From Desulfomicrobium baculatum DSM 4028 (lineage in GTDB: Bacteria > Desulfobacterota > Desulfovibrionia > Desulfovibrionales > Desulfomicrobiaceae): a DNA stretch of 64,000 nucleotides. This document shows positions 1 through 64,000 of the stretch, one piece after another. Position 1 is the first letter of the stretch. Every line of letters starts with the position of its first letter. The translations under genes were made by a program, and so were the position numbers. The DNA is taken from contig NC_013173.1 in assembly GCF_000023225.1 (NCBI RefSeq), forward strand, positions 622,501-686,500, in the 5' to 3' direction. The notes beneath the pieces were generated by a model. The model had not been told where the DNA came from, did not search any database, and was given only the letters and a program-made list of their open reading frames with translations.

Positions 1-1102
1 CCTGGAGCATGACCCGCTCGAAGCTGTCTTCGGGGTGATACACTTTTTGCGGGCGGGACTGGAGCGTGATCGCGCCGGTGGGGCATTTCAGGGCGCAGAC
101 CCCGCAGCCCAGGCAATGCTCCTTCATGTCCGCCAGCTTTTTTGGCTTCCGGGCGTCCTGTCCGGAAATCTTCTCGACGCTCACGGCGTTCACGGGGCAG
201 GCCTTGGCGCACAGGCCGCAGCCCGTGCATAGCGTTTCGTCCACCACGGCCACCACGCTGGCCGTGACCAGGATGCCCGTGTAGCCGGTTTCGCGCACGC
301 CCTGCAGCAGATTGCAGCAGCAGCCGCAGCAATGGCAGATGAAGCCCGCGTCCTTGCGCACATTGTCGGCGGACAGGGTCAGGCCCTGGTCGCGGGAGCG
401 GGCCAGGATGTCGCGCATCTGCATTTTGTCGATGGGTTTTGCGAAGCCGTTGCGGATCAGAAAGCGCGCCCCGGTGCCCATGGAGGTGCAGGTGTCCATG
501 GGCGTTCGGCAGGGTGCGTGCCCGAGATGGTGCTTCTCATGACGGCAGGAGCACAGGCCCAGCGAGAATTCCGTCTGCTCCTCGATGAGGGCCGAGGCCT
601 TCTCGTAATCCAGGATCTCCACATGCTCGCCCAGGGCTTCCTCGTGGGGCAGGGCGCGCATGACCGAGGTGGTTTGTCCGTTCCCGAAATTGGCGTGCAA
701 AAAATCCTTCTCACCGAACATGTAGGCCTGGAAAAGCTCGGCCCAGCGGGCCCGGGGCAGGTTCGGTCCGGTGCGCATCATGGTGAACTCGAAGAAGCCG
801 ATAACGATGGGGCTGACCATGTATTGGTATTTCTCGCCGTCCCAGATATCGATGACCAGACCCTTGGCGCAGAGCCCTTCGATCATGGGCTGCAGGGAGT
901 CTTGCGTATCGCCCAGCATGGCCGAGATGCGCCCCAGGGTCGACGGGCGATAGGGCAGGCGTGCGACCAGTTCGGCCTCGGGCCGGGAATACAGCTCTTC
1001 CACCAATTGTCTGAAGACATCTGTCCATGGGGTGCGTACCGGGGCCTGATCAAGGCGGCGTCCGAGTTTGCGGTAGATGTCCTTGCTTGCGATGTGTCCC
1101 AT
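1..1102 (-). CDS. Cys-rich 4Fe-4S ferredoxin-domain protein (3' truncated by window edge)
   Basis: The frame starts at an ATG preceded by AAGGACC and stays open to the window edge (367 complete codons). Residues 1-150 have no cysteine motif and look like a helical, winged-helix-like region. Around residues 180-205 is a cluster beginning CSCRHEKHHLGHAPC. Near residue 256 is CHCCGCCC, six Cys in eight residues. Residues about 290-340 carry two ferredoxin motifs, CTGCGLCAKACP and CLGCGVCALKCP, each expected to hold a [4Fe-4S] cluster. Proteins of this layout occur in sulfate reducers and other anaerobes as cytoplasmic electron carriers of unknown partner; that placement is from family memory. 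It diverges from the TauE/SafE gene. The plus-strand reading frames over this stretch are shadows. Confidence 0.85.
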   Translation of the reverse strand, partial: MGHIASKDIYRKLGRRLDQAPVRTPWTDVFRQLVEELYSRPEAELVARLPYRPSTLGRISAMLGDTQDSLQPMIEGLCAKGLVIDIWDGEKYQYMVSPIVIGFFEFTMMRTGPNLPRARWAELFQAYMFGEKDFLHANFGNGQTTSVMRALPHEEALGEHVEILDYEKASALIEEQTEFSLGLCSCRHEKHHLGHAPCRTPMDTCTSMGTGARFLIRNGFAKPIDKMQMRDILARSRDQGLTLSADNVRKDAGFICHCCGCCCNLLQGVRETGYTGILVTASVVAVVDETLCTGCGLCAKACPVNAVSVEKISGQDARKPKKLADMKEHCLGCGVCALKCPTGAITLQSRPQKVYHPEDSFERVMLQ

Positions 1103-1220
1103 GATGGTCCTTGATTGCGCGTTTGATGGCCGATGATTCCCCGGCTCATTTGGAATTGCAAGTACGAATCCACTCTTTTGCGTCCCGTGCCGTTGACAAG
1201 ATCATCAGACTGGTCCAGAG

Positions 1221-1235
1221 ATTGGTCCTACCAAT
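1221..1235. promoter_or_regulatory. GntR/FadR-type operator candidate
   Basis: A perfect palindrome ATTGGT-CCT-ACCAAT matches the TGGTnnnACCA core bound by FadR-subfamily GntR regulators (LldR- and PdhR-type sites). It sits 55 bases upstream of the TauE/SafE start. A TTGACA hexamer at 1193-1198 could be the -35, although no good -10 follows. A repressor bound here would cover the expected transcription start. A half-like TGGTCC also occurs at 1211-1216. Confidence 0.5.
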
Positions 1236-1289
1236 TTTGCGGGGGTTCGAACGCGGCATGTCCTGCACGGCCTCCATCAGGAGGATATC

Positions 1290-2087
1290 ATGTTTGAAGT
1301 AGTTGCTTTGTATCTGGCTGTGGGCGCGGTGGCAGGCGTATTGGCCGGATTGCTGGGCATCGGGGGCGGGCTTGTCATCGTGCCCATGCTGGTATTTTGC
1401 ATGGAGTTGCAGAATCTGCCCCAGGACCTGATCATGCATATGGCGCTGGGTACCTCCATGGCCAGCATCATGTTCACCTCGGTTTCGAGCTTCATGGCCC
1501 ATCATCGCCGTGGCGCGGTGGAGTGGGATGTGGTTCGGCGCATCGTGGCCGGCATCCTGGTCGGCACGTTCCTCGGCGCCTGGGTGGCCGCGCAGATGAG
1601 CACCGGCGCGCTCAAGATATTCTTTGTCGTTTTTCTTTATTACGTCTGCTACCAGATGCTCTCCGGCAAGAAGCCCAAGCCGTCGCGAGTGATGCCGGGA
1701 GCGGCCGGAATGTTCGGTGCGGGCAATGTCATCGGGGTGGTTTCGAGCCTGGTCGGCATCGGTGGCGGCACGCTCTCCGTCCCGTTCATGGTCTGGCACA
1801 ATATACCCATCCATAAGGCCATCGGCACGTCTGCCGCCATCGGCTTCCCCATCGCGGTGGCAGGAACCGTGGGCTACATCATGAACGGTTGGGGCGTGGA
1901 CACCTTGCCGCCCTATTCCCTGGGTTATGTCTCCCTGGTGGCCCTGGTCTCCATCGCGGTCATGAGCGTCATCACCGCCCCGCTGGGAGTGCGTCTGGCC
2001 CACAGCCTGCCTGTGGACAAACTGAAAAGAGTGTTTGCGCTGATCCTCTTTCTGGTCGGTACGAAGATGCTCATTTCCCTTTTTTAG
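1290..2087 (+). CDS. TauE/SafE family sulfite/organosulfonate exporter
   Basis: A 265-residue integral membrane protein of the TauE/SafE (DUF81) family, which moves sulfur-containing or carboxylic anions across the inner membrane. The family signature appears twice, as internal duplication predicts: GLLGIGGGLVIVPML near residues 20-34 and SLVGIGGGTLSVPFM near 150-165. About eight hydrophobic segments are visible. The start is set by AGGAGG at the proper distance. It is a single-gene unit with its own terminator and a GntR-type palindrome upstream, so it may respond to an organic acid or sulfonate. The actual substrate cannot be read from sequence. Confidence 0.88.
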   Translation: MFEVVALYLAVGAVAGVLAGLLGIGGGLVIVPMLVFCMELQNLPQDLIMHMALGTSMASIMFTSVSSFMAHHRRGAVEWDVVRRIVAGILVGTFLGAWVAAQMSTGALKIFFVVFLYYVCYQMLSGKKPKPSRVMPGAAGMFGAGNVIGVVSSLVGIGGGTLSVPFMVWHNIPIHKAIGTSAAIGFPIAVAGTVGYIMNGWGVDTLPPYSLGYVSLVALVSIAVMSVITAPLGVRLAHSLPVDKLKRVFALILFLVGTKMLISLF

Positions 2088-2128
2088 TCGGACCGGTCCC
2101 CTGACCGCACGCCCCTGGGGCAGCGTCG

Positions 2129-2174
2129 GCCCGGAACAGATCCTCCCTTGGGAGGGGTGTTTCCGGGCTTTTTT
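2129..2174 (+). terminator. Rho-independent terminator after the TauE/SafE gene
   Basis: The arms GCCCGGAA (2129-2136) and TTCCGGGC (2161-2168) enclose a second small hairpin (CCTCCC/GGGAGG). A T run follows. Confidence 0.8.
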
Positions 2175-2288
2175 GCGTTCACCGCAGGCCCTTTTCTTTA
2201 CACATGACATGGGGTGGGCGTGGCCGGTGTCGATCTGAGGCCACTCGGTACTGTGAAAAGATAGGTCATGCGGATATGCGGCAGAGCC

Positions 2289-3023
2289 TTACATGTACCA
2301 GCGCCAGCTTTGACCGGCCCGGAACAGTTCGCGCAGTGTGAGGGGTCTGTTTCCGGCGATCTTTTTGGCCAGATAGATGAAGAGGTAAGCTGTCTGCAGG
2401 GCGTCGCCCAGGGCCTCGTGGGCTGTGAAGCGGGGCAGGTCGAATTCGTGGGCCAGGTCGGTCAGTACGTAGGAGATGCTGAGATTGAACTGTTCATAAT
2501 GCGAGGGCGTACGTTTCTCGCGCCACAGCATGGCCATGCGCATGGTGTCCAGGCAAGGATTGGCCAAAGGCTGGCCGTGGTTTTTCCTGCAGGCACGGTT
2601 CAAAAAACTCATGTCCAGCCCCACGTGGTGGCCGACGATAAGAGTGCCTTTGCAGAATTCGATCAACTCGGGAAGAACCTCAGCCAGGGGTGGAGCCTGG
2701 GCGATGGCTTCGGGAGTGATGCGGTGGATGAGGGTGCTGGTCTTGGGCAGGGGGATGCTGGGCCGCACCAGGACGCTGAAGCTTTCGCCCGGCACGATGG
2801 CCAGGCCGCGCACGCGCACGGCACCGATGGAGACGATCTCCTCCCTGCGGGCGGAGAGCCCGGTCAGTTCGGTATCCAGGACCGTATAGACATAGTCTTC
2901 CAGGGGGCGGGTCTGATCCAGTGCCCGGCACAGACGGTTGTTCTCCTCCAACAGCGGCAGGTTCGTTTTCCCGGGGCCCGGTCTGAGGCGGGCACATAAG
3001 CTTTTCAGATCAAAGAGATTCAT
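2289..3023 (-). CDS. DnaQ-like 3'-5' exonuclease (DEDD superfamily)
   Basis: A 244-residue protein with an RNase T/DNA polymerase III epsilon exonuclease domain. ExoI is seen as VLDTELTGL near residue 48, with the expected D and E. ExoII is GHHVGLDMSFL, and ExoIII is HEALGDALQTAYLF near residue 200, with the H-x4-D arrangement of DEDDh enzymes. It would remove 3' nucleotides from DNA or RNA in the cytoplasm. It starts 3 bases after the stop of the cNMP/CBS protein and is the last gene of the symporter operon. This pairing of an exonuclease with a DUF294 protein and an acetate-type symporter recurs in other proteobacteria (recalled, not checked), yet its role there is unclear. Confidence 0.87.
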   Translation of the reverse strand: MNLFDLKSLCARLRPGPGKTNLPLLEENNRLCRALDQTRPLEDYVYTVLDTELTGLSARREEIVSIGAVRVRGLAIVPGESFSVLVRPSIPLPKTSTLIHRITPEAIAQAPPLAEVLPELIEFCKGTLIVGHHVGLDMSFLNRACRKNHGQPLANPCLDTMRMAMLWREKRTPSHYEQFNLSISYVLTDLAHEFDLPRFTAHEALGDALQTAYLFIYLAKKIAGNRPLTLRELFRAGQSWRWYM

Positions 3024-3026
3024 TGC

Positions 3027-4940
3027 TCACGCCATGTTCAGTCTGAAGACTTCGCGTAGAACCCCGTGCAGGGCGGTGGTCACTCCGAAGGCTTCGCGCA
3101 GGGTTCGTTTTTCCAGGGAAGACAAATTGCCGGGGTCGAGCCGGTTGTCCGGGGTTATGCCCTGCTCCATCTGTTCGAGCTGGTGCATGAGCCGCGAATG
3201 CAGCAGGAATTCGAAGGCCTCCCGCGCTTCGTGGAACAGGTCCCGCGACAGGTGCCCTTCCTGATGCAGCAGTTCGAGTCTGCCCAGGGTGCTGGTCTCG
3301 CGGATTCCGTGGTACAGGGCCATGACCCGCGCAAAGTCCATGAACGGCAAAAGTCCGCGCGTTTTAATGTCCAGGGTGTTTTTGTGCGCCCCGTCTTTTT
3401 CGACCATGAAATTCTTGAAGAAGGTCAGCGGTGGTTTGGCATTCAGGCAGTCGGCGGCCAGGTAGCGCAGGAAGAGGTCTTTTCCGGCGCAGGCATTGGT
3501 GACGTGCTGGCGCAGGTTTTCGGCCAGGTCCTTGTGTCCGTAGACGCCCCTGAAATCAAAAAATACGGAGCTGGCCAGGACGCGTTCGGGTTCGGGCGTG
3601 GCCGTCCATGTGTTGATCCGGCCTTTCCACGTGTCCAGGGAGCCCCTCCATGCGGGGTTCGAGGCCATCATGTTGCCCGGGCAGCGCGGGAAACCGCAGT
3701 TTATGAGATGAGCGACCATGCGCTCGGTGAAGGCCGAAAAATACGTCTCCGCCGCGCGATCGAGAAAATCCACCGAGCAGTTATCGGTAACCAACGCATT
3801 GTCCTGGTCCGTGGCGAAGGTCTGTTCGCGGCGTCCCTCGCTACCCATGAGCAGCAGGCAGAACTTGACCGGGGGAGGCCCCAGTTCGCGCAGCATCAGA
3901 TCCAGGAGCTTGGACATGATCTGGTCATTTAAAATGGCGATCATGCGCGTGATGTTGCCCGCCTTGGCTCCCTGCTGGACCAGGGTGCGGATGACCGGGG
4001 TGATGCTGTCGTGCAGAGGATAGAGCCCGGCGATGGTGGTGCGGGAGGCAATTTCGCGAAACACGGACATGGGCGAGCGGCCCTGCAGGAGCATGATGTC
4101 GTGGGAACTGATGACGCCCAGCAGCTTGTTGTTGGATTTGACCACGAGGTGGTGGATGTTTTTGGACATCATGGTCAGAAGGGCGTCGAAGCAGACCGCG
4201 CCGGCATCGATGCTTTCCACCGGCGTGGTCATGACTGTTTCAGCCGGAGCCTGCAGGTCGAGGCCGAGCGCCATGGCCTTGCGCAGGTCCGTGTCTGTGA
4301 TGATGCCGCAGATTTCACCCGAGGGTTCGCGGAACAGGAGCGAGCCGGTGTTGTGGCGGATCATTTCCTTGGCCGCGGCCTGGATGCTCAGGCCAAAGGG
4401 CACGCTGACCGGCTCGCGGGTGACAAGGCCGCCCACCGGGTTGCTGAAGAGATGCAGGCTGTGGTCCTCGTGGGCGGGTTGGGTCTTGCAGCGCATCTCC
4501 TCGAAGGCCTTGGACAGAAAGGTGTCGGCGAAGGATTTGAGATAGAAGCGCGGGATGGCGGGGTTGAGATGCACGGCTTCGAAAAAACGCTCGCGGGGAA
4601 TCTTGATGATGAAGGTGTCTTCAACGGTTTCGGCGTCCATGGCCGCTTTTTCGCCGTTGAAGAGGGAAAGCGCCCCCAAAGAGGCCCCATCCGTGCGGAT
4701 GTCCATAAGGACGCCCTCGTCTTCCAGAAAAAGGCGGATGGCCCCCTTCTGCACAAGATAAAGCCCATCCACCTCGCTCACCCCCCGGCGAAGGAGCCGC
4801 GTCCCGGCCGGAAAGAAGTCCACCAGGCACGTGCGGGCCAGGCGGACCAGGCTCTGCCTCTCCAGTTCGGAAAAGGGCAGGGTGGTTTCAAGAAAGGTGA
4901 TGATGCTGTCGTATCCCGCAGGCTGAGTTCCCGCGTTCAT
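3027..4940 (-). CDS. cNMP-binding / CBS pair / DUF294 nucleotidyltransferase-like signalling protein
   Basis: 637 residues in four parts. Residues about 30-145 form a cyclic-nucleotide-binding-like beta roll. About 165-290 is a tandem CBS pair, normally an adenosine-nucleotide sensor. About 330-470 is a DUF294 nucleotidyltransferase fold with MGSEGRREQTFATDQDNA, the GS-x10-DxD pattern of GlnD-like enzymes. About 490-635 is a DUF294 C-terminal helical domain. The architecture suggests a cytoplasmic regulator that senses energy state and modifies or binds a partner, perhaps the neighbouring symporter. It follows the symporter by 53 bases on the same strand. Function is inferred from architecture; no substrate is known to me. 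Confidence 0.85.
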   Translation of the reverse strand: MNAGTQPAGYDSIITFLETTLPFSELERQSLVRLARTCLVDFFPAGTRLLRRGVSEVDGLYLVQKGAIRLFLEDEGVLMDIRTDGASLGALSLFNGEKAAMDAETVEDTFIIKIPRERFFEAVHLNPAIPRFYLKSFADTFLSKAFEEMRCKTQPAHEDHSLHLFSNPVGGLVTREPVSVPFGLSIQAAAKEMIRHNTGSLLFREPSGEICGIITDTDLRKAMALGLDLQAPAETVMTTPVESIDAGAVCFDALLTMMSKNIHHLVVKSNNKLLGVISSHDIMLLQGRSPMSVFREIASRTTIAGLYPLHDSITPVIRTLVQQGAKAGNITRMIAILNDQIMSKLLDLMLRELGPPPVKFCLLLMGSEGRREQTFATDQDNALVTDNCSVDFLDRAAETYFSAFTERMVAHLINCGFPRCPGNMMASNPAWRGSLDTWKGRINTWTATPEPERVLASSVFFDFRGVYGHKDLAENLRQHVTNACAGKDLFLRYLAADCLNAKPPLTFFKNFMVEKDGAHKNTLDIKTRGLLPFMDFARVMALYHGIRETSTLGRLELLHQEGHLSRDLFHEAREAFEFLLHSRLMHQLEQMEQGITPDNRLDPGNLSSLEKRTLREAFGVTTALHGVLREVFRLNMA

Positions 4941-4993
4941 GGCATTGTCCTTCTGGGTTGCGGGGCCGGTTTCCCGGCCCCTGTTTGAACGGA

Positions 4994-6769
4994 TCAGTGA
5001 TCTATGGCCGCACCCGCTCCGCGCGGGATGCGCACGCTCTCGACCATTTCCTGCACGGCGGCCGGCGGGGCCTTGGTGATCAGGGAGACGCCGAATGTGA
5101 CCGCGAAATTGATGACCATGCCCACGGTGCCGATGCCTTCGGGGCTGATGCCGAAGAACCAGGGGGACACGCCCATGAACTTGGTCTGCACTATGTAGAG
5201 CATGGTGAAACCGATGCCGCTGATCATGCCGCTGATGGCTCCCTCCTTGGTCGCGCGCTTCCAGAAGATGCCGAGCACGATGATGGGGAAGAAGGAGGAT
5301 GACGCCAGTCCGAAGGCCAGTGCCACAACCTGGGCCACAAAGCCCGGAGGGTTGATGCCGAAGTATCCCGCGATGACGACGCCCACACCGATCATGACCC
5401 GGCCCACGAGCAGGCGTATCTTCTCCGAGGCGTCGCGGTTGATGATACGGTAGTAGAGGTCATGGGAGATGGACGAGGCGATGACCAGCAGGAGGCCGGC
5501 CGCCGTGGACAGGGCCGCGGCCAGTCCGCCCGCCGCGACCAGGGCGATGACCCAGGGCGGAAGTTGGGAGATTTCGGGCGTGGCCAGGACCATGATGTCG
5601 TTGTCTATGTAGAGTTCGTTGGCGTTGTCGAGAGGCGTGTTGGTGACCAGTCGCTGGCCGTGCGCGCCTGTTTCCCCGCTGTACGCGGGCTTGCCTGCGA
5701 AGGCCGCACCGCCGCGATAGGTGATGATGCCGTCGTTGTTTTTGTCGACCCAGGCCAGAAGTCCTGTTTTCTCCCAGTTTCCGAACCAGGCCGGCACGGA
5801 GGAGTAGGGTGTTTCGCTCAGGGCGTTGGTCAGCGTGTAGCGGGAAAAGGCGCCCAGGGCCGGTGCTGTGGTGTAGAGGATGGCGATGAAAAAGATGGCG
5901 TAGAAGGCTGAGAGGCGCGCAGCCCGGACGCTTGGCACGGTGTAAAAGCGGATGATGACGTGGGGCAAGCCCGCCGTGCCGACCATGAGGCACATGGTGA
6001 TGGCGAAGACGTCGATCATGGGCTTGGTGCCCGCGCCAAAGGCACTGGTGTACTCGGCGAAACCCAGGTCCCTGCCGATCTGGTTCAGCGTCTCAAGCAG
6101 GAATTTGCCAGAATCCGGACCTCCGAGGATGGTGCCGCCGAATCCGATCTGCGGGATGGGGTTGCCGGTCAGCTTAAGGGAAATGGCGATGGCCGGGATG
6201 ATGAAGGCCGTGATCAGGACGCAGTACTGGGCCACCTGGGTCCAGGTGATGCCTTTCATGCCGCCGATGGCCGCATACAGGAAGACCAGGACCATGCCGA
6301 TCATGACGCCGGTGTTGACGTCGACTTCCAGGAAGCGGCTGAAGACGATGCCCACGCCGCGCATCTGCCCGGCCACGTATGTCAGGGAGATGAAAATGGC
6401 GCAGATCAGAGCCACAAGGCGGGCCGCCGAGGAATAGTAACGGTCGCCGACGAAATCCGGGACCGTGAATTTGCCGAACTTGCGCAGATACGGGGCCAGG
6501 AGCAGGGCCAGGAGCACGTAGCCGCCGGTCCAGCCCATGAGGTACATGCAGCCCGCGTAACCCATGAATGAGATCATGCCGGCCATGGAGATGAATGACG
6601 CCGCGCTCATCCAGTCCGCGGCAGTGGCCATGCCGTTGGCCAGGGGCGGAACCCCGCCGCCGGCGACGTAGAAGCCCTTGGTGTCCTTGACGCGGGACGT
6701 CCAGGCGATGCCTATGTAGAGGGCGAAGGTCAGGCCCACTATGAGATAAGTCCAGATTTGCAGTGACAT
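4994..6769 (-). CDS. actP: Sodium:solute symporter, acetate permease type
   Basis: 591 residues with about 13 hydrophobic segments, a member of the solute:sodium symporter family closest to ActP/VC2705-type monocarboxylate carriers. Near the N terminus are GFYVAGGGVPPLANGMATA and the ADWMSAASFISMAG stretch typical of the acetate subgroup. A hydrophilic loop at about 310-390 contains DKNNDGIITY, which resembles an EF-hand calcium loop. It probably imports acetate or pyruvate with Na+, useful to an incomplete oxidizer that makes acetate. The small DUF4212 partner lies immediately upstream. The gene symbol is by resemblance; the substrate is inferred. Confidence 0.85.
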   Translation of the reverse strand: MSLQIWTYLIVGLTFALYIGIAWTSRVKDTKGFYVAGGGVPPLANGMATAADWMSAASFISMAGMISFMGYAGCMYLMGWTGGYVLLALLLAPYLRKFGKFTVPDFVGDRYYSSAARLVALICAIFISLTYVAGQMRGVGIVFSRFLEVDVNTGVMIGMVLVFLYAAIGGMKGITWTQVAQYCVLITAFIIPAIAISLKLTGNPIPQIGFGGTILGGPDSGKFLLETLNQIGRDLGFAEYTSAFGAGTKPMIDVFAITMCLMVGTAGLPHVIIRFYTVPSVRAARLSAFYAIFFIAILYTTAPALGAFSRYTLTNALSETPYSSVPAWFGNWEKTGLLAWVDKNNDGIITYRGGAAFAGKPAYSGETGAHGQRLVTNTPLDNANELYIDNDIMVLATPEISQLPPWVIALVAAGGLAAALSTAAGLLLVIASSISHDLYYRIINRDASEKIRLLVGRVMIGVGVVIAGYFGINPPGFVAQVVALAFGLASSSFFPIIVLGIFWKRATKEGAISGMISGIGFTMLYIVQTKFMGVSPWFFGISPEGIGTVGMVINFAVTFGVSLITKAPPAAVQEMVESVRIPRGAGAAIDH

Positions 6770-6787
6770 ATTTCCTCCGGTTGGTCG

Positions 6788-7039
6788 CTATTCGTGCACG
6801 TCGTATTTCTTATCCAGCCGATCCATAAGCATAAAATAGGCAAGGATAATAAGTACGAAAACATAGATGGAGCCTTGTTGGGCAAACCAGAAACCTAGAG
6901 GAAATCCGCCCAGGGAAAAGGCATTGAGCTGCTCGACGAATAAAATTCCGAATCCGTACGAGACCGTCGCCCAAATGGTCAAAAGGATGAGCATGTACGT
7001 TTTGTTTCTTTTCCAGTAACTTTGCATTGACTTTTCCAT
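6788..7039 (-). CDS. DUF4212 small subunit of sodium:solute symporter
   Basis: 83 residues with two transmembrane helices (about 12-34 and 46-70), starting MEKSMQSYWKRNKTYM. The ATG at 7039 is chosen over an in-frame upstream start at 7171 because AGGGGGGA precedes it and homologous proteins are this short. Family members sit next to ActP-like symporters and are thought to be an accessory subunit. Only 18 bases separate it from the symporter, so the two are co-transcribed and this is the first gene of the four-gene unit. Confidence 0.85.
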   Translation of the reverse strand: MEKSMQSYWKRNKTYMLILLTIWATVSYGFGILFVEQLNAFSLGGFPLGFWFAQQGSIYVFVLIILAYFMLMDRLDKKYDVHE

Positions 7040-7406
7040 GTTGTCCCCCCTGTGCAAAAAGCGTTGATGAAATGTGGCTTCACCCGATTGAGCTTGGACG
7101 TTTTCTGACACGGTTTGAAAACTATTGCATCTGCTTTCCGGTGAATGGAGGGTGGAACTGGTTATTGGCAAAAGGAGCCGAATTGTTCTGGTGAGCGGGA
7201 CTCTGTTGCCGCTGACCGGGGCGGGGCAACCGTTCGGGTCAGCGTGATACGTAGAGATAATGAGCCGGTGCTTAAACGGGATACGTATATTTTGCGGCGA
7301 ATTTGGGGCCTTCCACGACGGGGAAAGGATTCATGGAGGCTGTGAAGTGCTGCAGACGCTGGGTCAGCGGTCAGAATCACTCATCACCGCATGCAGGAGG
7401 AAGATC
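7040..7406. other. Divergent intergenic region (symporter operon / macro-domain gene)
   Basis: 367 bases with no credible gene. It must hold the promoters of two divergent units. Two copies of GATACGTA (7242 and 7279 regions) are visible, but no convincing sigma-70 or sigma-54 promoter was found by eye. Confidence 0.5.
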
Positions 7407-7916
7407 ATGATTGCCGTTGTTGTCGCCGACATAACGACTTTGCAGGTGGACGCCATTGTCAACGCGGCCAATTCGTCGCTTCTGGGCGGAGGCGGGGTGG
7501 ATGGAGCCATCCACCGTGCGGCCGGTCCCGGGCTTCTGGCCGAGTGCCGAACCCTTGGGGGGTGCCCTGTGGGGCAGGCGCGGATAACCGGAGGCTACAT
7601 GTTGCCGGCGCGGCACGTGATTCATACCGTCGGGCCGGTCTGGAAAGGTGGCGGACACGGCGAGAGGGAATTGCTGGCGGCCTGTTACAGCGCCTGTCTG
7701 AGTCTGGCTCGTGAACACCACCTTGACAGCGTGGCTTTTCCGGCCATCAGTTGCGGAGCCTACGGTTTTCCCGCTGCGGAAGCCTGCGCCATAGCCGTGG
7801 CCCAGGTCCGTGCTTTTCAGCGCGAGAATGTAGCGCCGGCCACAGTTGTTTTTGTCTGCTTTTCGGATTCCATGCGGCAGTTGTATGAGGAATGTCTTGC
7901 CAGGGAAGAAGCCTGA
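7407..7916 (+). CDS. Macro-domain (ADP-ribose binding) protein, YmdB/MacroD type
   Basis: 169 residues forming one macro domain. Signatures: [18 protein letters not shown] at the N terminus, the glycine loop [25 protein letters not shown], and ISCGAYGFP for phosphate binding. Family members hydrolyse O-acetyl-ADP-ribose or remove ADP-ribose from proteins in the cytoplasm. The ATG at 7407 is preceded by AGGAGG. A longer in-frame start at 7260 would add a stretch with no family similarity. It appears to be a single gene. The role here is unknown. Confidence 0.9.
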
Positions 7917-8183
7917 CGATTTTGGCGCGTGATCTTTCTGCGCACCGGCCTGCGCACATTGGTCCGGAGCGCGGGCTATCGGCACGGAGCCTGGAACGTA
8001 CGTTGCAGCCTCGAATGTCCTGAATCCGGATGTGGTTCGCGTGAGGGCTCCGCGTCTGGTTTTCGCGCCCGTTGCAGAGCCCCTTTATTTTGCAGGGGGC
8101 ATGGGCTAGATCGTGGCGACGAAAACGGTTGACGCCGCTTTTTTTTGCGATCGCGGCCACTGAACACATTTGCCGGGAATAAT

Positions 8184-9404
8184 ATGAAGTTTAGCGCTGT
8201 TTTGTTCTGCCTGCTTGCCTTGTTTTCCTGTGCCGGACATTCCGGTCCTTCGCAGGAACCCGTGGTCTCGCAGGCGCCCGTCCTTCCTGTCTTTGAGCGG
8301 CTCCACGCCCTGCACGAGCAGTTTCTCGTCTTCAGGGATAATGACGTTTTTCAGCGTTACGGTTTTACATACAACTCTCCATACGCCGACTGGTTGCAGC
8401 GGGTCCGTGATTTCGAGCAGGACCCGGTCACGGACGAAGCGGCCCGCCTGTTGGCCGGGCTTTCCGTCGCGTACCGCACGCACGGGGCAAAGAGCAGGAT
8501 TTACAGGCAGTTCGAAGATCGTTTCGGTCAGGCGCTACGCATTCCGGCAGCCGAAAAGCAGGCGCAGCCGGCCGTGGTCGTTGCCGAGCCTGTGACGTTG
8601 CCCATCCCCGAGGCCACGGCACGTTCCATCACGCTTCTTTTCAGCGGGGATACCCAGGGCGTGGTTTATGCCCAGCCAGGGGAATTCGGCCCGGTCGGCG
8701 GCCTTGCCCGGCGTCCGCCCATTCTCAATCATTTCCGGGCGGAAGACCCCGGCACCGTAGTGCTCGATGCAGGGGACGCTTTTGTCGCGGGATTTGCCAA
8801 GGCCGAGGCGATCAATAAAGTGCTGGTCCGCGCCATGAACCACATGCGCTATGATGCCATGGGGCTCGGTCCGTATGATCTGGCCATTGGCGAGGTAATG
8901 CTGCGGGAGCTTGCCAGCATCGCGTCATTTCCCATGATCTGTTCAAACATGCAGTTCCAGAAGGGCGTGGAACCATGGATCAAGCCCTATGTCCTGATCA
9001 AACGCGATCAGGTCAGGATCGCGCTCGTAAGCCTGTTGCCGCCAGCGCCGGGAGTAAGGATCACGGGCGCGAAACTCATCCCGCCCGGGCAAGCCTTGCA
9101 GGCTATGCTGCCGGAACTTAAGGGCAAGGCCGATTGCATTGTGCTTCTGACGCAATTTGGCACGGAGGAAATAGCAGCGTTGCTGGGCGATGAAGGTGCC
9201 GTGGATGTGGTCCTTGGCGACGGCAATGGGAAATCGGGCGAAAACCCTGCGTATCTCCCGGCAGTGCCCAAGGGGCTTGGTTTTGGACTCGTCCGCTTGA
9301 AAATGGCGGATGACGGCGGCTTTCGTCCTGTTGAGAGCCTGCCCGTGCTCCTGGGTACTGCTTCGGACGATCATGTGCTTCAGATTATGGAAGAACTCAA
9401 ATAG
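8184..9404 (+). CDS. Lipoprotein with degenerate 5'-nucleotidase (UshA-type) phosphoesterase domain
   Basis: 406 residues. The start at 8184 gives a classic lipoprotein signal ending in the lipobox LFSC, so the mature protein should be anchored with its bulk in the periplasm. Residues about 20-135 are unassigned. From about 145 it follows the N-terminal metallophosphoesterase domain of UshA-like enzymes: LLFSGDTQGV in place of D-x-H, VVLDAGDAF matching the second metal motif, and GLGPYDLAIGE in place of GNHEFD. Several metal ligands are therefore replaced and catalysis is doubtful. The C-terminal nucleotide-binding domain of UshA is missing. The ribosome-binding site is weak. It could be a binding or scaffolding protein; function unknown. 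Confidence 0.75.
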   Translation: MKFSAVLFCLLALFSCAGHSGPSQEPVVSQAPVLPVFERLHALHEQFLVFRDNDVFQRYGFTYNSPYADWLQRVRDFEQDPVTDEAARLLAGLSVAYRTHGAKSRIYRQFEDRFGQALRIPAAEKQAQPAVVVAEPVTLPIPEATARSITLLFSGDTQGVVYAQPGEFGPVGGLARRPPILNHFRAEDPGTVVLDAGDAFVAGFAKAEAINKVLVRAMNHMRYDAMGLGPYDLAIGEVMLRELASIASFPMICSNMQFQKGVEPWIKPYVLIKRDQVRIALVSLLPPAPGVRITGAKLIPPGQALQAMLPELKGKADCIVLLTQFGTEEIAALLGDEGAVDVVLGDGNGKSGENPAYLPAVPKGLGFGLVRLKMADDGGFRPVESLPVLLGTASDDHVLQIMEELK

Positions 9405-9407
9405 TAT

Positions 9408-9426
9408 AAAAAAGCGCTTGCTTTTT
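9408..9426. terminator. Weak hairpin after the lipoprotein gene
   Basis: AAAAAGC and GCTTTTT arms around a GCTT loop, bounded by A and T runs. It could act in either direction. It lies between the lipoprotein stop and the tRNA gene. Confidence 0.4.
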
Positions 9427-9461
9427 CAAAAGGGTTTGGGCAGTAACCGTTTTCGCGTTGT

Positions 9462-9537
<76 letters not shown>

Positions 9538-9580
9538 ATTTACGCTTGAAAAAACAATAAGTTACTTGAATGCCAAAAAC

Positions 9581-9612
9581 AAAAAAGCCGTCAGAAATGA
9601 CGGCTTTTTTGT
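9581..9612 (+). terminator. Rho-independent terminator after tRNA-Ala
   Basis: Stem AGCCGTCA/TGACGGCT with a GAAA tetraloop, A run before and T run after. Confidence 0.88.
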
Positions 9613-9885
9613 TTTGTGTCCGCTATATGTCCGGCGCTTATTCCGAACCGATAAGAGGCCGGAAACTCGCGCCTGCTTTCTCTCTTTCGGCCATTGGTCA
9701 AGTGCCCATACTGATGAACTATTTTATGATTTTTCAATCCCAAGCCCTCCATCATATTCTTCTCGTTTCCTCCTGCGCTGAATATCGCTGAAGCGTTGCA
9801 ATGCCGCTCATCATGCGCCCTGAATTGGCCTTGTGTTTTGGGCAGGGGTTGGAAACGCGTTCCGCCGCGGGCCGGGCAAGGGCTG

Positions 9886-10003
9886 CCGGAACTCCCTCGC
9901 GGGCCTCGTAATGCTTCCCTGCCTTGAGAATTGGGCAGAGGGGGAGCGTTGAGCGTTTGACGGCCGGGAAGCAAACGATGCCTGGCTCAGTCAGACAGCC
10001 GAC
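9886..10003. repeat. Structured dispersed repeat, copy A
   Basis: 118 bases. The left block (CCGGAACTCCCTCGC then GGCCTCGTA) and right block (from AAACGATGCCTGG to CAGACAGCCGAC) are shared with copy B at 30859-30977. The centre differs in sequence but is again self-complementary: GCTTCCCTGCC (9913-9923) against GGCCGGGAAGC (9962-9972). The blocks themselves add an outer stem, GGCCTCGT against ACGATGCC with one mismatch. Confidence 0.75.
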
Positions 10004-10080
10004 AGCCCTTTCCCGGCCCGCGACGGAACGCTTGCGGTGGTGTGAATGGGCTTGAAGGAAGAAAGACGTGAATGGGGTGC

Positions 10081-10096
10081 AGGGGACGCGTCCCCT
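10081..10096. repeat. Perfect 16-base palindrome downstream of hrpB
   Basis: AGGGGACGCGTCCCCT is identical to its reverse complement and lies 18 bases past the hrpB stop. There is no T run, so it is not a classic terminator. It may protect the 3' end of the mRNA or be a protein site. Confidence 0.6.
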
Positions 10097-10113
10097 GCCC
10101 GCCGGAGGCTCTC

Positions 10114-12582
10114 TTATCTTGGCGTCATTGCTTTCTTGGTTTTGGCCGTGGGCATGGCTGTGGCCGGGTCTTCGGGCCAGGGGTGTTTGGGGTAGCGGCC
10201 GCGCATTTCGGCGCGCACCAGGGGGTAGGCGTTTTTCCAGAACGAGGGCAGGTCGCGGGTGACTTGCAGCGGGCGTCCGGCCGGGGAGAGCAGGTGCAGG
10301 ACAAGGGCGTAGCCGCCGTCAGCCAAGGTTGGCGTGGTGGCGCAGCCGAACATTTCCTGAAGTTTGACCGGGAGGGCGGGGCCGGATTCGGGGCTGTAGT
10401 CGATCCTGCGATGCGCTCCTGTCGGTACGGTCATGAATTCCGGGGCTTGGCGGTCCAGTTCCCGCATTTTGTCCCATCCAACCAGCGCCTTGAGGGCTTG
10501 CAGCAGGTTGATTTTGCCCAGGTCTGCTTGTGATCGCGCGCCGGTTGCGAAAGGAGCAAGCCATTCATTGATGCTTTCGAGCAAGGCCTGGTCAGACATG
10601 TCGGGCCAGGCTGGATCCAGGCTGCGCAGGAACCGAATCCGGTCCCGAAGGTTTTTGCATTCCTCGCTCCAGTTCAGGCGCGCGAGGTCTTTTTGTCCCC
10701 GCAACAGCGCACTGGTCACGGTTTCCGGGTCGGTGCCCAGCTTTTCTTCCCGCATACAGAGCGTATCAAGCATGATCTTGCGCAGGCTGACGACCCGGTC
10801 TTTGAGCGGGTCGAAGCGCACTTCGTCCTCTTTTCGGAATTGCTGCCTGAAGTGGGTTTGCAGTTCGTCCCACGAAAGCGGTGCCGACTGCCAGATTTTG
10901 GCTCCGGCCGCGTCTCCGTCCAGATCGGCGATGGCCAGGAATTCGTGCCCGGCCAGGGTGCTCGGTCCGGGCCATACGGCCTTGCGTCCGCTGGTCAGGC
11001 GGTAGGAGCCATCCTCCTGGCGGCGTGCGATGCGGTCGGGGTAGGCCAAGGCGGTGAGGATTCCGGCGGCCTCGGGGTCGGGTTGCTCCAGATTGATCGA
11101 GGCGAGCCGCGCAATCTGTTCCATGCTGGCGCGTAGGGTGTCTTTACGTGACAGGGTGCTCGGATGAATGCGCAGCGAGTCGCGCAGATCCGAGGAGCCG
11201 CGCATGCTCCGTCCCGGTTCGCCGAGGATGGCGGCCAGGGCGGCGGCGGTGGGGCCGAGCCCGTGTTTTCTGGCGCTCAGCACCATGTGCCCCAGGCGCG
11301 GATGCAGGGGCAGGAGCGCCATTTCGCGCCCATGCGGGGTGATGCGGCCCTGGTCGTCCAGGGCTTCCAGACTTTGCAACAGGCGCAGGGCGCTGTTGAA
11401 ATGGCCTGGCGGGGGCGGCGTGAGCCAGGACAGCGTGGCTGGGTCGGTCGTGCCCCACAGGGCAAGGTCCAGTACCAGCGGAGCAAGATCCGCTTCCAGC
11501 ATTTCCGGGGCGGGGTAGGGTTTGCGGCTGATCTCGTCAGTCTGATCCCAGATCCGAAAACAGATGCCGGGTTCCGTGCGTCCGGCCCGGCCCCGGCGCT
11601 GGGTCACGGTGGCCAGGGCGGCCGGTTCCGTGACCAGCACGGTCATGGAGCTCTTGGGGTCGAAGCGCGGTAGCCGTGACAGGCCGCTGTCGATGACGAT
11701 GCGCACGCCTTCGATGGTCAGGGATGTCTCGGCGATGGCCGTGGTGAGGACAATCTTGCGCGTGCCGGGAGCGGGCGGGGCGATGGCCTTGTCCTGCTCG
11801 GTCGCGGTCAGGGCACCCAGCAGCGGGTGGATTTCGACTCCGGCTCCGGGGGGGCCGAGCAGTTCCGCCGTGCGCCGGATTTCGCGGGCTCCGGGCAGAA
11901 AGGCCAGGATGCTGCCATGCTCCGTGGTCAGGGCGTGGCGAATGGCGAAGGCCATGCGCTCTTCCAGGAAGCGTCCGGACACGCGCAGATAGCGGGTTTC
12001 CACTGCGTGAGGCTGGCCGGGGCATTCAACGATTCGGCACGGAGCGATCAGGTCGGCCACGGCCTTGGCGTCCAGGGTAGCGGACATGACGATGAGGCGC
12101 AGGTCCGGGCGCAGGGCGGCGCGGACCTCAAGGCACAGGGCCAGACCCAGGTCGGCCTGGAGGCTGCGCTCGTGGTATTCGTCGAAAATGACGCAGGCGT
12201 ATCCCGAGAGCTCCGGATCGTGCTGCAGCATGCGGGTCAGGATGCCCTCGGTCACGACCTCGATCCGCGTTGCGCTTGAAACACGAATATCGAGGCGGGT
12301 GCGATAGCCCACGCGCGCTCCGGCTTTTTCTCCCAGTAATCCGGCCATGTGGCGGGCAGCGGCTCGCGCGGCCAGGCGTCTTGGTTCGAGCATGAGAATC
12401 TTGTTTTTGCCCAGCCAGGCAGAGGCAAGCAGCGCCAGCGGGATGCGCGTGGTCTTGCCGCTGCCGGGCGGGGCATGGACCAGACACGCGGCCCCCGTGG
12501 TCAGGGTGTCCGCGAGCTCGGGTAGAATTGCATCGATCGGGAGCGGGGGCATGCCGGCCCAGTCACGCGAATTCGTCGACAT
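10114..12582 (-). CDS. hrpB: ATP-dependent helicase HrpB
   Basis: 822 residues, the usual HrpB length. Motifs in order: Walker A PPGSGKTTRIPL near residue 40, the DEYH box FDEYHER near 135, SAT of motif III, and QRRGRAGRTEPG (motif VI) near 330. A helicase-associated region and the HrpB-specific C-terminal region follow, ending at KLQEMFGCATTPTLADG and RDLPSFWKNAYPLVRAEMRGRYPKHPWPEDP, which are strongly family-typical. This DEAH-box superfamily 2 enzyme probably unwinds RNA or RNA-DNA hybrids; its cellular job is poorly known. It is the last gene of the lpd-maf-pgpA-hrpB unit, starting 3 bases after pgpA. Confidence 0.95.
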   Translation of the reverse strand: MSTNSRDWAGMPPLPIDAILPELADTLTTGAACLVHAPPGSGKTTRIPLALLASAWLGKNKILMLEPRRLAARAAARHMAGLLGEKAGARVGYRTRLDIRVSSATRIEVVTEGILTRMLQHDPELSGYACVIFDEYHERSLQADLGLALCLEVRAALRPDLRLIVMSATLDAKAVADLIAPCRIVECPGQPHAVETRYLRVSGRFLEERMAFAIRHALTTEHGSILAFLPGAREIRRTAELLGPPGAGVEIHPLLGALTATEQDKAIAPPAPGTRKIVLTTAIAETSLTIEGVRIVIDSGLSRLPRFDPKSSMTVLVTEPAALATVTQRRGRAGRTEPGICFRIWDQTDEISRKPYPAPEMLEADLAPLVLDLALWGTTDPATLSWLTPPPPGHFNSALRLLQSLEALDDQGRITPHGREMALLPLHPRLGHMVLSARKHGLGPTAAALAAILGEPGRSMRGSSDLRDSLRIHPSTLSRKDTLRASMEQIARLASINLEQPDPEAAGILTALAYPDRIARRQEDGSYRLTSGRKAVWPGPSTLAGHEFLAIADLDGDAAGAKIWQSAPLSWDELQTHFRQQFRKEDEVRFDPLKDRVVSLRKIMLDTLCMREEKLGTDPETVTSALLRGQKDLARLNWSEECKNLRDRIRFLRSLDPAWPDMSDQALLESINEWLAPFATGARSQADLGKINLLQALKALVGWDKMRELDRQAPEFMTVPTGAHRRIDYSPESGPALPVKLQEMFGCATTPTLADGGYALVLHLLSPAGRPLQVTRDLPSFWKNAYPLVRAEMRGRYPKHPWPEDPATAMPTAKTKKAMTPR

Positions 12583-12585
12583 GGA

Positions 12586-13074
12586 TCAGAAAAGGGCGCG
12601 GCATACGAGCAGCGCCATCATGGCATAAAGACCCGCGAGCCCGTCATCGATCATGATGCCCCAGCCGCCGGGCAGCCAGCGCTCCGAGGCCCGCACCGGC
12701 CAAGGCTTGGTGATGTCGAAGAGACGGAAGAACAGAAAGGCCGGGATGATCCAGAGCGTGTCCGACGCGGCCAGGGGCAGCAGGGTTATCCACTGCCCCC
12801 ACAATTCGTCCACGACCACGCAGGACGGGTCCTTGCAGCACAGGCTTTTTTCGGCCTTGCCTGCGCACCAGCTGCCAAAGGGGAAGAGCAGCAGCAGAAC
12901 CACAACGCGGCCCCAAAGCGGTAGCGGCAGGAAGAGAAATGGCGCGAGGATCGCCGCGACCAGGGACCCCCAGGTACCGGGCGCTTTTGGCATGCGTCCG
13001 GCCGCGCCGAGGGTGGCCAGATTGAGTGGCAGCGATTCGAGCCAGTTCCCTTTGCAGCTTGATTTATCGGGCAT
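12586..13074 (-). CDS. pgpA: Phosphatidylglycerophosphatase A
   Basis: 162 residues with the PgpA pattern: ATLGAAGRMPKAPGTWGS near the N terminus, VVVDELWGQW in the middle, FRLFDITKPWP, and IMIDDGLAGLYA near the end, with three or four membrane helices. It removes phosphate from phosphatidylglycerophosphate in the inner membrane to make phosphatidylglycerol. The start at 13074 (MPDKSSCKGNW) has GGAG upstream and overlaps the maf stop by 11 bases, so the genes are translationally coupled. A longer in-frame start at 13236 would lie inside maf. Confidence 0.93.
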   Translation of the reverse strand: MPDKSSCKGNWLESLPLNLATLGAAGRMPKAPGTWGSLVAAILAPFLFLPLPLWGRVVVLLLLFPFGSWCAGKAEKSLCCKDPSCVVVDELWGQWITLLPLAASDTLWIIPAFLFFRLFDITKPWPVRASERWLPGGWGIMIDDGLAGLYAMMALLVCRALF

Positions 13075-13693
13075 TGGCCACTCCGATGGCTTTGATTTCA
13101 AGGAGGAAATCGAGGACCGAGCGCAGGGGCAGGCCGACAACATTGGTGTAGGAGCCCTGGACCTCGTCGACCAAAAAAGCCCCGATGCCTTGGATGCCGT
13201 AGGCTCCGGCCTTGTCCATGGGTTCCCCCGTGCCAATGTAGGCCTGCAGCATGTCGCGGGAATTGTTTGCCATGTGGACCCGCGTGGTCACGGTGCGGCA
13301 CAGGGAGACGCCGTCTCCGTGACGCAGCACGCAAAATCCGGTCATGACTTCATGCCAGCGGCCTGCAAGGGCGGTGAGCATGTTCAGCGCGTCGGCGGCG
13401 TCTTTGGGTTTGCCGAGGATGCGTGCATCCTGGACCACGATGGTGTCGGCGCTGACGATCACCTTGTCCGGGTGTCTGGCCGCGATGTCCTGCCCCTTGA
13501 TCCGGGCCATGCGGGCCGCGTAGTCCGCCGGGGCTTCGCCCGGTTCGGGTGCCGGTTCCTTCAGGGTACTGGGCACGACCTCGAAGCCCAGTCCCTGTCC
13601 GGCCAGCAGGGCTTGCCTCCGGGGCGAGGCCGAGGCCAGGATCAGGGGCAGCAGGGCGCGAAACGGGCCCTGCTTTGACAGGCCCGGGTTCAT
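13064..13693 (-). CDS. maf: Maf-like nucleoside triphosphate pyrophosphatase
   Basis: 209 residues with the Maf signatures PLILASASPRRQALL at the N terminus, VIVSADTIVV in the middle (catalytic Asp), GKPKDAADA and GAYGIQGIGAFLVDEVQGSYTNVVGLP near the end. Maf enzymes hydrolyse dTTP/UTP or modified nucleotides to monophosphates, preventing their incorporation. The ATG at 13693 has GGAGG just upstream and overlaps the lpd stop by 4 bases (ATGA), so the upstream in-frame extension to 13876 is rejected. Confidence 0.95.
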   Translation of the reverse strand: MNPGLSKQGPFRALLPLILASASPRRQALLAGQGLGFEVVPSTLKEPAPEPGEAPADYAARMARIKGQDIAARHPDKVIVSADTIVVQDARILGKPKDAADALNMLTALAGRWHEVMTGFCVLRHGDGVSLCRTVTTRVHMANNSRDMLQAYIGTGEPMDKAGAYGIQGIGAFLVDEVQGSYTNVVGLPLRSVLDFLLEIKAIGVANAR

Positions 13694-15051
13694 TTTTCCT
13701 CCTGCGGGGCGATGAGCGCATCGCGCAGGGCCTCGTCCAGAGTGGGGTGGGCGAAGATGTGTTCGTGCGCCGTATGCGCGGTCCAGCGGTCGCGGACCAT
13801 GATCTCGGCCAGGGTGACCAGATGCGAGGCCCCGTGTCCGACGGCGGTTACGCCATGCACCACGCCGTCCACCCATGCGACCTTGACCAGCCCCTGGGCC
13901 TGGCCGTGGGCCTGGGAGATGGGATTGGCACCGAGGCTTGCGCGGGAAACAGTCACGGTTTTGCCTTGGGCCGCAAGTTCGGCGGCGGTATGCCCGGCGC
14001 GCATGACCTCGATGGAGCCGTAGATGCAGCCCGGAATGGGGCCTGGCGTGTAGGCCGCAGTCGTTTCACCCAGTGCGTGCAGCACGGCGTAGCGGCCCTG
14101 ATGCTCGGCCGCGTGGGCCAGCAGGGTGCGGCCGTTGACGTCGCCGATGGCATAGATGTTCGGCGTTGCCCGTAAAAAATCGTCGGTCGTGACCCAGCCC
14201 GCGCCGGTCATGGCAACACCTGCGTTATCGAGCCCGAGGCCCGGAGTGTTCGGTTTGCGTCCAACCGCGACCAGGGCCTTCTCGACCCGGATTTGAGTGC
14301 CGTCCTCCAGCCTGACCAGGACCGATTCGCCTTCATTGACGAACTCGGCCACCCGTTTGCCCGTGACGATGTTCCATTTTTTGCGCTTGAGCATTCCGTG
14401 AAGGGTCTGCGCGATTTCCTCGTCTTCGGCGGGGGCGATGCGGGGGGCGGCTTCGATGATGTGGATCGCCGTCCCCAGGCGATGCCAGAAGTCGGCCATT
14501 TCAAGGCCGATGGCTCCTGCTCCGATGACCGCGAGGCTCGCGGGCGCTTCATCAAGATCAAGCAGATCCGTGGAGTCGAGAATCCGCGCATGATCGGGCT
14601 CAAGCCCCGGGAACCAGTTCGTGGACGAGCCCGAAGCGATGATGAGCGTCGTGAAGCTCAAAGTCTGTTCGGCCTCGCTGACGACACGCACCGTGTTTTT
14701 ATCGATCAGGGACGCTTGACCTTGGACCAGGGCGACCCCATGTTTCTCAAGACAGCACCCCATGGCCTTGTGGGTCGCCGCGACAAAGGCGTTTTTGCGT
14801 TTCTTGAGCGCGCCCATGTCCATCTGCACGGAGCCGCTGCACAGGCGCAGGCGCGACTGGGCGTGCAGGCCCTCCAGGTGAGCGGTGGCTCCTAGGTAGA
14901 GTTTGGTGGGGATGCATCCCCAGTTCAGGCAGGTTCCTCCGAGGTGCTCTTTCTCGATGAGGGCGACCGTTTTTCCTCTTTGACTGGCGAGCAGAGCTGC
15001 GGCATAACCGCCCGGACCTGCACCTATGACAATGATGTCAAAATGGCTCAT
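13690..15051 (-). CDS. lpdA: Dihydrolipoyl dehydrogenase
   Basis: 453 residues. The N-terminal FAD motif is IVIGAGPGGYAAA, followed by the redox disulfide GGTCLNWGCIPTK, a second nucleotide motif AVIGAGAIGLEMADFW for NAD, the FAD motif YAIGDVNGRTLLAHAA and the C-terminal His-Glu pair in AHEHIFAHPTLDEAL. It reoxidizes dihydrolipoyl groups with NAD+. No E1 or E2 gene is nearby, so the partner may be a glycine-cleavage or other lipoyl system elsewhere. The start at 15051 follows GGAAG. A 15-residue upstream extension is less likely. First gene of a four-gene unit. Confidence 0.93.
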   Translation of the reverse strand: MSHFDIIVIGAGPGGYAAALLASQRGKTVALIEKEHLGGTCLNWGCIPTKLYLGATAHLEGLHAQSRLRLCSGSVQMDMGALKKRKNAFVAATHKAMGCCLEKHGVALVQGQASLIDKNTVRVVSEAEQTLSFTTLIIASGSSTNWFPGLEPDHARILDSTDLLDLDEAPASLAVIGAGAIGLEMADFWHRLGTAIHIIEAAPRIAPAEDEEIAQTLHGMLKRKKWNIVTGKRVAEFVNEGESVLVRLEDGTQIRVEKALVAVGRKPNTPGLGLDNAGVAMTGAGWVTTDDFLRATPNIYAIGDVNGRTLLAHAAEHQGRYAVLHALGETTAAYTPGPIPGCIYGSIEVMRAGHTAAELAAQGKTVTVSRASLGANPISQAHGQAQGLVKVAWVDGVVHGVTAVGHGASHLVTLAEIMVRDRWTAHTAHEHIFAHPTLDEALRDALIAPQEEK

Positions 15052-15286
15052 GTGGCTTCCCGTTTGAATTAATTGATGGGCGTGCAAGCGAAACATGAAA
15101 TCCTAATCGGAAGCAGGGCGGAACTCAACCCTTGGCGCAGCCTGTGCGACTTGGCCAAAATCAAAGCTGGACAGGTGTCCGGTTTTTTTATTTGGCAGGG
15201 CGGGTTGGCAGGGAATCCAATACCAAAATACTCGGATTTATAAGTCGTTAGCCTCTTCGTCGCGGTGGAGGGGATATGGAGATACG

Positions 15287-16063
15287 ATGCAGGAGAATTT
15301 GAAGAATCAGAGCAGGGGAAAGCGAAAAGGAGTCGCCTCGCTCTTTGACGATTACGAAATCAAGGACCTTTTTCGCAGGTACATCCAGCTCCTGATTGTG
15401 GTGGAGGTGCTCATCTTTCTGGTTTGCTGGGTCTACCAGCTCGGCATCGACGAGGTCGCGGTGACCGGCAAGCCCGTGGATATTCCTTTTCCCTGGAAGG
15501 CCTATTTTCTGGTTTCCTTTACGGCCCCGGTGGCCGTGACGTTTCTGGTAGGGATAGTGGTCGTGGCCTTCAACTCTTTTCTTTTCGGTCAGAAAAATGG
15601 GCCTGTTTTCAAGGAAAACTCCGCCACAGGAGCAACGGGCAAGCTTGCCCAGGCAGCCAATTTCTGCTTCCAGCTTCCTTTTCTGCTGACCCTGCTGCTG
15701 CTGGGCATATTCATAGGGATTGTGTATAATTTAGGCTCGATCATGGATTACCTGGCCCGTTTTGGAGAGGCCGCATCCAAGGTCATTCTGATCGGGCTGG
15801 GCTGTGTCCTGGTGGCCGGAACCATTTTTGGGGTCGTGCGCATGATTCTCAACTATAAATTGCGCAAGAAGAACATGGAGTACGATTACAAGCGCGAAGT
15901 CATGGACCGGCTGGGCATCGCCATTCTTGATGAGCGCACCATGATCGACAGTCAGGGGCAGATGGTCGGGCCGCGAAATATCGAGATATCCGCCGCCGAT
16001 CAGGATGTGCTGCCGCCCGCAACGCCGGAGTCCGTGGTTTCTGAAAAGCCTGATTGCCGCTGA
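15287..16063 (+). CDS. Membrane protein of unknown function upstream of tmc
   Basis: 258 residues, not recognised. A basic N terminus (residues 1-30) is followed by four probable membrane helices (about 35-55, 75-100, 125-150 and 165-185) and a hydrophilic, probably cytoplasmic tail of about 70 residues. No catalytic or cofactor motif is seen. It has its own terminator, so it is probably not in the tmc transcript, but it points the same way and lies 445 bases upstream of tmcD. The start is the ATG at 15287; GGAGG lies farther upstream than ideal. Confidence 0.7.
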   Translation: MQENLKNQSRGKRKGVASLFDDYEIKDLFRRYIQLLIVVEVLIFLVCWVYQLGIDEVAVTGKPVDIPFPWKAYFLVSFTAPVAVTFLVGIVVVAFNSFLFGQKNGPVFKENSATGATGKLAQAANFCFQLPFLLTLLLLGIFIGIVYNLGSIMDYLARFGEAASKVILIGLGCVLVAGTIFGVVRMILNYKLRKKNMEYDYKREVMDRLGIAILDERTMIDSQGQMVGPRNIEISAADQDVLPPATPESVVSEKPDCR

Positions 16064-16106
16064 AAAGTCTTTTCGTGTCGCCTTGGGGATTGGTCCCTTG
16101 CATAAC

Positions 16107-16130
16107 AACCCGGTCTTTCCGGGTTTTTTT
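16107..16130 (+). terminator. Rho-independent terminator
   Basis: AACCCGG/CCGGGTT stem with a short loop and a run of seven T. It separates the unknown membrane protein from the tmc operon. Confidence 0.88.
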
Positions 16131-16508
16131 GCGTCTGGGGCTCAGCGTCCGGCATTATTTTTAGGTGACTGGCGAAAATGGGGCGGCTGATAATATTCTT
16201 TTCCTCAAAAAAAGCTTACGAACGATGTGAGGATGATTGGATCACAAGTAGTGAATGTTTATCTGCTCTTGGATAAATGTGTAGTAAAACAGTCCGAAAT
16301 ATGATGTCGACTTATTGGGTCTGAATTCAAAATGGTATTTACACATTGGCTTTTCTAGGCTAGCCGGTTTGCAAGGAAATTTAGATAGTAAAGTTAGTCT
16401 GCAGCATGATTTAAGTGGGTTGCTGACTCGGATTGTGATGCTGAGTTTGTGCTGAAATCATGTTCAAGAGAAGCTTTTGGCGTAACCTAGTTGGTAAGGA
16501 GGGCGTGT
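16131..16508. other. AT-rich leader region of the tmc operon
   Basis: 378 bases, visibly AT-richer than the flanking genes, with no coding sequence. It must hold the tmc promoter, but I cannot pick a convincing -35/-10 or -24/-12 pair. The palindrome proposed for the hmc promoter does not occur here. Confidence 0.5.
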
Positions 16509-17771
16509 ATGAGTGAGTATTCTGCCTGGGATTGGGGCATAGGCTCCAGAACCGTGGCCGACCTATCCGAATGTGACTGCGACGTTGAATGGCGCGAGGA
16601 AAACCAGGCCAGCCCAGACGGGGAAAAGGTGGCGGCCGTGGTCAAGACCGGGGAAGGGGAGTTCAGCGTGTGCGTCAACAACACATGCTGGGAACCGAGA
16701 TACGAGCGCATCTGGTATCTGCGCTATTCTCCGGACGGGCGCCTGGCCGGTCTGGCCTGCGACGGTGACTGGACCTTGTGCGTGGACGGCGAGCCGTGGG
16801 AAGAGACGTATGGATTTCTGTTCAACACGTTGTTTTCCAAGGATGGTTCGGTCATCGCCTGTTGCGTGGCCGATTCAATGACCTATGGCATGGTGCTTGA
16901 GGGCGTGGCCTGGGAAACGCTTTTTCCCAACGCCAATAATTTCATACTCAGTTCCGATGGCAAGCGCAGCGCCGCTGTGGTTCAGACCGTGCCCCTGGGG
17001 CAGGCTGATGTGTTCAAGTTCAAGGACGGCGCTTACTCCGTCGCAGTGGACGGAACGCCTTGGAACGTGAACTTCGTGAACGTCTGGACCCCGCGCTTCA
17101 ATGCCGACAACAGTTCGGTTGCGGCTCAGATTCGTCACACGCTCTTCGACTACACCATTGCCGTGGACGGCAAGCCCTGGGCGGAGAACTTCAACCAGGT
17201 CTGGGAGCCGCTTTTCCACCCTGCCAAGAATTCGGTTGCCGCGCCGGTGCGCCTGGCCGGCAAGTGGGGCATGGCCCTGGACGGCAAGATCATCTGGCAG
17301 CCTTCTTTCTTTCAGGTCTGGCAGCAGCAGTTCAGCCCATCCGGCGACAAGCTCGCCGCCATCGTCTGCCCCAAATACGGGCGCTGGACTTTGGCCGTGG
17401 ACGGCACCCCGTGGAACACGACGTTTGGCGACATGGTCATGGATATGACTTTTAGCCCCGACGGAAAGCGTCTGGCCGCACTTGGCAAGCAGGACGGCAA
17501 GTGGACCGTATTTTCCGACGACAAGGCCTGGAATAGCAATTACGATATGTGTTATGCTCCGGTTTTTTCGCCGGATAGCAACCATGTGGCCGTCAGGGTC
17601 GAAAAGAAGGGCCGTTTCACTATCGCGGTGGATGGCAAGGAATATGGCCAGGGTTTCGATCAATGCTTTGACCCGACGTTCAGTCCTGATGGAAGCCGGA
17701 TTCTCATTCGCGCCATCGTGGATGGAAAGTACCAAAGAATTGTCGAGTCCGTAGCAAAAATCATCGGATAA
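16509..17771 (+). CDS. tmcD: TmcD, Trp-rich beta-propeller-like subunit of the Tmc complex
   Basis: 420 residues made of about eight or nine copies of a 45-50 residue unit. Each has the pattern VDG-x-PW, then an aromatic stretch ending FSPDG or similar, then VAA. Examples are CVDGEPWEETYGFLFN, AVDGKPWAENFNQVWEP and AVDGTPWNTTFGDM. This resembles WD40/PD40 blades and fits TmcD, described as tryptophan-rich and of unknown function. There is no signal peptide, so it should be cytoplasmic, near TmcB. AAGGAGG precedes the ATG at 16509. It is first in this operon, and tmcC follows after 11 bases. Confidence 0.85.
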   Translation: MSEYSAWDWGIGSRTVADLSECDCDVEWREENQASPDGEKVAAVVKTGEGEFSVCVNNTCWEPRYERIWYLRYSPDGRLAGLACDGDWTLCVDGEPWEETYGFLFNTLFSKDGSVIACCVADSMTYGMVLEGVAWETLFPNANNFILSSDGKRSAAVVQTVPLGQADVFKFKDGAYSVAVDGTPWNVNFVNVWTPRFNADNSSVAAQIRHTLFDYTIAVDGKPWAENFNQVWEPLFHPAKNSVAAPVRLAGKWGMALDGKIIWQPSFFQVWQQQFSPSGDKLAAIVCPKYGRWTLAVDGTPWNTTFGDMVMDMTFSPDGKRLAALGKQDGKWTVFSDDKAWNSNYDMCYAPVFSPDSNHVAVRVEKKGRFTIAVDGKEYGQGFDQCFDPTFSPDGSRILIRAIVDGKYQRIVESVAKIIG

Positions 17772-17782
17772 GGAGGCTAGAC

Positions 17783-18442
17783 ATGCAGGATGTCTATTTA
17801 TTGGTATCTGGCCCCCTGGCTTGGGCTGCCTGGACTATTTTTGTACTTGGATCGATATACAAAATCTGGTCGACACTGAATACCGCAAAAAAGAAAGATC
17901 AGGTTTTGCTCAATTACGTCTCATTCAGATATGGAATGAGATCCATCATTAACTGGTCCATTCCGTTCAATACGGTCAACATGAGGTTGAACCCTGTTTT
18001 TACCGGAATCGCATTTTTCTTCCACATTGCTTTTTTTGTGCTGCTCATCTTTGTCTCCGCACATCAAATCATGATCGAGGAAGGGTTCGGCATCGGCTGG
18101 TTCACCATTCCTGATTTCGTGGCCGACATTCTGGCTTTTGCGGTCATTGGCGCGTGCATCTTCTTTGCCGTGCGACGGGTGATGCGTCCTGAAGTGAGTT
18201 ATGTCACCGACTGGACGGATTTTGCCCTGCTCGCCCTTGTGGCGGCGCCCTTTGTGACGGGAGTTCTGGCCTACCATCAGCTTGGCGATTACATGCTCAT
18301 GGTCGTGCTCCACATGGTCTCGGCAGAGCTTTTGCTCGTGGCCATTCCCTTCACGCGTCTCAGTCATATGCTGCTGGCTCCCTTGACCAGGGCATATATC
18401 GGGTCTGAATTCGGCATGGTGCGCCACGTCAAGGATTGGTAA
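17783..18442 (+). CDS. tmcC: TmcC, cytochrome b-type membrane subunit
   Basis: 219 residues with five or six membrane helices, of the NarI-like cytochrome b type that anchors DsrM, HmcE and TmcC. Histidines suitable as heme ligands lie in FHIAFFVLLIFVSAHQ and VVLHMVSAELLLVAIPFTRLSH. The protein would carry electrons between periplasmic TmcA and cytoplasmic TmcB, possibly through the menaquinone pool. It is paralogous to HmcE 7 kb downstream: both share the order membrane subunit then CCG protein, and both have G-F/L-GI-x-W after the second helix. GGAGG precedes the start. Confidence 0.9.
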   Translation: MQDVYLLVSGPLAWAAWTIFVLGSIYKIWSTLNTAKKKDQVLLNYVSFRYGMRSIINWSIPFNTVNMRLNPVFTGIAFFFHIAFFVLLIFVSAHQIMIEEGFGIGWFTIPDFVADILAFAVIGACIFFAVRRVMRPEVSYVTDWTDFALLALVAAPFVTGVLAYHQLGDYMLMVVLHMVSAELLLVAIPFTRLSHMLLAPLTRAYIGSEFGMVRHVKDW

Positions 18443-18457
18443 AAAGAGGAGAACGCT

Positions 18458-19774
18458 ATGAAAGAACGCGTCTGGATAAAAGACGAAGGTGTTGAACGGG
18501 GAGCTGAAAAGCTGACCCCGGAGAGGATCGAGAAGACGATCAACGCGGTTTTCGACAACGAAGCCGGGGCGCGCCTCAAGGCTTATGTCGATACCTGCGC
18601 CCATTGCGGTTTGTGTTCGGAGGCCTGTCATTTCTTTTTGTCCCGGGATCGTGACCCGCGGTTTTCCCCTGTGGGCAAGGTCAAGCAGACTGTCTGGGAG
18701 ATGCTTGACAAGAAAGGCAAAGTGTCTGTTGAATTTATGAAACATGCCACGCAGGTTGCGCAAACAGAGTGCAACTTGTGTCGAAGATGCGTGCAATACT
18801 GTCCTTTTGGGATAGATATTGGCTATATGATGAGTATGGTGCGACGTATTGTTCATAAGCTTGAGCTTACACCTTTGTATATACAAGATACTGCGCACTC
18901 GCATTCGGCGACCATGAATCAGATGTGGGTTAAGGATGATGAATGGATCGACGCCCTGATCTGGCAGGAAGACGAGTTGCGCGAGGAATTACCCAACGCC
19001 CGCATCCCGCTGGAAAAGGAAGGGGCGGAAATCATGTATTCCGTCATCGGGCCGGAGCCCAAGTTCCGTACTCAGCTCATTTATCAGGCTGCGGCCATCA
19101 TGAACGAGGCAGGTTGCGACTGGACCATGCCTGCCACTCCCGGCTGGGACAACTCCGACATGGCCATGTTCACCGGTGATACGGAAATGATGGGACGCTT
19201 GAAGAGAATACATTTCGAAACCGCGGCCAGGTTGCGTGTTAAGAAAATTGTCATGGGCGAATGCGGACATGCTTTTCGTTCCGTTTATGACACAGGAAAT
19301 CGTGTTCTTGGATGGCAAATGCCTCCGGTTCAGGTTGTTCACGCCCTGGAATTTTACTGGGACCTTCTCAATGAAGGGAAAATCAAGGTTGCAAAGCAAA
19401 TAGAAGAGCCAGTAACTTTTCATGATCCATGCAACGTTGTTCGTGGGCGAGGGCTGCATGAGAAGGCCAGAGAAGTTGTGCGTGCATTTTGCCCGAATCT
19501 TGTGGAGATGCATCCAAACAGGGAACATAACATCTGCTGTGCGGCAGGTGGTGGCGTGATCAATTGTGGACCGCCATTCAAGAACTCTCGCGTTGAGAGC
19601 AATAGCGTGAAAGCTGAGCAGCTCAAGGCCACGGGAGTCAGGCTTTGCATAGCTCCGTGTCACAATTGTCACGGTGGGCTTGAGGATATTATCCATAAGT
19701 ATAAACTTGATATGGAGCTCAAGTTCCTTGGAGAAATTATCTATGATTGCATGGAAAAACCAAATGCTGTCTAG
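18458..19774 (+). CDS. tmcB: TmcB, cytoplasmic CCG-domain iron-sulfur subunit (HdrD-like)
   Basis: 438 residues. Two ferredoxin motifs near residues 45-110, CAHCGLCSEACHF and CNLCRRCVQYCPFG, would bind two [4Fe-4S] clusters. The C-terminal part holds the cysteine-rich CCG region seen in heterodisulfide reductase: FHDPCN, then NICCAAGGG, then CIAPCHNC. This part binds the noncubane or catalytic cluster in HdrD-type proteins. TmcB is thought to connect the membrane subunit to the cytoplasmic acceptor. There is no signal peptide. It starts 15 bases after tmcC and is paralogous to HmcF. Confidence 0.92.
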   Translation: MKERVWIKDEGVERGAEKLTPERIEKTINAVFDNEAGARLKAYVDTCAHCGLCSEACHFFLSRDRDPRFSPVGKVKQTVWEMLDKKGKVSVEFMKHATQVAQTECNLCRRCVQYCPFGIDIGYMMSMVRRIVHKLELTPLYIQDTAHSHSATMNQMWVKDDEWIDALIWQEDELREELPNARIPLEKEGAEIMYSVIGPEPKFRTQLIYQAAAIMNEAGCDWTMPATPGWDNSDMAMFTGDTEMMGRLKRIHFETAARLRVKKIVMGECGHAFRSVYDTGNRVLGWQMPPVQVVHALEFYWDLLNEGKIKVAKQIEEPVTFHDPCNVVRGRGLHEKAREVVRAFCPNLVEMHPNREHNICCAAGGGVINCGPPFKNSRVESNSVKAEQLKATGVRLCIAPCHNCHGGLEDIIHKYKLDMELKFLGEIIYDCMEKPNAV

Positions 19775-19783
19775 GGGTGAGCA

Positions 19784-20173
19784 ATGAGACATATACTATA
19801 CAGATACTTCATTTTCTGCTCTGTCGTGCTCTGCGTCACGTTTTGCAGTATTTCGGCTTTTTCCCAGGACGACACATATCTGAAGGTCGATGCCTTTGGA
19901 GAATTGGAACGTCCTGTCAGCGCATTTGATCATGATGAACACAATGACAAGGCTGCTCTGGAAGACTGTTCAGTTTGCCATCATGTCTATGAAGATGGAA
20001 AATTGGTCGAAGGTGAGAGCTCCGAAGATCAGGCTTGCGCCGACTGCCATACCCTCAAGGCGCAGGGCAGCCAGCCCGGCCTCATGATGGCCTACCACCA
20101 GCAGTGCAAGAGTTGCCACATCGAATCAAAAAATGGCCCCGTCGCTTGCGGCGAATGTCATGTAAAAAAATAA
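19784..20173 (+). CDS. tmcA: TmcA, type II tetraheme cytochrome c3
   Basis: 129 residues with an N-terminal signal peptide (hydrophobic stretch to about residue 27) for export to the periplasm. There are four CxxCH heme sites: CSVCH, CADCH, CKSCH and CGECH. The histidines in AFDHDEHND ahead of the first heme match the c3 axial-ligand pattern. TmcA accepts electrons from the type I c3/hydrogenase pool and is the periplasmic end of the Tmc complex. It is last in this operon, followed by a strong terminator. Its motif AYHQQCKSCHIES recurs in the last four-heme unit of HmcA. Confidence 0.94.
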   Translation: MRHILYRYFIFCSVVLCVTFCSISAFSQDDTYLKVDAFGELERPVSAFDHDEHNDKAALEDCSVCHHVYEDGKLVEGESSEDQACADCHTLKAQGSQPGLMMAYHQQCKSCHIESKNGPVACGECHVKK

Positions 20174-20197
20174 CCGGCTTTAGTTTTCAGATCAGTG

Positions 20198-20231
20198 AAC
20201 CCGGCTTTCGTTTGAAGGCCGGGTTTTTTTT
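20198..20231 (+). terminator. Terminator of the tmc operon
   Basis: AACCCGGC/GCCGGGTT stem followed by eight T. Confidence 0.9.
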
Positions 20232-20631
20232 GCAAAAATTTTCCTATCCTGTTGTCCATCCTGCCGACATTTCAAAGTGATCTGTCTCGTTAAGCAAATG
20301 TATTCAGATTTAATTTTTCTATAAAAACAAGCATGTTGATTTGGTATTTTTGACCGGGTCCGGCCAGGAAAGTCCAGATATTTGAAATCTCAAGTGATTG
20401 TGAAAAAATGGATTAGCTCTTGACGGGTTTGTTGATATTCTATACCTCCGAGGTCGGAATAAATCATACCCGAATGGTCTGCTTAATCTCAATTTTTTTA
20501 GTGGACTTTATGTGCAGACGCACAAGGTTTGATTTTTTTCCGTTTTAAGGAAGGTGCAGGGGGGGCGGAGCCTCCGCGCGAGGGAGGTTTCCGGAATTTT
20601 CCGGAGCGGATTTCAACAAAGGAATTTTCAC
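20232..20631. other. Leader and promoter region of the hmc operon
   Basis: 400 AT-rich bases without a gene. It contains the candidate promoter and palindrome at 20420-20461. A pyrimidine-free stretch rich in GGGAGG-type runs lies around 20550-20590. Confidence 0.6.
20420..20461 (+). promoter_or_regulatory. Candidate hmc promoter with overlapping palindrome (possible Rrf2 site)
   Basis: TTGACG at 20420-20425 could be the -35 and TATACC at 20441-20446 the -10, with a short 15-base spacer. Overlapping it at 20436-20461 is a symmetric sequence: TATTC, 4 bases, CCTCCGAGG, 3 bases, GAATA, with the inner perfect palindrome ACCTCCGAGGT. In Desulfovibrio vulgaris Rrf2 represses hmc, so this is the natural candidate operator. 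That assignment is inference. Confidence 0.4.
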
Positions 20632-22176
20632 ATGGAGAAGGGAAGACCAATGCTGCGATGGGTTGGAATCCTGTGCGTAAGCATGGCTGTGGCTGGATTC
20701 GGTCTGAACGCTCTTGGGGGAAAACAGGAATCGGTCGAAACGAAAGCAATGGGCGCGGATCTCATATCCATCGAAACGCTCAAGAAGTTCGGTGATCTCG
20801 ATTATCCTGTGGTCCGGTTCGAGCATGACAAGCACACCAAGGCTGTGGAGGGGAAGTGCGAATCCTGCCATACTGTGACCGGCAACACGGTCACGGCCAA
20901 GTTCAAGCGTCAGGAAGATACGAATGCCGCGGAAATCAAGGCCATTTATCACGACAACTGCATCACGTGCCATGACGACACGTCCAAGGCCGGCAAGAAA
21001 AGCGGACCCGGCAGCGAGCAGTGCCGGACCTGTCACGCGGGGCCTGCGGATTCGTCACGGACGTTGATCTCGTTCGATAAATCCCTGCATTACCGCCACT
21101 CGTCTTCGAAGATGGTTCTTCCTGCCCCTGGGCAGAAGGAGAACTGCTCCAAATGCCACTCCCAGGACAAGCCCGAAGAGCGCAATCTCGCCTTTGCCGA
21201 GAACAAGGATCAGGCGCATGAAAAATGTCTGTCCTGTCATATGGAGATCGGTAAGGCGCAGCAGCCTACCGGTCCTGTAGAGTGCGCCGGCTGTCATGAC
21301 GCCACTGTCCGCGCCGGATTCAAGAAGGTCGCGGATGCGCCACGGCTTGAAGCCGGTCAGTCCGATTACGCGCTGCTCATGGCCGCCACGGCTCAGGCCG
21401 GAACCGAGCCCAAGCTGGTCAGCGCCGTGCCTTTCAATCACAAGCTGCATGAAGAAAAGAACGAGAACTGCTCGGTCTGCCATCATAACGCTTCGTCCAA
21501 GGGCGTGATCCCCTGTTCGCAGTGCCACACGTCATTGGGCAAGGAAGAGGGCGGCTTCATAACCACCGAGCAGGCCATGCACCGCGTGACCGCTCAGGCC
21601 AGTTGCGTGGGGTGTCATGCCCAGGCGCAGGCCAAGCCGGAATGCGCCGGATGCCACACCTTCATGGGTCGAACCGGTCAGAACACAGATGCCAGTTGCG
21701 TCAAATGCCATGTCGACATCACGCCCGGAGCTGAGCTGATCAATGACAAGAACGCCCGCAGCAACACTGCGGCGATGCTCATGAACACCCGCATCAAGAG
21801 CGACCCTGAGATCAAGGTCGGCGAGATTCCCGAGATCGTCGAGATCAGCGTCCTGGCCAACGAGTACCAGGCCAGCAAATTCCCACATCGCAAGATCGTG
21901 CAGAAGATCATGGAAGGCATGAAGGACGACAGCATGGCTGCGTACTTTCACTCCAGCCCGAACGCTGTCTGTTCCGGTTGTCATCACAACAGTCCAGCTT
22001 CAGCCAATCCTCCCAAATGCGTCAGTTGTCATGGCAAGGTCGCGAGCGCGCAGGATGGAGCCAAGCCAGACCTCAAGACCGCCTATCACCAGCAATGCAT
22101 CGGTTGTCATAGCGAAATGGGCATCCAGAAGCCGGCGGCCACTGCCTGCGCGGAATGTCATGCCGTAAAGCAATAA
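20632..22176 (+). CDS. hmcA: HmcA, high-molecular-weight multiheme cytochrome c
   Basis: 514 residues with an N-terminal signal for export. I count 15 CxxCH heme motifs between residues about 76 and 510. Grouped by spacing they are three, three, four, one and four. The D. vulgaris protein is described with 16 hemes (3, 4, 4, 1, 4), so one site of the second group seems absent. The protein is the periplasmic electron entry of the Hmc complex, receiving electrons from type I cytochrome c3. The start at 20632 (MEKGRPMLRW) has AAAGGAA upstream and resembles the known HmcA N terminus. The in-frame ATG at 20650 is an alternative. Confidence 0.93.
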   Translation: MEKGRPMLRWVGILCVSMAVAGFGLNALGGKQESVETKAMGADLISIETLKKFGDLDYPVVRFEHDKHTKAVEGKCESCHTVTGNTVTAKFKRQEDTNAAEIKAIYHDNCITCHDDTSKAGKKSGPGSEQCRTCHAGPADSSRTLISFDKSLHYRHSSSKMVLPAPGQKENCSKCHSQDKPEERNLAFAENKDQAHEKCLSCHMEIGKAQQPTGPVECAGCHDATVRAGFKKVADAPRLEAGQSDYALLMAATAQAGTEPKLVSAVPFNHKLHEEKNENCSVCHHNASSKGVIPCSQCHTSLGKEEGGFITTEQAMHRVTAQASCVGCHAQAQAKPECAGCHTFMGRTGQNTDASCVKCHVDITPGAELINDKNARSNTAAMLMNTRIKSDPEIKVGEIPEIVEISVLANEYQASKFPHRKIVQKIMEGMKDDSMAAYFHSSPNAVCSGCHHNSPASANPPKCVSCHGKVASAQDGAKPDLKTAYHQQCIGCHSEMGIQKPAATACAECHAVKQ

Positions 22177-22210
22177 CCTGCCCGGAAGGTCGCAATAACG
22201 AGGAGCTACT

Positions 22211-23269
22211 ATGAAACGCAGAAAATTCATTGGCATGCTGGCTGGCGCAGGAGCCTGTATGGCGGCGTCAACGGCCACAGCCGGTGGAACACATCATTTT
22301 AAGGGTTATCCCGAAAGCTTCGGGGTGCTCTTTGACAGCACCAAATGCATCGGCTGCAGAAAATGCGAAGCCGCTTGCAACAAGGTCAACGAACTGCCCG
22401 CGCAGCCGGTGCCCTTCGATGACCTGACAGTATTGGACTCAAGACGGCGTACGCACCACGACACCTTCACCGTGGTCAACAAATACTCCGTCAACGACAA
22501 GCCCGTGTACCGCAAGCAGCAGTGCAATCATTGCCTGGAGCCTGCCTGCGCTTCGGCTTGTTTCGTCGGCGCCTTTGTCAAGGACAAGACCGGGGCCGTC
22601 AGCCACGACGCCTCCAAGTGCGTGGGCTGCCGCTACTGTATGATCGCCTGTCCGTTTGAAATCCCGACCTACGAATATCACGATCCCATCACTCCCCGGG
22701 TACGCAAGTGCACCATGTGCCAGCCGCGGATCGAAGAAGGAAAGCTGCCGGGGTGTGTTGAAGACTGCCCCAAGGGCGCCCTGGTCTTCGGTCGCCGCGA
22801 GGACCTGCTGAACATTGCCCGTGAACGTATCCGCAAGCATCCAAACGTCTACATCGACCATATCTATGGCGAACGTGAAATGGGTGGAACGAGCTGGATG
22901 TATATCTCCGGCGTGCCGTTTGAAAAAATCGGCATGCGTGAGGATCTGGGCGTCACCCCTGCTCCGGAACTCACTTCCGGCGCACTTTCCCTTGTTCCGG
23001 CCATCGTGGGCCTGTGGCCCATGTTTTTGACCGGTGCCTATGCCCTGACCAAGCGTCGGGAGAAGATTGCCGAAGAAGAGCAGCACCATGCCGTGGCAGA
23101 GGCCGTGGCCGAAGCGCAGGCTGAGGCGGCAAAGAAGGCGAAAGCGGCCATGGACAAGGCGGAACGCGACAAGCAGGCCGCCATTGATCGTGAAGTGAAA
23201 AAAGCGCTCAAGGAAGCGGAAGAGGCCCGGCTCAAAGCCGAAACTCCCGCTGATCCGAGCGAGCAATAA
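22211..23269 (+). CDS. hmcB: HmcB, ferredoxin-like subunit with signal and coiled-coil tail
   Basis: 352 residues. The N terminus [14 protein letters not shown] looks like a Tat-type signal, although the second arginine is followed by K rather than the full RRxFLK. Four cysteine clusters follow ([35 protein letters not shown] and CTMCQPR with CVEDCP), giving four [4Fe-4S] clusters on the periplasmic side. A single membrane helix lies near 255-275. The last 65 residues are rich in A, K and E and are predicted coiled coil, ending in the cytoplasm. It links HmcA to the NrfD-like HmcC. RBS GGAG. Confidence 0.92.
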
Positions 23270-23281
23270 GGAGGAGTGTTG

Positions 23282-24451
23282 ATGTCTCACCACACCACAC
23301 CAAGCAAGACATTCTGGACTCCGGCGAACATCCTGACTGCCGTCATCCTGGTCATTGGCCTGGTTCTGACCGTGAAGCGGTTCACCATGGGCATCGGCTC
23401 GGTGACCAATCTGACCGACGACAATCCATGGGGCATCTGGATCGGTTTCGACCTGCTCTGCGGCGTCGCTCTGGCCGCCGGCGGTTACACGACCTCCGCG
23501 GCCGTGTACCTGTTCGGCATGAAAAAATATCACTCTGCGGTGCGTCCGGCCATCACCACCGCATTTCTGGGCTACGCCTTCGTGGTCTTTGCCCTGCTCT
23601 ACGACCTGGGCCGCTACTACCGGCTGCCCTATCCGCTGACCATCTATCCCGGCCCGACCTCCTTTCTTTTCGAAGTAGGTCTGTGCGTGGCCCTGTACCT
23701 GACCGTTCTGGCCATCGAATTCTCGCCTGCGCTGTGGGAAACCCTGCGCTGGAAGAAGCTGCGCTTCTGGGCGCATAGCCTGACCCTGGTGCTGACCATC
23801 TTCGGCGTTGTCCTGTCCACCCTGCACCAGTCTTCGCTGGGCGGGCTGTACCTGCTCGCGCCTTCCAAGCTGCATCCGCTGTGGTACTCGCCTTATCTCG
23901 CGCTCTTTTTCTTCATCTCAAGTATCCCCGCCGGTCTCTCCATGGTTATTTTCGAAGGGGGGCTGTCGCATAAGTTCCTGCATCACAAGATGGACGATAC
24001 CCACATCAAGGAAGCTCCCGGCGTAACCCTTGGTTTCGCCAAGGCCGCAGCGGTGGTCCTCTTTACCTACTTCAACCTGAAGTGGATCGGCGTGGCCCTG
24101 GACAACAACTGGCACTACCTGTCGACGGGCTGGGGCGCGTGGTTTCTGGTCGAAATGCTGGGCTTCGTGCTCCTGCCTTGCCTGATGTATGCGGTCGCGG
24201 CCCGCGAAAAGAACCAGAAGCTGGCTTTCTGGGCCTCCATCGTCACGGTGCTTGGCATCGTGCTGAACAGGCTCAACATCTCGCTGGTGGCCTTCAACTG
24301 GCAACTCCCGACCGAATTACGCTACGTCCCTTCCTGGGAAGAGATCATGATCACCGTATTCATCGTCACCCTTGAAATCACCGTGTTGCGGATCTGCCTG
24401 AACAAGCTGCCGATCCTGCATGAACACCCTGAGTTCAAGGGCGCGCACTAA
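23282..24451 (+). CDS. hmcC: HmcC, NrfD-like integral membrane subunit
   Basis: 389 residues with about ten membrane helices, a member of the NrfD/PsrC family that exchanges electrons or protons with menaquinone. Family-like stretches include TDDNPWGIWIGFD near residue 45 and the conserved acidic and aromatic residues in the fourth helix. It is the membrane core next to HmcB. The ATG at 23282 follows AAGGAGG; an in-frame GTG six bases earlier is less well placed. Thirteen bases separate it from hmcD. Confidence 0.92.
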   Translation: MSHHTTPSKTFWTPANILTAVILVIGLVLTVKRFTMGIGSVTNLTDDNPWGIWIGFDLLCGVALAAGGYTTSAAVYLFGMKKYHSAVRPAITTAFLGYAFVVFALLYDLGRYYRLPYPLTIYPGPTSFLFEVGLCVALYLTVLAIEFSPALWETLRWKKLRFWAHSLTLVLTIFGVVLSTLHQSSLGGLYLLAPSKLHPLWYSPYLALFFFISSIPAGLSMVIFEGGLSHKFLHHKMDDTHIKEAPGVTLGFAKAAAVVLFTYFNLKWIGVALDNNWHYLSTGWGAWFLVEMLGFVLLPCLMYAVAAREKNQKLAFWASIVTVLGIVLNRLNISLVAFNWQLPTELRYVPSWEEIMITVFIVTLEITVLRICLNKLPILHEHPEFKGAH

Positions 24452-24464
24452 AGGAGGCAGGAAA

Positions 24465-24614
24465 ATGGAATTCATGACACTTCATGACTTCATGTTCTGG
24501 ACCAAGGGCATGGCCTATGTAGGAATGGGCGTTGGTCTGGTGGCATTCGTGGCCTTCTGGCTGTTCTTGTCCGAAAGGGACGAGGACAAGTTCGCCGACA
24601 CGGAAGAAGAATAG
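24465..24614 (+). CDS. hmcD: HmcD, small membrane subunit
   Basis: 49 residues with one membrane helix (about 15-35) and an acidic C terminus, DEDKFADTEEE. There is no cofactor motif. It is assigned by position between hmcC and hmcE, and D. vulgaris HmcD is also a very small membrane protein. AAAGGAGG precedes the ATG at 24465. Its role in the complex is unknown, perhaps structural. Confidence 0.85.
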   Translation: MEFMTLHDFMFWTKGMAYVGMGVGLVAFVAFWLFLSERDEDKFADTEEE

Positions 24615-24649
24615 GCTCGGGCCTTATCCGACCAATGAAGGAGTAATCT

Positions 24650-25324
24650 ATGTATGAGATATTGACTGGTCCGCTGCTCTGGATTGCCTTTGCGGTATTC
24701 TTTGTCGGCCTGACCACCCGGGTGGTGCTGTATTTCATGGGTCTCGACTGGAGACTCGATCGCGTGGCCTACAAGCCGCACATGAATTACGGCATCAAAG
24801 GCGCTTTCAGGTCCGTGTATCGCTGGCTGCTGCCATTCGGGACATACAGCTGGAGGGCCAAGCCCATCTTCACGATCATGTTCTTCGCCTTCCACATCGG
24901 GCTGGTCATCGTGCCCCTGTTTCTGGAAGGGCACGCCGTCATGATCAGAAACGGTCTTGGCATCGATTGGCCGGCAATGCCGCAGCTGCTGGCGGACGTT
25001 CTGGCCATTGCAGCCTTTCTGGCCGGCCTTGGGATCGCCCTGCGCCGCCTGCTTTTGCCCGAGGTGCGCATCCTGACCGACATCAAGGACGTCATGCTGC
25101 TGGTGCTGATCCTGACCCTGCTGGGTTCCGGCATCATCGCCACCTACCATACCGCCAACTATTCGTTCTGGATCACCCTGCACGTGCTGTGCGGCGTGAT
25201 CGTGCTGCTGACCGCTCCCTTCACCAAGCTGTCTCATATTGCGCTCTTTTTCTGCACGCGCATTCAGATCGGCATGGATTTCGGGATCAAGCGCGGCGGA
25301 ATGAAGTCCAATTTTGACTGGTAA
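24650..25324 (+). CDS. hmcE: HmcE, cytochrome b-type membrane subunit (NarI-like)
   Basis: 224 residues with five or six membrane helices. Heme-ligand histidines are likely in [17 protein letters not shown] and [20 protein letters not shown]. It is clearly paralogous to TmcC, with the same length and the same order before a CCG protein. It would pass electrons between HmcC/menaquinone and HmcF. GGAG precedes the start. The gene is 35 bases after hmcD and 17 bases before hmcF. Confidence 0.92.
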
Positions 25325-25341
25325 GCCAAGAGGAATACGAT

Positions 25342-26724
25342 ATGCCCGAAGGTACAATTTGTAATAAGAGACCCGTTGCCTCCCGAGAGGATCTTGACGC
25401 CCTCTTGGCCGACAGCAACGGAAAGAAATACTATGCGGAAATGGAAGAACTGGATGTGGATGCCGAGAAGCTCTGGGCAACCATCCAGAAGACCATGAAG
25501 TCACGAACCAAAACATGGCTGGATATCTGCGCCCATTGCGGACTCTGCGCCGACAGCTGCTTTCTGTACAGCGTGAACGAGCGCGATCCCAAGCAGGTGC
25601 CCTCGTACAAGATCCAGTCCACTCTGGGCGAGATCGTCAAGAAGAAGGGCAACGTGAGCAACGAGTTCATGCGCATGTGCATGGACACGGCCTGGTCCAA
25701 GTGCACCTGCTGCAACCGTTGCGGCTCGTTCTGCCCCTACGGCATCGATATGGGCGTCATGTTCGGCTACCTGCGAGGACTGCTGCACTCCCAGGGTTTC
25801 GTGCCGTGGGAGCTCAAGATCGGTTCCGGCATGCACCGCCTGTTCCGCGCCCAGATGGACGTCACCGTCGAAGAATTCGTGGATACCTGCGAATGGATGG
25901 TCGACGAGGCCCTTGAAGAATGGCCTTGCCTGGAAATTCCGGTGGACAAGGAAGATGCCGACATCGTCTACATGATCAACGCCCGCGAGGCCAAGCATTA
26001 CCCCGAAGACATCGTCGAGGCGGCCATTCTGTTCCACGTGGCCGGGGAAAATTGGACCATGCCCTCCGAGGGCTGGGAAATGACCAGCCTCTCCATGTTC
26101 GCCGGTGACTGGGAAGCCTGCAAGATGCAGGTCGAAACCGTGTACGGCGCCATGGAACGTCTGCGTCCCAAACGCATGGTCGCTACGGAATGCGGACACG
26201 CCTACCGTGCCACGGTCATCGAAGGTCCGTATTGGGCCGGTCGGCCGGATGGACAACCCCCTGTGGAATGTCTGCACTATGTGGAATGGGTGGCCGAAGC
26301 ACTGGAAACAGGCAAGCTCAAGATCGATCCGGCCAAGAGAATAAAAGAGCCGGTCACGCTGCAGGACTCCTGCAACTACGTGCGTAATGCGGGACTGCGT
26401 GACTGCGGCCGAATCATCATGAAGCATATTGCGGAAGACTTCCGTGAGATGGCTCCCAACAAGGAGCACAACTATTGTTGTGGCGGTGGTGGCGGGTTTA
26501 ATGGTATCGGACGCTATCGGAAACAGCGCAACGTCGCGCTGAAGATGAAGCGGGAGCAGATCCTGGCCACGGGGGCGAAGTTTGTCATTGCCCCGTGCCA
26601 TAACTGCTGGGATGCCATCCGCGATCTGGAAGAGGAGTTCGAGATCGGCATCCGCTGGAGCTTCCTGAAGCCGCTTCTGATCAAGATGCTGGTTGTTCCG
26701 GAGCATCTCTTGCCGCAGGAATAA
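25342..26724 (+). CDS. hmcF: HmcF, cytoplasmic CCG-domain iron-sulfur subunit
   Basis: 460 residues without a signal. Two cluster motifs lie near residues 65-135, [13 protein letters not shown] and [14 protein letters not shown]. The C-terminal CCG region has [24 protein letters not shown] and IAPCHNCWD. HmcF is the HdrD-like cytoplasmic face of Hmc and should deliver electrons toward sulfate reduction or take them back. It is paralogous to TmcB. The start is ATG with AGAGGAA upstream. It ends the structural hmc genes; the Usp gene follows 66 bases later. Confidence 0.93.
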
Positions 26725-26790
26725 GTCTGTCCAGACAACGGCATGCCGCTTTTTAAGGCGGCATGCCGCAAACAGAACGGGAGTTGACAT

Positions 26791-27702
26791 ATGTTTACAA
26801 AGATTCTGTTCGCCACCTCCGGCTCTCCCTGTTGTGATGCCGCAGCGCGTGTCGCGTTTGATTTGGCAGCGCGTTATAATGCCAAACTTTTTGTGCACCA
26901 TGTGCTCGGAGTGCCCAGCCGGGGTTTCAGTCAGGTTGTGGTCGATGTGCGCACGGGCGAGAAAGTCGAGTTGGACGAAGATTACATCATGTGGGTCAAG
27001 GATGAGCTTAAGAACACCTATGACCGTCAGTTGAAGAGCGGAGTGGATTGCGAGATCGAGACCTCCGTAGGCATCCCGCACCGCGAGGTGCTGCGCAAGG
27101 CCCGCCAGGAAGACGTTGATCTGATCGTCATGGGTGCGAGCACCACCGGCTGCGAGGCCGATGCCGACGCCTATCAGCGCCATTTCGCCGGTTCGACCCT
27201 GCAGCGGGTGGCCAAGGCTTCCAAGGCTCCTGTGCTGGTGGTCAATCGTCCTGTGGCCTCATTTTGGGGCGGATTCACCAATATCGTCTTTGGCGCGGAT
27301 TTTTCCAAGGCGTCCGAACATGCGTTCAAGTTCGCCCTCAATACGGCCAAGGAACTTAATGCCAAATTGCATGTTTTCCATGCCATCGACATCGGCACCA
27401 CCCATAGCCTCATTTCCCAGAAGCAGCTCGACGACCAGATGATTGAGGCCCGGGATCGGATACGTCGCAAGTACCTGATCCAGGCCGGTGATTTCAAGAA
27501 TATCACGGCCGATATCTGGGAAGGCATCCCGTATGTCGAAATCGTCAAGTACGCACGTGAGAAGCAGGCCGATCTCATTGTCATGGCCCACCATTCCAAG
27601 GACGTCAGTGACGAGGACTCCGCGTTTGGGCACACATTGGAGCAGGTGTTGCTGCGTGCGACCTGTCCCGTGGCATCGGTCAATCGTGCGGATAAAATCT
27701 AG
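26791..27702 (+). CDS. Double-domain universal stress protein (UspA family)
   Basis: 303 residues with two tandem UspA folds (about 1-150 and 155-303). Each begins with the family beta strand (KILFATSGSPCCDAAA and NIVFGADFSKASEHAF) and contains VDLIVMGAS or ADLIVMAHHS. The ATP-binding G-2x-G-9x-G(S/T) motif is only partly kept (GASTTGCEADADAY in the first, GHTLEQVLLRA in the second), so nucleotide binding is uncertain. It lies between hmcF and rrf1 on the same strand, a position not found in the D. vulgaris operon, and is probably co-transcribed. It may tie hmc expression to stress or energy state; that is inference. Confidence 0.88.
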   Translation: MFTKILFATSGSPCCDAAARVAFDLAARYNAKLFVHHVLGVPSRGFSQVVVDVRTGEKVELDEDYIMWVKDELKNTYDRQLKSGVDCEIETSVGIPHREVLRKARQEDVDLIVMGASTTGCEADADAYQRHFAGSTLQRVAKASKAPVLVVNRPVASFWGGFTNIVFGADFSKASEHAFKFALNTAKELNAKLHVFHAIDIGTTHSLISQKQLDDQMIEARDRIRRKYLIQAGDFKNITADIWEGIPYVEIVKYAREKQADLIVMAHHSKDVSDEDSAFGHTLEQVLLRATCPVASVNRADKI

Positions 27703-27734
27703 ACTGTGTAACGTGTAATCATGATTGGGGGTGT

Positions 27735-28091
27735 ATGATGGGCAAGAAGATTCTGATCATTGATGACGATCCCAACATCGTCACGTATCTGGAAGACATT
27801 TTTCAGGACGCAGGCTACGCAACCTGCAAAGCTTCCGACGGTGCCGACGCGCTGGCCGTTGTCAAAGAGGAAAAGCCTGATCTGATCACTTTGGATCTTG
27901 AAATGCCAAAGGAATGGGGCCCGCGTTTTTACCGGGAGCTGAGCCAGGACGACGAATGCGGCAATATCCCCGTGATCGTCATCAGTGGCCTCTCCGGGAA
28001 CAAGTATGCGATTCAGAAAGCCGTGGCTTCCTTCACCAAGCCTTTTGATCGCGAGGACCTTCTGAAAGTCATCAAGGAAACAATTGGTTAG
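27735..28091 (+). CDS. rrf1: Rrf1, stand-alone response-regulator receiver
   Basis: 118 residues, one CheY-like receiver domain and nothing else. The acidic pair lies in LIIDDDPN near residue 10, the phospho-acceptor Asp in LITLDLEMPKEWG near 54, Thr/Ser in VIVISG and Lys in FTKPFD. In D. vulgaris Rrf1 and Rrf2 close the hmc operon. Without an output domain, Rrf1 must act by protein contact, the likely partner here being the downstream histidine kinase. GGGGGTG precedes the paired ATG codons. Confidence 0.9.
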   Translation: MMGKKILIIDDDPNIVTYLEDIFQDAGYATCKASDGADALAVVKEEKPDLITLDLEMPKEWGPRFYRELSQDDECGNIPVIVISGLSGNKYAIQKAVASFTKPFDREDLLKVIKETIG

Positions 28092-28109
28092 CCGCAACTC
28101 AAACGTGAA

Positions 28110-28154
28110 AAACCCTTGCCCGGGCGCATATGTGAAACGAGCAAGGGTTTTTTG
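28110..28154 (+). terminator. Terminator hairpin between rrf1 and the kinase gene
   Basis: AAAACCCTTGC and GCAAGGGTTTT arms with a 20-base loop and a T run. The kinase GTG start follows directly, so its AAGGG ribosome-binding site lies inside the 3' arm. Confidence 0.78.
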
Positions 28155-29689
28155 TGGCAAAACATATGCATGACATCGTCCTTTCCGAATCCATTGTGAT
28201 CATAACCCAGGACCCTGAGCACGGCAGGGTCCTGGCGCATATCCTGAATGAATATGGGTATCAATCTTCCAACTGCGATTATGACGACGCTCTTGTCACC
28301 GTAGGCGTGGTGCGGCCGCGGCTGGCGGTTCTGGGGATCTGTGATTGCCAGCTCGGACAGGAGTTGCTGCGGCGGATTCGTGTCGGTTATCCGGAAGTGC
28401 GTATTATCGTCCTGGTTCCGGATGGCGAATATGACCTGGGATTGGGTTTCCTGGCTGATGGCGCTTCGGATTTTCTGTACAAGCCCGTCTCGGAGAGGGC
28501 CCTGCGCATTACTCTTGATCGGGCTCTGACCCTGCTTGACCTGCAGCAGGAAAATGGGCTCCTGAAGGAAAAGAACAAAATCCTCGGATCCAGCCATCAG
28601 CTTTGCCGTCAACTTTTCGATGAAGTGCCGTGCTATATCTCGGTGCAGAACAGGGACCGTCGCATCGTGCGGGCAAACCGGCAGTTCAAGCTCGATTTCG
28701 GCTCGTGTCTGGGCGAGCGCTGCTATGAAATCTACAAGCATCGCACACACCCGTGTCCGCAATGTCCCGTGGAGGAAACCTTCCGCGACGGCATGGTGCA
28801 CCAGACCGAAGAGGTGGTCACCACGCGCGGCGGCCAGCAGAAGATCGTGCTGACCCTGACCGCCCCGTTGCGTGACGAGAAGGGCGAGATTCATGAAGTC
28901 ATGGAACTTGCCACGGACATTTCGCAGATCCGCGAGTTGCAGGGTCGGCTGACCTCGCTTGGGCTCTTCATCGGCTCCATCTCGCACGGCGTGCGCGGCA
29001 TGCTGACCGCACTCGACGGTGGACTGTACCGGCTTGAAAAGGGCATCTCGAACAAGGATCTGGAGCTTGTCGCCAACGGTGCCGAGCGCGTCAAGCTGAT
29101 GATATCCCGGATTCGCAATTCCGTTCTGGAGATGCTCTATTATTCCAAGGACCGGGACCTCAATATCCAGCTCATCGATGTGCACAGTTTTGGCGACGGG
29201 GTGGCCAATTTTGTCGAACCTAAAGCCACCAAGCACGATGTTCGCTTTCAAAAGGAATTTCATGGCGAGCTGGGGCGATTTGAAATCGATCCGGAAGTCA
29301 TCTCCGCCGGCCTGGTCAACATCCTCGAGAACGCGGTGGACGCGTGCATCGAAGATGAATCCACGGATCGCCATAATGTTTCCTTCCTGATCGAAGGCAG
29401 CAAGGATTCTGTTTCATTCATCATCCGGGACAATGGACCGGGAATGGACCGTGCTACTCAGGAAAAAATGTTTTCCTTGTTTTTCTCTTCCAAGGGTAGC
29501 AAGGGGACTGGGCTTGGGCTTTATATAGCCAATGATGTCGTCCATCAGCACGGCGGGCAGATCCACGTCGATTCGACGCCGGGTGAAGGTACTGAATTTC
29601 GGGTGGATTTGCCCCGCAAGCATGTACGATTGGAAAATCGGGCAAATGGTGCCCAGAATGAGTCCGGCAAGTCCGGCGGCAATGGCTAG
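28154..29689 (+). CDS. Histidine kinase with pseudo-receiver and Cys-rich PAS domain
   Basis: 511 residues. Residues about 10-125 fold like a receiver, but the acceptor Asp position reads LAVLGICD (Gly for Asp) and the acidic pair is ITQDPE; only the Lys of LYKPVS is kept, so it should not be phosphorylated. About 150-260 is a PAS-like domain with CYEIYKHRTHPCPQCP, three Cys that could bind metal or a cluster. About 265-330 is the His domain (SISHGVRGML, H the likely phospho site). About 375-490 is the ATPase with NILENAVDAC, DNGPGMD and GTGLGLYIAND. It is soluble, so it senses a cytoplasmic signal. GTG at 28154 is taken as start; ATG at 28166 is possible. Confidence 0.88.
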   Translation: MAKHMHDIVLSESIVIITQDPEHGRVLAHILNEYGYQSSNCDYDDALVTVGVVRPRLAVLGICDCQLGQELLRRIRVGYPEVRIIVLVPDGEYDLGLGFLADGASDFLYKPVSERALRITLDRALTLLDLQQENGLLKEKNKILGSSHQLCRQLFDEVPCYISVQNRDRRIVRANRQFKLDFGSCLGERCYEIYKHRTHPCPQCPVEETFRDGMVHQTEEVVTTRGGQQKIVLTLTAPLRDEKGEIHEVMELATDISQIRELQGRLTSLGLFIGSISHGVRGMLTALDGGLYRLEKGISNKDLELVANGAERVKLMISRIRNSVLEMLYYSKDRDLNIQLIDVHSFGDGVANFVEPKATKHDVRFQKEFHGELGRFEIDPEVISAGLVNILENAVDACIEDESTDRHNVSFLIEGSKDSVSFIIRDNGPGMDRATQEKMFSLFFSSKGSKGTGLGLYIANDVVHQHGGQIHVDSTPGEGTEFRVDLPRKHVRLENRANGAQNESGKSGGNG

Positions 29690-29712
29690 ACCTTGAAAAT
29701 TTGGAGGACCGC

Positions 29713-30129
29713 ATGCGCTTGACCACGCGAAGCCGGTATGGAACGCGATTGCTGCTCGATATTGCCTTGAATCAGGACAGAGGTTGGGTCAATACGACGG
29801 ATATTGCCAGGCGTCAGAAAATTTCACAGAAATACATCGAAAAATTGATCACGGGTCTGCGGCGTGGCGGGCTCATCGAGAGCAAGCGCGGTCCTTTTGG
29901 CGGTCACAAGCTGGCCAAGCCTGCCATGGACATCACTGTCGGGGACGTGGTGCGCTCCCTTGAAGAAAAAGTGGCCCTGACCCAGTGTGCCGAAGGGGAG
30001 CCCATCTGCGGGGAGTGTTCCCTGGCTGGCGAATGCGTGACGCAGTTTGTCTGGATCGAAGCCAGCAATGTGCTCATGCAGACTCTTGACTCCTACCGCC
30101 TAGGGGAACTGGTCGCCCGCAAGGGATAG
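29713..30129 (+). CDS. rrf2: Rrf2 family transcriptional regulator
   Basis: 138 residues. The N-terminal winged helix-turn-helix MRLTTRSRYGTRLLLDIA and the recognition region with ISQKYIEKLITGLRRGGLI are diagnostic of Rrf2. Cysteines in LTQCAEGEPICGECSLAGEC supply three or four ligands of the kind that hold a [2Fe-2S] cluster in IscR/NsrR. In D. vulgaris Rrf2 represses hmc. The ATG at 29713 has GGAGG upstream. It is the last gene of the extended hmc transcript and is followed by a terminator. Confidence 0.93.
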   Translation: MRLTTRSRYGTRLLLDIALNQDRGWVNTTDIARRQKISQKYIEKLITGLRRGGLIESKRGPFGGHKLAKPAMDITVGDVVRSLEEKVALTQCAEGEPICGECSLAGECVTQFVWIEASNVLMQTLDSYRLGELVARKG

Positions 30130-30151
30130 GACCTTACGTTTGTCGTGTTTG

Positions 30152-30197
30152 CGGCCGCAAGCTTTCCCGGTTGGGTGGCTTGCGGCCGTTTTTTTAT
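30152..30197 (+). terminator. Terminator of the hmc-rrf operon
   Basis: A perfect CGGCCGCAAGC/GCTTGCGGCCG stem with T7. Its tail overlaps the end of the converging nitroreductase gene. Confidence 0.9.
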
Positions 30198-30775
30198 TTT
30201 CCGGTTTTGAGCAGGATGAGTTCGCCAGGGCTTCTCTTGGGCACAAAATGGGTACCGGCTTCGTCCCGGTAGTATTTGATGGAGCCGTCCGCCGGCAGAT
30301 CCACGATGCGAACGTCCTCGGCGGGTTTGCCCAGGGCCAGCACTAGGCTGATTTCTAGTTCCGGAGCCAGAGCGAAATGGGCGCGCAGCTTTTCCCGGTC
30401 CATGGCGCCGACCATGCAGCCGCCGAGTCCCTTTTCCACCGCTCCCAGCAGCATGGTCTGGCCCATGATGCCCAGATCGAACTTAGCGAAATCCCAATCC
30501 GTGGCCGTGTTGAGCATGACTATGTATGCCGCGGGGCGCTCCGTCGGCGCGGGTCCACCCCAGTCCTTCAGATAGGCGGCCCATTTCAGGCAGCCGAAGA
30601 TGGCGTCGTTATCCTGCGGCGAAGTGCTCAGAATGAAGCGCAGGGGCTGTTTGTTGGCGGCCGAGGGGCAGATTCGGGCCAGGTCCACGAGTTCTTCGAG
30701 GGTGGACATGGGGATGGCGACGGAGTTGTCGAATCTGCGATAGCTGCGGTTTTTGAGGGCAAGATCCTTGAGCAT
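30194..30775 (-). CDS. Nitroreductase-family FMN oxidoreductase
   Basis: 193 residues. SYRRFDNSVAIPMSTLEELVDLAR and CPSAANKQPLRFIL near the N terminus are the FMN-contact segments of the family, and LGIMGQTMLLGAVEKGLGGCMVGAMDR is the typical dimer helix region. It probably reduces nitro-compounds or quinones with NAD(P)H in the cytoplasm; the true substrate is unknown. It converges on rrf2 and is a single gene. AGGAGG lies just ahead of its start. Confidence 0.88.
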   Translation of the reverse strand: MLKDLALKNRSYRRFDNSVAIPMSTLEELVDLARICPSAANKQPLRFILSTSPQDNDAIFGCLKWAAYLKDWGGPAPTERPAAYIVMLNTATDWDFAKFDLGIMGQTMLLGAVEKGLGGCMVGAMDREKLRAHFALAPELEISLVLALGKPAEDVRIVDLPADGSIKYYRDEAGTHFVPKRSPGELILLKTGK

Positions 30776-30858
30776 GCGGGCCTCCTTTTGGGATGTAAGA
30801 AAGATGAATAGGTTTTATTTTTCGGAGGGCGGCGGGTCGGTCCGGAGGCATGGCCGGG

Positions 30859-30977
30859 CCGGAACTCCCTCGCCGGCCTCGTAGAGCCGCATCATTGCGT
30901 GCTCGGGCACGATACGGCGCTTCGGCCGGGGGAGCAATGATGCGGCAAACGATGCCTGGCTCAGTCAGACAGCCGAC
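30859..30977. repeat. Structured dispersed repeat, copy B
   Basis: 119 bases sharing its ends with copy A at 9886-10003. The centre is different but has a perfect 13-base inverted repeat, GCCGCATCATTGC (30886-30898) with GCAATGATGCGGC (30934-30946). The position of the stem relative to the shared ends is the same in both copies. Confidence 0.78.
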
Positions 30978-31078
30978 CCGCCCCTGCCCCCGGACCGATC
31001 CGCCTTGAGCTTCGCGCGGAGGAACTTTTTTTGCCTTTGTTTGAGTTCTCTTCAAAAAAGTCGCGAAGGAACCTCGGC

Positions 31079-31105
31079 GTCATTCCCGCGAAGGCGGGAA
31101 TCCAT
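31079..31105. repeat. REP/dRS3-like palindromic element
   Basis: CGTCATTCCCGC-GAA-GGCGGGAATCCA has the ATTCCCGC/GCGGGAAT arms seen in interspersed palindromes of many proteobacteria. A related end, GGGGATGACG, appears about 40 bases further on, which suggests a longer two-ended unit reaching 31155. Confidence 0.75.
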
Positions 31106-31171
31106 TCTTTTCAAATGGTTAAAGACATGGCCTCTCTTCTTCAAGGGGATGACGCTTTTTTACCGTGACGC

Positions 31172-32967
<1,796 letters not shown>

Positions 32968-33058
32968 GCGATGCTCCACGTGCAGACGTGTCTGAAGACG
33001 CCGAGCCTTGCCTGACAGTTTTTTTTCGCAACCTCAAGTTTTTTGCATGGAGGTAAAA

Positions 33059-33427
33059 ATGGGACAGATTCTGGTCTACATGACGTTTCCGGATCAAAAG
33101 ACCGCCACGCGGATAGGGCGGGCCTTGCTCGAAAAGCGCCTGGTCGCCTGCGTCAACATCCTGCCGCAGGTCCAGTCCATGTATTGGTGGGAAGACGAGA
33201 TCCAGCACGAGACCGAGGTGATCGTGCTGGCCAAGACGGCCCAGACCCTGTTCGAGCCGCTCAAAACTTGCGTTCTCGGCCTGCATCCTTATGAAGTACC
33301 TTGTATAGTGGCATTGGCGCTGGGCCATGGCCACGAGCCTTTTTTGCAGTGGGTTGACAAACAGACCCGTGACCGTTTGGAGAAATGCCCCCAAAATGAG
33401 TTGACTGGGTTAAAAAAACGTTCATAG
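33059..33427 (+). CDS. cutA: CutA-like divalent cation tolerance protein
   Basis: 122 residues. LVYMTFPDQKTATRIGRALLEKRLVACVNI at the N terminus, MYWWEDEIQHETEVIVLAKT in the middle and HPYEVPCIVALALGHG near the end are the CutA1 family marks. CutA1 forms a very stable trimer in the cytoplasm; its link to copper tolerance is disputed. The ATG at 33059 has GGAGGT upstream; ATG codons at 33047 and farther are too close to or upstream of it. It is followed by miaB on the same strand. Confidence 0.93.
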   Translation: MGQILVYMTFPDQKTATRIGRALLEKRLVACVNILPQVQSMYWWEDEIQHETEVIVLAKTAQTLFEPLKTCVLGLHPYEVPCIVALALGHGHEPFLQWVDKQTRDRLEKCPQNELTGLKKRS

Positions 33428-33465
33428 CAATGCGCAACGCATAATTGAGGAGGCTACCCCTTTTC

Positions 33466-34800
33466 GTGAGGTTTCATATACTGACTTTTGGATGCCAGAT
33501 GAATGTGGCGGACGCCGACTGGTTGACCCAATCTTTGGTCTCCAGAGGCTGGACCGAGGCGGGCGAATCCGACGCCCAGGTTTTCGTGGTCACGACGTGC
33601 AGCGTGCGGGAAAAGCCCGAACAGAAAGTGTATTCCCTGCTCGGCCGGCTGAAGAGCTACGCCGACCGGAGTCCGGATGTTTTCGTGGCCGTGGGCGGCT
33701 GCGTGGCTCAGCAGATCGGCGAGGAATTCTGGAACCGTTTTCCTTTCGTTCGCCTGGTTTTCGGCACCGACGGAACGGCCATGGTGCCCCAGGCTCTGGA
33801 GCGGCTGGCCAACGACCCTGCGCTACGGATAAGCCTGCTTGATTTTCTGGACCATTATCCCGAACGCGAACAGCCCGAAGGCGGTACTGTCCAGGCTCAG
33901 GCCTTTGTGAACATCATGCAGGGGTGCGATAATTTTTGCGCCTACTGCATCGTGCCTTTCACCAGGGGACGGCAGAAATCGCGCAGCTCGGACGCCGTGG
34001 TGGCCGAATGCGAGGCCCTGGTGCGTCGTGGCGCGCGCGAACTGACCCTTTTGGGGCAGAACGTGAACAGCTACGGCCAGGACAAGCATGGCGACGGAAC
34101 ATCCTTTGCGTCGCTCCTGGAGCGGATATCCGCCATTCCCGGCCTCATGCGCCTCAAATTCACGACATCGCATCCCAAGGACATCGCCCCGGAGGTTGTG
34201 ACCGCATTCGGCAAACTGCCCAATCTTTGCCCGCAGCTGCATCTGCCCGTGCAGTCCGGGTCCGACGCAGTCCTGAAGGCCATGGGGCGCAAATACACAC
34301 GGGCGCGTTACCTGGACACGATCCGCGAGCTGCGCCGGGTTTGCCCGCAAATTACCCTGACCACGGACATCATTGTCGGTTTTCCGGGCGAGACTCTTCA
34401 GGATTTTGAAGATACTCTGGAACTTATGCGTGAAGTGCGGTACGAATCCAGCTTCTCCTTCAAGTATTCGGACCGGCCGGGGGTGCGCGCCGAAAAGATG
34501 GATTTCAAGGTGCCCGAAGAAGAGAAGTCGCGGCGTCTCGCGGTGCTGCAGGAGATGCAGGACCGAATCACCGTCGAGGAGTTGGCCGCGCAGGTGGGGT
34601 CGATGGCCGAAGTGCTGGTCGAAGGGCCGAGCAAGATGCAGGACAGTGAGTATATTTTTTGGAGAGGCCGTGACGGGGGCGGACGGATTGTCAATTTCTC
34701 ATCGCCCATACCTTGCCTGACTGGCAGAATGGTTCGCGTGCGCATCGTGGACGCGAAGAAACACTCCCTCGTGGGAGAGATTCGAGGTGAACCGTGGTAG
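33466..34800 (+). CDS. miaB: tRNA-2-methylthio-N6-dimethylallyladenosine synthase
   Basis: 444 residues from a GTG start (GAGGAGG upstream). The N-terminal UPF0004 domain carries three cluster cysteines (FGCQMN, TCSVRE and GGCVAQ). The radical SAM motif is MQGCDNFCAYCIVPFTRG, followed by the C-terminal TRAM domain. It adds a methylthio group to i6A37 of tRNAs using two [4Fe-4S] clusters. The start codon of the next gene overlaps its stop, so this heads the miaB-DUF151-PHP-tol run. Confidence 0.95.
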   Translation: MRFHILTFGCQMNVADADWLTQSLVSRGWTEAGESDAQVFVVTTCSVREKPEQKVYSLLGRLKSYADRSPDVFVAVGGCVAQQIGEEFWNRFPFVRLVFGTDGTAMVPQALERLANDPALRISLLDFLDHYPEREQPEGGTVQAQAFVNIMQGCDNFCAYCIVPFTRGRQKSRSSDAVVAECEALVRRGARELTLLGQNVNSYGQDKHGDGTSFASLLERISAIPGLMRLKFTTSHPKDIAPEVVTAFGKLPNLCPQLHLPVQSGSDAVLKAMGRKYTRARYLDTIRELRRVCPQITLTTDIIVGFPGETLQDFEDTLELMREVRYESSFSFKYSDRPGVRAEKMDFKVPEEEKSRRLAVLQEMQDRITVEELAAQVGSMAEVLVEGPSKMQDSEYIFWRGRDGGGRIVNFSSPIPCLTGRMVRVRIVDAKKHSLVGEIRGEPW

Positions 34801-35288
34801 ACATGATGGTTTTCGGATTGGCACTGGACGAGGATTCGCAGATGCCCATCCTTATTTTAAAGGACACATCGGAAGATATCATTTTTCCCATCTGGATCGG
34901 CGCCATGGAGGCCATGTCCATTTCCATGGCCCTGAACAAGGTCGCCGTACCCAGACCCATGACTCACGACTTGATTTTGACCATACTGGAGAAGATGGAA
35001 ACCCGGCTGGTCGCGGTGGAGATCATCTCCATCCACGAAGGCACCTATTATGCCGAACTTGTGTTGCAAGGCGAGACCGGCGAGCGCCGCGTCGATTGCC
35101 GTCCTTCGGATTCCATCGCCCTGGCCCTCAGAGCCCAGGTGCCCATCCGTGTTTCGGAGGAAGTCATCGCTTTGAACAAGACGTTGCAGAAAGGCGTTTT
35201 TCAGGAGGTTGTCACGGGCGAGGACAGCGACAAGTGGACGGACATCCTCTCCAAGTACAGCCTGGACGATCTCAAGTACAAGATGTGA
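34794..35288 (+). CDS. Bifunctional nuclease-domain (DUF151) protein
   Basis: 164 residues. The N terminus MVDMMVFGLALDEDSQMPIL and the segments FPIWIGAMEAMSI and RPMTHDLI, then CRPSDSIALALRAQVPI, are the conserved DUF151 set. Plant relatives have RNase and DNase activity, but the bacterial role is unknown. A GTG at 34794 is chosen since GAGGTG lies just upstream and the VDM start is conserved; it overlaps miaB by 7 bases. It lies 7 bases ahead of the PHP gene. Confidence 0.88.
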   Translation: MVDMMVFGLALDEDSQMPILILKDTSEDIIFPIWIGAMEAMSISMALNKVAVPRPMTHDLILTILEKMETRLVAVEIISIHEGTYYAELVLQGETGERRVDCRPSDSIALALRAQVPIRVSEEVIALNKTLQKGVFQEVVTGEDSDKWTDILSKYSLDDLKYKM

Positions 35289-35295
35289 CGCGGCT

Positions 35296-35949
35296 GTGAT
35301 CGATCTGCATACCCATTCGAGCTTTAGCGACGGGGAACTGATCCCGGCTGAATTGGCGCGTCGGGCCAAGGTGGCCGGGTACCGGGCCATAGCCATCACC
35401 GACCACGCCGACGCCTCCAATATGGATTTTGCGTTGCCGCGCGTGGCCGCCATGGCGAAGGAGTATTCCATCTACATGGATATCGTCATTGTGGCGGGGG
35501 TCGAGCTGACGCACGTGCCGTCCGCCCTCATGGAGCAGGAGGTGCGCCGCGCCCGCGCTCTGGGCGCGGGAATTGTCGTGGCCCATGGAGAGACCATTGT
35601 CGAACCGGTGGAGGCAGGTACGAACCTTGCGGCCATCATGGCCGGCGTGGACGTGCTGGCCCATCCCGGGCTGATCACGGAAGAAGAGGTTCGGCTGGCG
35701 GCTGAAAAGGGCGTGCGGCTTGAAATCACGACCCGGGCCGGACACGGATACACCAATGGGCACGTCCTGGCCCTGGCCCGTGCGCATGGCGCCAAACTGG
35801 TTGTCAATAACGATGCCCATTCTTCGCGGGATCTGACCTGCGCGGAGCTGCGCCGCAAGATCGCGCTCGGGTGCGGCATGACCCCCGAAGAATATCGGCA
35901 GGCGGACGCAGAGGCCTGGGCTCTTGTGTCCCGGAGCCTTTGCCTGTAG
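35296..35949 (+). CDS. PHP-domain phosphoesterase
   Basis: 217 residues from a GTG start. IDLHTHSSFSDGELIP is PHP motif I (HxH), ITDHAD motif II, GVELTH motif III, and a later VNNDAHSSRDL motif IV. These residues bind two or three metal ions and hydrolyse phosphate esters, as in histidinol phosphatase or RNase AM/YciV. The ribosome-binding site is poor, so translation probably depends on coupling to the DUF151 gene. It lies ahead of tolQ with a possible promoter between. Confidence 0.88.
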   Translation: MIDLHTHSSFSDGELIPAELARRAKVAGYRAIAITDHADASNMDFALPRVAAMAKEYSIYMDIVIVAGVELTHVPSALMEQEVRRARALGAGIVVAHGETIVEPVEAGTNLAAIMAGVDVLAHPGLITEEEVRLAAEKGVRLEITTRAGHGYTNGHVLALARAHGAKLVVNNDAHSSRDLTCAELRRKIALGCGMTPEEYRQADAEAWALVSRSLCL

Positions 35950-35974
35950 TGAACCGAAAATTTGTTGTGCCCTA

Positions 35975-35980
35975 TATAAT
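35975..35980 (+). promoter_or_regulatory. Possible -10 of a tol promoter
   Basis: A perfect TATAAT lies 25 bases ahead of the tolQ start. The -35 region (ACCGAA-like) is poor, so this may be a weak internal promoter for tolQRAB-pal. Confidence 0.4.
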
Positions 35981-36004
35981 CTCGTAGTGTAAAAGGTGAC
36001 AGAT

Positions 36005-36796
36005 ATGGAAGCAGTAGCTCAAACGGGCGTTGTTGAGCAGATGAATGTTACGCAGCCGATCGATTCCATTCAATCTCTTGGCGCCGCCACGCAGCTCGGC
36101 GGTATGTCGCAGATGGGATTCTGGGACATGATTTCTAACGCGACCGTGGTTGTGCAGGGTGTCATGACCCTCTTGGCCATCATGTCGCTTATCAGCTGGT
36201 CGATCATTTTTTTCAAGATAATCCAGATCAATGTCGGGCGGCGTAAAGCCCTCCGCGAACGGGCGCTGTTCCAGAACGCCACGAATCTGGCCGACGGAGT
36301 GCAGACCTTGCGCGAGCAGGGCAACTCGGCCCTGTACCCCATAGCCAAGCGGGGCTTGCAGGAGTTTCGCCGCCTGGAGCAATCCGTCATTCATCCCAAC
36401 CTGAAGTTCCGCGTCGCCGGCGACAACCTGCGCCGGGTGCTCGAACAAGGGGTGAGCGAAGGGCTTGGAGAAATGTCCAGGTCTTTGTCCTTTTTGGCGA
36501 CATGTGCCAATGCGGCCCCGTTTATCGGTCTTTTCGGTACTGTCTGGGGCATCATGAACTCGTTTCATGCCATCGGACAGATGAAAACGGCGGCTCTGGC
36601 CGCAGTCGCGCCCGGTATTTCCGAGGCCCTTGTAGCCACTGCCATCGGTCTGGCCGTGGCCATTCCGGCGACCATCGCTTACAATACCTTTCTGGGCATG
36701 ATCACCACCGTGCATACGGAGATGGAGTGCTTCGCCAGCGAATTTTTGAATCGCGCCCAGCTTGAACTCCCATGGATGAACAAGCGGAGTGAATAA
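36005..36796 (+). CDS. tolQ: TolQ (MotA/TolQ/ExbB proton channel)
   Basis: 263 residues with three membrane helices. The first is near residues 47-75, with the other two in the conserved block from [20 protein letters not shown] to [13 protein letters not shown] near 180-235, the hallmark of the family. The N terminus is extended by about 40 residues of Q/M-rich sequence. TolQ with TolR uses the proton gradient to drive TolA and maintain the outer membrane at the division site. AAAAGGTGAC precedes the ATG at 36005. tolR begins 3 bases later. Confidence 0.93.
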
Positions 36797-36799
36797 ATC

Positions 36800-37210
36800 A
36801 TGCAGGTAAATTCAGGAAAAGGCTTTCTGGCGGAGATCAACGTCACGCCTTTTGTGGACGTCATGCTGGTGCTGCTCATCATTTTCATGGTGACTGCGCC
36901 CATGCTGACCCAGGGTGTTGAAGTCGACCTGCCTGAAACCAAGGCTGTTGAGACCCTGCCTGAGGACAGCGACACTGTGGTGTTGCACGTGCTCAAAGAC
37001 GGGACCATCAAGCTCGACAAGTATGAGGTCAAGGTCGATGAACTGGGCAACTATCTCAAAAGAATGGAATTTGAGAAAGGGAAACTGCTTTATCTGCAGG
37101 CCGACAAGGATGTGGCGTACGGCGTTGTCGTCAAGGTGATGGCGGAAGTCAGGGCCGCAGGCGTGCAAAAGCTGGGAGTCGTGGCAGAACCTGAGGAAGA
37201 GAACCCCTAG
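36800..37210 (+). CDS. tolR: TolR (ExbD/TolR family)
   Basis: 136 residues. One membrane helix near residues 15-37 includes [20 protein letters not shown], where the Asp is the family's proton-coupling residue. The periplasmic domain follows. It works with TolQ. The start codon lies 3 bases after tolQ. The neighbouring TolA and TolB decide TolR rather than ExbD. Confidence 0.93.
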
Positions 37211-37224
37211 GATAAGGCGTTTTT

Positions 37225-38199
37225 GTGTTTAATTCGCTACGTCATTTGAGTTGGGTTTTCTCCATTGTGCTGCATTTGGTCGTGCTGCTCGGCGGAGCCT
37301 ATGTGTCCACGGACACCCATATTAAACTTAATCTGAACAAAAGAATGTACGAGGTCGACCTGGTCGGCCCTCCGAATAAAGGCAAGCCGGGGGCCAAGAG
37401 CGCGCGCAAAAAGGCCCCCGAAGTCGCCGAGGCTCCTCAAAAACCCGAAGCCAAGGATGCCAAGACCGTAAAGGCTCCGGATGAGCCCAAAAAGCCGGAG
37501 AAGAAAGCTGCCCCAAGCGAGACAGCCAAGGCGATTCCTTCAGACACGGTGAACGCCACCAAGGTGGCCGAGGCCAAGCCCGAGGAGCCGAAGAAGCCGG
37601 AGCCGAAGAAGGAAGAGCCCAAAAAGGAAGAGCCGAAGAAGGAAGAACCCAAGAAGACCGCCAAGGAAGAACCGAAAAGCGAGCCGAAAGCCGAGAAGAA
37701 GCCGACCAAGGAAGAAATCCTGGCGCAGGCTCTGGGCGAGGCGACCAAGGTCGCCAAGTCTTCTACCAAGAGCGGGGCGGACGGAGCGGCGAAAGGCACT
37801 GCCACGAGCGGCTCCAAGGATGCCTTGGCCGATGCTCTGGCAGATCTTGGGCGCGAAGTCTCGGGGCGCGGCACGCGCGGGGACGGGACCGCCGAGGATG
37901 GCGATGGCGAAGGAGTGTCTTCGGGCAGTCTGGATCAATACTATGCCACGCAGGTCATTCGGGCCATTCGCCAGAATTGGAGATTTCCGCGTCTGTCGAA
38001 CGTTGTGCTGGCCACGACCGTTGAGCTCAAGGTGAACAAGGCCGGTGATATTCTGAGCTCGCGTATGCTGAACGGGTCCGGGCGGTCCGATTTTGACGCG
38101 TCGGTCATGCGCGCTATCGAGGATACCAAGAAATTGCCTCCTTTGCCTGAAACATTGGACGCGACTCTGGCCATAACATTTTATAATACGGAAAATTGA
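37225..38199 (+). CDS. tolA: TolA with TonB-like C-terminal domain
   Basis: 324 residues from a GTG start. One helix (about residues 5-25) anchors it in the inner membrane. Residues about 50-170 are a K/E/P/A-rich spacer with tandem units of KKEEPKKEEP (near 37600-37660) that would span the periplasm. The last about 90 residues are a TonB/TolA C-terminal fold with QVIRAIRQNWRFP, which contacts TolB/Pal. The DNA repeat of KEEP codons could expand or shrink by slippage. Confidence 0.9.
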   Translation: MFNSLRHLSWVFSIVLHLVVLLGGAYVSTDTHIKLNLNKRMYEVDLVGPPNKGKPGAKSARKKAPEVAEAPQKPEAKDAKTVKAPDEPKKPEKKAAPSETAKAIPSDTVNATKVAEAKPEEPKKPEPKKEEPKKEEPKKEEPKKTAKEEPKSEPKAEKKPTKEEILAQALGEATKVAKSSTKSGADGAAKGTATSGSKDALADALADLGREVSGRGTRGDGTAEDGDGEGVSSGSLDQYYATQVIRAIRQNWRFPRLSNVVLATTVELKVNKAGDILSSRMLNGSGRSDFDASVMRAIEDTKKLPPLPETLDATLAITFYNTEN

Positions 38200-38212
38200 G
38201 CAGGAGCCTGTC

Positions 38213-39532
38213 TTGATAAAAAAAATCCTTCTCATTCTGCTGGCGCTGCTGGCGTTCTCCGCGTCTGCCCTGGCCGCCGGAGTGCTGAACATCGACATTT
38301 ATGGACCGGGACAGTCCCGGGTCAATCTTTTCGTGGCCGAGGCGCTGTCCAAGGACGGTTCGGGCCCGGTGGGAGCCATCCCCGGCAACGCGCCGTCGGA
38401 ATTGCAGCAGCGCATTCATGCCAACTGCGCCTTTTTGCCATTTTTCAACATGCTCTCCGGAAAGGATATCGTCGGTGGCCCCAATCCCGGCGGCTATGTG
38501 GCGCAGAGCATCGACTTCAACAAGTTTCAGCTCGCGCGCACCGACGTGCTGGTCACGGCTGCCTGGGCGCCCCGCCCTGGCGGAGTCGGCGAGGTGGAGC
38601 TGCGCGCCTATGAGGTCTACACGGGCCGCCTGATTGTGGGCAAAGGCTATGGCGTAGCGAACAATCAACAGATTCCCGAGGTGGCGGCGCGGTTTTGCGC
38701 GGACCTGATGGAGGCTTTGACCGGGCAGGGGGATTTCTTCCGTTCGAACATCGCCTTCGTCAAGAAGGAAGGGCAGCGCAAGCAGGTTTACATGGCCACG
38801 GCCCAGGGCCTCAATCTGCAGAAGATCACCAACCTGGACGGGATCGCGGTCAGTCCTGCCTGGTCCCACGACGGTCAAAAGCTGGTTTTTGTCTTTCTGG
38901 ACAAGAAGTATCACAATCTGTGCGTCTGGGATCGACAGACCAGAACCCTGGATAAAAAGAGGCTCCCCGGAAATACCCTTATCGCGCCTGCCTTCACCAA
39001 GACCGGCAATGTGGCGATCAGTCTCGACATGCGCGGAAATCCGGACATTTACGAGCTGAATTCCGAATACAAGGTCGTGCGTCCTCTCGAGGAGAACTGG
39101 GGTATTGACATCGGGCCGGATTTTGATCGGTCTGGCGAGAAAATGGTGTTTGTTTCCAATAGGTTAGGAAATCCGCATGTATTTTTGAAAAATATGGTCA
39201 CAGGACAGAGCAAACGCATCTCCCTGACTGGAAAATACAATACCGGTCCAAGCATCAGTCCCGACGGTTCTCAGGTTGTTTTTGCCCAGATGGTGAACGG
39301 AAATCATAAATTATTTCTGGTGGATTTGGCTTCCGGGCACGAGCGCCAGTTGACATTTGGCCCCGGTAGTGATGAAGATCCCACTTGGTCTCCTGATGGT
39401 TATTTCATAGCTTTTGCGTCAAACAGATCCGGCCCGAGCAAGATCTACCTGACGACCAAACATGGAGACGAACCTATTTTGATTCCAACCGGACCAGGGG
39501 AAGCTACTTCTCCGGCCTGGGGGAAATTATAG
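38213..39532 (+). CDS. tolB: TolB beta-propeller
   Basis: 439 residues with an N-terminal signal peptide (LLILLALLAFSASALA). A TolB N-terminal alpha/beta domain comes first, then PD40 propeller repeats (AVSPAWSHDGQKLVFV, PSISPDGSQVVFAQ, DPTWSPDGYFIAFASNRSG). It is periplasmic and binds Pal and TolA. The only start in good register with AGGAG is TTG at 38213, giving MIKKILL. This is a rare start codon and may keep expression low. Pal follows. Confidence 0.93.
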   Translation: MIKKILLILLALLAFSASALAAGVLNIDIYGPGQSRVNLFVAEALSKDGSGPVGAIPGNAPSELQQRIHANCAFLPFFNMLSGKDIVGGPNPGGYVAQSIDFNKFQLARTDVLVTAAWAPRPGGVGEVELRAYEVYTGRLIVGKGYGVANNQQIPEVAARFCADLMEALTGQGDFFRSNIAFVKKEGQRKQVYMATAQGLNLQKITNLDGIAVSPAWSHDGQKLVFVFLDKKYHNLCVWDRQTRTLDKKRLPGNTLIAPAFTKTGNVAISLDMRGNPDIYELNSEYKVVRPLEENWGIDIGPDFDRSGEKMVFVSNRLGNPHVFLKNMVTGQSKRISLTGKYNTGPSISPDGSQVVFAQMVNGNHKLFLVDLASGHERQLTFGPGSDEDPTWSPDGYFIAFASNRSGPSKIYLTTKHGDEPILIPTGPGEATSPAWGKL

Positions 39533-39571
39533 TGGCTGAGGCGTGTTTTTTTTTCGTTAATGGAGGAAGTT

Positions 39572-40111
39572 ATGAAGAAGTTAGGCGTTTTTGGATTGAT
39601 CGTTTTGGTTTTTTGTTTGGCCATGGCTGGCGGTTGCTCCAAAAAAGTGAGCTCCACCCCTGCTGGCGCGACTGCTGCTGGCGCTGGAGACGGTTCCGGT
39701 GCACAGGGTGGTTTGACCGCAGAGCAGCTCGAAGCGCAGCGCCTTGCTGAATTGCAGCGTCAGGCTATCGAAAAGATTGGTGCAGACAAGATTTATTTTG
39801 CTTTTGATTCTAACGAGTTGACTCAGGAATCCCGCCAGGTTTTGACGGATAAGGCCGAGCTGTTGAAGGCCAATCCTGCACTGTCCCTGCTGATCGAAGG
39901 ACATTGCGACGAACGCGGAACCAACGAGTACAACTTGGCTCTTGGCGAGCGCAGAGCCCGTGCTGCGTATGAATTCCTGGTCCTGCTGGGAATTGATTCG
40001 TCCAAGTTGCAGATCATCAGCTACGGCGAAGAATACCCCGCTGTTCAGGGTTCCAACGAAGACGCTTGGGGCAAGAACAGACGCGACGAATTCAAAGCCA
40101 GTGCTAACTAG
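39572..40111 (+). CDS. pal: Peptidoglycan-associated lipoprotein
   Basis: 179 residues. The signal ends in a lipobox AGGC (Cys near residue 22). The C-terminal OmpA-like domain has IYFAFDSNELTQESRQVLTDKA, IEGHCDERGTNEYNLALGERRA and ISYGEEYP, with the peptidoglycan-binding Asp and Arg. It anchors the outer membrane to the wall and binds TolB. GGAGG precedes the ATG at 39572. Last gene of the tol operon, with tandem terminators. Confidence 0.95.
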   Translation: MKKLGVFGLIVLVFCLAMAGGCSKKVSSTPAGATAAGAGDGSGAQGGLTAEQLEAQRLAELQRQAIEKIGADKIYFAFDSNELTQESRQVLTDKAELLKANPALSLLIEGHCDERGTNEYNLALGERRARAAYEFLVLLGIDSSKLQIISYGEEYPAVQGSNEDAWGKNRRDEFKASAN

Positions 40112-40128
40112 TTTTAATTGAATTCTAA

Positions 40129-40180
40129 AGGTTGGGGCAATCCCACCCTTTTTTAAGCCCCGGTTCGCCGGGGCTTTTTT
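40129..40180 (+). terminator. Tandem terminators of the tol-pal operon
   Basis: First hairpin 40129-40154: imperfect GGTTGGG/TCCCACC stem with T6. Second hairpin 40155-40180: perfect AAGCCCCGG/CCGGGGCTT with T6. Confidence 0.85.
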
Positions 40181-40209
40181 CGTGGTGCGCCCGGGAGGGC
40201 GCCTGATGA

Positions 40210-40310
40210 GTTGGAGCTTTGGGAGTGATGGGAGCTATGGGAGTGATGGGAGCTATGGGAGTGATGGGAGCTAGGAGCTATGAGAGTGATGGGAGGCATG
40301 GGACGTATGG
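40210..40310. repeat. 9-base tandem repeat array (ATGGGAGNN)
   Basis: About 11 units of consensus ATGGGAGTG or ATGGGAGCT, alternating so that a perfect 18-base unit recurs about three times. The array is broken by one 7-base unit (AGGAGCT) and decays to the right. From 40365 to 40405 the opposite strand carries weaker copies (ATGGGAGTC type). No protein of this region resembles anything known. Confidence 0.85.
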
Positions 40311-40409
40311 TGCCGATCAAGAATGGCCATCCTCAATCCATGGGTCTCAGAAGCCATATACGCCTCATCGAACCCATGACTCCCATCAGTTCCATTCTTC
40401 CCATTCTCT

Positions 40410-42506
40410 TTAGTCCAGCCTGACCTTCCAGCGTTTTTCAAGCACATCCTGAGGCAGTTCCCAGATGTGTTCGTGCAGTTTTTTCATACGCTGTCCGTCA
40501 TACAGGAGTTCTTTCTTTTCTTTCTTGCTGAGCGCCTGGGGGCCGTTGTCCATGGCTTTATCCAGGATGCCGTCGCGGCGTCGTTCTATATCCGGGGACA
40601 GGGCGCGTGATCCGCGCAGCAGGCTGAGGTGCAATGTGTTGACTCTCGGAACCACGGCCGCTCTCAGAAATCCCTCCTCGGGTGGAATGCCGAAACTGGT
40701 TCTGTCTTCGGCGATGCTCTGCATATAGTTTCCTATATCCTCGTATTCGCGAGGCAGCCGGACTTCTTCCGGCGTCGTGAAGATCCGCATGCTGCGGAAA
40801 ATTCGGCCAAGTTCGGCCCGGCTGGTGAGCATGGAGACCGGAATGGAGAGCAGCAGGGAAATGACCAGTGGCGAACTCCACCAGAAAAAGACCCGGTTGA
40901 TCTGAAACATGGCCACTCCCCAGATAAGGCCTAGCAGCGTTCCGCCGCCGTGGAAGCGCAGGGCGTCCCAGAAGCGCGTGCCTTCGTCGTCGCGCTGCTG
41001 TGTGCCCCAGCCGATGCCCATGCCCATGAGGGTCAGGAAAACGTACTTGCTGTGAAAGAGCATTCGCACCGGGGCCAGCAAGGTGGACAGGACGACCTCT
41101 GTCAGGATGCTCCCGCACAGGGCGAAAAATCCGCCGAACTGTTTGCGACGCCCTTTGATGAGAGCCAGGAGCAGGGCGCAGACCTTGGGCAGGAAAAGAA
41201 TCACGGCCGTGCCCGCCAAGAGCAGCAGTGCCGGCGTGGGATCCCAGACGGGCCAGACGGGGAAGAGGGATTTGGAGGGCGTGAAGTAGTCGGGCTGGAC
41301 CATGGCCTCGGTCACTGCCGCCGCAGTAGCCAGGGCCAGGAACAGAAACCAGAGCAGGGCCGAGCCGTACGCCATGACCCCGTTCAGAAAGAGGGCGCGG
41401 TGACCGGGAAAGATGCCGCGGGTGAAGACCAGCCGCAGATGCTGCAGGTTGCCCTGGCACCAGCGGCGATCGCGCTTGAGTTCCGTCAGCAGATTGGGCG
41501 GAACCTCCTCGTAGCTGCCCTCAAGATCATAGGCCAGCCAGACCGAGTATCCGGCACGGCGCATGAGGGCGGATTCCACAAAGTCATGGGAAAGGATGTC
41601 GCCGCCCAGCGGCGGTTTGCCCGGCAAGCGCGTCAGGGCGCAATGCTTCATGAAGGGCTTGACCCGGATAATGGCGTTGTGTCCCCAGAACTGCGCGTCT
41701 CCCAAAAACCAGTGGTGCAGGCCTGCCGCGTACATGGGCCCATAGGCCCTGTTGGCGAACTGCTGGGCGCGGGCGATGAGGGTCTCGCGACCTGTGCAGG
41801 CCGGAGCTGTCTGCAGGATGCCGACGTTGCGCCTGCGTTCCATGATGCGCACCATGCGGATGAGCGTTTCGCCGGACATGACGGAGTCGGCGTCAAAGAC
41901 GATCATGTAGGTGTAATGGGCGCCGTAGCGGCGGCAGAAATCGGCGACGTTGCCGCTTTTGCGTTTCAGATTGACGCGCCGACGACGGTAGAAAATGTGA
42001 CCATGCGCGGAGAGGTCATCGCATAGCCTGCTCCAGGCCGCCTGTTCCTGCACCCAGCGGTCCGGATCGTTCGAATCGCTCAGGATGTGAATGTCGAACC
42101 TGTCCGCCGCGCCAAGCCTGACCAGGGAGCGCCAGACGGCCTGGATGCCGGCCATGATCCGTTCCGGGTCCTCGTTGCAGACGGGGAAGAGGATGGCGGT
42201 CTTGACGTGAGCGCGGATGGGCGCGTCGAGTTCCCCGCGCGAGCGTGTCACGGCGAAGCGGTCGTCTTTTTTGAGCAGGGTCCAGAATCCGGCCAGGGCA
42301 GTCCAGAAACCGAGCGAGATCCAGATGAAAAGCACGCAATAGACAAAGATGATGCTCGCTTCGAGATAGGTGGTGCCCCGGTGCGGGAGGAGCGAACCCA
42401 TGACGCTGGCGGCAACCAGGGCCGGAGTCAGGACCAGGATCAGGAGAAGAAGTCTGCGACGGCTGGCGATCTTGCGCCAGGGTTCGTTCAAAAATTCTCG
42501 TTTCAT
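40410..42506 (-). CDS. opgH: Periplasmic glucan glucosyltransferase OpgH (short form)
   Basis: 698 residues, about 150 shorter than the E. coli protein because the N-terminal cytoplasmic part is missing. Two helices lie near residues 20-75. The GT2 domain follows, with TAILFPVCNEDPERIMAGIQA, IVFDADSVMSG (DxD-like), VGILQTAP, LSHDFVESALMRRAGYSVW and the processive motif RDRRWCQGNLQHLR. More helices follow at about 370-560. It makes the beta-1,2-linked backbone of osmoregulated glucans from UDP-glucose. AAGGAAC precedes the start. It lies third in opgG-small protein-opgH. Confidence 0.92.
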   Translation of the reverse strand: MKREFLNEPWRKIASRRRLLLLILVLTPALVAASVMGSLLPHRGTTYLEASIIFVYCVLFIWISLGFWTALAGFWTLLKKDDRFAVTRSRGELDAPIRAHVKTAILFPVCNEDPERIMAGIQAVWRSLVRLGAADRFDIHILSDSNDPDRWVQEQAAWSRLCDDLSAHGHIFYRRRRVNLKRKSGNVADFCRRYGAHYTYMIVFDADSVMSGETLIRMVRIMERRRNVGILQTAPACTGRETLIARAQQFANRAYGPMYAAGLHHWFLGDAQFWGHNAIIRVKPFMKHCALTRLPGKPPLGGDILSHDFVESALMRRAGYSVWLAYDLEGSYEEVPPNLLTELKRDRRWCQGNLQHLRLVFTRGIFPGHRALFLNGVMAYGSALLWFLFLALATAAAVTEAMVQPDYFTPSKSLFPVWPVWDPTPALLLLAGTAVILFLPKVCALLLALIKGRRKQFGGFFALCGSILTEVVLSTLLAPVRMLFHSKYVFLTLMGMGIGWGTQQRDDEGTRFWDALRFHGGGTLLGLIWGVAMFQINRVFFWWSSPLVISLLLSIPVSMLTSRAELGRIFRSMRIFTTPEEVRLPREYEDIGNYMQSIAEDRTSFGIPPEEGFLRAAVVPRVNTLHLSLLRGSRALSPDIERRRDGILDKAMDNGPQALSKKEKKELLYDGQRMKKLHEHIWELPQDVLEKRWKVRLD

Positions 42507-42623
42507 GAAGTTCCTTGGTGAAGCGGCCGGACCATGGCGACTTAAGGCATGGCGCGGCTTTATGAAAGTCCGGGCAATCCGCCTGGCGAGTGTTATAAAA
42601 AAACGAAGTTGCGTAAACCGTTG

Positions 42624-43118
42624 CTAGCGCAAGGTCGCGTCGAGAATATAGAGTCCTGCGAGCAGGAGCGCGTACTGAAAAATATCGATCAGGCGCGTGT
42701 TGAAAAAGTACGCGGTCATGCTCCAAAGAGGCCGCCCAAGGCGCAAAAACACGCGCACCCAGGGCCGCCTGTCCATCTCTTCGGGTTTCATGTGCATGCG
42801 TTGCAGTGGTGGTCCCGGCACCACGAAAAGAGGAATCGGCTGTTCGGCCAGGAGCTCCCGGAGGATGGTCATGGCTCTGGCTTCGGCCTGGGACGGGTTG
42901 TTGCCGGGGTCTTCCGCCAGCGCGGTCAGCGTCATCAGGGCCAGTTCGTGGCGGCTTTTCTCCGGCAACGGAAGATGCCGCAGATAGGCCGCGATCCTGC
43001 GGCCCGCTGCTTCCAGCCTGGTCTCGAGGATCGTGGCCGCTGTCTCGACTGGAGGGCGGAAGACGCCTGAATTGCAGGCGTCGTACGGCAGAGGAGGCTC
43101 CGTGGTTTTGTTTTTCAT
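42624..43118 (-). CDS. Small membrane protein between opgG and opgH
   Basis: 164 residues, not clearly recognised. The first 130 residues are hydrophilic and helical. A single helix lies near the C terminus (FQYALLLAGLYIL). The stretch PPLQRMHMKPEEMDRRPWVR resembles the R-x-x-M-x-P...R segment of the N-terminal tail of full-length OpgH, so it may supply the part missing from the short OpgH. Its ATG overlaps the opgG stop by one base (TGATG), so it is co-translated. A 117-base gap separates it from opgH. Confidence 0.75.
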   Translation of the reverse strand: MKNKTTEPPLPYDACNSGVFRPPVETAATILETRLEAAGRRIAAYLRHLPLPEKSRHELALMTLTALAEDPGNNPSQAEARAMTILRELLAEQPIPLFVVPGPPLQRMHMKPEEMDRRPWVRVFLRLGRPLWSMTAYFFNTRLIDIFQYALLLAGLYILDATLR

Positions 43119-44686
43119 CAGAGTTTGATGGCGTAGGTCCATGTTTCGGTCAGCGGGGTTACGCCGTGTTGCAGGATTGCCCGCATTTCGATGCTTGGCC
43201 TTTTGTCCGGCAGGACCATGGAAAGGGCGGAAGCCGAATCGGGTTCGATTTCAAATACCAGACGCCAGCTGTCGGTGACAGGATTTTTATAGACGCGTTT
43301 TTCCAGAAGCTTGCCGCCCATTCCGACCCAGACGTTGGCGTCCAGGGCCGCGTCGTCCGGCAGATCCTCAAGCTTGCCGCCCTTGAACTCAAGCACGAAC
43401 AGTCTGGAGTTGGCCGTTTTTCCTTTTCCGGTGCGCGTGAAGATGACCTGCCCCTCGGGAGAGGTCACGCGTTTGGGCGGCGCCCAGCGAAGCCTGTAGT
43501 CAAAGGCGATGGGTTGCCCCGGCTGCGGAGTTGAGTCGGGAGTCCAGAAGGTGACGATGTTGTCGTGAATCTCCTCCGGTGAGGGAATCTGCACCAGATG
43601 AAGTTTGCCTGGTCCCCAGTCGCCCTTGGGTTCGATCCAGGCGCTGGGTCTGGCCTCGTATTTGGCCTCAAGGTCGAGGTAGTTCGCATAATCCGTGTCG
43701 CGCTGCATGAGGCCCATGCCACGAATGTTGGGTGCGCTGAAGACATTGACGGACAGGGATTTGGGGTTTTGCAGCGGCCGCCATATCCATTCGTTGTTGT
43801 CGAACGCAGCCATGAGGCCGTCGGAGTCATGGACTTCGGGTCTGAAGTCGTCGCTCACGCGAGGATTGGAGTTCTCCCCGAAGATGAACATGCTGGTCAG
43901 GGGCGCGATCCCCAGCTTGGCCACCGGTTCGCGTAAAAAGAGAATGGACTCGACGTCGAGCACGGTTTCCGCCCCGGTCGTGATTTCGAAACGATAGGCT
44001 CCGGCTACGCGGCGGGAGTCCAGCAGCGCGTAGACGGTGATGGACTTGTCCTTCTTGCCGGGTTTTACGATCCAGAATTCCTTGAAAAAAGGAAACTCCT
44101 CGCCGGAAGGCTCCGCCGTGTCGATGGCCAGTCCACGGGCGGACAGGCCGTAGTTCTGCCCCTTGCCCACGGCCCTGAAATAGCTGGCCCCAAGAAAGAC
44201 CAGAAACTCATCCAGATAGTTCTTGGTATTGATGGCGGTGTGGATGCGAAATCCGGCATATCCCATTTCCGTCGGGATCTGCGCGGCAAAGTTGTTCTTT
44301 CCGTAATCGAAAGCCCCGGTATCAAAGGCCAGGCGGGTGGGGACATTCTTTTCCACCACGTTGACGGCTATGGTGCGGTCATAGAACAGCCCCGGATGGA
44401 AGAATTGCAGTTCAAAGGGCAGCTTGTCCGCGCGCCACAGGCTCTTTTCCGGGACAAAGCGAATGTCCCGCCATTGGTCGTACGAGATGGTCTTAAGGAC
44501 CTCGGGCACCTGTCCGGCGTTGTCTTCATACGGCTTGGCCGCGAGCGCTTGCGCCATGGTCGCGACATCCTGCAGCCCAAAGCCTGGCGCCTGGGTCTGG
44601 GCCTGGGTCTGGGCGTGGGACAGAACGGTGGATAAAAAGAGGAAAAGTCCGGCCATAAAGCCGAACAATCCGTTATGTCTGAACAT
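43118..44686 (-). CDS. opgG: Periplasmic glucan biosynthesis protein OpgG
   Basis: 522 residues with a signal peptide ending near residue 25 (VLSHAQ). The mature part follows the MdoG family: GFGLQDVATMAQALAAKPYE, LPFELQFFHPGLFYDRTIAVN, GYAGFRIHTAINT, FLVFLGASYFRAVG, YGLSARGLAIDTAEPSGEEFP and FIFGEN. Together these give a galactose-mutarotase-like domain plus an Ig-like domain. It helps release or branch the glucan in the periplasm; some relatives are beta-1,2-glucanases. First gene of the opg unit, with AGGAG upstream. Confidence 0.93.
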   Translation of the reverse strand: MFRHNGLFGFMAGLFLFLSTVLSHAQTQAQTQAPGFGLQDVATMAQALAAKPYEDNAGQVPEVLKTISYDQWRDIRFVPEKSLWRADKLPFELQFFHPGLFYDRTIAVNVVEKNVPTRLAFDTGAFDYGKNNFAAQIPTEMGYAGFRIHTAINTKNYLDEFLVFLGASYFRAVGKGQNYGLSARGLAIDTAEPSGEEFPFFKEFWIVKPGKKDKSITVYALLDSRRVAGAYRFEITTGAETVLDVESILFLREPVAKLGIAPLTSMFIFGENSNPRVSDDFRPEVHDSDGLMAAFDNNEWIWRPLQNPKSLSVNVFSAPNIRGMGLMQRDTDYANYLDLEAKYEARPSAWIEPKGDWGPGKLHLVQIPSPEEIHDNIVTFWTPDSTPQPGQPIAFDYRLRWAPPKRVTSPEGQVIFTRTGKGKTANSRLFVLEFKGGKLEDLPDDAALDANVWVGMGGKLLEKRVYKNPVTDSWRLVFEIEPDSASALSMVLPDKRPSIEMRAILQHGVTPLTETWTYAIKL

Positions 44687-44760
44687 GCTTGGTTCTCCTG
44701 CTGGGAAATGTTGCCCATCACGGGTCGGGCAATTTTCGGTATTTCCACTTGTGCTTTTCG

Positions 44761-44774
44761 TTGACGCTCGTCAA
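44761..44774. promoter_or_regulatory. FNR/CRP-type palindrome upstream of opgG
   Basis: TTGAC-GCTC-GTCAA is a perfect inverted repeat with the spacing of CRP/FNR-family operators (TTGAC-n4-GTCAA). It lies 75 bases upstream of the opgG start. A second small palindrome, TGTACTTTACA, lies some 60 bases further from opgG. Confidence 0.45.
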
Positions 44775-44889
44775 GAGCTAAGAAATATCTCGCCAGCCCT
44801 TGACATCCGTGGCTTGCGCCATTCGTTTCGCTGTACTTTACACGAAAAAGGGCGTGCCTCAAGCACGAGAAGTTTGGAGCGGGAAGAGA

Positions 44890-44933
44890 GGCCCGGCCGG
44901 AAACGTGTCGGAGGGATTGATTCCGGCCAGGCC
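44890..44933 (-). terminator. Hairpin at the 3' end of the NifA-like gene
   Basis: Arms GGCCCGGCCGGAA (44890-44902) and TTCCGGCCAGGCC (44921-44933) pair with one mismatch. There is no T run in the minus direction, so termination may be Rho-assisted. Confidence 0.45.
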
Positions 44934-44941
44934 GAGGGGTT

Positions 44942-46531
44942 TTATGATTGCTGTCTGCGGTGATCGACTCGCCCTTTGGCGATGAGCTCTTCGAGGTTGA
45001 ATTTTCTGACCCGGTAACCCATCTGGCGGGGCGTGAGGTTCAGTTCCCGGGCGGCCTTGTACTGAATCCAGGCGTTTCGTTTGAGCGCCGCCAGGACTTC
45101 CCGGCGTTCGGTTTCCTTGAGCGGCTGGCAATAATCTTCCTGCTCGGGATGAGCGGGCGGTTCTGGAGCGTGCCTGGCCGGTCCGGGCCGGTGTGTTTCA
45201 GGCGTGAGGAACCCGCGCACCAGCTCCGCTTCCACCGGCTTGTCGTCGGTCAGGATGACCAGCCGCTCCACCAGGTTTTCCAATTCGCGCACGTTGCCGG
45301 GCCAGTCATAGGCCAGCAGCAGGTCGAGGGCGCCCGTGGTCAGGGTCAGGCTGCGGCCGTATTCGCGTTCCATCTCCTTTTGAAAATGATTGAGGAGGCG
45401 CGGAATATCTTCCTTGCGCTCCCGGACCGCCGGCACATGCACAGGGAAGACGTTCAGGCGGTAGTACAGGTCTTCGCGGAAAAGCCCGTGGCCGACGAGG
45501 GCTTCCAATTCGCGGTTGGTGGCGCTGATGATGCGCACATCGACTTTGCGCGTCTTGTTGCTGCCGATGCGTTCGAACTCTCGTTCCTGGAGCACGCGCA
45601 GCAGCTTGGATTGCAGAGTGAGGGGCAACTCCCCGATTTCATCAAGAAAAATCGTGCCCAGGTGCGCATCTTCAAAACGGCCCGGTTTCGTGCTGTTGGC
45701 TCCGGTGAAAGCCCCTTTCTCGTAGCCGAAGAGTTCGGCTTCAAGCAGATTTTCAGGGATGGCGGCGCAGTTGACCTTGATGAAGGGGTGGGTCTTGCGG
45801 TCCGACAGCTCATGAATGATCCGCCCGATGAGGGTCTTGCCCGTTCCCGATTCCCCGAGGAGCAGCACCGTGGCTTTGGTGATGGCGACTTTGGCTACGT
45901 ATTGTTCCACTTCCAGCATGGCCTGGCTCTTGCCGACGATGTAGGGGCCGTGGTTCTCCCGGGCGATCTGGTATTTGAGGGAGGTGTTCTCCTGCTTGAG
46001 AGCGGCCTCTCTTTTTTTTACTTTTTCGTTAAGACTTAAGAATTGAGAAATGAGGGTGGCCACCACGGTCAGAAACTCCGTGTCGGCATCGAGTTGTTCC
46101 TGACCCGTGAAGACGCGGTCCACGTTCATGACCCCGATGGGACTGCCGTGCAGCAGAATGGGCACGCCTACAAACGATATGCGCTCCTGGCTGATGCGCC
46201 GCGTGCCGGTCTTGTCCAGAAAGAGGGGCTCAAGGGAGATGTCCGGGACCACGTATGGCTTGGCCGTGCGAAAAATGATTCCCGTGATGCCTTCGTCCAT
46301 GCGATAGACGCCGCGCTGCTTTTCCAGGGCCGAGAGGCCGTAGGAAGTGGAGATGGCCAGACGGCCCGAGAGGGGGTCGTACAGGGTGACCGTGGCCCTG
46401 CGCATGCTCATGGTGTCGGACAGGATTTTCAGAATTGATTCCAGAGCGCTTTCCAGGTCCAGGGCCTGATCGATGACCTTGCTGATGGCCAGCAGGACGC
46501 GCAATTCTGTGGAACAGGTTGAGGTGCTCAT
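44942..46531 (-). CDS. NifA-like sigma-54-dependent activator
   Basis: 529 residues. An N-terminal GAF domain lies at about 15-165. The AAA+ domain at about 195-430 has Walker A GESGTGKTLIGR, the sigma-54 contact loop GYEKGAFTGAN and Walker B TIFLDEIGELP. The C-terminal helix-turn-helix at about 480-520 has NAWIQYKAARELNLTPRQMGYRVRKF, typical of NifA. The linker lacks the paired cysteines of oxygen-sensitive NifA proteins. No nif gene is in view; opg genes follow on the same strand after 255 bases. The start at 46531 (MSTSTC) has no clear ribosome-binding site; an in-frame start at 46561 is possible. Confidence 0.88.
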   Translation of the reverse strand: MSTSTCSTELRVLLAISKVIDQALDLESALESILKILSDTMSMRRATVTLYDPLSGRLAISTSYGLSALEKQRGVYRMDEGITGIIFRTAKPYVVPDISLEPLFLDKTGTRRISQERISFVGVPILLHGSPIGVMNVDRVFTGQEQLDADTEFLTVVATLISQFLSLNEKVKKREAALKQENTSLKYQIARENHGPYIVGKSQAMLEVEQYVAKVAITKATVLLLGESGTGKTLIGRIIHELSDRKTHPFIKVNCAAIPENLLEAELFGYEKGAFTGANSTKPGRFEDAHLGTIFLDEIGELPLTLQSKLLRVLQEREFERIGSNKTRKVDVRIISATNRELEALVGHGLFREDLYYRLNVFPVHVPAVRERKEDIPRLLNHFQKEMEREYGRSLTLTTGALDLLLAYDWPGNVRELENLVERLVILTDDKPVEAELVRGFLTPETHRPGPARHAPEPPAHPEQEDYCQPLKETERREVLAALKRNAWIQYKAARELNLTPRQMGYRVRKFNLEELIAKGRVDHRRQQS

Positions 46532-46786
46532 GGAGGCTGTCAAGCAACAAGGATGCCGCAATGGTCAACGCAAACGAAGCTATGGTCTGTCCAAGACTTT
46601 GTTGCCAAATGGAAAGATAAAATATTTTAATATTAGATGGTTAAAGCGTAAACTGGGGGGCTGGAAGATTGGGCTGCATGGAAAGAATTTTTCTGAATCG
46701 ATGGCTGTGCTCCATCATAATTTACTTTTTTGTAATTTCATTCCGAATTGTTGGTGGTTAATTTGGGATGGTTTAAACAAAATTGA

Positions 46787-48169
46787 TTAATTTTTCTTCG
46801 TGGCATCTGCAGAGCCGGCCCCTTGGCATTGCGCAGGTTCGATATCGCGCAGCAATTTTGTGGCGGCAGTGTGGTCGAGGTCGTTTCGCAGCGTGTCCAG
46901 GCAAGCGGCTATGGCCGCAAGCTTGGGTTGGTCATGGGTAAAGCTCGGGTTCGCATGAGCATTGTCGACGGCAGCAAGCACGTCGCGGATGGTGATGTTG
47001 GCGCTGTCGCGGGCTGGCTGCAGTTGGGGCGTTTCGTCCCCTTCGGGCTGAACACGGTGCAGGAGGTGCGTGTGAACCAGCATGTTGATCATTTCGGAGG
47101 TTTCACTGCGGGACATGTCAAACTCCGAGGCAATGATTTCTTCGCTTAAGCTCGGTTCATCGCGGTGAAAGCGCTGCACGATCTCATGGCAGATCGCCAG
47201 CGCCAGCAGCCTGGTTTGCGCCATGCTCCGCTCGCGCCATTTCGGCTCTGCCGCGACGGTGTCTGAATGGGGAAAGAAGTGGGCGATCTCGGCCCCGAAG
47301 AGAACGATATGCCAGCTCAGTTGCAGCCAGATCAAAAAGAGGGGCAGGGCCGCGAAGCTGCCGTAAATGGCATTGTAGCTGGCCACGTTGATTTGAAAAG
47401 CGATGTAGCTGACTTGCAGGAGCTGGTACGCCGATCCTGCCAGGATGCCGGCCAGCAGTGCGCCTGCGAACTGGACACGGGTATTGGGCATGATCAGGTA
47501 GAGGAGGGTGAAGAGGGCCCAGAGCAGCAGGTAGGGGGCGAAGCCCAGGCCCAGGGAGACTGCCGGGTCGAGCATGCCGGGCATGCCGACTTGGTTGGAA
47601 ATGGCCCGCACCTGGGATGCGATGAAGACCGTGGCGCTGCCGGACAAGATCAGGAGCAGGGGGGCGATGAGCATGATGGCCAGGTAGTCGCTCAGCCTGC
47701 GCGACATCGAGCGCGAGGGGACAGCCCATATTCGATTGAAATTTTGTTCGATTCTGCCAAGAACCTTGATCACGGACCAGAACAGGATGATGACGCCGAT
47801 GCCGGCGATGAGCCCTCCCTTTGTGTTGTCGAGCATGTTGCGGGCGAAGGCGATGACCTGCAGGACCACCTCCTGCTGCGCGGCAAAATTGCGGAGCAGT
47901 TCTTTTTCAAGCAGCTGTTCAAGTCCGAAGCCTTTGGCGATGCCAAAAGCCATGGCCGCGAGCGGCACCAGAGACAGGAGGGTGTAGAAGGTCAGGGCGG
48001 ATGCCTGCAGGGAACCCTGGCGGTTTTGAAAATCCCGGGTCGCGAAGAGGAGGGTCCGCAGCAGGCGGATCACGAACCACGGAGCAGGCGTGTCTTCGCG
48101 CCGGGCATGCACGATGGACCTCGTCACGAAGTGCTCGCCCCTGGCCAAAAGGTTGTTGAAATATTCCAT
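46787..48169 (-). CDS. YihY/RNase BN-like membrane protein with C-terminal extension
   Basis: 460 residues. The YihY/UPF0761 domain is residues about 30-310, with six helices and the signature QASALTFYTLLSLVPLAAM near the N terminus. The last about 140 residues form a soluble region with a winged-helix-like SLSEEIIASEFDMSRSETSEMINMLVHTHLLHRV. The family was once called RNase BN, but that activity belongs to another protein, so function is unknown. It is a single gene between the NifA-like gene and hcp. Confidence 0.87.
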   Translation of the reverse strand: MEYFNNLLARGEHFVTRSIVHARREDTPAPWFVIRLLRTLLFATRDFQNRQGSLQASALTFYTLLSLVPLAAMAFGIAKGFGLEQLLEKELLRNFAAQQEVVLQVIAFARNMLDNTKGGLIAGIGVIILFWSVIKVLGRIEQNFNRIWAVPSRSMSRRLSDYLAIMLIAPLLLILSGSATVFIASQVRAISNQVGMPGMLDPAVSLGLGFAPYLLLWALFTLLYLIMPNTRVQFAGALLAGILAGSAYQLLQVSYIAFQINVASYNAIYGSFAALPLFLIWLQLSWHIVLFGAEIAHFFPHSDTVAAEPKWRERSMAQTRLLALAICHEIVQRFHRDEPSLSEEIIASEFDMSRSETSEMINMLVHTHLLHRVQPEGDETPQLQPARDSANITIRDVLAAVDNAHANPSFTHDQPKLAAIAACLDTLRNDLDHTAATKLLRDIEPAQCQGAGSADATKKN

Positions 48170-48301
48170 GGGCGCAAGTCCGGTTTGTTTCAGGTTTGGC
48201 GATCAATACCAACCCTGTGGCCACAACGGGCCGTAGTGTCAACCGGGCAGCAAGGAATGAAGCGTCATCAGGGATGATTTCGCTTCCCTCCCCCCCCCTC
48301 C

Positions 48302-48339
48302 AAAAAAAACCAAGGCCTTGCGCGGGGCAAGGCCTTGGT
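48302..48339 (-). terminator. Terminator of hcp
   Basis: A perfect 13-base stem ACCAAGGCCTTGC/GCAAGGCCTTGGT with a 5-base loop. On the minus strand it is followed by eight T. Confidence 0.92.
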
Positions 48340-48362
48340 GATGCAGGGATGGTGAGTTAATA

Positions 48363-49970
48363 TTAGCCGAGAATGGCTTTCAAGTCTTCGTCCGGGGTGG
48401 TCAGGGGCTTGATATCGAAGTTTTCGACCAGCACGTTCAGCACCGTCGGGGTGATGAAGGCGGGCAGGGTGGGCCCGAGGCGGATACCCTTGATGCCGAG
48501 GCTTAAGAGGGTCAGCAGGATGGCCACGGCTTTCTGCTCGTACCAGGACAGCACCATCGAAAGGGGCAGGTCGTTCACGCCGCAGCCGAAAGCTCCGGCC
48601 AGGGCCGAGGCGATCTGGATGGCGGAGTAGGCGTCGTTGCACTGGCCGATGTCCAGAAGGCGCGGGATGCCGCCGATGTCGCCGAGCTTCTTGTCGAAGA
48701 AGCGAAACTTGCCGCAGGCCAGGGTCAGCACGATGCAATCCTGAGGAACCTTTTCCACGAATTCCGTGTAGTAGTTGCGGCCTGGCTTGGCCCCGTCGCA
48801 ACCCGCCACGAGGAAGAAGTGGCGGATGTCGCCGCTCTTGACCGCCGCGATGACCTTGTCGGCAACGCCGAGGACCGCATTGCGGGCAAAGCCGGTCAAA
48901 ACGCTGCCCTTGTCCTCATCGGCCGCGAATCCGGGCATCTCAAGGGCCTTTTCAATGACCGTGGAGAAGTCCTTGCCCACGTGGGTCACGCCGGGCCAGC
49001 CGACCAGGCCGGTGGTGAAGATGTTGCCCTTGTAGGACTCGACCGGCTTCTGGATGCAGTTGGTGGTCATCAGGATCGCACCGGGAAATTCGGAAAATTC
49101 CTTTTGCTGGTTCTGCCAGGCGGTACCGTAATGACCATGGAAGTGCGGGTGTTTTTTGAGTTCCGGGTAGCCGTGGCAGGGCAGCATCTCGCCGTGGGTG
49201 TAGATGCTTATGCCCTTGCCGGCGGTCTGCTCCAGGAGCAGCCCCAAGTCTTTCAGATCATGGCCGGAAACCAGGATGGCCTTGCCCTTCTTTGGTCCGA
49301 GGGGAACTTCCGTGGGTACGGGGTGGCCGTAGGTGCCGGTGTTGCCGCCGTCGAGGAGTTCCATGGCCTTGAGGTTGATCTGGCCACACTCCATGCACAG
49401 ACCGACAAGCTCGTCCACGCCCAGGTTTTCGAGGCTCTTGACCAGAGCGCGCTGCACGAATTCGTATACGCTCTCGTCTTCATGACCGAGAATGGCCGCG
49501 TGGTCGGCGTAGGCTGCCACGCCTTTGAGCCCGTAGATAAGAATCTGCTTCAGGGAGCGCAGGTCTTCATGGGCTTCCAGCGCCTCGGAGATGCCGTGCT
49601 GCTCGCCCTGGGCGACCAAGCCTTCCAGGGTGGCGGCCGGGGTGAAGGTGGCGGCGGGGTTGTCCACGGTCAGGCCGGCCCGGAGCTTGATGGCTTCACG
49701 GTGGGCTACGGCTTCATTGATGAGCACCTGAAAACGTGCCGGGTCGAAATCCACATTGGTCAGGGTCGAGAACACGCCTTCATTGATGAAGCGGTTCACG
49801 GCCGCATCGGACACGCCTTTGGCCCGGGCCTGCGCCGTGACCAGGGAGAGCCCTTGCAAGGCGTAGATGAGAAGATCCTGCAGGGCTGCGACGTCGGGCT
49901 GCTTGCCGCATACGCCGACCTTGGTGCATCCGGTTCCTTTGGCGGTCTGTTCACACTGATTGCAAAACAT
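48363..49970 (-). CDS. hcp: Hybrid cluster protein (hydroxylamine reductase)
   Basis: 535 residues. The N-terminal cysteines in MFCNQCEQTAKGTGCTKVGVCG are spaced C-x2-C-x8-C-x5-C, as in the anaerobe (class I) proteins. Hybrid-cluster ligands lie in GLCMECGQINLKAME, MTTNCIQKP, GCDG and LACGKFRFF, with IGQCNDAYSAIQIA near the end. It reduces NO to N2O or hydroxylamine to ammonia in the cytoplasm. It is divergent from an oxidoreductase-ferredoxin pair, with an FNR-type palindrome between them. GAGG-type sequence is poor; the start is fixed by family similarity. Confidence 0.95.
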   Translation of the reverse strand: MFCNQCEQTAKGTGCTKVGVCGKQPDVAALQDLLIYALQGLSLVTAQARAKGVSDAAVNRFINEGVFSTLTNVDFDPARFQVLINEAVAHREAIKLRAGLTVDNPAATFTPAATLEGLVAQGEQHGISEALEAHEDLRSLKQILIYGLKGVAAYADHAAILGHEDESVYEFVQRALVKSLENLGVDELVGLCMECGQINLKAMELLDGGNTGTYGHPVPTEVPLGPKKGKAILVSGHDLKDLGLLLEQTAGKGISIYTHGEMLPCHGYPELKKHPHFHGHYGTAWQNQQKEFSEFPGAILMTTNCIQKPVESYKGNIFTTGLVGWPGVTHVGKDFSTVIEKALEMPGFAADEDKGSVLTGFARNAVLGVADKVIAAVKSGDIRHFFLVAGCDGAKPGRNYYTEFVEKVPQDCIVLTLACGKFRFFDKKLGDIGGIPRLLDIGQCNDAYSAIQIASALAGAFGCGVNDLPLSMVLSWYEQKAVAILLTLLSLGIKGIRLGPTLPAFITPTVLNVLVENFDIKPLTTPDEDLKAILG

Positions 49971-50047
49971 GAGGGGTAGCCTCCATTGTTGGGGGGGTGT
50001 TGTCGTTTCCGTTGAGAAGGGGTTTACGGGGAAGGATGCGCAGAAGC

Positions 50048-50063
50048 TTTGACGCAGATCAAA
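50048..50063. promoter_or_regulatory. FNR/CRP-type operator between hcp and the oxidoreductase
   Basis: TTTGACGCAGATCAAA: half-sites TTGAC and ATCAA flank four bases, the layout of FNR and HcpR sites. It lies 78 bases upstream of hcp and 120 bases ahead of the divergent gene. HcpR is known to control hcp in sulfate reducers; no such regulator gene is in the window. Confidence 0.55.
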
Positions 50064-50182
50064 AAATGTGACTTTTTCGGGCGCGATGACCGTGGTCTTT
50101 GTGAATGATTGCTCTATCTTGACAAAGGCGTCACGGCGGAACAGATGATTCTGACACGGTCATAAACGATAATGGAGTGCCC

Positions 50183-51265
50183 ATGGACCCGATGAATTTC
50201 AATTTCCTGTGTTCCGAACCGGCCGCGCCTGTTGGCCGCAGCGTCGGGATTATCGGTGCGGGCCCTTCGGGTCTGGCCGCCACGGGCTATCTGTCCTGTC
50301 TTGGGTACCAGGTCGAGGTTTACGACAAGTTGCCCAAGCCGGGAGGTCTCATGCTTTTCGGTATTCCCGGCTACCGCATCCCCAAGGAGCGCATAGATCT
50401 GGGCGCGCGCAATCTTGAGAGAAAGGCGGGGGTCATCTTTCACACCCACACCAAGATCTGTTGCAGCGGACCCTTGCATGACGAGGAGGGGGACCATTTC
50501 TGCCGCGAGATTCTGGGCTTCGGCGACATGGTCAAAAAGCACGACGCCATCATGATCTGCACGGGCTCTTGGCGTTCACGCAAGCTCGGCATTCCAGGCG
50601 AGACACTGCCCGGCGTTTTCTCGGGCCTTGAATTTCTTTTCCCTATCCGCGCCGTCAAATACAGCGCGCCCAACGTGAAGCTGCCCGATGTCGCGGGCAA
50701 GACCGTGGCCGTCATCGGCGCGGGGCATTCGGCCGTGGACGTGGCCCACAGCGCGGTGCATCTCGGAGCAGCCAAGGTCTATCATATCTATCGGCGCACC
50801 AGCCGCGAAGCGCCGTGCGGAGCCTTCGAGATCGAGCAGCTGCGGCAGATGGGCGTGGAGTGGCTGGATCGCACCACGCCGCTTCGGGTCCTGGGCGGAG
50901 GCACGGTCGAGGGGCTGGAGATTTCCCGTCCCGGTCAGAACGGGACGGAGGTTTCGGTCCTGCCCGTGGATCTGGTGGTTGCCGCCATCGGCGAGACGGC
51001 CACACCGCCGTTCGCCAAGGAGCTTGGCCTTGAGGACGTGCGCAAGGGCGAGGTGCGTTGGCTGCACATGACCGCCATCGAGAACGTGTTCGTGGCCGGC
51101 GACGCCTTGAGCGGCCCGAGCAAGATCGGCAAGGCGGTCTACAGCGGCCTGCGCGCGGCCCGTTCCTTGGCCAACTGGCTGGATCTCAAAGCCCAGGACA
51201 GGCTCGACGCCTATGACTACAACGACCTCGTGACCAACGAGGCCGGATTCGGGAGGCAGGCATGA
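50183..51265 (+). CDS. GltD-like NAD(P)H-dependent FAD oxidoreductase
   Basis: 360 residues. FAD motif SVGIIGAGPSGLAATGYLS near residue 23, LMLFGIPGYRIPK as in glutamate synthase small subunits, then NADPH motif VAVIGAGHSAVDVA near 178 and the second FAD motif ENVFVAGDA near 308. The N-terminal Fe-S domain of GltD is missing, but Cys lie in KICCSG and HFCREIL near 95-115. It probably passes electrons from NAD(P)H to the ferredoxin encoded next, whose start overlaps its stop (ATGA). The partner and product are unknown; supply of electrons to Hcp is an inference. Confidence 0.85.
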   Translation: MDPMNFNFLCSEPAAPVGRSVGIIGAGPSGLAATGYLSCLGYQVEVYDKLPKPGGLMLFGIPGYRIPKERIDLGARNLERKAGVIFHTHTKICCSGPLHDEEGDHFCREILGFGDMVKKHDAIMICTGSWRSRKLGIPGETLPGVFSGLEFLFPIRAVKYSAPNVKLPDVAGKTVAVIGAGHSAVDVAHSAVHLGAAKVYHIYRRTSREAPCGAFEIEQLRQMGVEWLDRTTPLRVLGGGTVEGLEISRPGQNGTEVSVLPVDLVVAAIGETATPPFAKELGLEDVRKGEVRWLHMTAIENVFVAGDALSGPSKIGKAVYSGLRAARSLANWLDLKAQDRLDAYDYNDLVTNEAGFGRQA

Positions 51266-51762
51266 GCGGCCAGAAGACCCTGTACATCGACTACAGCCTG
51301 TGCATCGGCTGCGAGACCTGCGAATACGTGTGCCGCTTCACCAACGACACCTCGCGCATCCACATGACCCGGACCATCGACGGGGTCATGGTGCCGCTGT
51401 ATTGCCAGCACTGCGAAAACCCCAAGTGCGCCAACGCCTGCCCGCGCGGGGCGCTCAAAAGGGACAAGGACGGGGCGATCATCCTGCAGTCCATGCTCTG
51501 CCGGGGCTGCCAGACCAAGAACTGCATCCTGGCCTGTCCGCATAGCGCCATGTTTGAGACCGATCGCGGGGTCATGGTCGCCAAGTGCGACATGTGCGCC
51601 CAGCGCCGCCAGGTGGGCATGGGACCGGCCTGTGTGGAGATGTGCCCGTGCGCGGCCATTCGCTACGTGGACCGCGATGAGATCCCTGCTCTGGAAACGG
51701 AGAAATCGAAACTGGCGCATCAGAAAGTGCTTGATCATCTGAAGCTGCCGGGAAAAGAATAG
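51262..51762 (+). CDS. 4Fe-4S ferredoxin (HydN/CooF type)
   Basis: 166 residues, soluble. Four [4Fe-4S] motifs: CIGCETCEYVC, CQHCENPKCANACP, CRGCQTKNCILACP, and CDMC with CVEMCP. The pattern is that of HydN, CooF and NrfC-like electron-transfer subunits. Translation is coupled to the oxidoreductase by a 4-base overlap. It is likely the electron carrier of the pair, perhaps to Hcp. It ends with a terminator. Confidence 0.9.
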   Translation: MSGQKTLYIDYSLCIGCETCEYVCRFTNDTSRIHMTRTIDGVMVPLYCQHCENPKCANACPRGALKRDKDGAIILQSMLCRGCQTKNCILACPHSAMFETDRGVMVAKCDMCAQRRQVGMGPACVEMCPCAAIRYVDRDEIPALETEKSKLAHQKVLDHLKLPGKE

Positions 51763-52066
51763 GGCCTGGCGTGGAAGGGGCAGACAGAGGCTGGAAGAGA
51801 TTCCGGCCTTTTCTTTTTTTGCAAAGTTTCCATGATGTTGCCCCGCTACCAATGAAAACCGTGCCGGGTTTTGATGTTCTGAATGTGGCATTCATTATGC
51901 TTGGCTACTCCGTCAATCAGTCCAGACCTTGATTTTTAAGACATTTCGACTTTTTTTTGCACAGCCTGTCCTGCACAAGTGCTCAGGTGTACTGCACCCC
52001 ACGCGCGCGCTCTTTTCTGATCAAAGGGCGAGTCTCAACAGTTCATGATTTTTTGCGAGGAATCCC
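51763..52066. other. Intergenic stretch between ferredoxin and NapH-like genes
   Basis: 304 bases, no coding sequence. It holds the ferredoxin terminator at its left. In the rest nothing recognisable was seen apart from a T9 run near 51950. Confidence 0.55.
51789..51820 (+). terminator. Terminator of the oxidoreductase-ferredoxin operon
   Basis: GGCTGGAA/TTCCGGCC stem (one G-T pair) with a GAGA loop, then a T-rich run. Confidence 0.8.
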
Positions 52067-53044
52067 GTGCGTTTCACCCTGCCGTCACCTGCCGTGTTCC
52101 AACGTCTGATCCAATCGGCATTTCTGATTTTTTGCCTGTATTCGGGCTGGAAATTCTACCACTTCGTGCAGTGGATGACAGGCCACAGCGAAATCCCGGT
52201 AACCAGGCCTGCCTCCGTCGAAGCCTTTCTGCCCATCGCGGCCCTGATGGGTCTGCGGCGCCTGCTCGAAAGCGGGGTGTGGGATGTGGTCCATCCCGCG
52301 GGGCTGGCCATTTTCCTCGCGGCGCTGGGCATGGCCCTGCTCCTGCGCAAGGGTTTTTGCGGCTACGTCTGTCCGGTGGGCCTTGCATCCGGGCTGCTCA
52401 ACCGTCTGGGCCGGAAGCTGAGGCTCTCCAGGGTTCCCGGCCCGCGCGTCGATGCGCTGCTGCACGCTCCCAAATATGCGCTGCTGGCCTTTTTTCTGTA
52501 CACGGTTTTCGTGGGCATGGATTTACGGGCCGTGGAGCAGTTCGCTTCCAATCCGTACAATTTCGTGGCCGACGCCCGCATGCTGCACTTTTTTCTCGAT
52601 CCTTCGTCGCTGACCCTGATGGTCCTGGCCGGACTGGCCGTGCTCGGAGTCCTTCTGCGCAGCGCGTGGTGCCGCTATCTCTGCCCCTACGGAGCGCTGC
52701 TGGGCCTCTTGAGTTGGGGCAGCCCCGTGCGCATCCGCCGCGACAAGGACGCCTGCGTGCAGTGCGGCCGCTGCAGCGCGTCCTGTCCCGGCGGCATCCC
52801 GGTGCACCTGAGGGACGACGTGCGCAGCCCGGAATGCGTGGGCTGCATGCGCTGCCAGTCCGTCTGTCCGGTGCCCGGCTGCGTGACCCTGCGCGCCTGG
52901 GGCAGAGACGTGCCGTTCTGGAGCATTGGACTGGGATGCGTGGCCTTGCTCCTCGCGGTTTGGCTGTTGGCCGATTCCCAGGGATTGTGGCATCAGAATC
53001 TGCCCGAAAACATGCTGCGCATGCTGTATCGCCAGGCCTTCTAG
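52067..53044 (+). CDS. NapH-like membrane-bound 4Fe-4S protein
   Basis: 325 residues. Four or five helices, with the two CxxxCP motifs of NapH/NosR proteins, FCGYVCPVG near residue 105 and WCRYLCPYG near 205. Two ferredoxin motifs follow, CVQCGRCSASCPGG and CVGCMRCQSVCPVPGC, near 228 and 263. A final helix is near 285. It likely moves electrons from quinol to a periplasmic or cytoplasmic acceptor. The start is GTG with GCGAGGA upstream. It is a single gene, converging on rsgA with a 10-base gap. The partner is unknown. Confidence 0.85.
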   Translation: MRFTLPSPAVFQRLIQSAFLIFCLYSGWKFYHFVQWMTGHSEIPVTRPASVEAFLPIAALMGLRRLLESGVWDVVHPAGLAIFLAALGMALLLRKGFCGYVCPVGLASGLLNRLGRKLRLSRVPGPRVDALLHAPKYALLAFFLYTVFVGMDLRAVEQFASNPYNFVADARMLHFFLDPSSLTLMVLAGLAVLGVLLRSAWCRYLCPYGALLGLLSWGSPVRIRRDKDACVQCGRCSASCPGGIPVHLRDDVRSPECVGCMRCQSVCPVPGCVTLRAWGRDVPFWSIGLGCVALLLAVWLLADSQGLWHQNLPENMLRMLYRQAF

Positions 53045-53054
53045 AAAATGCGGA

Positions 53055-54110
53055 TCAGCCTTTCATTCCTTTTTTCACCGACTTGACGAGTCGGCCAAAG
53101 GCCTTGTCTTTCTTTCGTTTGTCCAGCGACGACATCTCGTTGAATTCCGCTTCCTTCTTGAGTTTGAGGTAGCTTGCATAGCGCTCCTCCTCAAGGTCGC
53201 CGCGTTCGATGGCGGCCCTGACGGCGCAGCCGGGCTCGTGCCGGTGCGTGCAGTCGGCATACCGGCAGTCCGAGGCCAGGGCGGCCATCTCCCCGAAACC
53301 CATGTCGACGCAGTCCCCCGCCCCGAGGATGCCCAGCTCCCGCATGCCGGGCGTGTCGATGAGCATGGCCCCGGATTCAAGCAGGATGAGCTGGCGGCGG
53401 GTGGTCGTGTGGGTGCCTTCGCCCGTGGCGCTGACGGCCCGGGTCGCATAGGCGTCCAGGCCCATGAGGCGGTTGACGAGCGTCGTCTTGCCCACGCCCG
53501 AGGAGCCGAGCAGGCAGCAGGTCTTTCCGGGGGCAAGGGCGCCCCGGAGTTCGCCAAGTCCGGCGCCGGTCACGCTGCTCAGGGCGATGATCCGGGCCGT
53601 GGTCACGGAGGCGATGATCGCAAGCCGGTGTTCGAGCTCCTCTTCCGTCAGCAGGTCCGTTTTGGTCAGGAGGACAATCGGTTCCACCTGTCCGTCCGCG
53701 GCCATGATCAGGTACCGCTCCAGCCGGTTGGGATTGAAGTCGAAATGGCCCGACTGGACAATGAAGGCCATGTCGACGTTGGCGGCGATCATCTGCTCAT
53801 TGGCCCTGCCGCCCGCAGCCCTGCGCCGAAGGAAGGTCTTGCGCGGGAAGACCTGGTGGATGATGGCGGCTCTGCCCTGGTCGTAATACTGCGCCGCGAC
53901 CCAGTCCCCGACGCTAGGCAGATCCGTCGTCCTCTCGCTCTGGTATAAGAGCTTCCCGGACAGCTCCGCCGGTACGTCGCCGGACTCGTTTCTGAGGCAA
54001 TACGAGCTGCGGTCGACCGCGCAGACGCGGGCGATGGCGCAGCCCTCGGGCTGTGATTCAGGGGCATGGGCCGCAAACCATGGGTCGAAGCCGAGGCGTT
54101 CCGGGATCAT
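53055..54110 (-). CDS. rsgA: Ribosome small subunit-dependent GTPase A
   Basis: 351 residues. The circularly permuted GTPase order is clear: G4 LLTKTDL near residue 155, then G1 GSSGVGKTTLVNRL near 205, then G3 DTPGMREL near 255. An OB-fold region precedes, and the C-terminal zinc knuckle is C-x4-C-x-H-x5-C (DCRYADCTHRHEPGC). It aids late 30S assembly and the stringent response. ATG at 54110 has GGTGAG upstream; the GTG at 54122 overlaps the stop of the methyltransferase. It follows that gene on the same strand. Confidence 0.94.
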   Translation of the reverse strand: MIPERLGFDPWFAAHAPESQPEGCAIARVCAVDRSSYCLRNESGDVPAELSGKLLYQSERTTDLPSVGDWVAAQYYDQGRAAIIHQVFPRKTFLRRRAAGGRANEQMIAANVDMAFIVQSGHFDFNPNRLERYLIMAADGQVEPIVLLTKTDLLTEEELEHRLAIIASVTTARIIALSSVTGAGLGELRGALAPGKTCCLLGSSGVGKTTLVNRLMGLDAYATRAVSATGEGTHTTTRRQLILLESGAMLIDTPGMRELGILGAGDCVDMGFGEMAALASDCRYADCTHRHEPGCAVRAAIERGDLEEERYASYLKLKKEAEFNEMSSLDKRKKDKAFGRLVKSVKKGMKG

Positions 54111-54118
54111 GGCAGGTC

Positions 54119-54829
54119 TCACCAGTTTTGTTTTTCACAGATCAGGCCGTGAGTGGCGAAATAGCGGCCCCCTTCCATGTCCATCATGACCATGTCGGTC
54201 TTGGCGTGCTCGTTGTCGCTCTCCAGCCATTCGGCCCAGGCCTGCTTATGGCAGCCCATGTCGAAAGCCTCGCGCAGGGTCAGCCCCGTGCATTGCAGCC
54301 ACATCTCCCGCCACCACTGCAGGGTGAAGAAGTTCATGCCGTCCACCCAGTAGGGGCGCAGGTCGTCCGGCACGGCGTCGAAGGCGCGGCGCAGGCCGGG
54401 GACGCCGACCGCAAGCAGGCCTCCGGGTCTGAGCAGGGGAAGCAGGTGCGTGGTCAAGAAAGCCGAGTCCGCGGCGAAGTAGTGCCAGGCATCGATACTG
54501 ACCACAATGTCGAAGGACTCCGGCTCGAAGGGCAGGGCGCGGGCCTCGCAGTGCACGGCCGTGACCCGGCCCGAGAGGCCGGCCTCGGCGAAGCGCCGGG
54601 CGTTGTCTTCGGCCGGGATCCACAGGTCGGCGGCGGTCACGGTGCAGCCATAGCCTTTGGCCAGGGCCATGGAGGTCAGACCCATGCCGCAGCCAAGGTC
54701 CAGCACGCGGGCATTGGCCGGCAGGTCGATCCTGGTGAGCAGTTCGTCCAGGATGCGCAGGCAGTTGGGCCCCATCATGGTCTGGAGCTGGAAATGGCGG
54801 GAAAAAAGTGTGGTCGAGTCAAAGGTCAT
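54119..54829 (-). CDS. Class I SAM-dependent methyltransferase
   Basis: 236 residues. SAM motif I VLDLGCGMGLTSMALAKG near residue 43, motif II near AADLWIPAEDNARR, motif IV VSIDAWHYF near 110 and motif V LRPGGLLAVGVPG near 133. The target is unknown: probably a small molecule, given MTFDSTTLFSRHFQLQTMMGPN at the N terminus, which is shared by cyclopropane/ubiquinone-type relatives. It is likely co-transcribed with rsgA. Confidence 0.82.
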   Translation of the reverse strand: MTFDSTTLFSRHFQLQTMMGPNCLRILDELLTRIDLPANARVLDLGCGMGLTSMALAKGYGCTVTAADLWIPAEDNARRFAEAGLSGRVTAVHCEARALPFEPESFDIVVSIDAWHYFAADSAFLTTHLLPLLRPGGLLAVGVPGLRRAFDAVPDDLRPYWVDGMNFFTLQWWREMWLQCTGLTLREAFDMGCHKQAWAEWLESDNEHAKTDMVMMDMEGGRYFATHGLICEKQNW

Positions 54830-54904
54830 GATCGCATCTCCGTGTTTGTTTGATCGGGGAGTATACGACTGCGATGCGTCCGTCCCGCCCCTGGACGGTT
54901 ATGA

Positions 54905-54939
54905 AACAAAAAAGCGCCATGGGACGGTCCCATGGCGCT
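54905..54939 (-). terminator. Terminator of the CD3324-like gene
   Basis: AGCGCCATGGGA and TCCCATGGCGCT arms around CGG form a 12-base stem. On the minus strand a run of six T follows. Confidence 0.88.
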
Positions 54940-54943
54940 GCGT

Positions 54944-55219
54944 TCACCTTCCGGTGCTCCGTGCGCGGAGAATTTTGGCGATGGTCTTGGGGGACAGGTA
55001 GAACTGTTCCGCCAGTTCCCGCACTCCCGTGCCCCGGGCGTGCCGGGCATGGATCTCGCGGTTTCTGGCCGTTATGTTCGCGCGTGTCTGCGTCTCTTCT
55101 CCCCAGGCTTTTTTGCGGTCATCCCGGCGCGGGATGTACACGCACTGCCCATCGATATACTTCTGCACGGCCTCCAGAATGGTCTTCGGCAAAACTTCCG
55201 TGGCGTTGGTGTAGCCCAT
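54944..55219 (-). CDS. CD3324-like small helix-turn-helix protein
   Basis: 91 residues. The N terminus MGYTNATEVLPKTILEAVQKYI with VYIPRRDDRKKAWG is the mark of the CD3324 family, well known in Clostridia. A helix-turn-helix is at the C terminus (VRELAEQFYLSPKTIAKIL). It is probably a DNA-binding regulator, and AGGAGGAGC lies just ahead of the start. It has its own terminator. The clostridial flavour hints at transfer, which is unproven. Confidence 0.8.
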   Translation of the reverse strand: MGYTNATEVLPKTILEAVQKYIDGQCVYIPRRDDRKKAWGEETQTRANITARNREIHARHARGTGVRELAEQFYLSPKTIAKILRARSTGR

Positions 55220-55404
55220 GATGCTCCTCCTCGTGATGAATCAATTGAGGACGGGGCAGGGGCCACGGCCCGGCTAGATCACCGGGCGTCGCCCCTGCGG
55301 AGCGTGCCGACAAAATCCAATGATGCGCTGAACATCCAATCTCCGGGGTTGAGGGTTATTGATGGGCCTCGTGTTTCAGGCAGGATCCCGCATAGCGCGG
55401 GGAG

Positions 55405-55422
55405 GGGAGGTTGTCACCTCCC
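55405..55422. repeat. Hairpin in the intergenic region 55220-55492
   Basis: GGGAGGT-TGTC-ACCTCCC, a perfect 7-base stem without a T run. The surrounding 270 bases hold no gene. Confidence 0.55.
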
Positions 55423-55492
55423 GAGGGCGAGTCGTCCGGGCCGTCGGGAAGCCGCTGGAATGCCTGGGCGGGGATCCGGTTGATCCGCACTC

Positions 55493-56077
55493 CTAAATGC
55501 TTTGACCATCCTTCTCGCCGACCAGCAGGAAATGCTTCGGCAATTCGTCAAATACATTCACGTTCTTGAAACCGGCATTGAGCAGTTGTTCCATGACCTG
55601 TTCAGGCGCGCATCTGATTTCCGTTGGCGGACCCTCGGCCATGCTCTGCTTTTTCCAATCGACGATGAAAACGGTCCCGCTGGGCTTCAATGTTCTGAAC
55701 GCCTCCGCAAGTAGCAGGGTCGGGTTGTCCAGTTCATGATGAAGATTGATCGTAAACACGACGTCGGCGATTTCGTCGTCCAGGGGAATCGAGTTCTCCT
55801 CGCTTTGGACCGGGATGATTCCTGGAAAATTTGGAACGATGTTTTCATGCATCCAGTTGAGCATCACCTCGGACACATCGCAGGCATACATTTTAGAAGG
55901 CTTGGCGTGCTGAAGAAAGGCCACGCTGAAAAAGGCCGTTCCTGCGCCTATTTCGAGAAGCACGTCTGCTTTGGGTCTGTTCAGCTTGTTCCAGATATAG
56001 GCTGGCGGGATGTCCTGGAGCCGCAAAGGGTTGTTCAGTTTTTCCAGTTTTTTGGGATCGAATTTTTTTTCGTGCAC
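55493..56077 (-). CDS. Class I SAM-dependent methyltransferase (UbiE-like)
   Basis: 194 residues. Motif I DVLLEIGAGTAFFSVAFLQ near residue 38, DVSEVMLNWM as motif II, ADVVFTINLHHELDN as motif IV and FRTLKPSGTVFIVDW as motif V. UbiE/MenG-like small-molecule or arsenite-type methyltransferases share this shape. The substrate is unknown. It is AT-richer than the housekeeping genes. Nothing adjacent looks co-transcribed. Confidence 0.82.
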   Translation of the reverse strand: MHEKKFDPKKLEKLNNPLRLQDIPPAYIWNKLNRPKADVLLEIGAGTAFFSVAFLQHAKPSKMYACDVSEVMLNWMHENIVPNFPGIIPVQSEENSIPLDDEIADVVFTINLHHELDNPTLLLAEAFRTLKPSGTVFIVDWKKQSMAEGPPTEIRCAPEQVMEQLLNAGFKNVNVFDELPKHFLLVGEKDGQSI

Positions 56078-56163
56078 TAGATTTCCTTACGTCTCAAAAT
56101 TAAATTTAGCCCGTGGAGATATCCAGCCACTATGAAGCTGCAGCGGATAGTGGTCAGGAACTG

Positions 56164-56670
56164 CTACTGGTTGGACGACCCGTGCTCTTGGACCATCCGG
56201 ATACTGTCCCAATGTTGATGCCCCCACGTGATAACCTGCTTCGCAGTCTCAAGAAGCGCTCCCGGGGGAAAGTGGGAATATTGAGTGCCATACCGTATTT
56301 GGTTCGGGTATTTTGAGGCCCCGCGAGATTCTCCTTCAAGGACTTGTCCCACCGTTCCCGAAGTTCCAGATTGAATGGGCTTGCCGCGAATATCCGTAGC
56401 ACGGACCCAATGAGTTTCTTCATGTATGACAAATGGAACTTCGCAGTCGCAGAAGTCCTTGAGCAATAACGACAAGTTGTGAGAGCGTTTCCGAATGGTC
56501 TCCGGCGGAAAGCCGGCCCGCTCGAGAAGAGCCTTCATCGCGATCTCACATGCAAGGAGACTGAGGTAGGAAACTGCTTGAAAAGAATCAAAGTCTCCAT
56601 CAGAATCTCGGAGCACGGCATCAGCGGCCGATACCAGCTTCTCGCTCAAATCCATATTGTAAACTGTCAT
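56164..56670 (-). CDS. HEPN-like domain protein
   Basis: 168 residues with no signal or membrane helix. SYLSLLACEIAMKALLERAG followed by RKRSHNLSLLLKDF is the helix pair of a HEPN domain, with a short R-x3-H motif (RKRSH) that could be the RNase site. HEPN domains are common in toxin-antitoxin and antiviral systems. It lies 88 bases after the antitoxin gene on the same strand. No ribosome-binding site is clear. The assignment is by eye and only moderate. Confidence 0.55.
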   Translation of the reverse strand: MTVYNMDLSEKLVSAADAVLRDSDGDFDSFQAVSYLSLLACEIAMKALLERAGFPPETIRKRSHNLSLLLKDFCDCEVPFVIHEETHWVRATDIRGKPIQSGTSGTVGQVLEGESRGASKYPNQIRYGTQYSHFPPGALLETAKQVITWGHQHWDSIRMVQEHGSSNQ

Positions 56671-56758
56671 TGCGTTGCTCGATTTACCAGCCCAACAGTT
56701 CTATTATCCAAGCCTCACCAAGCCGACATTCCATCGTTATTGATGCATCGTCTTCAAA

Positions 56759-57049
56759 TCAATGCGCAGGAACAGCCTTGATCTTAACGTTCAGCGCAGT
56801 CAGTATTTTGCTTACGGTTTCGTAGCGGGGCTTGGAGCCAGGGCGCAGAGCCTTGTACAGGCTCTCACGGCCAAGTCCGGAGTCTTGCGCCAACTTGGTC
56901 ATGCCGCGCGCGCGGGCCACGTCCGCGACGGCTCGCAGGAACATGTCCGGGTCCGGGTCTTCCATCGCGGCGGTGAGATATTCCGCGATGACCTCTTCGT
57001 TGTCGAGATAATCCACCACGTCGAAGCGCTCGAATTTTGTCATATCCAT
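56759..57049 (-). CDS. Antitoxin, HigA-like putative addiction module antidote
   Basis: 96 residues. A helix-turn-helix MTKLAQDSGLGRESLYKALRPGSKPRYETVSKILTAL occupies the C-terminal half (described in parts: MTKLAQDSGLG, RESLYKALRPGSKP, YETVSKIL). FERFDVVDYLDNEEVIAEYL at the N terminus is the usual antidote motif. It should bind and neutralise the toxin encoded just upstream and repress the operon. Its GGAG ribosome-binding site lies within the toxin's last codons, so translation is coupled. Confidence 0.9.
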   Translation of the reverse strand: MDMTKFERFDVVDYLDNEEVIAEYLTAAMEDPDPDMFLRAVADVARARGMTKLAQDSGLGRESLYKALRPGSKPRYETVSKILTALNVKIKAVPAH

Positions 57050-57050
57050 A

Positions 57051-57338
57051 TTATTTCTCCATCAATTTTCGGGCTCGGAGGATATCCTTGCCTTGAGTAG
57101 ACTTTTCCCCGCCAGCCAGCAGGAAGACGACTGTCTCCCCATTCCGGGTGAAGTACAAACGGTATCCCGGTCCGTGATGCACGCGCAATTCGAATAGCCC
57201 GCCGCCAAGGGTTTTGTAGTCTCCAAGGTTGCCTAGCTCGACATTCCGGATGCGGTTGAAAATGCGGGCCTGCGCAGCCTTGTCACGCAGGGATCGCAAC
57301 CACGAGTCAAACAGGGAGGATCGGTACACCGTGTTCAT
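57051..57338 (-). CDS. RelE/HigB-type toxin (addiction module killer protein)
   Basis: 95 residues from MNTVYRSSLFDSWL. Family marks: FDSWLRSLRDKAAQARIFNRI, VELGNLGDYKTLGGGLFELR, HHGPGYRLYFTRNG, and LLAGGEKSTQGKDI near the end. Such proteins usually cut mRNA at the ribosome. The ATG at 57338 fits homologues; an in-frame ATG 18 bases earlier is possible, neither with a good ribosome-binding site. Toxin-first order with the antitoxin is usual for this family (HigBA-like). Confidence 0.9.
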   Translation of the reverse strand: MNTVYRSSLFDSWLRSLRDKAAQARIFNRIRNVELGNLGDYKTLGGGLFELRVHHGPGYRLYFTRNGETVVFLLAGGEKSTQGKDILRARKLMEK

Positions 57339-57348
57339 GCTTATATGT

Positions 57349-57364
57349 GTATTCATTTGGATAC
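57349..57364. promoter_or_regulatory. Palindrome upstream of the toxin-antitoxin operon
   Basis: GTATTCATTTGGATAC has inverted arms GTAT-Y-C and G-R-ATAC, 11 bases before the toxin start. It is a likely antitoxin operator, and it overlaps the probable promoter. Confidence 0.45.
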
Positions 57365-57512
57365 AGATGGTCAAGCCTTCTTGGCTTTCTCTGACCAATT
57401 ATTCGGAGGAGCATTTTCCCCCGGAATGGGTGATTGGGGTCATTTGAATAGCGGTCGAATGGAGAAGGGGTTCGCGGCTCTGGGCGGAGAAAATGAGGCT
57501 CGAGTGGAAGGG

Positions 57513-57554
57513 TTCAAGGCGGCGCGACCGACTCATCGGGCGCGCCGTCTTGAA
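57513..57554. repeat. 14-base inverted repeat
   Basis: TTCAAGGCGGCGCG (57513-57526) pairs with CGCGCCGTCTTGAA (57541-57554) with one mismatch. It lies between the qmcA stop and the toxin gene. There is no T run on either side. Confidence 0.65.
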
Positions 57555-57583
57555 GTGGTGTAAAGGCAGGGACGTTGCCTTCT

Positions 57584-58444
57584 CTATTTGCCGAGCGTCC
57601 CCATGATCCCGCGCACTGCCGCGGGCAGGTCGGCGGGGAGGACGATGATTTTGGAGTTGTTGTTCTCGGCCATCTTGCGCATGGCGTCCACGTAGCGCTG
57701 GCCCAGCAGGAAGACCAGCGGCAGTTCGCCGCCCTTGGTGGCTTCGGCCACCTTGACGATGGCCTCCCGGTCCGCTTCGGCCAGCACGACCTTGGCCTCG
57801 GCGTCGCGGCGGGATGCTTCCAGGCGACCGTCGGCCTGCAGGATGGCCGCCGACTTGTCGCCCTCGGCCCTGGTCACGGTGGCGCGCCGGGCGCGTTCGG
57901 CCGCGGCCTGTTCTTCCATGGCGTGCTGCATGGTGTCGGAGGGGTTGATGTCCTGGATTTCCACGGTCTTGAGCATGATGCCCCAGTCCGAGATATCATC
58001 GGAGATGGTTTCTTTAAGTCTGGCTTTGATCCTGTCCCGGGAGGACAGGGCGTCGTCGAGGTCCATTTCACCGACAATGGACCTGAGCGAGGTCTGCACC
58101 AGAGTCTGGATGGCCATGCGGTAGTCTTCCACCCCGTAGACTGCTTTTTCCGGGGACACGATGTTGATGTAGGCCACGGCGTTGGTGATGATGACCGCGT
58201 TGTCGCGGGTGATGACCTCCTGCGAGGGGATGTCCATGACGATGTCCTTAGTCGTCACCTTGTAGGCCACGGTGTCCATGTAAGGAATGATGATGTTCAA
58301 GCCCGGGGCCAGGGTGCTGTGGTACTTGCCCAGGCGCTGGACGACGAACTTGAAGCCCTGGGGCACGATGCGCACGCCCATGCTGATGGTGATGATGACC
58401 AAGAGAAGCAGGAAAGCGACTACGATAAGTCCTGGACTGAACAT
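57584..58444 (-). CDS. qmcA: SPFH/band 7 protein, stomatin type
   Basis: 286 residues. One N-terminal helix (residues 5-24), then the SPFH domain (IVPQGFKFVVQRLGKYHSTL, PYMDTVAYKVTTKD, ITRDNAVI) and a C-terminal coiled coil with A/E-rich repeats (AEGDKSAAILQADGRLEASRR). It scaffolds membrane microdomains. The NfeD partner lies 9 bases upstream, the usual pairing. It is last in the operon. Confidence 0.92.
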   Translation of the reverse strand: MFSPGLIVVAFLLLLVIITISMGVRIVPQGFKFVVQRLGKYHSTLAPGLNIIIPYMDTVAYKVTTKDIVMDIPSQEVITRDNAVIITNAVAYINIVSPEKAVYGVEDYRMAIQTLVQTSLRSIVGEMDLDDALSSRDRIKARLKETISDDISDWGIMLKTVEIQDINPSDTMQHAMEEQAAAERARRATVTRAEGDKSAAILQADGRLEASRRDAEAKVVLAEADREAIVKVAEATKGGELPLVFLLGQRYVDAMRKMAENNNSKIIVLPADLPAAVRGIMGTLGK

Positions 58445-58453
58445 AATGATCTC

Positions 58454-58918
58454 CTAGAGGGCTTGTTTGTTGTTTTTCGGGGCGACCACAAGTGTGTTGC
58501 CCGATACGTCGCGGATCTGGACCCGGTCTCCCAGTTGCACGGGTTCGTCACAGATGAAGGACCACTCGTCGGAGCCGAGCAGGGGTTTGGAGAAGCGCAC
58601 GACGCCGCGCCGATCGCCCTCTGGCGTGCGGATGACCTGGCCGGTTTCGCCCAGCAGTGCCTCGCGGGACATGCCGGCGCGGGTTTTGTCCAGCATGCGC
58701 GGCTTCATGACCACAAACCAGAACGTGGCCAAAAGTGCGGAGAATATGGCCCAGAGCAACAGTTGCATGGTCAGGCTCAAGGCCGGGGCAAGCCAGACCA
58801 GACCGCCCACGGCCAGCGCGGCCAGTCCGAACCAGACAATGGTGAAACTTGGAATGAAAATCTCGGCGATGATGAGGATCATGCCGAAAACAAGCCAATG
58901 CCAATACTGTAGGTCCAT
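58454..58918 (-). CDS. NfeD-like membrane protein
   Basis: 154 residues. Three or four helices (about 8-25, 30-48, 50-72) followed by a small beta-barrel OB-like domain, with LLGETGQVIRTPEGDRRGVV and LGDRVQIRDVSGNTLVV, which is the NfeD soluble domain. It pairs with stomatin proteins and is thought to tune their oligomers. AGGAGAAC-like sequence precedes the start. First gene of the two-gene operon. Confidence 0.9.
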   Translation of the reverse strand: MDLQYWHWLVFGMILIIAEIFIPSFTIVWFGLAALAVGGLVWLAPALSLTMQLLLWAIFSALLATFWFVVMKPRMLDKTRAGMSREALLGETGQVIRTPEGDRRGVVRFSKPLLGSDEWSFICDEPVQLGDRVQIRDVSGNTLVVAPKNNKQAL

Positions 58919-59185
58919 GAGTTCTCCCGCAAAAGTGATTCGTTTCCGCCTGCCTGAGTGCTAGCAGGGTCCGGGAAGCAAATCCAGCACCATGTTCAAC
59001 TTTCGCTTGGGCACGGGATGTCGGAGGCGGCCAACAATCCCTTATGACTTCATGTTGACAAATCCCGCTCTTTTCGCATAGCCGTTTCGCAGCTTCACGA
59101 ATAGGTTCTCTCAGCGGAACGGGTTGTTCATTATTTCGGTATTTCCAATCGTTCAGCGCATTTTCATCGTCAACCGGAATCATCC

Positions 59186-59953
59186 ATGGCAGGCAAGGAC
59201 AACAGTTCCGAAACATTGGCCAAAGGCCTCTGGATTCTAGATATTTTCGGCGATGACGACGTCGGTTACACTCTCGCCCAGATTTCCCGCCGCACGGGCA
59301 TCAACAAGACTTCCATATACAGATACGTCAATACGTTTTGCGATCTCGGCTTTTTGAAGCGCGACGATCGCACCGGCCTGTACAGGCTTGGGGTGCGCAT
59401 GCTGGCCCTGGCCCATGCCATGCTTGAGAAAAGCGAGCTGGAGCGCGCCGTCAAGACCCAGGTCGACGCGGCCCATGAGCGCCACGGCGTGCATGTCGAC
59501 GTAGGCCTTTTGTCCGGAGATTCCATCTATCTGATTTATCGTCGCGAATCCCAGGACACCAAGGCTTTCCGCTCGTTCAGCTATGGCTCCGAGCCGTATT
59601 ATCTGGCTGCCGGCAAGGCGGCCATGGCCTTCATGAGCGATGAAGAGCTTGCCGCTTTTGTCTCGCGTCTCTCCTTGACCCCTAAGACCGACAAGACAAT
59701 CACTTCCGCGCCGGAGCTGCTGGCGGATCTGCATCAGTCCGTGGAGCGCGGCTATACACGCAACCGTGAAGAGTTCGTGCCCGGGCTCATCGCCATCGGC
59801 GCGCCGCTGTACAGCCTGCGCACCGGCAAGGTCGTGGGCGGGGTGAGCTTCGACTCCTCCACGGACCGTTTTTCCATGGAAGAGTTCGAGACGCGTTTCG
59901 CCGGCTATCTGGTTGAGCTGGCCAAGAAAATTTCCGCAGTGGTGTCTTGGTAG
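59186..59953 (+). CDS. IclR-family transcriptional regulator
   Basis: 255 residues. The N-terminal winged helix (TLAQISRRTGINKTSIYRYVNTFCDLGFL, residues about 28-57) and the C-terminal IclR effector domain (GVHVDVGLLSGDSIYLIYR, AAGKAAMAFM, GYTRNREEFVPGLIAIGAP). The effector is not readable. It sits just before liv genes on the same strand and could regulate them, with a hairpin between. Confidence 0.9.
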   Translation: MAGKDNSSETLAKGLWILDIFGDDDVGYTLAQISRRTGINKTSIYRYVNTFCDLGFLKRDDRTGLYRLGVRMLALAHAMLEKSELERAVKTQVDAAHERHGVHVDVGLLSGDSIYLIYRRESQDTKAFRSFSYGSEPYYLAAGKAAMAFMSDEELAAFVSRLSLTPKTDKTITSAPELLADLHQSVERGYTRNREEFVPGLIAIGAPLYSLRTGKVVGGVSFDSSTDRFSMEEFETRFAGYLVELAKKISAVVSW

Positions 59954-60047
59954 ATTACAGAGTATCACTGCTCCGGAGCCTTTGCGGGCTCCACCCTGGA
60001 CGAGGAAAAAGGGAAGCCGGAAGCGTTGGGTTTCCGGGTTCATGGCA

Positions 60048-60072
60048 GGCTTCGTCGCGTTTGCGCGAAGCC
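60048..60072 (+). other. Hairpin in the livJ leader
   Basis: GGCTTCG/CGAAGCC plus an inner CGC/GCG stem with a GTTT loop and one bulge. There is no T run, so it may be a weak IclR terminator or a leader structure. Confidence 0.45.
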
Positions 60073-60149
60073 AAACGGCAGCCGGTGATACGGGGCGCGG
60101 CGCGCGACGTAGTCTCCGGGATTCAACGTTCACCTTGGAGGATTTTTTG

Positions 60150-61289
60150 ATGAAACGACTAGGAGTCCTGTGCATGGTTTTGGCCATGGTTTGCGGCTTC
60201 GCCGGCATGTCTTTGGCTGCCGACGAGACTGTGAAGATTGGCGTGTTTCTGCCCCTGACCGGTCAGAATGCCTTTGGCGGCCAGCTGGAATTGGAAGGCG
60301 TGCAGATGGCCCACAAGGAAATGGGCGAGGTTCTCGGCAAGAAGGTCGAGCTGTTCGTAGTTGACAACAAGTCCGACAAGGTCGAGTCCGCAAACGCGGT
60401 CAAGCGCCTGATCGAAAAGGAAAAAGTCCAGGCCATCATCGGCACCTACGGTTCTTCCCTGGCCATGGCCGGTGGTGAAGTTTCCGAAAAGGCCGGTATC
60501 CCGCAGGTCGGCACCAGCTGCACCAACCCGCTCGTCACCCAGGGCAAGAAGTACATCTTCCGCGTGTGCTTCATCGACCCCTTCCAGGGCGCCGGCGCAG
60601 CCACCTATGCCTATCGCGATCTGGGCCTGAAAAAAGCCGCTCTGCTCATCGACGTGGCCAACGACTACTCCGTCGGCCTGGCCAGCTTCTTCAACAAGTC
60701 CTTCACCAAGCTGGGCGGCGAAATTGTCGCCACCCTGAACTATCAGTCCGGCGACCAGGATTTCACTGCCCAGTTGCAGGAAATCATGAGCAAGCAGCCT
60801 GACGTTTTGTTCATTCCCTCCTACTTCGCCGAAGGCGCCATCATCATGAAGCAGGTCCAGGAACTGGGCGGAACCTTCAAGATCATGGGCGGCGACGCCA
60901 TGGACAATCCGGAGATCACCGCCATCGGCGGCTCTGCCGTGGAAGGTTTCATGCACACCACCTTCCCCTACGATCCGTCCATGCCCGACATGAACCCCGT
61001 GGCTCAGAAGTTCACCGACGAGTGGAAGAAGATCAATCCCGACAGTGACCCCAACGTCAACGCCGCCCTGGGCTATGACGCCTACATGATCATCATGGAC
61101 GCCATCACCCGCGCCGGTTCCGCCGAACCGCAGGCCATCACCGACGCCCTGGCCGCTACCAAGGGCTTTGTCGGCGTGACGGGCACCACGACCATCAACG
61201 AGACCCACGACGCTGAAAAGCCGGTTGGCCTGGTCATGATCAAGGACGGCAAGAAGACCTACATCGGTGCCATCACTCCCGAACTCTAA
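60150..61289 (+). CDS. livJ: Branched-chain amino acid ABC transporter, substrate-binding protein
   Basis: 379 residues with a signal peptide ending near residue 24 (GMSLAAD). The mature protein has the Leu/Ile/Val-binding fold: VKIGVFLPLTGQNAFGGQLE, ELFVVDNKSDKVESANAVKRLI, AIIGTYGSSLAMAGGEV, IPQVGTSCTNPLVTQGKKYIF. The periplasmic protein feeds LivHMG. GGAGG precedes the ATG at 60150. A perfect hairpin lies between it and livH. Confidence 0.94.
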   Translation: MKRLGVLCMVLAMVCGFAGMSLAADETVKIGVFLPLTGQNAFGGQLELEGVQMAHKEMGEVLGKKVELFVVDNKSDKVESANAVKRLIEKEKVQAIIGTYGSSLAMAGGEVSEKAGIPQVGTSCTNPLVTQGKKYIFRVCFIDPFQGAGAATYAYRDLGLKKAALLIDVANDYSVGLASFFNKSFTKLGGEIVATLNYQSGDQDFTAQLQEIMSKQPDVLFIPSYFAEGAIIMKQVQELGGTFKIMGGDAMDNPEITAIGGSAVEGFMHTTFPYDPSMPDMNPVAQKFTDEWKKINPDSDPNVNAALGYDAYMIIMDAITRAGSAEPQAITDALAATKGFVGVTGTTTINETHDAEKPVGLVMIKDGKKTYIGAITPEL

Positions 61290-61318
61290 TTCTCTGAATG
61301 AGCGCTTTTTTGGCGTGA

Positions 61319-61342
61319 GCGGCAGGGGGGAACCCCTGCCGC
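61319..61342 (+). other. Intercistronic hairpin between livJ and livH
   Basis: GCGGCAGGGG and CCCCTGCCGC pair perfectly over 10 bases around GGAA. No T run follows, so it likely protects the livJ mRNA end rather than stopping transcription. Confidence 0.7.
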
Positions 61343-61364
61343 CGTATTCAGACAAGGATCGTCC

Positions 61365-62258
61365 ATGAATCTGGCAACATTCATCCAGCACTTCCTGAAC
61401 AGCCTGACCCTGGGCAGCCTCTACGCGCTTATCGCCATCGGCTACACCATGGTCTACGGCATTTTGCGACTCATCAATTTCGCGCATAGCGAAATTTTCA
61501 TGCTCGGCGCCTACTTCGTTTTCTGGGGCATCACCCTTTTTCACATGCCCTGGGCCGTGGCCATGATCGTCTCGGTCATCAGCGTCGCGGGCATCGGTAT
61601 CCTGGTCGACCGCATCGCCTACCGCCCGCTGCGCGATGCGCCCCGCATATCGGCCCTGATCAGCGCCATCGGCGTTTCCTTTTTTCTGCAGAACGTGGCC
61701 ATCGTGTTCTTCCAGGCCATTCCCCGCCAGGTGTACCGCCCGGAATGGCTGGAGAAGCCCCTGCTCTGGGGCGACGTGCGCGTTCTGCCCCTGACCCTTT
61801 TCGTGCCGGTGCTTTCGTTCTTCCTGATGCTGGTCCTGGTCTACATCGTCTACCACACCAAGGCTGGGCTGGGCATGCGGGCCATCAGCAAGGATATCGA
61901 GACAAGTTATCTCATGGGCGTGCCTGTGAACAAGGTCATCGCCCTGACGTTCGGCATTGGCTCTGCCCTGGCTGCCGCCAGCGGCATCATGTGGGCCCTC
62001 CGGTATCCGCAATTGCAGCCCATCATGGGCGCCATCCCCGGATTCAAAGCCTTTATCGCGGCTGTTGTCGGCGGTATCGGCTCCATTCAGGGGGCCGTCA
62101 TCGGTGGCCTGCTCCTTGGCTTCATCGAAATCATGACCGTGGCGTTTTTCCCGGATCTGGCAGGCTATCGTGATGCCTTCGCCTTCATCCTGCTCATTGG
62201 CATGCTGCTGATCAAGCCCACCGGCATCATGGGCGTCAAGACGGAGGACAAGGTCTGA
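61365..62258 (+). CDS. livH: Branched-chain amino acid ABC transporter permease LivH
   Basis: 297 residues with eight helices. LGSLYALIAIGYTMVYGILRLINFAHSE near the N terminus is the LivH signature, and AVVGGIGSIQGAVIGG near residue 235 contacts the ATPase. ATG at 61365. Its stop overlaps the livM start by one base (TGATG). Confidence 0.94.
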   Translation: MNLATFIQHFLNSLTLGSLYALIAIGYTMVYGILRLINFAHSEIFMLGAYFVFWGITLFHMPWAVAMIVSVISVAGIGILVDRIAYRPLRDAPRISALISAIGVSFFLQNVAIVFFQAIPRQVYRPEWLEKPLLWGDVRVLPLTLFVPVLSFFLMLVLVYIVYHTKAGLGMRAISKDIETSYLMGVPVNKVIALTFGIGSALAAASGIMWALRYPQLQPIMGAIPGFKAFIAAVVGGIGSIQGAVIGGLLLGFIEIMTVAFFPDLAGYRDAFAFILLIGMLLIKPTGIMGVKTEDKV

Positions 62259-63295
62259 TGAACCGCAATACAACCATACTTCTCAATTTCGTGCTGGTGG
62301 GTTGCCTGGGACTTTTTCTGTGGTGGGCCGAAGGGAATCTGGACGGCTACAAGATCCAGATCCTGAACCTCATCGCCGTGAACATCATCCTGGCCCTGTC
62401 GCTGAACCTCATCTACGGCTTCACCGGCATGTTCAGCCTGGGCCATGCAGGCTTCATGGCTATCGGCGCCTACGTCTGCTCCATCCTGATCATGACTCCG
62501 GACCAGAAGGCCACGCTCTTCATACTGCAGGAGGCCTTTCCTCTGGTGCAGAACTCCCACGCCCCTTTTCTGGTGGCGGTGATCGCGGGCGGGCTCGTGG
62601 CGGCTCTGTTCGGTATTGTCATCGGCGCGCCCCTCCTGCGTCTGGGAGACGACTATCTGGGCATTGCGACCCTGGGTTTCGCGGAGATCGTGCGCGTCAT
62701 CGGCAACAACATCCCGCGCGTGACCAATGGGGCGCTCGGCTTCAAGGGCATCCCGGATCACGCCAACCTGTGGTGGAATTTCGGCTGGTGTCTGCTGACC
62801 CTCTATTTTGTCATCCGCATCGTGAACAGCAACACGGGCAACGTCTTCAAGGCCATCCGCGACGACGAGACCGCAGCCAAGGCCATGGGCATCAACGTCT
62901 TTAAGATCAAGCTCTTGTCCTTCACCTTCGGTGCCTTTTTCGCAGGGGTGGGCGGGGCGCTGCTGGCGAGCCTTCTGACCACCATCGACCCCAAGATGTT
63001 CCTCTTCACCCTGACTTTTAGCGTGCTCATGATCGTGGTCACCGGCGGGCTTGGCTCCATCACCGGCTCTATCCTGGCGGGCACCGGCATCACCGTGGTG
63101 CTTGAATGGCTCCGGATCGTCGAGAATCCCATCACCATCGGGGATTGGAGCATGGATGGCATCCCCGGAATGCGCATGGTCGTCTTTTCCCTGGTGCTCA
63201 TTCTGGTCATCCTTTTTCGCCGGGAAGGTATCATGGGCATGCGTGAAATCACCTGGGACGGCGTGGCCCGGTTCATGAAGAGAGGTAAGGCATGA
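62258..63295 (+). CDS. livM: Branched-chain amino acid ABC transporter permease LivM
   Basis: 345 residues with about nine or ten helices. NLIYGFTGMFSLGHAGFMAIGAY near residue 50, LGDDYLGIATLGFAEIVRVI near 128 and GGLGSITGSILAGTGI near 270 mark the family. It forms the membrane channel with LivH. It overlaps livG by 4 bases (ATGA). Confidence 0.94.
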   Translation: MNRNTTILLNFVLVGCLGLFLWWAEGNLDGYKIQILNLIAVNIILALSLNLIYGFTGMFSLGHAGFMAIGAYVCSILIMTPDQKATLFILQEAFPLVQNSHAPFLVAVIAGGLVAALFGIVIGAPLLRLGDDYLGIATLGFAEIVRVIGNNIPRVTNGALGFKGIPDHANLWWNFGWCLLTLYFVIRIVNSNTGNVFKAIRDDETAAKAMGINVFKIKLLSFTFGAFFAGVGGALLASLLTTIDPKMFLFTLTFSVLMIVVTGGLGSITGSILAGTGITVVLEWLRIVENPITIGDWSMDGIPGMRMVVFSLVLILVILFRREGIMGMREITWDGVARFMKRGKA

Positions 63296-64000
63296 GCACG
63301 ATTCTCGAAACCAAAAATCTGACCATGCGTTTCGGCGGCCTTGTCGCCGTGTCGGAATTCAGTGCCTGCATCCCCCAGGGCAGCATCACCGGGCTTATCG
63401 GCCCCAACGGCGCGGGCAAGACTACCTGCTTCAACATGGTCACGGGCTTTTACCGGCCAACTGAAGGCCAGGTTTTCTTCGAGGGCAAGGAACTGACGGG
63501 AAAGTCCCCGCATCAGGTCTGCCGGGCCGGAATCGCCCGCACCTTCCAGAACATCCGCCTGTTCGGTAACGAAACTGCGCTTGAAAATGTCATGATCGGA
63601 AACTTCGTACGCCAGCGCACGGGCTGGATCCAGTCCGTGCTCATGACGCCCGCGTCCCTGCGCGAAGAGCGCGAGATCCGCAAGCGCTCCATGGAGCTTC
63701 TCGAAGTGGTCGGACTTGGGGACATCGCCGGGGAAAAGGCGAGCAGTCTGCCGTACGGCGCGCAGCGTCGTCTGGAGATCGCCCGCGCCCTGGCCACCTC
63801 GCCTCGCTTTTTGCTGCTCGACGAGCCTGCGGCAGGTATGAACCCCCAGGAATCCATGGAACTCATGGCTTTCATCCGCACTATCCGCACCCGTTTCGAC
63901 CTGACCATCCTGCTCATCGAACACGACATGAAAGTGGTCATGGGCGTGTGCGAACATATGTGGGTTCTGGACTACGGAGTGACCATCGCCGAGGGCGACC
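63292..64000 (+). CDS. livG: Branched-chain amino acid ABC transporter ATP-binding protein LivG (3' truncated by window edge)
   Basis: 236 complete codons to the window edge; about 255 expected. Walker A GPNGAGKTTCFN near residue 39, Q-loop ARTFQNIRLFGN, signature SSLPYGAQRRLEIARAL near 150, Walker B FLLLDEPAAGMNP near 175 and H-loop LLIEHDM near 207. It powers LivHM. A livF gene would be expected beyond the window. Confidence 0.95.
   Translation, partial: MSTILETKNLTMRFGGLVAVSEFSACIPQGSITGLIGPNGAGKTTCFNMVTGFYRPTEGQVFFEGKELTGKSPHQVCRAGIARTFQNIRLFGNETALENVMIGNFVRQRTGWIQSVLMTPASLREEREIRKRSMELLEVVGLGDIAGEKASSLPYGAQRRLEIARALATSPRFLLLDEPAAGMNPQESMELMAFIRTIRTRFDLTILLIEHDMKVVMGVCEHMWVLDYGVTIAEGD

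Follow-up and report, generated by a model that had tools for sequence, protein, structure and literature searches.

A histidine kinase with a degenerate N-terminal receiver encoded behind the hmc genes of Desulfomicrobium baculatum

Results

Gene organization of the locus

The window, i.e. the whole stretch of 64,000 nucleotides that was analysed, is part of the D. baculatum DSM 4028 genome, a single contig of 3,942,657 bp. From position 16491 the genes follow in the order tmcD, tmcC, tmcB, tmcA, hmcA, hmcB, hmcC, hmcD (putative), hmcE and hmcF, and behind hmcF lie genes for a Usp protein, a stand-alone receiver, a kinase and an Rrf2-family protein. TmcB, TmcD and HmcF passed NCBIfam cut-offs, and the naming of tmcC, tmcA and hmcA-E is based on Pfam, gene order and family knowledge. 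The features discussed here are the following.

20452..20470, + strand: candidate Rrf2 operator GGTCGGAATAAATCATACC, directly downstream of the -10-like element in the hmcA promoter region (upstream alignment)
20632..26724, + strand: hmcABCDEF, membrane redox complex; hmcA start set at ATG 20632, hmcD putative
26791..27702, + strand: Usp gene with two Usp stretches, part of the same cassette (Pfam, locus comparison)
27735..28091, + strand: stand-alone receiver ('rrf1') of the NCBIfam DVU0259 family with intact active site, likely phospho-partner (HMM, neighbour counts)
28109..28151, + strand: hairpin into a T-run between the receiver and kinase genes, attenuator/terminator candidate (folding, covariation)
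28166..29689, + strand: soluble histidine kinase, pseudo-receiver/PAS/DHp/ATPase (ORF list, Pfam, conserved start)
28187..28489, + strand: pseudo-receiver, residues 12-112, with T18/Q19, G61, V88 and K110 (HMM, models)
28604..28927, + strand: PAS domain, residues 151-258, with Cys190, Cys201 and Cys204 (Pfam, relatives, dN/dS)
28928..29623, + strand: DHp (His278, box HGVRG) and ATPase domain, residues 259-490 (Pfam, relatives, structure matches)
29701..30129, + strand: Rrf2-family transcription factor (Pfam, NCBIfam)

The kinase ORF of 511 aa at 28154-29689 (+) was found as first annotated. The start conserved among the orthologues is ATG 28166 rather than the GTG 28154 of the listed ORF; by eye, no clear Shine-Dalgarno sequence precedes it.

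Relatives of the kinase were collected by scanning GTDB contigs with patterns derived from the window protein (80 of 86 kept). A second set comprised the best 30 places from 82 genomes with a match, among 150 genomes of the order. Because of these patterns and of the restriction to the best 30 places, the counts given below lean towards close relatives. Removal of L002-L004 (the same genome's other kinases) and of eight duplicate-assembly rows left 102 distinct relatives, from which a quick tree of the kinase core was made with 101 rows, the truncated L104 being omitted.

The pseudo-receiver

The domain order of the kinase is receiver-PAS-DHp-ATPase. In Pfam, PAS_4 matched residues 155-259, HATPase_c residues 386-489 and Response_reg residues 14-119, the last with 27.2 bits, which is below the curated cut-off of 30.2 (E 4.5e-6). 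Besides this E value, the receiver character of the N-terminal domain was indicated by its fold: the receiver-only AlphaFold model matched the YycF receiver (3f6p) with Z 20.6 over 118 residues (rmsd 1.4). Both AlphaFold models had the normal (beta-alpha)5 fold, with a mean pLDDT of 83 for the whole protein and 93.6 for the receiver alone.

In an alignment to a receiver HMM made from the receivers in the fetched loci, the place of the acidic pair was occupied by Thr18-Gln19 (IVII-TQ-DP), that of the acceptor Asp by Gly61 (LAVL-G-ICD) and that of the Thr/Ser by Val88 (IIVL-V), and Lys110 (FLY-K-P) alone was retained. In the models Thr18/Gln19 follow strand 1 (12-17), Gly61 stands at the end of strand 3 (57-61), Val88 near the end of strand 4 (83-89) and Lys110 at the end of strand 5 (106-110). 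HMM and models thus bore out the initial annotation, which had claimed an N-terminal receiver without phospho-acceptor Asp and without the acidic pair. The structural check that it had proposed, for another Asp in the acceptor place, found none: the nearest one, Asp64 in 'GICD', comes three residues after the acceptor position and is replaced in relatives (L098 has Gly there, L100 and L102 have Gln), and so no other Asp fills this place. The acceptor Asp is absent from all 15 distinct Desulfomicrobiaceae kinases of the tree, which excludes a sequencing error. Judged from sequence and models, the N-terminal domain is a pseudo-receiver that would be unable to take phosphate.

Between five close species (ten pairs) the pseudo-receiver had a dN/dS ratio of 0.075, compared with 0.058 (DHp), 0.064 (ATPase) and 0.011 (PAS). 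The value for the pseudo-receiver is close to those of DHp and ATPase, indicating that the domain is maintained and not decaying.

PAS domain and kinase core

All 102 relatives, the most distant with about 35% identity, have Cys190, Cys201 and Cys204 in the PAS domain. The triad is not unique to this kinase family, since 19 of 61 other matches to the PAS model contain it; among the 42 matches without it many are partial and do not span the triad region. According to the secondary structure of the model, the triad is located around short helices ahead of strand 216-223, and cofactors of PAS domains are commonly located around short helices preceding such a strand. The triad may have a metal, Fe-S or thiol-redox role. 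A sequence search for a solved PAS structure with such a triad found none, the best hit (E 0.24, a nuclear receptor) being judged a chance match. Matches to PHROGs were confined to the PAS/kinase part.

The DHp domain is formed by helices 257-299 and 303-331 in the AlphaFold model. His278 is present in 101 of 102 relatives, the remaining one being truncated, and the N, G1, F and G2 boxes are preserved: N393, D426, G428 and G430 in 101/102, G451, G453 and G455 in 100/102, with gaps in the rest. The best Foldseek matches were histidine kinases or kinase-like sensors, and HK853-type folds were matched. With its invariant His in a two-helix DHp and its ATPase boxes the protein qualifies as a sensor histidine kinase, of which the His box, ISHGVRG at 28979-28999, is atypical. 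In HisKA kinases an acidic residue after the His is needed for autophosphorylation. In the 101 relatives with letters at this place the residue is never Asp or Glu and is Gly (87), Ser, Asn, Ala or Thr, and position His+3 is invariably occupied by Lys or Arg. Pfam HisKA did not match the window kinase, and it matched five of eight relatives with 13.2-18 bits, all below the cut-off of 26.9; the DHp domain is thus not of the HisKA type. Autokinase activity appears likely from these features, with less certainty than usual because of the non-acidic residue and the missing HisKA match.

The stand-alone receiver as candidate partner

In the HMM alignment all active-site residues of the stand-alone receiver of the window were intact, and the protein passed the cut-off of NCBIfam NF045717 (the DVU0259 family; 198.5 bits, cut-off 160), a model whose name gives no function. 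We counted how often an intact stand-alone receiver is encoded within 700 nt of the kinase. It adjoins all 23 kinases that lack the Asp and 22 of the 23 that keep the Asp and have lost another active-site residue (none was found at L032), i.e. 45 of 46 pseudo-receiver kinases overall. It also adjoins 31 of 37 canonical kinases (of the others, three have only a cut or non-canonical receiver and three none) and, downstream, 13 of the 18 relatives without N-terminal receiver. As canonical and receiver-less kinases have this neighbour too, the pairing is with the kinase core. The counts show that core and separate receiver are the constant elements and that the N-terminal domain is the variable one.

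Covariation was examined at twelve DHp/receiver specificity pairs, known from the HK853/RR468 work. In the whole family these pairs covaried above random column sets (fraction 0.0004, n=93) and above entropy-matched sets (21 of 18960), and the true register ranked 24 of 3864, in a statistic that includes the kinship among the rows. Three shuffled kinase-receiver pairings gave no covariation (0.23, 0.53, 0.58). Canonical kinases covaried with the stand-alone receiver (0.003) and with their own (0.009). For pseudo-receiver kinases the covariation with the stand-alone receiver was not significant (0.30, n=45, effective 19) and there was none with their own N-terminal domain (0.20). The subset values, given here for every subset examined, mean that the pairing is supported for the family and not specifically for the window. 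The suggestion that Rrf1 is the true phosphorylation partner thus gains from the neighbour counts and the family-wide covariation and gets no significant support from the pseudo-receiver subset; on sequence grounds the stand-alone receiver is the likelier phospho-partner than the kinase's own receiver.

Repeated degeneration in the family

The 101 rows of the tree comprised 37 kinases with a canonical N-terminal receiver, 23 that keep the Asp and have lost another active-site residue, 23 without the Asp and 18 in which the receiver HMM found no N-terminal receiver. Pseudo-receivers (46 of 101) occur on several branches. The presence of the Asp changes at least seven times on the tree, with four changes of the no-Asp label forced by starred branches, counts that do not separate gain from loss. 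Among the 46 pseudo-receivers the Lys is kept in 43, the Asp in 23 and the Thr/Ser in 14.

The state of the receiver was compared with the gene context in the tree set. Of the kinases flanked in the retrieved DNA by Usp (upstream) and Rrf2 (downstream), all 32 carry a pseudo-receiver, and all nine behind tmcA are canonical. With Usp and no Rrf2 seen, eight were pseudo-receivers and eight canonical; other or cut contexts (44 rows) included six pseudo-receivers, 20 canonical receivers and 18 kinases without receiver. In the longer stretches, L125 and L127 have the order usp-receiver-receiver-kinase-rrf2, yet the receiver of the kinase is canonical; the same is true of the receivers of two short kinases, L044 and L170. 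These exceptions show that degeneration is forced by neither context nor architecture.

Three proposals were dropped. Short architecture as the cause of degeneration failed as a rule on L044 and L170; an exclusive linkage of canonical kinases to Tmc failed because several of them sit behind hmcF; and an apparent receiver-kinase fusion in L054 (577 aa) proved to be two in-frame genes with a stop codon between them.

When 395 genomes were drawn from the phylum, 38 had a match; these gave mostly known pseudo-receiver loci and one short canonical kinase, L170. The draw was not independent of the first collection, since L166 is identical to L018 and L169, left out, is the window's own locus. L167, L168 and L171-L173 resemble L085, L086, L033, L039 and L035, respectively, by length and residues.

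Receiver-less kinases with the same PAS/kinase core were seen behind HmcF/TmcB-like iron-sulfur genes (L062, L063, L065-L068, L072, L075-L078, L080-L084 and L087), on contigs whose titles include Gemmatimonadota, Planctomycetota and Acidobacteria.

Gene layouts behind hmcF

In the initial annotation the Usp and kinase genes were regarded as additions to the hmcF-rrf1-rrf2 order of D. vulgaris. The comparison of loci did not bear this out. The order usp-receiver-kinase(-rrf2) behind hmcF recurs in many Desulfobacterota loci. Among 20 stretches downstream of hmcF from Desulfovibrionales, 17 were usable (L136, L139 and L141 were too short; L132 is from the same genome as L103). Usp, receiver(s) and kinase were present in eight (L125, L127, L129, L130, L131, L132, L138, L140), receiver and rrf2 only, as in D. 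vulgaris, in two (L126, L128), and rrf2 only in one (L122). In the remaining six (L123, L124, L133, L134, L135, L137) none of the four genes was found in this order; L135 has other receiver and Rrf2-like ORFs. The arrangement of the window is probably ancient and common to these relatives, not the product of a recent insertion, and on the simplest reading the hmcF-rrf1-rrf2 loci are stripped-down layouts that lost usp and the kinase.

The receivers of the two receiver-rrf2 loci scored 129.6 and 129.5 bits, below the DVU0259-family cut-off of 160, and were long-branched within a group of 11 rows (99% SH-aLRT) that they form with other hmc-linked Desulfovibrionales receivers, in a tree with few columns and some duplicate rows. 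Of the eight receivers beside kinases that were scanned with them, seven passed the cut-off and that of L130 did not (126.3). The receiver of the window, first named rrf1, is a member of the DVU0259 family, whose cut-off is missed by the receivers of the D. vulgaris-like loci and by that of L130.

In L122, L123 and L124, which belong to the same genus, hmc is present without the usp-receiver-kinase block behind it and one of the three keeps rrf2; the cassette is thus dispensable.

The region upstream of hmcA

The product of the gene behind the kinase belongs to the Rrf2 family (TIGR00738, 127 bits against a cut-off of 73.3; PF02082, 128 against 30). The region upstream of hmcA was aligned in 16 rows from 15 Desulfomicrobiaceae genomes. 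The element GGTCGGAATAAATCATACC was kept with few mismatches in 14 of the 16 rows, among them, with one mismatch, that of G024, which has rrf2 alone behind hmcF. In G039 and G048 the element has diverged. These two genomes carry hmc, lack the usp, receiver, kinase and rrf2 genes over the following 8 kb, and have no orthologous Rrf2 and only one Rrf2 paralogue each (34-36%). The conservation suggests GGTCGGAATAAATCATACC as a candidate Rrf2 operator; its divergence in G039 and G048 may represent a single loss event. TTGAC was found in all 16 rows.

The inverted repeat CCGGAATTTTCCGG at 20591-20604, just before hmcA, is exact in 14 of 16 rows. It was not favoured as an Rrf2 operator, as it is exact in G039 and G048, too, and has a second exact copy in the genome, in a stretch without listed Hmc-like ORF.

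Two further elements were observed. Upstream of the -35-like element of hmcA lies TTGTGAA (20398-20404; 15/16 rows), which resembles half of a CRP/FNR-type site. Between tmcA and hmcA there is a strong terminator-like hairpin with a T-run (20197-20226), so that the adjacent Tmc and Hmc genes are probably separate transcription units.

Hairpins of the cassette

Each of the 15 distinct Desulfomicrobiaceae sequences folds into the hairpin between the receiver and kinase genes, and in most of them a T-rich tail follows. Its z-scores, calculated against 100 mononucleotide shuffles, were -2.1 to -6.5, as compared with a lowest value of -1.4 after usp. At eight of the eleven consensus pairs at least one of the 15 sequences was changed on both sides. 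The hairpin may attenuate expression of the kinase relative to the receiver. As a general trait of pseudo-receiver loci it was dropped: in 30 other loci, tested with the DNA after the best-scoring receiver ORF (L032, where no receiver was found, was unscored), only L017 and L021 reached a z of -2.

Between hmcF and usp (26725-26790) there is another hairpin, which has no T-run. It was seen in seven of eight examined Desulfomicrobiaceae loci including the window; the eighth, L056, was read from a mis-set ORF end.

Discussion

The gene neighbourhood described here is partly known already. In Desulfococcus multivorans, genes for Usp, response-regulator and histidine-kinase proteins were reported by Hmc and Tmc and were likened to D. 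vulgaris; these are the gene types of the window, and the passages on this locus make no mention of receiver degeneracy, a partner receiver or an operator (PMC5109826). For Solidesulfovibrio carbinolicus, parts of another article list Usp and a response regulator at the hmc locus, and for D. vulgaris an hmc operon of hmcABCDEF with rrf1 and rrf2 (PMC10924467). Like the latter, the window has a receiver gene and an Rrf2 gene behind hmcABCDEF. The D. vulgaris locus is not known to have usp or a kinase. The window receiver is a member of the DVU0259 family, and its gene sits behind hmcF and usp. Our search of the open-licence literature brought up no work that describes receiver degeneration for kinases linked to Hmc, nothing on this kinase in work on rrf1, hmc, tmc or DVU0258/0259/0529/0530, and no published account of the repeated degeneration, the covarying receiver-kinase hairpin or the operator.

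Pseudo-receivers make up about 6% of bacterial receivers, according to parts of a 2025 perspective that calls their switching a mystery; it describes kinase inhibition by the pseudo-receiver of ShkA, lifted by c-di-GMP, and inhibition by that of CikA, with quinone binding reported for CikA and KaiA (PMC12632262). At such a frequency a single case is ordinary. The window kinase is like ShkA and CikA in carrying a receiver fold without the phosphorylation chemistry on a histidine kinase. The pseudo-receivers of ShkA and CikA are C-terminal to the kinase core. In contrast, that of the window kinase is N-terminal, before PAS and DHp, and the true receiver is a separate protein.

We lean towards a reading in which the kinase acts as sensor in a cytoplasmic two-component pair dedicated to Hmc, is tuned by its pseudo-receiver and has the neighbouring receiver as its partner. 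The Cys-triad PAS domain would sense a redox state or a metal/Fe-S cofactor. His278 would then be autophosphorylated, as its invariance and the intact ATPase boxes suggest, and the phosphate would pass to the neighbouring single-domain receiver instead of the kinase's own N-terminal domain, which has lost the acceptor. That domain would descend from a true receiver and persist as a module that works without phosphorylation, most likely by touching the kinase's own DHp or coiled coil and so adjusting kinase activity or the access of partners. The phosphorylated receiver would act by protein contact, plausibly with Rrf2, to which only gene adjacency links it, and Rrf2 would bind at the predicted operator near the -10 element of hmcA. 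The receiver-kinase hairpin could keep the level of the kinase below that of the receiver.

The alternative that survives best, though we think it unlikely, is that the N-terminal domain serves solely for dimerisation or as structural support at the end of a long coiled coil, without a part in signalling. Its fifth helix continues in the AlphaFold model as a single helix (114-157) into the PAS domain, its conservation among 15 orthologues is the lowest of all folded domains (mean identity 63%, against 77-88%), and the receiver-less relatives keep kinase and stand-alone receiver together in 13 of 18 cases. A pure scaffold fits less well with the purifying selection on the domain and with the conservation of K110-P111, whose Lys is kept in 43 of 46 pseudo-receiver rows, and with conserved positions in helices 1 and 5.

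We give a slightly lower probability to the pseudo-receiver as the main sensory input, by binding of a small molecule such as a quinone or by a Cys switch, with the PAS domain secondary. Regulation of pseudo-receivers by quinone, c-di-GMP and Cys dimers has been reported (parts of PMC12632262). Hmc moves electrons across the membrane, as known for the family, and Cys63, two residues past the old acceptor position, is invariant in the 15 Desulfomicrobiaceae sequences. However, in the inspected rows of the wider alignment, every second one, the Cys63 column is not Cys outside this family, and the PAS domain is far more constrained than the pseudo-receiver (dN/dS, see above).

It is a little more doubtful still that the protein is no autokinase and serves as phosphatase of, or adaptor for, a stand-alone receiver phosphorylated elsewhere. 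The non-acidic residue after the His in 101 of 101 relatives and the absence of a Pfam HisKA match in the window protein would agree with this, but the invariant His278 and the intact N, G1, F and G2 boxes argue for a kinase; that D. vulgaris-like loci keep the receiver without such a kinase adjacent to it is compatible with either view. A phosphorelay receiver that uses another residue, or works with low efficiency, is very improbable: Asp and Lys are kept in 23 and 43 of the 46 pseudo-receiver relatives, respectively, but four of the five active-site residues are gone in the window protein and no alternative Asp stands at the end of strand 3.

A more far-reaching idea, which we regard as improbable, is that Hmc-linked kinases have repeatedly converted a phosphorylatable receiver into a sensor that follows the membrane electron pool through a ligand or a protein. 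In one soluble kinase with an unusual His box, the Cys-triad PAS domain would then read the cytoplasmic redox state and the pseudo-receiver the state of quinone or Hmc. If this were true, a natural series from true receiver to sensor would exist within one kind of operon.

With the tuned sensor kinase as the favoured reading, the point of interest is that the loss recurs within one family while an intact partner is encoded alongside. Canonical receivers, partial loss and complete loss occur in a single kinase family, largely beside one type of redox complex and nearly always with an intact receiver adjacent, and can be compared directly. The Hmc complex gains a candidate sensor, a candidate relay and a candidate operator, which are partly absent from the D. 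vulgaris-like layout.
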